Shown here in pieces: positions 1 to 22,433 of a stretch of DNA of 22,433 nucleotides. The stretch comes from an uncultured Bacillota bacterium (GTDB lineage Bacteria > Bacillota_I > Bacilli_A > Erysipelotrichales > Erysipelotrichaceae). Position 1 is the stretch's first letter. Each line of letters starts with the position of its first letter. The DNA lies in NCBI GenBank assembly GCA_900321955.1, contig ONXX01000041.1, positions 1 through 22,433 on the forward strand. Direction: 5' to 3'. The notes below the pieces were generated by a model. It searched no databases and was not told the origin of the DNA. It worked only from the letters and a program-made list of their open reading frames with translations. Both the position numbers and the translations under genes were made by a program.

Positions 1-1
1 C

Positions 2-1174
2 GTCAGAGGCTTCTTCCGCAAGGAGAGAGCCTGCATCTCGGATATCAACACCTTCCTCAATGAAAACCTGGCCGGCATGAAGCTGACCCAGGTCTTCAAC
101 CAGGAAAAGACCAAGGAAGAACAGTTCTTAGAGAAAAACGAAGCTTTGCGCAAACAGCGCTTCAATGTCATCAAAGCTTTCGGCGTCTATCGTCCTTTGA
201 TCTCCTTCATCTACACCTGTTCGATCGCTCTGTGCTTTGCCCAGGGTATCCGTCTTGGCCTTTCCGCCGGTGAGATCGTGGCTTTCTATCTGTATCTGTC
301 CAAGTTCTTCAATCCGATCCAGAATCTGGCCGATCAGCTCAATGCCCTGCAGAAGGCTTTGGCGGCATCGGAAAGGATCTTCAATCTTCTCGATGCCAAA
401 CCGGATGTTCTGGATAAGCCGGATGCCATCAAGATCGACAGGTTCGAAGGAAGGATCGAATTCAAGAATGTCTGGTTTGCCTATAAGGATGACAACTGGA
501 TTCTGAAGGATGTTTCCTTTGTGATCGAACCGAAGCAGACCTGTGCCTTTGTCGGTGCGACCGGTGCGGGAAAGACGACGATTCTTTCTCTGATCGTTCG
601 CAACTACGAAGTCCAGAAGGGTGAGATTCTGATCGATGGCATCAACATCAACGACATTGAGATCTCTTCCTTGAGAAGAGCGATCGGTCAGATGCTGCAG
701 GATGTCTTCTTGTTCTCCGGCACGATCAAAGACAACATCACCCTGCATGATGACAGCTTCACGCAAGAGGAGGTCGAGGATGCCTGCCGCTATGTCAGCG
801 CCGACACCTTCATCGAACGTCTGCCGGATAAATACGAAGAAGAGATCATCGAGAAGGGCGAAAACCTCTCACAGGGCCAGCGGCAGTTATTGTCCTTTGC
901 CCGTACGGTCATTCATAAACCGCAGATACTGATACTGGATGAGGCAACGGCCAACATTGATACGGAGACCGAAGTTCTCATACAGCAGTCCCTGGAGAAG
1001 ATGAAGAGTATCGGTACGATGCTGGTGGTCGCCCACAGGCTTTCCACCATCCAGCACGCTGACCAGATCATCGTCTTACAGAATGGGCGGATCGTTGAAA
1101 AAGGTGATCATCAGCAGCTGCTGAAGAACCGCGGTTATTATTACAAACTTTATCAGATTCAATTCGAAAACTGA
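2..1174 (+). CDS. ABC exporter subunit (TMD-NBD), 5' end cut by window edge
   Basis: The frame is open from base 2, so the gene begins outside the window; the ATG at 77 is internal. About 390 residues remain: the last transmembrane helices and the intracellular coupling segment, followed by a full nucleotide-binding domain. Seen in the NBD: Walker A (GATGAGKTT), Q-loop (LQDVFLFSGTI), a non-canonical signature LSQGQRQLL, Walker B with catalytic Glu (LILDEATANID) and the H-loop histidine (VVAHRLST). The LSQGQ signature with an intact Walker B/Glu is the pattern of the LmrD/BmrD-like half of heterodimeric multidrug exporters; the same layout is seen at 17837-19726. By inference its partner lies just upstream, outside the window. 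It acts in the cytoplasmic membrane and exports drug-like or lipid substrates using ATP; the substrate is unknown. A terminator follows directly. Confidence 0.9.
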   Translation, partial: VRGFFRKERACISDINTFLNENLAGMKLTQVFNQEKTKEEQFLEKNEALRKQRFNVIKAFGVYRPLISFIYTCSIALCFAQGIRLGLSAGEIVAFYLYLSKFFNPIQNLADQLNALQKALAASERIFNLLDAKPDVLDKPDAIKIDRFEGRIEFKNVWFAYKDDNWILKDVSFVIEPKQTCAFVGATGAGKTTILSLIVRNYEVQKGEILIDGININDIEISSLRRAIGQMLQDVFLFSGTIKDNITLHDDSFTQEEVEDACRYVSADTFIERLPDKYEEEIIEKGENLSQGQRQLLSFARTVIHKPQILILDEATANIDTETEVLIQQSLEKMKSIGTMLVVAHRLSTIQHADQIIVLQNGRIVEKGDHQQLLKNRGYYYKLYQIQFEN

Positions 1175-1176
1175 TC

Positions 1177-1214
1177 AGGATATTGTCAAATACGGCAGTA
1201 TCCTTTTATTTTTG
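1177..1214 (+). terminator. Rho-independent terminator after ABC exporter gene
   Basis: A 9-bp stem (AGGATATTG at 1177-1185 with CAGTATCCT at 1196-1204, one G-U pair) with a 10-base loop is followed by TTTATTTTT. It starts three bases after the stop codon and separates the exporter gene from the next operon. Confidence 0.85.
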
Positions 1215-1236
1215 GTTACAAGATGAGCGTATTTTA

Positions 1237-1264
1237 TTGAAAGAGGATAAAAAAGGGTTAAAAT
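1237..1264 (+). promoter_or_regulatory. Sigma-A-type promoter of the binding-protein operon
   Basis: TTGAAA at 1237-1242 and TAAAAT at 1259-1264 are separated by 16 bases. The predicted start is about 1271, which falls on the operator described next and leaves a leader of about 35 bases before the ATG at 1307. Confidence 0.65.
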
Positions 1265-1270
1265 TAGTTT

Positions 1271-1286
1271 AGGAAGCGTTTACATT
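1271..1286 (+). promoter_or_regulatory. CcpA cre-like / LacI-family operator at the transcription start
   Basis: GGAAGCGTTTACA at 1272-1284 matches the catabolite-responsive element core (consensus TGWAARCGYTWNCA) except at the first T. It lies at the predicted +1, where a bound CcpA-type regulator would repress. This suggests catabolite control of the importer operon. A dedicated LacI-family regulator could use the same kind of site, so the regulator is inferred. Confidence 0.6.
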
Positions 1287-1306
1287 GCTTTCGAAAAGGA
1301 GAAAAA

Positions 1307-2458
1307 ATGAAAAAACTATTCGCTTTATTACTTGCTGTGCTGATGTGTTTATCATTGGCAGCTTGCTCAGGCGGCGGTGAAACTCCGGCTGAACCGGCTC
1401 CTGCAGAAGAACCGGCAGCAGAAACTTCCGGTGAAACTTTCGAAGAACTTCTGGCTGCAGGTATTGCCAACGGCAACAAACTGACGATTTATTCTACACA
1501 CTCCGTCACTGTTTCCGCTTTGGAAGCTTTCCACAACAAATACTGCCCTGATGTCGAATGCGAAGGTACCCAGGTCGGTGATACCGAACAGGTTACTCAG
1601 GTCGCTCAGGAAGTTAAGGAAGGCGTCTTAGGCGCTGATATCATCTTCATTCAGGATGGTGCACGTGTCTTAACTGACTTGGTCGATGAAGGCTATGTCT
1701 ACAACTGGTACAACGATGAGATCAAGAATCTTGTCGGTGATGATTGCGAACCGTTACTTGTCTGGGATTACTGCAACAAGGTCGTCATGTACAACAACGG
1801 CAGCGAAAACACCTTCAACGAAGGCGACATCAAGAACATCTGGTTTGCGACAGATCCTGCAAACAAGGGTGCATTCTGGATGAAAGACCCGACAACCGAA
1901 GGCGTCAACATGAACTTCTTAGTCAACCTGACATCAGAAGAAAACGCAGCCAAGATGGCAGAAGCTTACAAGGCTTACTATGGCAAGGACATCGTACTGG
2001 ATGCTGACTGCCCGAATGCTGGCTATCAGTTCATCAAGATGATGTACAAGAACGGCGTCGTCGCCTTCCAGTCCTCAGAGAGCGGTGAGATTTCCGCCTT
2101 CCTGGATCCGTATTCTTCTCCTTCTTCGATCCATTCATGGATATATTCGAAGCCGGAATCCCACCCGGCCATTGTACAGGTTGCCAATGCTGATAACCCT
2201 GAACTGGCTAAGGCTTTCTTGATCTGGTTATACTCTGAAGAAGGCTGGTACGGTGATGGTCAGATGACACTGAATGACGGTTCTGTATACAAAGGTATGC
2301 AGGGCAGATACGGTGATTACTCCGGTAACACTGCTAACCCGACTGCTGATGGCGACATGAGCGTTGTCGAATGGAAGAAGATCCTTGTCCAGGAAGATCC
2401 TGAACAGGCAGCTGAATACAGAGCTGACGTCGAAGACTTCATCCAGCTGGTTAAATAA
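1307..2458 (+). CDS. ABC transporter substrate-binding lipoprotein (FbpA/AfuA/PotD-like fold)
   Basis: A 383-residue extracytoplasmic solute receptor. The N-terminus has a lysine-led hydrophobic signal ending in the lipobox LAAC, so Cys20 is the lipidated residue. A low-complexity Pro/Glu/Ala linker (about 22-42) leads into the periplasmic-binding-protein domain, which starts KLTIYSTHS near residue 58, the type of first strand found in Fe3+/thiamine/phosphonate/sugar-phosphate receptors. A strong SD (AAAGGAG) precedes the ATG. It is first in an operon with the permease, ATPase, a DUF624 protein and an aldo/keto reductase, and is preceded by a promoter with a cre-like site. Automated annotation would probably say iron transport. 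I see no clear iron-ligand tyrosine pair that settles this, and the catabolite-type operator argues for a carbon substrate. The family is well supported; the ligand is unknown. Confidence 0.85.
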   Translation: MKKLFALLLAVLMCLSLAACSGGGETPAEPAPAEEPAAETSGETFEELLAAGIANGNKLTIYSTHSVTVSALEAFHNKYCPDVECEGTQVGDTEQVTQVAQEVKEGVLGADIIFIQDGARVLTDLVDEGYVYNWYNDEIKNLVGDDCEPLLVWDYCNKVVMYNNGSENTFNEGDIKNIWFATDPANKGAFWMKDPTTEGVNMNFLVNLTSEENAAKMAEAYKAYYGKDIVLDADCPNAGYQFIKMMYKNGVVAFQSSESGEISAFLDPYSSPSSIHSWIYSKPESHPAIVQVANADNPELAKAFLIWLYSEEGWYGDGQMTLNDGSVYKGMQGRYGDYSGNTANPTADGDMSVVEWKKILVQEDPEQAAEYRADVEDFIQLVK

Positions 2459-2477
2459 TCTTACAAAATCATCTGTT

Positions 2478-2516
2478 AAAAGGGGCTTAGGCTTTGAAAA
2501 GCCTGCCCCCTTTTTT
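2478..2516 (+). terminator. Intra-operon attenuator hairpin between binding protein and permease
   Basis: A long two-part stem: GGGGC (2482-2486) with GCCCC (2505-2509), then AGGCTT (2489-2494) with AAGCCT (2499-2504) around a TGAA loop, followed by six T (2511-2516). It lies between gene 1 and gene 2 of a five-gene operon with no obvious promoter behind it. It probably acts as a partial terminator or 3' stabiliser giving more receptor than permease mRNA, as is common in importer operons. Confidence 0.8.
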
Positions 2517-2535
2517 ATTAGAGAGGAGAGAGAAT

Positions 2536-4329
2536 ATGAAGAAACGATGGAACAGAATAAAAACCTTCTTCTCAAAACCTTACAATGTCCTTTTGGTTCT
2601 CTTCCTGGTGGTATTGACCTTCTTAGTCGTCATACCGCTGGTTTCGATCGTCCGTGATACCTTCATCGTACACTCGGCGGAGAAATCAAGAGTCCATCAG
2701 GCGGTCGGCACGTTTACGACCTATCACTGGAAACGTCTTTTTGCTTCGGAGTTCTCCAAGTCCTTGCTTTGGGACCCGATCCGCAACTCGATCGTTACCA
2801 GTACCTGGGCTTGCGTTGTTTCGATCCTGATCGGCGGCTCCTTTGCCTGGCTGGTCTCCAGAAGCGACATGCGCTGGAAGAAGCTTCTCACCAAGCTGTT
2901 CATCTTCCCGTATATCATGCCAAGCTGGACCTTGGGTCTGGCCTGGAAGAACTTCTTCAAAAATATCGAAATCACCGGTTCAAACGGTATCTTCTATTCG
3001 CTGACCGGCATTCAGGTCCCAACCTGGTTTGCCTATGGTGAATTCCCGATCATCATCGTTACCGGTATGCATTATGCGCCATTTGCCTACATTCTGATCG
3101 GCGGTATCTTGCACAACATGGATGCCAACCTGGAAGAAGCGGCGATCATCTTGAAGACCAGCCGTCTGCGCATGTTCCTAAGGATCACGATTCCGATCGT
3201 CATGCCGGCGGTCTTGTCAACGATCATCCTGGTCTTCTCCGGTGCCATGGCTTCCTTTGCGACGCCGCAGTTCCTGGGTCTGCCGGTACGATATTACGTA
3301 TTGACGACTGAACTGTATGCCTCGATCAACGGTACCAATCCGGGTGTCGGCTACATTCTGGCGATGATCATGATTTTGATCTCGGTCATCATCATGTTTG
3401 TCAACCAGAAGCTGATCGGCAACCGTAAGTCCTATGCGACCGTTACCGGCAAGAGCGCCAACATCTCCATCTTCCATCTGGGTGCCTGGAGAACACCGAT
3501 CTCCATTCTGGCCTTCTGTGTCGTCATGATGATGTCGGTCATTCCACTGGTTACCTTTGCATTGGAATCTTTGCTGAATTACACCGGTGTCTATGACTTC
3601 AATAACCTGACCTTGTCCTTCTGGATTGGCCAGGCACAGGGACATGACACTTGGCAATCGGAATCGGGTATCTTGCGCAATGCGGAAGTCTACCGTACTC
3701 TGTGGAACTCTTTGAGACTGGCCTTCACCTGTGCTCTGGGTGCCGGAACATTGGGTTTCCTGGCAGGTTACAGTATCGTACGCAGAAGAGGCAGTTTCTT
3801 ATCGCAGGTCGTTGAGAATCTGACCTTCATCCCGTACCTGATCCCTTCCATGGCTTTCTCGGCAATCTATCTGTCGATGTTTGCGACAAAGCACGGAATC
3901 ATCCCGTCCTTATATGGCTCCTTTGCCATTCTGGCTCTGATCGGTACGATCAAGTATCTGCCGATGGCTTCACGTTCGGGTGTCAACTCGATGCTGCAGC
4001 TTTCGCCGGAGATCGAAGAAGCCGGTATCATCATGGGTGTTCCTTGGCTCAAGCGTATGACCAGGATCATCATCCCGATCGAAAAGACGACGATCGTTTC
4101 CGGTTATCTTCTGCCGTTTATTTCGGCAATGCGTGAACTGTCACTCTTCGTCATTCTGGTTACCGCAAACAACCGTGTCTTAACGACGTTACTGCTGTTC
4201 TATGACGAGAAGGGTTATACCCAGTTCTCCAATGCCGTAAACCTGTTGATCATCATCGTTGTTCTGTTCATCAACTTTGCGGTAGAGAGGCTGACAGGTG
4301 CTTCAATTGAGAAAGGTGTAGGAGGTTAA
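2536..4329 (+). CDS. ABC transporter permease, two fused membrane domains (FbpB-like)
   Basis: A 597-residue integral membrane protein with two tandem binding-protein-dependent permease domains (about 12 helices in total). Each domain carries the EAA-type loop that docks on the ATPase: EEAAIILKTSRLRMFLRITIP in the first half and EEAGIIMGVPWLKRMTRIIIP in the second. The fused double-domain arrangement is typical of Fe3+/sugar-phosphate/2-aminoethylphosphonate importers. I chose the ATG at 2536, which has the SD GAGAGGAGAG just upstream. An in-frame TTG at 2494 would put the start inside the attenuator hairpin and is rejected. The stop is three bases from the ATPase start, and the ATPase SD (AGGAGG) overlaps the last codons, so the two are translationally close. 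Confidence 0.9.
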   Translation: MKKRWNRIKTFFSKPYNVLLVLFLVVLTFLVVIPLVSIVRDTFIVHSAEKSRVHQAVGTFTTYHWKRLFASEFSKSLLWDPIRNSIVTSTWACVVSILIGGSFAWLVSRSDMRWKKLLTKLFIFPYIMPSWTLGLAWKNFFKNIEITGSNGIFYSLTGIQVPTWFAYGEFPIIIVTGMHYAPFAYILIGGILHNMDANLEEAAIILKTSRLRMFLRITIPIVMPAVLSTIILVFSGAMASFATPQFLGLPVRYYVLTTELYASINGTNPGVGYILAMIMILISVIIMFVNQKLIGNRKSYATVTGKSANISIFHLGAWRTPISILAFCVVMMMSVIPLVTFALESLLNYTGVYDFNNLTLSFWIGQAQGHDTWQSESGILRNAEVYRTLWNSLRLAFTCALGAGTLGFLAGYSIVRRRGSFLSQVVENLTFIPYLIPSMAFSAIYLSMFATKHGIIPSLYGSFAILALIGTIKYLPMASRSGVNSMLQLSPEIEEAGIIMGVPWLKRMTRIIIPIEKTTIVSGYLLPFISAMRELSLFVILVTANNRVLTTLLLFYDEKGYTQFSNAVNLLIIIVVLFINFAVERLTGASIEKGVGG

Positions 4330-4332
4330 AAT

Positions 4333-5384
4333 ATGCCGACAATCAGATTAGTCAATGTAACGAAACAGTTTGGCAAGGGTTCTCTTGCCGTAGATCGTTT
4401 GAATATGGAGATCAAAAACGGTGAATTCGTTTCTTTGCTTGGTCCTTCGGGATGCGGCAAGACGACGACTTTACGAATGATCGCGGGTTTGGAAACACCG
4501 ACGGAAGGCGAGATCTATTTTGATGATCAGTGCGTCTTCTCCGATGAAAAGGGCATCAACCTTTCTCCGGACAAGAGAAATGTCGGATTCCTTTTCCAGA
4601 ACTACGCTCTGTGGCCGCACTCGATGCGCGCGTCAAGGAGATCTGCAAGACCATGCGTATCGAAGAATACATCAACCGTTATCCGGCTGAGCTTTCCGGC
4701 GGTCAGCAGCAGCGTGTGGCCATCGCCAGAACACTGGCACCGAATCCAAAAGTCTTACTGATGGATGAGCCTTTGTCCAACCTGGATGCCAAGCTCAGAA
4801 ACGACATGCGTGCCGAGCTTAAGAGGCTGCACAAGACGACCGATTCGACTTTCGTCTATGTCACTCATGACCAGTCGGAAGCGATGACCCTGTCTACCAA
4901 GGTCGCTTTGATCAAGCTGGGTATCTTACAGCAATACTGCCCGCCGCTTGAACTTTATGGTGAACCGGTCAATATCTTCTGTGCTGACTTTATGGGCAAT
5001 CCGTCGATGAACTTCGTCGATGTCAAGGGCACGGTAAAAGACAACGGCTTATTACTGGTCAACGACCATTTCAAGGTTCATTTCACGCCAAATGAGAAGA
5101 TCGAACTCAAGGACGGCAATTATGTCTTGGGTATCCGTCCGGAATTCGTGAAGATCAGTGATGAGGGCATTGAGTCCAAAGTCATCTCTTCTTTGCCATC
5201 CGGCATGGAGACGACCCTTTCTTTGGGTGTCGGCAGCGTTACGCTTTCAGCCGTCGCTTTCGGCAGTGTCGACTTCGCAATGGATTCGATTGTGAAATTC
5301 AACTTTGAAGGAGACCGTTACGTATTGTTTGACAAGGAAAGCGAACAGAATCTCTCACTTGGTTCGCTTGAGATCGTCGAATAA
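4333..5384 (+). pseudogene. Importer ATPase (FbpC/PotA-like) broken by an internal deletion and frameshift
   Basis: The energy-coupling ATPase of the preceding importer. Frame 1 (4333 to about 4620) gives the N-terminal part with Walker A GPSGCGKTT (residues 37-45) and the Q-loop FLFQNYALWPH. Past that point frame 1 gives nonsense and stops at 4761. The homologous protein resumes in another frame at about 4621 (LDARVKEICKTM) and contains the signature LSGGQQQR, Walker B LLMDEPLSNLD, the H-loop VTHDQSEA and a C-terminal TOBE-like region (GIRPEFVKI) to 5384. In the family some 20 residues (the MTVYxNIxFGL segment) lie between PHM and RVKE; they are missing. The lost length is 3n+1 bases, as judged from the frame change. 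The second part has a GTG at 4611 but no SD of its own. This is either a real inactivating deletion or an assembly error. All other ATPase motifs are intact, which favours an error or a very recent event. Confidence 0.85.
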
Positions 5385-6022
5385 TGAACGGATCTAACGA
5401 AAACAGAATCAATCAATTGGCAGGACGATTTTCCAATATCGTCCTGCTTGGTTTTTTTGCCTTAGTATGCATGCTGCCGATCGTCACGATCGGTGCGTCC
5501 TGCACCGCTTTAAACAAGGCGATGTATGAGCTGCTGGAAAATGACGACGATAAGGTCCTGGTGACCTTCTTTCGGGCATTCAAGGAACACTTCCTTCTTG
5601 CCAGTGAGGTTTGGCTTTTGTATCTGTTGGCCATCGCCGTCTGGGTCTGGGATCTGGTCTATTACCGTACGGGTTCTTCGACCTTGGATTTTGTTGGCCA
5701 GGCAGCTTCCTTTTCGCTGCTGGTGATGATCGCTTTTGAACTGATGTGCGTCTTTGTGCTTATTTCCAAAGACATGGCAACCACTCTGATCGAGGCCTTC
5801 CGCAATGGCTTCAATATGGCGTTTCTGTGCTTCTGGCGCACGCTGTCCTTATTGGCTTTGACGGTTGCGACCATTGTGGCTGTCATTTTTCTGCTTCGTC
5901 CTTTGATCCTGGTGCTTCCGGGTGTGATTTCTTGTTTACATTGGCAGATTCTGCCGGCGATGCTTCAGGAATACAGGATGAAGTCCAACAACTTGAAATA
6001 CAAAAAGGAAAACACAAAATGA
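5384..6022 (+). CDS. DUF624 (YesL-like) membrane protein
   Basis: A 212-residue hydrophobic protein with about five membrane segments. The N-terminal block (GRFSNIVLLGFFALVCMLPIVTIGASCTALNKAMYEL) is the recognisable DUF624/YesL signature: the LP-h-TIGAS-TAL motif followed by the first loop. YesL-type proteins have no proven biochemical function, but they recur in operons for carbohydrate ABC importers and glycan use. Its presence here therefore supports a carbon-compound role for the operon. The ATG shares one base with the TAA of the ATPase (5384), and its own stop overlaps the ATG of the aldo/keto reductase, so the cluster is translationally coupled. The family call is good; the function is unknown. 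Confidence 0.8.
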   Translation: MNGSNENRINQLAGRFSNIVLLGFFALVCMLPIVTIGASCTALNKAMYELLENDDDKVLVTFFRAFKEHFLLASEVWLLYLLAIAVWVWDLVYYRTGSSTLDFVGQAASFSLLVMIAFELMCVFVLISKDMATTLIEAFRNGFNMAFLCFWRTLSLLALTVATIVAVIFLLRPLILVLPGVISCLHWQILPAMLQEYRMKSNNLKYKKENTK

Positions 6023-6975
6023 ACTACCACAAAATAGAAAAACTGGGAATTGAGATCTCTTCGATCGCTTTGGGAACCTGGGGCATCGGCGCTGCCGGCT
6101 GGGGTGAGATCGACGATAACGAATCGATCGAGACGATCCGTTATATGGTCGAGCGCGGCGTCAATGTCGTTGATACGGCCCCGGTCTATGGCTTGGGTCA
6201 TTCCGAAGAGATTGTCGGCAAGGCCCTGGAAGGGATTCGGGACAAGGTCTACCTGATCTCCAAGTGCGGCATTACCCGCAAAAAGGCGACCGGTTTTGGC
6301 AAGGACGGTCCGGTACGCGATTCGTCCAAACCGATGATTTTAAAACAGGTCGATGAGTCTCTGGAACGTCTCAAGACCGACCATCTGGATGTACTGCTGA
6401 TCCACTGGCCGGATGTCAATACGCCGTTTGAAGAGACGGCGGATGCACTAAAAACCCTGAAGCAGCAGGGCAAGATCCGTTTCTCCGGTATCTGCAATTT
6501 CGAGAACGATCAGATCGATGAATTCTATCAGTATGATGTCCTGGACTTTGCCCAGTACCAGTTCTCTCTTCTGGAAGACAAGTGGTCCCGGAATCTGGAA
6601 AAGTATCATGATCTGGGTGTGGCGACCATGGCCTATGGCGCTTTGGGCGGCGGCATCCTGACGGGTGCTTACCGGCAGATCCCTGATTTTGCAGCCGATG
6701 ACATGCGCTTGAATTTCTATCCCTTCTTTAAACCGGGACGTTTTGAAAAGGCAATGGAAGTCGTCAAGGTGATGGATGAGATCGCTCTTGCCCATCATGT
6801 GCCGGTCGGCGAAGTGGCGATCAACTACACCGCGGATCATCCGTTCATCTCAACGGCTTTGGTCGGTGTTTCCAAGCGCAAGCACGCGAAGATGAACTGC
6901 GATGCTTTGGATTGGACGATGAGTGAAAAAGAAAAACAGCTGCTGGAAGAGGCAGCTGAAAAAGCAAGAGTTTAA
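6019..6975 (+). CDS. Aldo/keto reductase
   Basis: A 318-residue cytoplasmic NAD(P)H-dependent oxidoreductase of the aldo/keto reductase barrel family. The catalytic tetrad can be read directly: Asp52 and Tyr57 in DTAPVYGLGHSEE, Lys82 in LISKCG, and His129 in LLIHWPD. The C-terminal half keeps the usual GALGGGILTG and cofactor-binding region. The start at 6019 overlaps the preceding stop (ATGA), with AAGGA about 9 bases upstream; a longer frame reaching back to 5746 merely overlaps the DUF624 gene and is rejected. It is last in the importer operon, so by inference it may reduce or oxidise the imported sugar-like compound or a derivative. The stop codon sits at the edge of the bidirectional terminator shared with the convergent cyclophilin gene. 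Confidence 0.92.
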   Translation: MNYHKIEKLGIEISSIALGTWGIGAAGWGEIDDNESIETIRYMVERGVNVVDTAPVYGLGHSEEIVGKALEGIRDKVYLISKCGITRKKATGFGKDGPVRDSSKPMILKQVDESLERLKTDHLDVLLIHWPDVNTPFEETADALKTLKQQGKIRFSGICNFENDQIDEFYQYDVLDFAQYQFSLLEDKWSRNLEKYHDLGVATMAYGALGGGILTGAYRQIPDFAADDMRLNFYPFFKPGRFEKAMEVVKVMDEIALAHHVPVGEVAINYTADHPFISTALVGVSKRKHAKMNCDALDWTMSEKEKQLLEEAAEKARV

Positions 6976-6999
6976 AAAAGAAGGCCAGCCTTCTTTTTT
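6974..6999. terminator. Bidirectional terminator between convergent genes
   Basis: A perfect 12-bp inverted repeat (AAAAAAGAAGGC, CA, GCCTTCTTTTTT) gives a hairpin with A/T tracts on both sides. It serves the aldo/keto reductase on the plus strand and the cyclophilin on the minus strand; both stop codons touch its edges. Confidence 0.9.
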
Positions 7000-7480
7000 A
7001 AATCAGTTCGATGGTTTTGATGCGCTGATCTTCCAACGGTCTGTCGCGGAAGTCGGTCCTGGTATTGGCGATCGCATCGACGACTTCCATGCCTTTGGTG
7101 ACCTTGCCGAAAGCGGCATACTGGCCATCGAGGTGCGGTGCATCTTCATGCATGATGAAGAACTGGGAAGATGCGGAATTGGGATCCATCGTTCTGGCCA
7201 TCGACAGGACGCCTCTGGTGTGCTTGAGCTCGTTGACGACGCCGTTGGAAAGGAATTCGCCTTTGATGGTCTTTTCCGATCCGCCCATGCCGGTGCCTGT
7301 CGGGTCGCCGCCCTGGATCATGAAGCCTTTGATGACCCGGTGGAAAATAATACCGTCAAAGAACTTTTCTTTGATGAGCGATACGAAGTTTTCGACCGTG
7401 ATCGGTGCCGTTTCGGGATAAAGCTCAGCTTCGATCTGAGCGCCGTTTTCCATAGTGATTCTGATATTAATGTTTTCCAT
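6998..7480 (-). CDS. Peptidyl-prolyl cis-trans isomerase, cyclophilin type
   Basis: A 160-residue single-domain cyclophilin without a signal peptide, so probably cytoplasmic. It catalyses cis-trans isomerisation of X-Pro bonds during protein folding. The active-site block FHRVIKGFMIQGGDPTGTG is complete, with Arg48, Phe53, Met54 and Gln56 matching the family's catalytic residues, and SMAR plus SQFFI (Gln106-Phe108) follow as expected. The length is typical of bacterial small cyclophilins. GAGG lies about 9 bases upstream of the ATG. The gene diverges from gdhA, sharing a 75-base promoter region, and is convergent with the aldo/keto reductase. Confidence 0.95.
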   Translation of the reverse strand: MENINIRITMENGAQIEAELYPETAPITVENFVSLIKEKFFDGIIFHRVIKGFMIQGGDPTGTGMGGSEKTIKGEFLSNGVVNELKHTRGVLSMARTMDPNSASSQFFIMHEDAPHLDGQYAAFGKVTKGMEVVDAIANTRTDFRDRPLEDQRIKTIELI

Positions 7481-7511
7481 GTTTCATAACCTCGTACCAT
7501 CATTCTACCAT

Positions 7512-7537
7512 TATTTGAGATATAATATTTTCAAATA
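7512..7537 (+). promoter_or_regulatory. gdhA -10 box inside an inverted repeat
   Basis: TATAAT at 7521-7526 lies 30 bases upstream of the gdhA start. It is framed by a 7-bp inverted repeat, TATTTGA (7512-7518) and TCAAATA (7531-7537), which could be an operator covering the -10 region. No good -35 hexamer is seen at 16-18 bases. The repeat also lies in the leader/promoter zone of the divergent cyclophilin gene. Confidence 0.5.
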
Positions 7538-7555
7538 GTAGATCGGAGGATGCTT

Positions 7556-8905
7556 ATGAACAGATATGTTGAAGATGTCATCGCGTACGTAAAAAAGAAT
7601 TATTCATACCAGCCTGAATTCGTACAGACAGTAGAAGAAGTTTTTACATCGATCGCTCCGGTCGTTGATGCTCATCCCGAATACGAGAGGGCAGATCTGC
7701 TGAAACGAATGGTTGAACCGGAAAGAATGTTCCGTTTCCGGGTGGTATGGACAGACGATGAGGGAAACACGAGAACCAATATCGGCTACCGCTGCCAGTT
7801 TAACGGGGCCATCGGACCGTATAAGGGCGGTCTTCGTTTCAAGGACAATGTCAATGAGAGCCTGATGAAGTTTCTGGGCTTTGAACAGACGTTTAAGAAT
7901 TCTTTGACCGGTCAGCCGATCGGCGGTGCCAAGGGCGGCAGTGATTTCGATCCGAAGGGAAAATCAGACGGGGAGATCATGCGTTTCTGCCAGAGCTTTA
8001 TGACTGCCTTATACCGCTATATCGGACCGGATGTCGATGTGCCGGCAGGCGATATCGGTGTCGGCGGCAGAGAGATCGGCTATCTCTATGGCCAGTACCG
8101 CAGATTGAAGGGCACTTTTGAAAACGGCGTGCTTACCGGCAAGGGCTTAAGCTACGGCGGTTCTCTGATCCGTCCGGAAGCGACCGGCTATGGCGCCATC
8201 TATTATCTGGAAGAGGTCCTGAAACATGAAAACGATACGATCGAGGGCAAGAAGATCGCCGTTTCCGGTTATGGCAACGTCTCCTGGGGCATCATGAAAA
8301 AGGCTGCCCAGTTGGGTGCCAAGGTGACCTATATGTCGGGTTCCGCCGGTTACATCCACGATGAAGAGGGCATTTCAACACCGGAAAAGCTGCAGTTCAT
8401 TCTCGATCTGCGCCAGTCCAATTCCAAGGATCTGAAATCCTATGCCGATCGTTTCGGCTGTGAATTCTATCCGAAACAGACTTTCTGGGGCGTCAAGGAT
8501 GTCGATATCTACATGCCTGCAGCAACGCAGAACGAAGTGGGTATGGAAGAGGCGGAAAAGATCGTGGCCTCCGGCGTGAAATACTATATTGAAGTTTCCA
8601 ATATGCCGACATCCAACGAGGCAATTGAATATATGAAGAAACACGGCATCATCATCGCCCCGTCCAAGGCAGCCAATGCCGGCGGCGTCGGTGTCTCCGC
8701 TTTGGAAATGTCACAGAATTCCGAGAGGCTTTCCTGGTCGGCAGAAGAAGTTGATGCCAAGCTGCAGCTGATGATGAAAAGCATCTATGAAAAATCAGTT
8801 GATGCGGCCAAACGCTATGATCTGGGCTATGACCTGATCGCCGGTGCCAACATCGCCGGATTTGAAAAAGTGGCGCAGGCAATGATGGAACAGGGCTTAT
8901 TCTGA
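7556..8905 (+). CDS. gdhA: NADP-type glutamate dehydrogenase
   Basis: A 449-residue hexameric-type glutamate dehydrogenase that interconverts 2-oxoglutarate plus ammonium and glutamate, linking carbon and nitrogen metabolism. Seen: the substrate-binding block NGAIGPYKGGLRF (about 83-95), the active-site stretch PIGGAKGGSDFDPKGKSD with catalytic Lys126, DVPAGDIGVGGREIGYL, and the dinucleotide fold GYGNVSWG at about 238-245. Its sequence class is the ~450-residue bacterial anabolic type, usually NADP-dependent; the cofactor is inferred. I place the start at 7556 because GGAGG (7545-7549) is six bases upstream. The ATG at 7550 directly abuts the SD and is unlikely. The stop overlaps the ATG of the next gene by one base. 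Confidence 0.96.
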   Translation: MNRYVEDVIAYVKKNYSYQPEFVQTVEEVFTSIAPVVDAHPEYERADLLKRMVEPERMFRFRVVWTDDEGNTRTNIGYRCQFNGAIGPYKGGLRFKDNVNESLMKFLGFEQTFKNSLTGQPIGGAKGGSDFDPKGKSDGEIMRFCQSFMTALYRYIGPDVDVPAGDIGVGGREIGYLYGQYRRLKGTFENGVLTGKGLSYGGSLIRPEATGYGAIYYLEEVLKHENDTIEGKKIAVSGYGNVSWGIMKKAAQLGAKVTYMSGSAGYIHDEEGISTPEKLQFILDLRQSNSKDLKSYADRFGCEFYPKQTFWGVKDVDIYMPAATQNEVGMEEAEKIVASGVKYYIEVSNMPTSNEAIEYMKKHGIIIAPSKAANAGGVGVSALEMSQNSERLSWSAEEVDAKLQLMMKSIYEKSVDAAKRYDLGYDLIAGANIAGFEKVAQAMMEQGLF

Positions 8906-9312
8906 TGAAGGATCTCAAGCAGTTAACGGAATACTACTACAATAACGGCAATTACAATTGTGCCGAGACGATCATCCATGCGGCAAATGAGTGCTATGGC
9001 CTTGAGATCAATGAAGAGGACATGAAGATGTTCGGCGGTTTTGGGTCCGGCATGTATGCGGGACTGGTCTGCGGGGCGCTGGCGGCCGGCGTGGCGGTCT
9101 TGTCCAAACTGATCATTGAAGACAAGGCAAAAGACAATGCCGATGAAGTCAGAAGAGTGATCAACGGTTTTGTCAGGACATTCAAGGAACGCTTGCAGGG
9201 CACATCGTGCAGAGAACTGCGGCCCCTCCACTTTTCGGTGGAAGAGCGCTGCCTGAAAACGGTACTGCTGGCAGCGGAAGTTCTGGATGAAAAAGTAAAG
9301 GAAGTGATTTGA
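8905..9312 (+). CDS. C_GCAxxG_C_C family cysteine-rich protein
   Basis: A 135-residue small protein with the family's defining pattern: Cys19 in NYNCAE, the CGALAAG motif with Cys56, Cys102 in TSCREL and Cys116 in ERCLKTV; Cys30 is extra. The segment around the motif is hydrophobic (YAGLVCGALAAGVAVLS) and could be buried or membrane-associated. Conserved cysteines suggest redox or metal chemistry, but no function is proven for the family. Its ATG shares a base with the gdhA stop (TGATG arrangement), so it is cotranscribed and probably translationally coupled with glutamate dehydrogenase. Its own stop codon is at the foot of the terminator. Confidence 0.85.
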   Translation: MKDLKQLTEYYYNNGNYNCAETIIHAANECYGLEINEEDMKMFGGFGSGMYAGLVCGALAAGVAVLSKLIIEDKAKDNADEVRRVINGFVRTFKERLQGTSCRELRPLHFSVEERCLKTVLLAAEVLDEKVKEVI

Positions 9313-9339
9313 AGTACGGATACTATACCGTACTTTTTT
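9312..9339 (+). terminator. Terminator of the gdhA operon
   Basis: An 8-bp stem AAGTACGG (9312-9319) / CCGTACTT (9328-9335) with an 8-base loop, then a T run to 9339. The T run leads straight into the TATAAT of the next gene. Confidence 0.88.
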
Positions 9340-9340
9340 A

Positions 9341-9346
9341 TATAAT
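9341..9346 (+). promoter_or_regulatory. -10 box of the MFS transporter gene
   Basis: A perfect TATAAT begins two bases after the terminator T tract and 33 bases before the ATG. No convincing -35 is present; the spacer region is occupied by the terminator stem. Confidence 0.5.
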
Positions 9347-9373
9347 GGTATTAAGAAAAACAGGGGAAACCAT

Positions 9374-10708
9374 ATGAAACTGAATTATAAGAGAACCTTT
9401 ATCGTCGGTCTGGCCTTCTTATCGATCTGCGCCTTCTGGCAGATGTACGATAACGTCATTCCGCTCATTCTCACCAATACCTTCCATCTCAATGAGACCT
9501 ATTCCGGTGCGATCATGGCTGCGGATAATATCCTGGCTTTGATCCTTCTGCCGTTATTCGGCTCTTTGTCGGATAAGACCAACACCAAGATCGGCAAGCG
9601 CATGCCGTTTATCCTCTTTGGTACCGGTCTGGCCATCATCCTGATGAACATCCTGCCGATCCTGGACAACGGCTATTTTGCCAGCCCTTCCAATGGCAAG
9701 CTGGTCGGCTTTGTCGTTGTATTGGGATTATTGCTGATCGCGATGGGAACCTACCGTTCCCCGGCGGTCGCCTTAATGCCGGATGTCACACCGAAACCGC
9801 TTCGTTCCAAGGCGAATGCCATCATCAATCTGATGGGTGCGGTCGGCGGCATCATCTATCTGGCCATCGCAGCCTTTTCCTATCCGAATTCAAGGACCCA
9901 GGGTCTTGCCCACGTCGATTACCAGATCCTCTTTGTCTTTGTTTCGGCCATCATGTTTATTGCCATCGGTCTGCTCTATCTGATTATCAAGGAGCCGGAG
10001 CTGGTCGAAGAAAACAAGAAATTGGAAGCCGAACATCCGGAATGGAATCTGGCCAAGGAAGATGAATCAGGCAATGAAGCTTTGCCAAGTGATGTCAAAC
10101 GTTCCTTAGGCTTCTTGCTGGCATCGATCGCTTTGTGGTTTATCGGCTATAATGGCGTGACAACATGGTTTACCACCTATGTTTCCGTTGTCATGGGACA
10201 GGGTCTCGGCGGTGCCAGCACCTGTCTGCTGGTGGCGACGGCCGGTGCGATCATTTCCTATATCCCGATCGGCAATCTCGCATCCAGGATCGGCCGCAGA
10301 AAGACCATCATGGGTGGCATCATCCTTCTTTCTCTGATGTTTTTCTTAGGCTTTATCGAGACAAACGTCTTCAAGAACATCAACTTCCTCATGTATGTCA
10401 GCTTTGCCTTGGTCGGTCTGGCCTGGGCGGCGATCAATGTCAACTCTTTGCCGATGGTCGTCGAGATGTGCAAGGGTTCCGATATCGGCAAGTTTACCGG
10501 TTACTACTACACGGCTTCGATGGCGGCGCAGATCGTCACGCCGATCCTGGCCGGTACTTTGATGCGCCTGATCTCCTACAAGATCCTGTTCATCTATTCC
10601 GCTTTCTTTGTCTTATTATCCTTTGTGACGATGACTCAGGTCCGTCACGGCGACCAGAAGGTCGAGGCCAAGAAGGGTCTGGAAGCTTTCGAAAACATGG
10701 AAGATTAA
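9374..10708 (+). CDS. MFS transporter (SLC45/GPH-like sugar-type)
   Basis: A 444-residue polytopic membrane protein with about 12 helices in two halves. The loop after helix 2 reads GSLSDKTNTKIGKRMPF, the conserved MFS loop in the form used by SLC45/GPH-type symporters of sugars and glycosides. The matching second-half loop is ASRIGRRKTIMGG. A charged cytoplasmic linker of about 45 residues (KEPELVEENKKLEAEHPEW onward) joins the halves. AGGGGA lies about 8 bases before the ATG. The gene has its own promoter and terminator, so it is a single-gene unit lying just before an oxidoreductase in the same orientation. The substrate cannot be told from the sequence; a glycoside or small acid is possible. 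Confidence 0.85.
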   Translation: MKLNYKRTFIVGLAFLSICAFWQMYDNVIPLILTNTFHLNETYSGAIMAADNILALILLPLFGSLSDKTNTKIGKRMPFILFGTGLAIILMNILPILDNGYFASPSNGKLVGFVVVLGLLLIAMGTYRSPAVALMPDVTPKPLRSKANAIINLMGAVGGIIYLAIAAFSYPNSRTQGLAHVDYQILFVFVSAIMFIAIGLLYLIIKEPELVEENKKLEAEHPEWNLAKEDESGNEALPSDVKRSLGFLLASIALWFIGYNGVTTWFTTYVSVVMGQGLGGASTCLLVATAGAIISYIPIGNLASRIGRRKTIMGGIILLSLMFFLGFIETNVFKNINFLMYVSFALVGLAWAAINVNSLPMVVEMCKGSDIGKFTGYYYTASMAAQIVTPILAGTLMRLISYKILFIYSAFFVLLSFVTMTQVRHGDQKVEAKKGLEAFENMED

Positions 10709-10734
10709 AAACTGCGGATTCAGTGAAAAAAAGT

Positions 10735-10766
10735 AAAACTCTGTGTCATACGATACAGAGTTTTTT
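10735..10766 (+). terminator. Terminator of the MFS transporter gene
   Basis: A 10-bp stem AAAACTCTGT (10735-10744) / ACAGAGTTTT (10755-10764) with a 10-base loop and a T tract. As at 9312-9346, the T tract merges with the -10 of the next gene. Confidence 0.9.
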
Positions 10767-10767
10767 A

Positions 10768-10773
10768 TATAAT
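10768..10773 (+). promoter_or_regulatory. -10 box of the saccharopine-dehydrogenase-like gene
   Basis: TATAAT two bases after the T tract of the preceding terminator and 32 bases before the ATG at 10806. No good -35 is visible. Confidence 0.5.
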
Positions 10774-10805
10774 ATTTTAGAAAATAAAACTGTGAGGACA
10801 TTATT

Positions 10806-12077
10806 ATGAAAAAAGTCATGGTATGCGGCTGTGGTGCCCAGGGTTCTACGATCTGCCGAAAGCTCGATGAGGAGCCTTGTATCGAAGAAGTGATCTGTGC
10901 GGATTACGATCTGAATGCGGCAAAGGCCGTCTGTTCTTTGATGAAGAAGGGCACACCGGTCAAGGTGAATGCGGCGAACATCGAAGAGATCAAGGAAGCG
11001 GCAAAGGGTTGCGAACTTCTGGTCAATGTCATGCCGCTTCATTTCGGGGCGAATATGTTAAAAGCAGCCATGGACTTAGGCTGCTGCTATCAGGATCTGG
11101 CAGCTTGCGAGGATCTGCCGGAATGCAAGGATGTCGATCCATACGATCGCTGGATCGCCGGGATCCGCTGCATGTACGATACCTATGGCGAAGTCTTTAA
11201 AAGAAATAACACGACAGCGATCATCGGTACCGGTTCGGCACCGGGCGTCATGTGCGTCATGGCGAGGAAGTGCGTCAATGAACTCGACAGCTGTGACACC
11301 ATCAACATGATGGTCTATGAGGGCGTGGAAGCCAAGCGTTTCCTGCCGTTCTGGTGGTCGACTGATGTGGCTTTGGCCGATATGGAAGAAGATGCCTATG
11401 CCTACAGAGATGGCAAGATCGTCCGTACCAAGCCGTTCTCACACAAGATCTGGCGCAGCTGGCCGGAAAATGATATGCGTCCGGTCATGCTTTGTGAACA
11501 TGCCCATGACGAACCGGTCTATGTGGCCTTCAATGCCGATACCTATTTTAAGGGTTGTAAGAACGCCTACTTCAAGTATGGTGGTGTAGGAATCCGTTTT
11601 TCTGAGCCTTTGTACCGGGCAGGTCTTCTTTCCTGGAAGGAAGAAGAAGTGGATGGCCAGAAGGTCATTCCTCATGATCTGATCTTGAAGCACGTGCCGA
11701 TGGCACCGAAACAGCCTGAGGAGATTCATGAGATCATTGAAGAGGGCGTGGTGTCCGACGGCGGTGCCTTTGTTGTTGAAGCCTATGGCAAAAAAGACGG
11801 CAAAGACGTGATGGTCGAACTTCATCTCAATGCCCCGGGTCTGGTGGAATCCTATGAAAAGGCGAAGATGTCCGGTGAGATGTATCTGACCGGTCAGGGA
11901 GCCTTCCTGTACACAAAGCTGCTGGTCAATGACATGATCTCTCAGAAGGGCCTGATCTCTTCCGATATGCTGGATGAAAAACAGGTCGAACAGTACGTGG
12001 AGTGGGCCAAGGAACTGGACATCACGTACACGATGGAAATCAAGGAAGGCGTTTTGCCAAAGGATTTGAACAACTGA
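10806..12077 (+). CDS. Saccharopine dehydrogenase-like NAD(P) oxidoreductase
   Basis: A 423-residue cytoplasmic protein of the saccharopine dehydrogenase / LYS9 group. The N-terminal Rossmann fold starts with KKVMVCGCGAQGS (GxGxxG at residues 8-13), followed by an acidic end of strand 2 (ADYD) and the LLVNVMP segment. GTGSAPGVMCVMARKCV marks the junction to the catalytic alpha/beta domain typical of this group. Members act on secondary-amine adducts of amino acids (saccharopine, carboxynorspermidine, opine-like compounds). Lysine-pathway partner genes are not adjacent, so the substrate is open. GAGGA precedes the ATG by 7 bases. It sits directly after the MFS transporter but with its own promoter. 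The unusually high cysteine content (for example DLGCCYQDLAACEDLPEC) is notable but there is no clear metal motif. Confidence 0.82.
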   Translation: MKKVMVCGCGAQGSTICRKLDEEPCIEEVICADYDLNAAKAVCSLMKKGTPVKVNAANIEEIKEAAKGCELLVNVMPLHFGANMLKAAMDLGCCYQDLAACEDLPECKDVDPYDRWIAGIRCMYDTYGEVFKRNNTTAIIGTGSAPGVMCVMARKCVNELDSCDTINMMVYEGVEAKRFLPFWWSTDVALADMEEDAYAYRDGKIVRTKPFSHKIWRSWPENDMRPVMLCEHAHDEPVYVAFNADTYFKGCKNAYFKYGGVGIRFSEPLYRAGLLSWKEEEVDGQKVIPHDLILKHVPMAPKQPEEIHEIIEEGVVSDGGAFVVEAYGKKDGKDVMVELHLNAPGLVESYEKAKMSGEMYLTGQGAFLYTKLLVNDMISQKGLISSDMLDEKQVEQYVEWAKELDITYTMEIKEGVLPKDLNN

Positions 12078-12089
12078 TATCAATCAAAA

Positions 12090-12119
12090 AAGAAGCCCTG
12101 CAGTGATGCAGAGCTTTTT
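12090..12119 (+). terminator. Terminator of the saccharopine-dehydrogenase-like gene
   Basis: An imperfect stem with a CTGCA/TGCAG upper part (12098-12102 / 12107-12111, GTGA loop) and an AAGAAGC/GCTTTTT lower part, ending in a T run. Confidence 0.75.
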
Positions 12120-12123
12120 AAAC

Positions 12124-12147
12124 AAAAAAGATCTTAACGATCTTTTT
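12124..12147 (-). terminator. Terminator of the Nudix-GtrA operon
   Basis: A 9-bp inverted repeat AAAAAGATC (12125-12133) / GATCTTTTT (12139-12147) with a 5-base loop; on the minus strand it ends in a T run. The GtrA stop codon lies in the loop. It could also work on the plus strand as a second terminator. Confidence 0.8.
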
Positions 12148-12532
12148 GTAAGGAATCTTTGAAGACGTAGTATTTCTGGTATAAGAACTCCGTAATTAAG
12201 TTGATCAGCATGTTTAAGATGGTGACAAGATAGTCGTTGTAGCCAAGTGTCGAGGTCAGATAGTTGCCAAGTAATGTCGACAATGGCGTGAACACGCAAT
12301 AGTAAGCAAAGACCTTCAGCATGGCGATCGGCACATTGGATGCCGACTGGAAGGTGAAGTTGCGGTTCAGTGTGAAGTTCCACAAGACCGACAGGATCAA
12401 AGAGATCAGGTAGGAAGGCCACCAGGTCAGCTTGATGACATCGTGGAGCAAGGCAAAGCTTCCTAACTGGATGATACCGGCCGAAAGGGAAAATAAAGTA
12501 AACTTAATGGTCTGTAAGAGATTCTTGTTCAT
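12134..12532 (-). CDS. GtrA-like small membrane protein
   Basis: A 132-residue protein with four predicted membrane helices. The GtrA-family hallmark is visible after the second helix: SVLWNFTLNRNFTFQS (NF-x3-R-x3-F type), and the last helix ends in EFLYQKYYVFKD, also typical. GtrA-like proteins are thought to help move polyprenyl-linked sugars across the membrane for cell-surface glycosylation; no glycosyltransferase partner is adjacent here. Its start overlaps the 3' end of the Nudix gene by 29 bases, and no clear SD precedes it, so translation probably depends on the upstream gene. Confidence 0.85.
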   Translation of the reverse strand: MNKNLLQTIKFTLFSLSAGIIQLGSFALLHDVIKLTWWPSYLISLILSVLWNFTLNRNFTFQSASNVPIAMLKVFAYYCVFTPLSTLLGNYLTSTLGYNDYLVTILNMLINLITEFLYQKYYVFKDSLQKDR

Positions 12533-12935
12533 AATGGTTTTTCAGGTATTGATCGGCTTTGACCAATACGCCTTTCATGTTGTCAAAGCTCAGCAGATTC
12601 ATGGCTTCCTCATAGGGAAGCAAGCAGATCTCGTCGACTTCTTCCGGCTGTTTGACCGGTGTCTGGTCCTTAAAATAGCCCAGGAAGTAGACCGAGATCT
12701 TTAAGATGCCGTTAGGCATGATGTAGGAAAGTTCTTCCCTGAAGGAAGTATCGAGTCTGATATCGATACCGACTTCTTCCTTGATCTCGCGAATCGCGGC
12801 TTGCGTTTCGGTTTCTCCTTTTTCCAGATGACCTTTGGCAAAACCGTAGTTTCCATGGAAATCTTTGATCAGAAGATAGAAGGGGACATGGTCCTTCATG
12901 GTATAGGTGATTGCACCGGCAGAAATTTCTGACAT
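12504..12935 (-). CDS. Nudix hydrolase (diadenosine tetraphosphatase-like)
   Basis: A 143-residue cytoplasmic hydrolase. The complete Nudix box spans residues 35-57 (GHLEKGETETQAAIREIKEE followed by VGI) and provides the Mg-binding glutamates. The start SAGAITY and the GFAKGHLEKGE context resemble bis(5'-nucleosyl)-tetraphosphatases, which cleave Ap4A-type alarmones, but substrate prediction within Nudix is uncertain. A TATAAT lies only six bases before the ATG and the SD is weak, so the mRNA may be leaderless. It is the first gene of a two-gene operon with GtrA and is divergent from the lipid-kinase gene. Confidence 0.92.
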   Translation of the reverse strand: MSEISAGAITYTMKDHVPFYLLIKDFHGNYGFAKGHLEKGETETQAAIREIKEEVGIDIRLDTSFREELSYIMPNGILKISVYFLGYFKDQTPVKQPEEVDEICLLPYEEAMNLLSFDNMKGVLVKADQYLKNHYEQESLTDH

Positions 12936-12941
12936 ACCTGT

Positions 12942-12947
12942 ATTATA
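12942..12947 (-). promoter_or_regulatory. -10 box of the Nudix operon, six bases from the start codon
   Basis: On the minus strand TATAAT occupies 12947-12942 and the ATG starts at 12935. A start site about 7 bases beyond the -10 falls on the ATG itself. The -35 is not well conserved. Confidence 0.5.
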
Positions 12948-12985
12948 CCTTTTTAAGCAAGGACTGATCTTTAAAATAGGATTAT

Positions 12986-13014
12986 TTGGTAAATAAGGCG
13001 GTTTTGATTAAAAT
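12986..13014 (+). promoter_or_regulatory. Promoter of the diacylglycerol-kinase-family gene
   Basis: TTGGTA (12986-12991) and TAAAAT (13009-13014) with a 17-base spacer. The predicted start is about 13021, so the leader is only a few bases before the ATG at 13024. It is divergent from the Nudix promoter. Confidence 0.5.
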
Positions 13015-13023
13015 AAGAGATGT

Positions 13024-13889
13024 ATGAAAATGCTTCTTTTGATCAATGCCCATTCGGGTGTGAAGAATTCCAAAGCCAACCTTGTGAGTGTCATCGACAT
13101 CTTCTGTCGCCATGGCTATGATGTCAGCGCCTATGTGACGCAGAAACAGAACGACGCCTACGAATACCTGATGAAAAACAGGGTCAAGTACGACGTGGTC
13201 TGCGTGTTTGGCGGCGACGGCACGATGAATGAAGTGACCAATGCTTTGATGCGCAAAGAACACAAGCCGCTTCTGGGTTACTTCCCCAGCGGCACGATGA
13301 ACGACTTTGGTTCCAACTTCGATCTGGGCAATGATTTCAAGCAGATTGCCGAACGGATCTGCCAGAACAATGTCCGGGAATTCGATGTCGGCAAGTTCAA
13401 TGACCGCTATTTCAATTATGTGGCGGCCTTTGGTGCGATGTGCGATGTGCCGTTTACCACCAAGCGGGATGCCAAGGAAGCATTGGGCAATATCGCCTAC
13501 ATCCTGGAAGGCATCGGAAAACTGCCGGAAGTCAGGATGCACAAGGTTCATTACACGATCGGCAACCGCAGTTTCAACAAGGATGTCCTCTTCGGCCTGA
13601 TCTATTCGGGCAACCGGGTGGCTGGCATGGAACTGGAATCCAAGAAGCGTTCCAGGATCGATGATGGTTCCTTCAATGTACTGATCGTCGACTATGTGCC
13701 GACCATATTCAATGCGCCGGACATCTTCTCGACACTCTTGCAGCAGGATCGCTTCATCCACCGTTACCGTACCGATCACATCCATCTGGAATTTATGATG
13801 TCATCTGGACCCTGGATGGGGAAGAGGCCAAAGTCAACGACGTCGTCGATATTACCATAACAAATAAAGCACTCAGGATCTTAGTCTGA
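13024..13889 (+). CDS. Diacylglycerol/lipid kinase family protein with a 3' frameshift
   Basis: A soluble lipid kinase of the DagK/YegS/BmrU family that phosphorylates diacylglycerol or a related lipid using ATP. Seen: LLLINAHSG at the start, the nucleotide-binding GGDGT at residues 63-67, and PSGTMNDFG (88-96) in place of the common P-x-GT-x-ND. The literal frame ends at 13860 after 278 residues, but the last 21 residues are atypical. Adding one T to the TTT at 13792-13794 restores a normal ending: after Phe257 the protein then reads Y-DVIWTLDGEEAKVNDVVDI and stops at 13889 (288 residues), including the family's conserved LDGE motif. So either a one-base sequencing error in a T run or a real frameshift is present. 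The extended stop lies inside the terminator stem, as with other genes here. Confidence 0.85.
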
Positions 13890-13904
13890 GTGCTTATTTT
13901 TTTT
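13867..13904. terminator. Terminator between the lipid kinase and DUF937 genes
   Basis: A perfect 10-bp stem AAGCACTCAG (13867-13876) / CTGAGTGCTT (13886-13895) with a 9-base loop and eight T on the plus strand. The reverse strand has a poorer T tract (TATTTG), so it may also end the convergent DUF937 transcript. Confidence 0.88.
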
Positions 13905-13922
13905 GAGCTTATGATCGAAAGC

Positions 13923-14603
13923 TTATTTCATCAGCTGCGTCAGCAAACCGAGCAGTTCGTTGCCGTTTGACTGATTTGCCGTAGGCTTCTGGCCGGCGCC
14001 TAAAAGAGATCCTAAGAGATCCAGGCTGTTGTTGGCTGTCTGCTGGCTGGAGTTGCCGCCTAATAAGCTGCCTAATAAACCGGCTGCCGGGCTGGACTGT
14101 GTGTTGGATACAGCGCCGCCGCCGAGTAATCCGGCGATGTCGGAAAGATCGATACCGTCAGAGAGGTCGACTTTGTTGGTCTGCGGTTTCTGAGCAGTTG
14201 CATTGGTAGCAGTGGAAAGGCTGTTGAGAAGAGCCGGAGCAATGCTGTTGAGGACAGCGTTGACTTCCTTGGCAGAAAGGCCGGTTTCCTTAGCTAAGCC
14301 GGAGATGACAGACTTCTGATCCTTGCCTAAGATGTGGCCGATGATCTTTGCGCCGTCAGTGGAGTCGCCGTTCTTGATCTGCTGAGAAACGGTCTGTGTG
14401 CTGGTGTGCTGTGTCAGAGCGTTTAACAGAGAAGTAGCGCCTTCCTTCTTGGATGCATTCTTGGTCAGGTAAGTGATCAGAAGAGGAACAGCCATCATGA
14501 GAAGCTTGGAGATACCGTTATTGGATACGCCAGTCTTCTTGGAGACGGAGTTGATGGAATCATTGCTGGTCAATGAGCCAAGTAATAATTGTAATAGATT
14601 CAT
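13923..14603 (-). CDS. DUF937 domain protein with Leu-Leu-Gly repeats
   Basis: A 226-residue protein. The first about 125 residues (MNLLQLLLGSLTSNDSINSVSKKTG, then GLAKETGLSAKEVNAVLNSIAPALLNSL) match the helical DUF937/YidB-like domain, which has two similar sub-repeats of the form h-SK-TG / AKETG. The C-terminal 90 residues are low complexity, rich in Gln, Asn and Ser, with four amphipathic LLG units: IAGLLGGG, AAGLLGSLLGG, LDLLGSLLGAG and ELLGLLTQL. No signal peptide or membrane anchor is evident. AAGGAG lies 9 bases upstream of the ATG. The function is unknown. It is a single-gene unit with a probable promoter (TTGTAA and TATAGT between 14645 and 14619, minus strand). Confidence 0.8.
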   Translation of the reverse strand: MNLLQLLLGSLTSNDSINSVSKKTGVSNNGISKLLMMAVPLLITYLTKNASKKEGATSLLNALTQHTSTQTVSQQIKNGDSTDGAKIIGHILGKDQKSVISGLAKETGLSAKEVNAVLNSIAPALLNSLSTATNATAQKPQTNKVDLSDGIDLSDIAGLLGGGAVSNTQSSPAAGLLGSLLGGNSSQQTANNSLDLLGSLLGAGQKPTANQSNGNELLGLLTQLMK

Positions 14604-14717
14604 TTCATTATTCTCCTTACTATATTGATTAATTTCATTTTACAACGAATTTTTATTTTCTAGTGTAAAAACGTTTCAAAGAGGGCCTCAGTGATTCTTA
14701 GAGGACTTTTTGTTGGC

Positions 14718-14723
14718 TATAAT
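14718..14723 (+). promoter_or_regulatory. -10 box of the cytosine deaminase gene
   Basis: TATAAT 45 bases before the ATG at 14768. The best -35 at 17 bases is TTCTTA (14695-14700), a weak match. An operator-like TG...AAACGTTT...CA element lies upstream at 14664-14678. Confidence 0.5.
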
Positions 14724-14767
14724 GGAGGTGAAAATACAAATGGATAATGATCAAAAAGGAGAAGGCC

Positions 14768-16000
14768 ATGCTGGTAAAAAACGCATACATTGAAAACGAC
14801 AGCGAATTAAAGGATATTCGGATCAAAGACGGAGTCTTTCAGAAGATCGGAAAACTCACACCCGAAGAAAACGAGGAAGTGATCGACCTGGACGGCAAAC
14901 TCGTCCTGCCGCCTTTTGTGGAATCCCATGTGCATCTGGATACCTGCCTGACGGCGGGAGAACCCAAATGGAACATGTCCGGCACCCTTTTTGAGGGGAT
15001 CGAGACCTGGAGCCTGCGCAAGGAGAAGCTGAGTCCGGAAGACATCGCGGAACGGGTGAAGAAGGCAGTGCGCCTGTATGCGCAAAACGGCATCCAGTAT
15101 ATCCGCACCCATGTTGATGTGACCGATCCCAGTCTGATGGCCTTAAAGACCATCGTCCGCTTAAAGGAAGAAGTTAAGGATCTGGTGGATTTACAGATCG
15201 TGGCCTTTCCCCAGGAGGGCATCCTTTCCTATCCTAACGGGCAGCAGCTGATGATCGATGCGGTTGATCTGGGAGCCGATGCTGTAGGGGCCATCCCGCA
15301 CTACGAATTTACCAGGGAGTATTCGGTGGAGTCTTTGAATTTTGCCTTGAAACTGGCCAAGGAGAAGGGAAAGCTTGTCGATGTTCATTGCGACGAGATC
15401 GACGATGAGGCTTCCCGCGGTCTGGAGACGGTGGCGGCCAGGGCCTATGAACTGGGTCTTTTTGACAGGGTCACTGCTTCCCATACGACGGCGATGCATT
15501 CCTACAATAACGCCTACGTCTTGAGGCTGATGCGCTTATTGAAGATGAGCCGGATCAATTTTGTGGCCAATCCTTTGGTCAACACCCATCTGCAAGGCAG
15601 GGCCGACACCTATCCGAAACGAAGAGGTATGACCCGGGTCAAGGAACTTCTTGAAGCGGGCATCAATGTTTCCTTTGGCCATGACGACATCTTCGATCCG
15701 TGGTATCCGATGGGAAACGGCAGTCTTCGTGACGTGGTCTTCATGGGTTTGCATGTAGGGCAGATGATGGGTTATGAGGAGATCATGAACGCCTACCGCT
15801 TTATTTCTATAAACGGGGCAAAGACGCTTCATATCAGCGATTCCTATGGCATTGAAGAGGGCAAGCCTGCCAGCTTCATCGTACTGGATGGCAAGAACTA
15901 TTATGAGTGTCTCAACAGGAATGCGGCGCTTCTGGCTTCCTATCGAAACGGGAAGAAGATCGTTGAAGGAAGAAGTGCGGAAACAAGAATCCTGGTATAG
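14768..16000 (+). CDS. codA: Cytosine deaminase (amidohydrolase)
   Basis: A 410-residue metal-dependent amidohydrolase that converts cytosine to uracil and ammonia for pyrimidine salvage. Metal and catalytic residues line up with E. coli CodA: SHVHLD (His54, His56), HCDE (His207, Glu210), ASHTTAMHSY (His239) and GHDDIFDPWYP (Asp306). The long motif around 268-290 (NPLVNTHLQGRADTYPKRRG) is characteristic of this enzyme. I start at 14768 because AAGGAG is 5-6 bases upstream; the ATG at 14747 would place that SD inside the gene. No cytosine permease is adjacent, and the gene is alone between its promoter and terminator. Related enzymes can deaminate isoguanine or other bases, but the motif match favours cytosine. 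Confidence 0.93.
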   Translation: MLVKNAYIENDSELKDIRIKDGVFQKIGKLTPEENEEVIDLDGKLVLPPFVESHVHLDTCLTAGEPKWNMSGTLFEGIETWSLRKEKLSPEDIAERVKKAVRLYAQNGIQYIRTHVDVTDPSLMALKTIVRLKEEVKDLVDLQIVAFPQEGILSYPNGQQLMIDAVDLGADAVGAIPHYEFTREYSVESLNFALKLAKEKGKLVDVHCDEIDDEASRGLETVAARAYELGLFDRVTASHTTAMHSYNNAYVLRLMRLLKMSRINFVANPLVNTHLQGRADTYPKRRGMTRVKELLEAGINVSFGHDDIFDPWYPMGNGSLRDVVFMGLHVGQMMGYEEIMNAYRFISINGAKTLHISDSYGIEEGKPASFIVLDGKNYYECLNRNAALLASYRNGKKIVEGRSAETRILV

Positions 16001-16020
16001 GCAGGTTCAGGCGAATTAAG

Positions 16021-16053
16021 GGCTGATCGGCAGGGAAACGATCGGCCTTTTTT
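16021..16053 (+). terminator. Terminator of codA
   Basis: A 9-bp stem GGCTGATCG (16021-16029) / CGATCGGCC (16039-16047) with one G-U pair and a 9-base loop, followed by six T. Confidence 0.88.
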
Positions 16054-16085
16054 ATGTCAAAAAGCGAATATTTTGATGAAAAAGT

Positions 16086-16091
16086 GATAAT
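16086..16091 (+). promoter_or_regulatory. -10 box of the ABC exporter operon, nine bases from the start codon
   Basis: GATAAT (16086-16091) ends nine bases before the ATG at 16101, and no SD is visible in the interval. The transcription start would be about 16098, giving a near-leaderless mRNA. No clear -35. Confidence 0.4.
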
Positions 16092-16100
16092 ATTTATAGT

Positions 16101-17837
16101 ATGTTCAGACTGCTTAGAAAATATACAAAAGACGGTTGGTGGGCGACCCTTCTGGGCCCGATTTTTACGGTAGCGGAAGTAGTGGTCGATGCACTGATCC
16201 CACTTGTCATGTCGGATATCATCGATAAGGGCATCTATGGTATGGGCGGCAACATGGAGTACATCTGGGGAAGAGGTGTGCACATGGTCCTGCTGGCTGT
16301 TCTGGGTGCGGTTTTCGGTGCACTTTCCGGTTTGTTCTCGTCGATCGCTTCGACAAGATTTATCCGCAATATCCGTTCGGCAATGTTTGCCAAGGTTCAG
16401 GAATACAGTTTTGAAAACATCGAAAAGTATCCGGTCCCGACGGTGGTCATGCGTATGACGACCGATATGCGCATGCTTCGTATGGCTTATGTCAGTATCG
16501 TAAGAATGCTGATCAGGGCACCGTTCAACCTGGCTATGAGTGCCTATTTTGTCTTTGTGATGAATCCATCCCTGGCTTCGATCTTTGTGGTTGCCATCCC
16601 GGTATTGGGTGCCGGTTTGATCTTCATCTATTCCAAGGCACATCCGCGTTTCCGCCAGATGATGCTGAAATTCGATGCCATGGATGCTGATCTGGAAGAG
16701 AATATCGAAGGCATCCGCGTCGTCAAGACTTTCGTCAGAGAAGACCATGAGAATAAGAAATTTCAGAATTCTTCCAACGCTGTCACCAAAGCTCAGCGTT
16801 TTGCCGAGAATATCGTCATTCTAAACCGACCGTTCTTTGAACTGGTCATGTACTGCTGCATGATCGCGATCGCCTGGTTCGGCGGCCGTGATGTCATTGC
16901 CGGAAGGATGACGACCGGTAACTTTATGGCGTATCTTTCCTATATCAGAGCGATCTTGTTCTCTCTGCTGATGATCTCCAACGTCTTCCTTCAGGTCGTC
17001 ATGGCCCAGGCTTCGGTCGATCGTGCCAATGAACTTCTGGATGAAGAGCCGAAAGTTACGGATCATGATGCCGATCCGAGTCTGGAAGTGGAAAACGGTG
17101 ACATCGAATTCAGAAACGTTTCTTTCAAATACTCCGATGAGGCGGAAAATGATGTCTTGAGCAATATCGATCTCAAGATCAAGGCCGGTGAGGTCATCGG
17201 TATCTTGGGTCCGACCGGTTCTTCCAAGACGACATTGGTCCAGCTCATTCCGCGTCTTTATGATGCCAAGAAGGGCGAAGTCCTGGTCGGCGGCCACAAT
17301 GTGCGTGAATACAAACTGGAAAAGCTGCGCGATGCCGTAGCGATGGTTTTACAGAAGAATACCCTGTTCTCCGGTACGATCGAAGAGAATATGAAGTGGG
17401 GCAATCCTAAGGCGAGCCATGAGGAGATCGTTGAGGCCTGCCGCTATGCGCAGGCGGATGATTTCATCGAGGCTATGCCGAAAAAATATGAGACCGATCT
17501 GGGTCAGGGCGGCGTCAATGTATCCGGCGGTCAGAAGCAGCGTCTTTGTATTGCCAGAGCGCTTTTGAAGCACCCTAAGATCATCATTCTGGATGATTCG
17601 ACCAGTGCTGTTGATACCGATACGGATCACCGCATCCAGCTGGCTTTGAAGGAGAAGCTTGGCGGCATGACGACGATCATCATCGCCCAGCGTGTCAATT
17701 CGGTCAAGGAAGCGGATAAGATCATCATCATGAATGACGGCCGGATCGAAGACATCGGCAATCATAAGGAACTGATGGGCAGGAACGAAGTTTATCGTGA
17801 CCTGTACAATACACAGATGGAAGGAGCACTGGAATAA
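16101..17837 (+). CDS. Heterodimeric ABC exporter subunit, degenerate-site half (LmrC/BmrC-like)
   Basis: A 578-residue half-transporter: six membrane helices (residues 1 to about 310), then an NBD. The NBD is degenerate where it should hydrolyse ATP: Walker A is GPTGSSKTT (Gly to Ser at 374), the catalytic Glu after Walker B is Asp499 (ILDDSTSAVD), and the H-loop His is Gln530 (IIAQRVNS). Its signature motif VSGGQ (474-478) is canonical. This is the expected pattern for the partner that supplies the working signature but not the working Walker B in a heterodimer. Together with the next gene it should export drugs, lipids or peptides across the cytoplasmic membrane. No SD precedes the ATG, but the N-terminus aligns with family starts. 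The stop overlaps the next ATG by one base. Confidence 0.93.
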   Translation: MFRLLRKYTKDGWWATLLGPIFTVAEVVVDALIPLVMSDIIDKGIYGMGGNMEYIWGRGVHMVLLAVLGAVFGALSGLFSSIASTRFIRNIRSAMFAKVQEYSFENIEKYPVPTVVMRMTTDMRMLRMAYVSIVRMLIRAPFNLAMSAYFVFVMNPSLASIFVVAIPVLGAGLIFIYSKAHPRFRQMMLKFDAMDADLEENIEGIRVVKTFVREDHENKKFQNSSNAVTKAQRFAENIVILNRPFFELVMYCCMIAIAWFGGRDVIAGRMTTGNFMAYLSYIRAILFSLLMISNVFLQVVMAQASVDRANELLDEEPKVTDHDADPSLEVENGDIEFRNVSFKYSDEAENDVLSNIDLKIKAGEVIGILGPTGSSKTTLVQLIPRLYDAKKGEVLVGGHNVREYKLEKLRDAVAMVLQKNTLFSGTIEENMKWGNPKASHEEIVEACRYAQADDFIEAMPKKYETDLGQGGVNVSGGQKQRLCIARALLKHPKIIILDDSTSAVDTDTDHRIQLALKEKLGGMTTIIIAQRVNSVKEADKIIIMNDGRIEDIGNHKELMGRNEVYRDLYNTQMEGALE

Positions 17838-19726
17838 TGGCAGACAACAATTACAGACAGCTCAGGACTTCCAGAGCCAACGATGTTTTAGGCACGATAC
17901 GCAATTGTTTTGCCTATATCGGTAAGCACTACAGACTGGCGTTTATTGCCGCCATCATCTTCATCATCCTGTCTTCTTTGACCGGTGTGGTGTCTTCCTA
18001 TCTGTTCACCCCGATCATCAACAACTACATCGTTCCTTACATCGGTCAGGAAAACCCGGATCTCAGCGGTTTTGTGCGGATGCTGGGGGTCATGATCGCC
18101 GTTTATGCATCGGGTCTTCTTTCTTCCTTCGCCTTTTCCAAGCTGATTTCCATCGTCTCGACCGGCGTGCTCAATGAGATGCGTCAGGATCTGTTCCGCG
18201 TCATGGAAAAGCTGCCGGTCCGTTTCTTTGATACGCGGACCCATGGCGAAGTGATGAACTACTATACCAATGATATCGATACGATCCGTCCGATGATCGC
18301 CGATGGTTTCCCGACTCTGATCACCACGATGATCACCATCGTCGGCTGTTTCATCTTCATGTTTTCATTGAATGTCAGATTGTCGCTGATCATGGTGGTG
18401 GTGCTGATCGTTATGTTTTTTGCGACCTATTTCCTGGCCAGCGGTTCAAGAAAGACTTTTGCCGGTCTGCAGAAGCAGGTTTCCAACATCAATGGCTATA
18501 CCCAGGAAATGTTCTCCGGTCAGAAGGTCATCAAGGTCTTCAACCATGAAAAGGAGACGATCGAGGGATTTCAAGTTTTCAATAAACAGCTTTATGACTA
18601 TTCTTTGCGTACCAATGCCTATGCATCGGTACTGATGCCGATCAACGGCAACCTTGCCTATATCGCCTATGCGATCGTGGCGGTCGTCGGCAGCCGCATG
18701 TGCATCGATGGTACGATGCGGATCGGTGATCTGGCTTCCTTCCTCTTATTCGTCAGGCAGTTTGCCGGACCGATCTCCAATCTTTCCCAGCAGTTCAACG
18801 GCATCATGATGTCGCTGGCCGGTGCAGAGAGAGTTTTCGATCTGATGGACAAGGAAGCGGAACTGGATTACGGCATCATTGAGCTGGTCAATATCGAAGA
18901 AGACAAGGAAGAGCTCATCGAGACCAAGGCCAAGACCAATCGCTGGGCCTGGAAGATCCCTGTTGAGCCGGCGAAATATGTGGAGCTCAAGGGCGACATC
19001 CGTTTGAATAACGTCACTTTCCGTTACGTGGAAAACAAGACGATCCTGAATAATATCTCTTTATATGCCAAACCGGGCCAGAAGGTGGCTTTTGTCGGTT
19101 CGACCGGTGCCGGCAAGACGACGATCACCAATCTGATCAACCGCTTCTATGATGTGGAAGATCAGGAAGGCATGATCACCTTTGACGGCATTCCGATCAA
19201 AGAGATCCGCAAGGATGACCTGCGCAGATCCGTTGGTGTGGTCCTTCAGGATACCAATCTTTTCTCTGGTACGATCATGGACAATATCCGCTATGGCCGT
19301 CTGGATGCCACCGATGAAGAATGCATCGCAGCAGCCAAGATCTCCAATGCCGATTCCTTTATCGAAAGACTGCCGCACGGTTATCAGACGATGCTGACGG
19401 CAAACGGCATGAACCTTTCCCAGGGCCAGAGGCAGTTATTGAACATTGCCAGATGTGCAGTTGCCGATCCGCCGGTCATGGTCCTGGATGAAGCGACATC
19501 TTCCATCGATACCCACACCGAAAAACTGATCGAGAAGGGTATGGATGAACTGATGAAGGGCAGGACGACCTTTGTCATCGCCCATCGATTGTCTACCGTA
19601 CGAAATGCCGATGCGATCATCGTCCTGGAACACGGACAGATCATCGAGCGCGGAAATCACGACGATCTGATTGCTCAAAAAGGCCGTTATTATCAGCTTT
19701 ATACAGGCAAAGCAGAACTTGATTAA
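17837..19726 (+). CDS. Heterodimeric ABC exporter subunit, catalytic half (LmrD/BmrD-like)
   Basis: A 629-residue half-transporter with six helices and an NBD. Walker A GSTGAGKTT (421-429), Walker B with catalytic Glu552 (MVLDEATSSID) and His583 (IAHRLST) are intact, whereas the signature is non-canonical, LSQGQ (527-531). Combined with the preceding subunit this yields one competent ATP site (Walker A/B of this subunit with VSGGQ of the other) and one degenerate site. A roughly 40-residue charged linker (about 343-385, ELVNIEEDKEELIETKAKTN and on) between membrane domain and NBD is typical of this subunit class. The protein resembles the truncated one at the left edge, so the region may hold two exporter pairs. 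The substrate is unknown. The gene ends just ahead of a tRNA; only a weak hairpin (about 19727-19740) follows it. Confidence 0.93.
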   Translation: MADNNYRQLRTSRANDVLGTIRNCFAYIGKHYRLAFIAAIIFIILSSLTGVVSSYLFTPIINNYIVPYIGQENPDLSGFVRMLGVMIAVYASGLLSSFAFSKLISIVSTGVLNEMRQDLFRVMEKLPVRFFDTRTHGEVMNYYTNDIDTIRPMIADGFPTLITTMITIVGCFIFMFSLNVRLSLIMVVVLIVMFFATYFLASGSRKTFAGLQKQVSNINGYTQEMFSGQKVIKVFNHEKETIEGFQVFNKQLYDYSLRTNAYASVLMPINGNLAYIAYAIVAVVGSRMCIDGTMRIGDLASFLLFVRQFAGPISNLSQQFNGIMMSLAGAERVFDLMDKEAELDYGIIELVNIEEDKEELIETKAKTNRWAWKIPVEPAKYVELKGDIRLNNVTFRYVENKTILNNISLYAKPGQKVAFVGSTGAGKTTITNLINRFYDVEDQEGMITFDGIPIKEIRKDDLRRSVGVVLQDTNLFSGTIMDNIRYGRLDATDEECIAAAKISNADSFIERLPHGYQTMLTANGMNLSQGQRQLLNIARCAVADPPVMVLDEATSSIDTHTEKLIEKGMDELMKGRTTFVIAHRLSTVRNADAIIVLEHGQIIERGNHDDLIAQKGRYYQLYTGKAELD

Positions 19727-19788
19727 AAAAGACTGTCTTTCTTGATAAAAAAGATGTAAAATAAGAAATGCAAAAATGAATATGTGAA

Positions 19789-19865
19789 CAGGATGTAGCT
19801 CAGCTTGGTAGAGCGCTTGTTTCGGGTATAAGAGGCCAAGGGTTCGAATCCCTTCATCCTGACCA
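19789..19865 (+). tRNA. tRNA-Pro (anticodon CGG)
   Basis: The cloverleaf folds by hand. Acceptor CAGGATG / CATCCTG (19789-19795 / 19855-19861); D stem GCTC/GAGC; anticodon stem CTTGT/ATAAG around loop TTCGGGT with anticodon CGG at 19823-19825; T arm AAGGG-TTCGAAT-CCCTT. C1-G72, discriminator A73 and G37 after the anticodon are tRNA-Pro identity features. CCA is encoded (19863-19865). A T-rich stretch (19869-19885) follows and may end transcription. Confidence 0.95.
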
Positions 19866-19886
19866 TATTCTTTTTTTGTATTTTTG

Positions 19887-19892
19887 TATAAT
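19887..19892 (+). promoter_or_regulatory. -10 box of the patatin/XpaC operon
   Basis: TATAAT 23 bases before the ATG at 19915, in the T-rich stretch after the tRNA. The -35 region would overlap the tRNA 3' end and is not a good match. Confidence 0.5.
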
Positions 19893-19914
19893 GAAAGCGT
19901 AGATTGGAGAGCTT

Positions 19915-20757
19915 ATGAGTAAGACTGGACTGGTTCTGGAAGGCGGCGGATTGCGCGGCGTATTTACCGGCGGTGCGATCGACTGCTTTCTGGATAAAAA
20001 GATAGATTTTGATTATGTGATCGGTGTTTCGGCGGGTTCATGTAACACCTTCGCCTATGTGGGCAGACAGCGCGGCTACGTGCGTTCCTGCATGATTCAG
20101 AAGGATCCTGCCAATTCCTTCTGGGGTGTCCGCCAGATGGTGGAGTCCCACAAATTTGTCGACTTGGATAAAGTCTTCTATGATTACACCGAACAGTACA
20201 ACTTTGATTTCAACAAGTTTGTTGCCAACCCCGTGGAATGGGAAATGGTCGTTTCCAATATTGAGACGGGCAAGGCAGAATACATGACGACCAAAGACAT
20301 CGAGACCTCAAGGATCATCGGCAAGGCGTCCTGTTCCATGCCGGGTCTGACCGAGCCGGTCGAGATCAATGGTCAGCATTATATTGACGGCGGCATCTGC
20401 GATTCGATCCCGATTCAGCGTGCTTTGGATCAGGGTTGCGAAAGACTGGTCATCATCCTGACCAGGAAGAAGGGCAATTATTCCCGTTTCAACGAGCCGA
20501 CACTTATGCTGTTCCACCGTATTTACCGGAATTATCCGGAACTGATTAAAGCTTTGGAAGGAAGAAACAAGCTCTATCATGACCAGGTGGATTTTGCCGA
20601 GCAGCTGGAGGCGGAAGGCAAGGCGATCATCATCCGGCCGACGATGCAGGAAGTCAGCCGTCTGGAATCAAACGAGGATGAGCTGATGATGTCTTATTAT
20701 CACGGCTACACCAAGGCAAAAGAGTATATTGATGCGATTCATCAATTTATGGAGTAA
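19915..20757 (+). CDS. Patatin-like phospholipase (YjjU/RssA type)
   Basis: A 280-residue probable lipid acyl hydrolase. The oxyanion loop GGGLRG is at residues 10-15, the nucleophile elbow GVSAGS at 37-42 with Ser39, and the second member of the catalytic dyad, Asp158, in YIDGG. There is no signal peptide, so it acts on the cytoplasmic side, probably on membrane phospholipids. The length is normal for the bacterial short form. GGAG lies 5 bases before the ATG. The next gene starts 6 bases after the stop and uses GGAG from the end of this gene as its SD, so the two form an operon. The physiological role of this subfamily is not well established. Confidence 0.93.
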   Translation: MSKTGLVLEGGGLRGVFTGGAIDCFLDKKIDFDYVIGVSAGSCNTFAYVGRQRGYVRSCMIQKDPANSFWGVRQMVESHKFVDLDKVFYDYTEQYNFDFNKFVANPVEWEMVVSNIETGKAEYMTTKDIETSRIIGKASCSMPGLTEPVEINGQHYIDGGICDSIPIQRALDQGCERLVIILTRKKGNYSRFNEPTLMLFHRIYRNYPELIKALEGRNKLYHDQVDFAEQLEAEGKAIIIRPTMQEVSRLESNEDELMMSYYHGYTKAKEYIDAIHQFME

Positions 20758-20763
20758 GAAACA

Positions 20764-21741
20764 ATGAGAAAACAAGGCGGGGAATTTTCGATCTTTCTGA
20801 AAGCAGCGTTTTTCATGCTGAGCCTTGTATTGATACTGGGCTTTCTGGCATCGATGAAAAGCGGTGTCTCGATGTTTAACAGGGAGGTGATGTCTGTGCT
20901 GTCGACGATCTTTATCATTTCTTTATGTATATTGGGCGTCTTGACCCTCGGCATCCTGATTGCCGCCATTTCCGGCGGTTCCAAGGATGCACCGGTCTCC
21001 AACCGCAGCACATTGATCAAGGACAACACCCTTCGCTATGAAAAGAAAGACGAGAACGGCAGAAAGAAGAAGGTTTCCTTCTCGATCGCCAATATCGATG
21101 AATACCTCAGCAAGTATTCGGAGCTCTATGTCGTAAGAAACGCCCGCCTGTATAAAAGCGACAAAAAGGCCAAGGCCAATGCCAATACCCTGATGGTTTC
21201 GCTGGATAACGGCAAGACCATGAGCATGCGCCAGTTAAACAACAGCGATCCCGAATTATACAATGAGATCTGTGCCCTGCTGGACCGCATCAAGGACAAG
21301 GACAGTATCGATCTGTCTTTCAGGATGCGCAAGTATGCGACAGAGGAAGATCTGATCCTGGCCGGCCGCAAGAGTGCCAAAGAACTCAAGGATCTTTCCA
21401 AGCGGATCAAGAATAAGGAAATCAGAGAGCGGATCAATACGCTTTGCGGACAGATCTATGAATTTGAAGACAATGTCATCGATCATGCCGATCGGGTCAG
21501 AAAGCTTTACGATCACTATCTGCCGATGCTGGAAGACATCGTCGAGAATTATATTACGATGGAGGGCCACGATGCCAAGATCGTCAATATTTCCGATTCC
21601 AGAAGCCGTCTGAGCGATACGCTGACCTTGCTTTCCGGAGCTTTTGCTTCCCTGGAAAAAGGGGAACAGAGTGAAGATCTTGACCAGCTGGATGCCGATG
21701 TGCAGAAAGTAAACGCTTTACTTGAAAAAAGCGAAAAATAA
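20764..21741 (+). CDS. XpaC-like membrane protein with coiled-coil tail
   Basis: A 325-residue protein with two N-terminal membrane helices (about 10-30 and 44-69), then a charged cytoplasmic region. The C-terminal about 130 residues (RINTLCGQIYEFEDNVIDHAD, then LYDHYLPMLEDIVENYITME, ending DQLDADVQKVNALLEK) resemble the 5-bromo-4-chloroindolyl phosphate hydrolysis protein family XpaC: a helical domain with the YYLP-x3-LV-NY-like motif and a D-DADI-VL-type ending. XpaC is not itself shown to be a phosphatase; the family has a toxic-anion/membrane-stress association (often near TelA-like proteins), but no such gene is seen here. A lysine-rich central segment could bind nucleic acid or phospholipid headgroups. 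It is coupled to the patatin gene. Family assignment is moderate, function unknown. Confidence 0.65.
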   Translation: MRKQGGEFSIFLKAAFFMLSLVLILGFLASMKSGVSMFNREVMSVLSTIFIISLCILGVLTLGILIAAISGGSKDAPVSNRSTLIKDNTLRYEKKDENGRKKKVSFSIANIDEYLSKYSELYVVRNARLYKSDKKAKANANTLMVSLDNGKTMSMRQLNNSDPELYNEICALLDRIKDKDSIDLSFRMRKYATEEDLILAGRKSAKELKDLSKRIKNKEIRERINTLCGQIYEFEDNVIDHADRVRKLYDHYLPMLEDIVENYITMEGHDAKIVNISDSRSRLSDTLTLLSGAFASLEKGEQSEDLDQLDADVQKVNALLEKSEK

Positions 21742-21747
21742 TCGTTT

Positions 21748-21774
21748 AAAAGTGATATTTCATATCACTTTTTT
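21748..21774 (+). terminator. Terminator of the patatin/XpaC operon
   Basis: A perfect stem AAAGTGATAT (21749-21758) / ATATCACTTT (21762-21771) with a very small loop and a T run to 21774. Confidence 0.88.
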
Positions 21775-21787
21775 ATTATGAAAGCAT

Positions 21788-21793
21788 TATAAT
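21788..21793 (+). promoter_or_regulatory. -10 box of the pyruvate kinase gene
   Basis: TATAAT 32 bases before the ATG at 21826. The -35 window overlaps the preceding terminator and matches poorly. Confidence 0.5.
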
Positions 21794-21825
21794 GGTCTTT
21801 GAGTTTAAAGAAAGAGGATTTATTT

Positions 21826-22209
21826 ATGGTCGAAAAACAAACAAAGATCATTTGTACTCTGGGTCCTGCCTCAGACAATTATGACACGATATTGAGGATG
21901 GCTCAGGAAGGTATGAATATCGTAAGACTGAATTTCTCCCATGGCACACATGAAGAACATCTTGCCAGGATCAATACAGTCAGAAAAGTAGAAAAGGAGA
22001 ACGGAATCAATCTGGGTATCATGCTGGATACCAAGGGTCCGGAAATCCGTTTGGGTGTATTCAAGAACGATGCCGAGACTTACCAGAAGGGCGAGATCGT
22101 CACGATTCAGCGTGAAGACATCGAAGGTACACACGACCGTTTCACCATTCAGTGCAAGGAAGTCTTTGATGATGTCAAGGCCGGTGATTATATCCTGGTC
22201 AATGACGGC
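21826..22209 (+). CDS. pyk: Pyruvate kinase, N-terminal part (interrupted by a chimeric join)
   Basis: The first about 128 residues of pyruvate kinase, which makes pyruvate and ATP from phosphoenolpyruvate and ADP in glycolysis. Seen: KIICTLGPAS at the start, the active-site block NIVRLNFSHG (Arg34, Asn36, Ser38) and LDTKGPEIR (Asp68, Lys70), then entry into the B domain. The sequence holds to VNDG (125-128), where a hydrophobic LI/LL and the rest of the B domain are expected. From the next codons onward it is a glycosyltransferase. AGAGGA lies upstream of the ATG at normal spacing. The gene's true 3' part is not in the window. Confidence 0.9.
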
Positions 22210-22433
22210 AGCGGGCCGGATCATACGGCCCCCTTCGAGGAGGCTGCGAAGCACCCCGAGGTCACCGTTCTCACTCACGAGGTGAACCGCGGCAAAGGCC
22301 GGGCCATGAAGACCGCGTTCTCCTGGTGCATAAAGCACCGCCCGGATATCGACGGCGTCGTCACCGTAGACGGAGACAATCAGCATCTGCCCCGCGACGT
22401 GCGCCGCTGTGCCGAGGCCATGCTCGCCGATCC
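22210..22433 (+). CDS. Family 2 glycosyltransferase fragment, foreign to the contig
   Basis: The frame is open to the right edge and continuous with pyruvate kinase, but the encoded sequence is a GT-A fold glycosyltransferase: NRGKGRAMKTAF (nucleotide-sugar-binding GKG-A-K-G-type motif) followed by GVVTVDGDNQHLPRDV, the metal-binding D-x-D with the QH-P motif of dolichyl/polyprenyl-phosphate sugar transferases. The start of the domain would be V-NDGS, the motif shared with the pyruvate kinase sequence at the junction. GC is clearly higher than in the rest of the window, with GCC/CGC/GAG-rich codons. Probably it belongs to another genome and was joined in assembly. Confidence 0.8.

Follow-up and report, generated by a model that had tools for sequence, protein, structure and literature searches.

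The open frame that links a pyruvate kinase N-terminus to a GT2 glycosyltransferase at the right end of the window (the whole stretch of DNA analysed, 22,433 nucleotides) is almost certainly a chimera produced near the contig end, either in assembly or in library preparation. Judged from sequence comparison, it is very unlikely that the frame beginning at 21826 represents a real gene. Observed directly were the families of both parents, unfused and nearly identical versions of each, the border between them and the residues they share. As to the agent of joining, assembler overlap is probable rather than template switching in the library. The features concerned are listed below.

20764..21741, plus strand: upstream neighbour, native synteny control (5-bromo-4-chloroindolyl phosphate hydrolysis family, weak, below cut-off)
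21826..22209, plus strand: pyruvate kinase N-terminus of 128 codons, genuine, Erysipelotrichaceae-type (Pfam PK, identity to P0123, 19 relatives)
22192..22210, plus strand: shared stretch ATCCTGGTCAATGACGGCA (ILVNDG plus one base), with the join inside it (protein-level fit to both parents)
22211..22433, plus strand: tail of 223 foreign bases, from the interior of a GT2 glycosyltransferase (identity to P0021-P0023, GC)

Domain content of the open frame

ORF translation gave one open frame from the ATG at 21826 to the window end (21826-22431), with no stops or frame changes and with an in-frame TTG at 21799 as an alternative start. In the Pfam scan, PK (PF00224) was found on residues 4-129 (E = 9.4e-37) and Glycos_transf_2 (PF00535) on residues 122-201 (E = 2.1e-9, 38 bits vs a cut-off of 23.3), both exceeding the curated cut-offs, and the NCBIfam scan agreed in the order of pyruvate kinase and then GT2 glycosyltransferase. 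An earlier sequence-only reading had described the frame as pyruvate kinase up to residue 128 followed without interruption by GT2; the Pfam domains and the stop-free frame bear this out, and its coordinates and motif were right.

The frame contains N-terminal barrel and B-domain sequence of pyruvate kinase and, in the tail, a GT2 core with the VDGDNQH region. A complete pyruvate kinase barrel holds the catalytic lysine and the metal-binding region; here the PK profile match stops at position 132 of 328, and the NCBIfam pyruvate kinase scores are 150.5 and 140.3 bits vs whole-enzyme cut-offs of 432 and 306.4 (PRK05826 and TIGR01064, respectively). Among the 60 of 102 PDB matches listed, pyruvate kinase alignments stop at residues 128-130, with the exception of three that extend loosely to 148-150. 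Everything of pyruvate kinase beyond residue 128 is missing from the fused product, and the KIENQEG (218) and VARGDLG (240) segments of the unfused protein P0123, to which we attribute catalytic roles, fall past the join. Similarly, the Glycos_transf_2 match is confined to positions 30-105 of the 168 in the profile. Pyruvate kinase stands in place of residues 1-31 of the glycosyltransferases P0021 and P0022 (233 residues each), presumably the N-terminal strand of the nucleotide-sugar fold, and the C-terminal part falls past the contig end, where the frame is still open. The fused product would be expected to perform neither enzyme's job.

Additionally, the minus strand has an open frame of 186 codons (21871-22431) that spans the join in antisense, and an open frame therefore proves little here.

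Parent genes and position of the join

Genome contigs were searched with the 127-residue pyruvate kinase part, which gave 30 loci, and 19 of them (L001-L019, 73-94% identity) were compared. Their titles were Erysipelotrichaceae for 15, the others being Solobacterium, Candidatus Colivicinus and two 'Firmicutes'; the 11 loci left out were L028 (86%, with only residues 70-127 on its contig), L020 (52%) and nine actinobacterial loci (41-47%). In all 19 relatives the pyruvate kinase sequence goes on past the position of the join, to 472 residues in 18 of them and as an open frame of 493 in L011; their nucleotide identity to the window falls from 0.68-0.85 in the first 381 bases to 0.23-0.32 beyond them. 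From 22210 onwards, the first mismatch is at 22211 in every one of the 19, and in L012 all 19 bases of 22192-22210 are the same. When 20764-22433 was searched as DNA, all but one of the 19 genomes had matches; the pyruvate kinase alignment ends at window position 22208 or 22210 in 17 of the 18 matching genomes and at 22057 in the 18th.

The window is collinear with genome G003 from base 2 to 22210 except at 2047-2176, 10709-12117 and 14645-16078, so the left contig end is clean. Two stretches, 10709-12117 and 14645-16070, have no aligned counterpart at the corresponding position of G003 and G002, and each contains one long forward frame (10806-12077 and 14747-16000); we take them to be gene-content differences among relatives. 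At 4619-4621, a gene with frames 4333-4761 and 4611-5384, which we assume to encode an ABC transporter ATPase, lacks 61 bases of G002 and G003 (61-62 in G001), and the loss shifts the frame. This gap would be a second lesion in the contig, either assembly-type or real. The upstream neighbour (26.6 bits to its family, cut-off 29.8) lies beside the pyruvate kinase gene at L001-L004, L006 and L007, which are 6 of the 20 loci compared. Used as a search key in genome contigs, its protein returned no relative, though relatives of 50-59% identity exist, and window positions 20700-22433 had no match among plasmids.

The sequence-only reading had also suggested looking for a contig with the missing pyruvate kinase C-terminal part, and this was found. 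Protein P0123 (479 residues), encoded on another contig that is 4449 bases long, agrees with the window at 127 of the first 127 residues, shares its in-frame upstream extension, and continues YILVNDGKQRLTILENDG through to the usual pyruvate kinase C-terminus. Two residues of P0125 and L001, near 150, are absent from P0123, so this exact allele was not seen at full length and free of lesions. Four listed proteins with nearly this start (P0002, P0013, P0123 and P0125) carry differing lesions at residues ~97-150. At the motif, P0125 (99.2% identity over the first 127 residues) has an 11-residue loss; P0013 keeps full identity as far as a frameshift near residue 97, and its end, in the shifted frame, fits GKQR after the motif and not the window tail; P0002 diverges after about residue 117. 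It looks as if this stretch may often be misassembled or misread.

On the glycosyltransferase side, 79 of 80 residues from codon 123 onward are identical to each of P0021, P0022 and P0023. The closest named relative of the tail in the lists is P0066 from Oscillospiraceae (81% over the tail) and upstream relatives are mostly Erysipelotrichaceae, a difference in taxonomy between the halves, which the sequence-only reading had proposed to compare. The donor was probably another, GC-richer bacterium of a clostridial, Oscillospiraceae-like group. Tail DNA had matches in none of the 19 relatives' genomes in a search run without a positive control, and P0022 had matches of 21-37% identity in 5 of the 8 relatives' genomes searched. 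Among 392 sampled genomes from the phylum of the pyruvate kinase host there were 18 matches at E <=1e-40, all at <=47% identity. Viral contigs yielded no relative of the glycosyltransferase parent and no exact match to a pattern taken from the join, and in plasmids and phages its only matches, in 50 records and one record respectively, were of <60% identity. The phage record (58.5%) has AATGACGGCAG at the motif and differs before it. This record, L056 (MT835486.1, 14936-15622), is an unannotated human-faeces phage whose glycosyltransferase is 58.5% identical to P0022.

Base composition changes from a GC content of 0.453 in the 384 pyruvate kinase bases to 0.658 in the 222 glycosyltransferase bases. 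Compared with 470 overlapping segments of equal length from the 14 other coding frames of the window, the GC content of the tail was reached by none (maximum 0.577), its GC3 of 0.811 by one, and a codon-use fit as bad or worse by 19. A sharp shift in both GC and codon use had been claimed; the GC shift held (0/470), and the codon shift proved milder (19/470), the codon use of the tail being only moderately unusual and not extreme.

The position of the join follows from the motif. P0123 has YILVNDGKQR at this place and P0021-P0023 have DIILVNDGSGP, so that the motif common to both parents is ILVNDG (ATCCTGGTCAATGACGGCA, 22192-22210). The shared motif had been given as VNDG(S); it is present, with GTCAATGACGGC at 22198-22209, and is longer than stated. 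The residue before the six-residue motif is I in 120 of the 122 listed glycosyltransferases, and the residue after DG is S in all 122; after DG, K is found in 164 of the 182 scorable pyruvate kinases (199 aligned). Since the nearest parents on both sides have ILVNDG, the join would lie within about 22192-22210, with the frame kept for free. Shared DNA of up to about 19-20 bases is an upper estimate, since the comparison of DNA covers the pyruvate kinase parent only. We place the border at 22210/22211, which would make 223 bases foreign.

Search for the fusion and weighing of explanations

Three protein searches were run, and the best 120 of each, with duplicates merged, gave 321 listed proteins. 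With half-alignment E limits of 1e-20 and 1e-10, 199 of them align to the first half and 122 to the second, and none of the 321 aligns to both, in agreement with the sequence-only reading. The fused-protein search admitted candidates up to 1.75x the query length, which covers a completed fusion of about 320-330 residues (an estimate); its top score among the best 120 of 7160, 253 bits, belongs to a pyruvate kinase piece, and a homologue of the fusion would be expected at the top of these. In the portions of the literature retrieved, no relevant report of a pyruvate kinase/glycosyltransferase fusion was found, and a paper on trehalose synthase was judged irrelevant.

The reading as a chimeric join brings these results together. 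The Erysipelotrichaceae-type contig would be sound as far as the codons for ILVNDG in its pyruvate kinase gene and would then have been extended by 223 bases of a glycosyltransferase gene, from a GC-richer bacterium, that encodes the same six residues; the frame would be preserved, as both genes read the motif in frame. Unfused alleles of the two source genomes are seen, the sequence at the join is shared (as DNA on one side), and the border is 223 bases short of the contig end. The false join at the D/N-DG segment that the sequence-only reading proposed is supported by the end of the relatives' similarity at 22208-22210, by the unfused P0123 and by the lack of fusions among the 321 listed proteins. 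Within this reading, the join may instead have been made during library preparation, through template switching or multiple-displacement amplification where both genes carry the motif, and then faithfully assembled, which we regard as possible and the less likely of the two agents. The short shared stretch at the join fits such an origin, as does the damage close by in P0013, P0002, P0125 and P0123, which have this start, and the 61 bases missing from the ABC ATPase gene relative to G002 and G003; however, the other lesions belong to other contigs, and the edges of the 61-base gap are without a clear repeat vs G001 and G002. Usual assembler k-mers are longer than the ~19-20 bases shared here. 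With parents that are not closely related and a shared stretch that is short for linking by k-mers, a library chimera remains a candidate.

It is very improbable that a clostridial glycosyltransferase fragment was placed inside the pyruvate kinase gene by real rearrangement or transfer in a single strain, giving a fused protein. The frame is open across the join, and relative G001 has a second pyruvate kinase-family gene, so that the loss need not be lethal; but the product would be without pyruvate kinase beyond residue 128 and without glycosyltransferase residues 1-31, the unfused allele is seen in P0123, the border lies so near the contig end, and the same join has no second copy in independent sequence among the 321 listed proteins. 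If anything still less probable is a rare real recombinant in the community, in which the clostridial fragment would have replaced the 3' part of pyruvate kinase via the ILVNDG stretch while the second gene does the work. An evolved bifunctional pyruvate kinase-glycosyltransferase family, which has the open frame in its favour, is scarcely credible, as both halves are incomplete domains and the family would have no members among the 321 listed proteins.

Consequences and comparison with known systems

Positions 22211-22433 should be masked and excluded from interpretation; the 223 foreign bases agree closely with the last ~225 that had been marked for exclusion. As biology the fusion is of no importance, and it is useful as a caution: a join at a conserved motif can leave the frame intact and let each half satisfy a domain scan, and an open frame running off a contig end should be compared with relatives before a fusion is claimed.

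According to a review (PMC7299287), assembly graphs linked by k-mers common to closely related species, or by sequencing errors, give rise to chimeric contigs. The window resembles these metagenome contigs in carrying sequence of two genomes in one contig, and it differs in that the case described there concerns closely related species, whereas the two parents here are not close relatives. Compared with pyruvate kinase, residues 1-128 are an ordinary Erysipelotrichaceae-type N-terminus, and the window frame lacks the remainder. Compared with a GT2 glycosyltransferase of about 233 residues, the tail is like P0021 and P0022 from ILVNDG onward, and the window lacks the first 31 residues.
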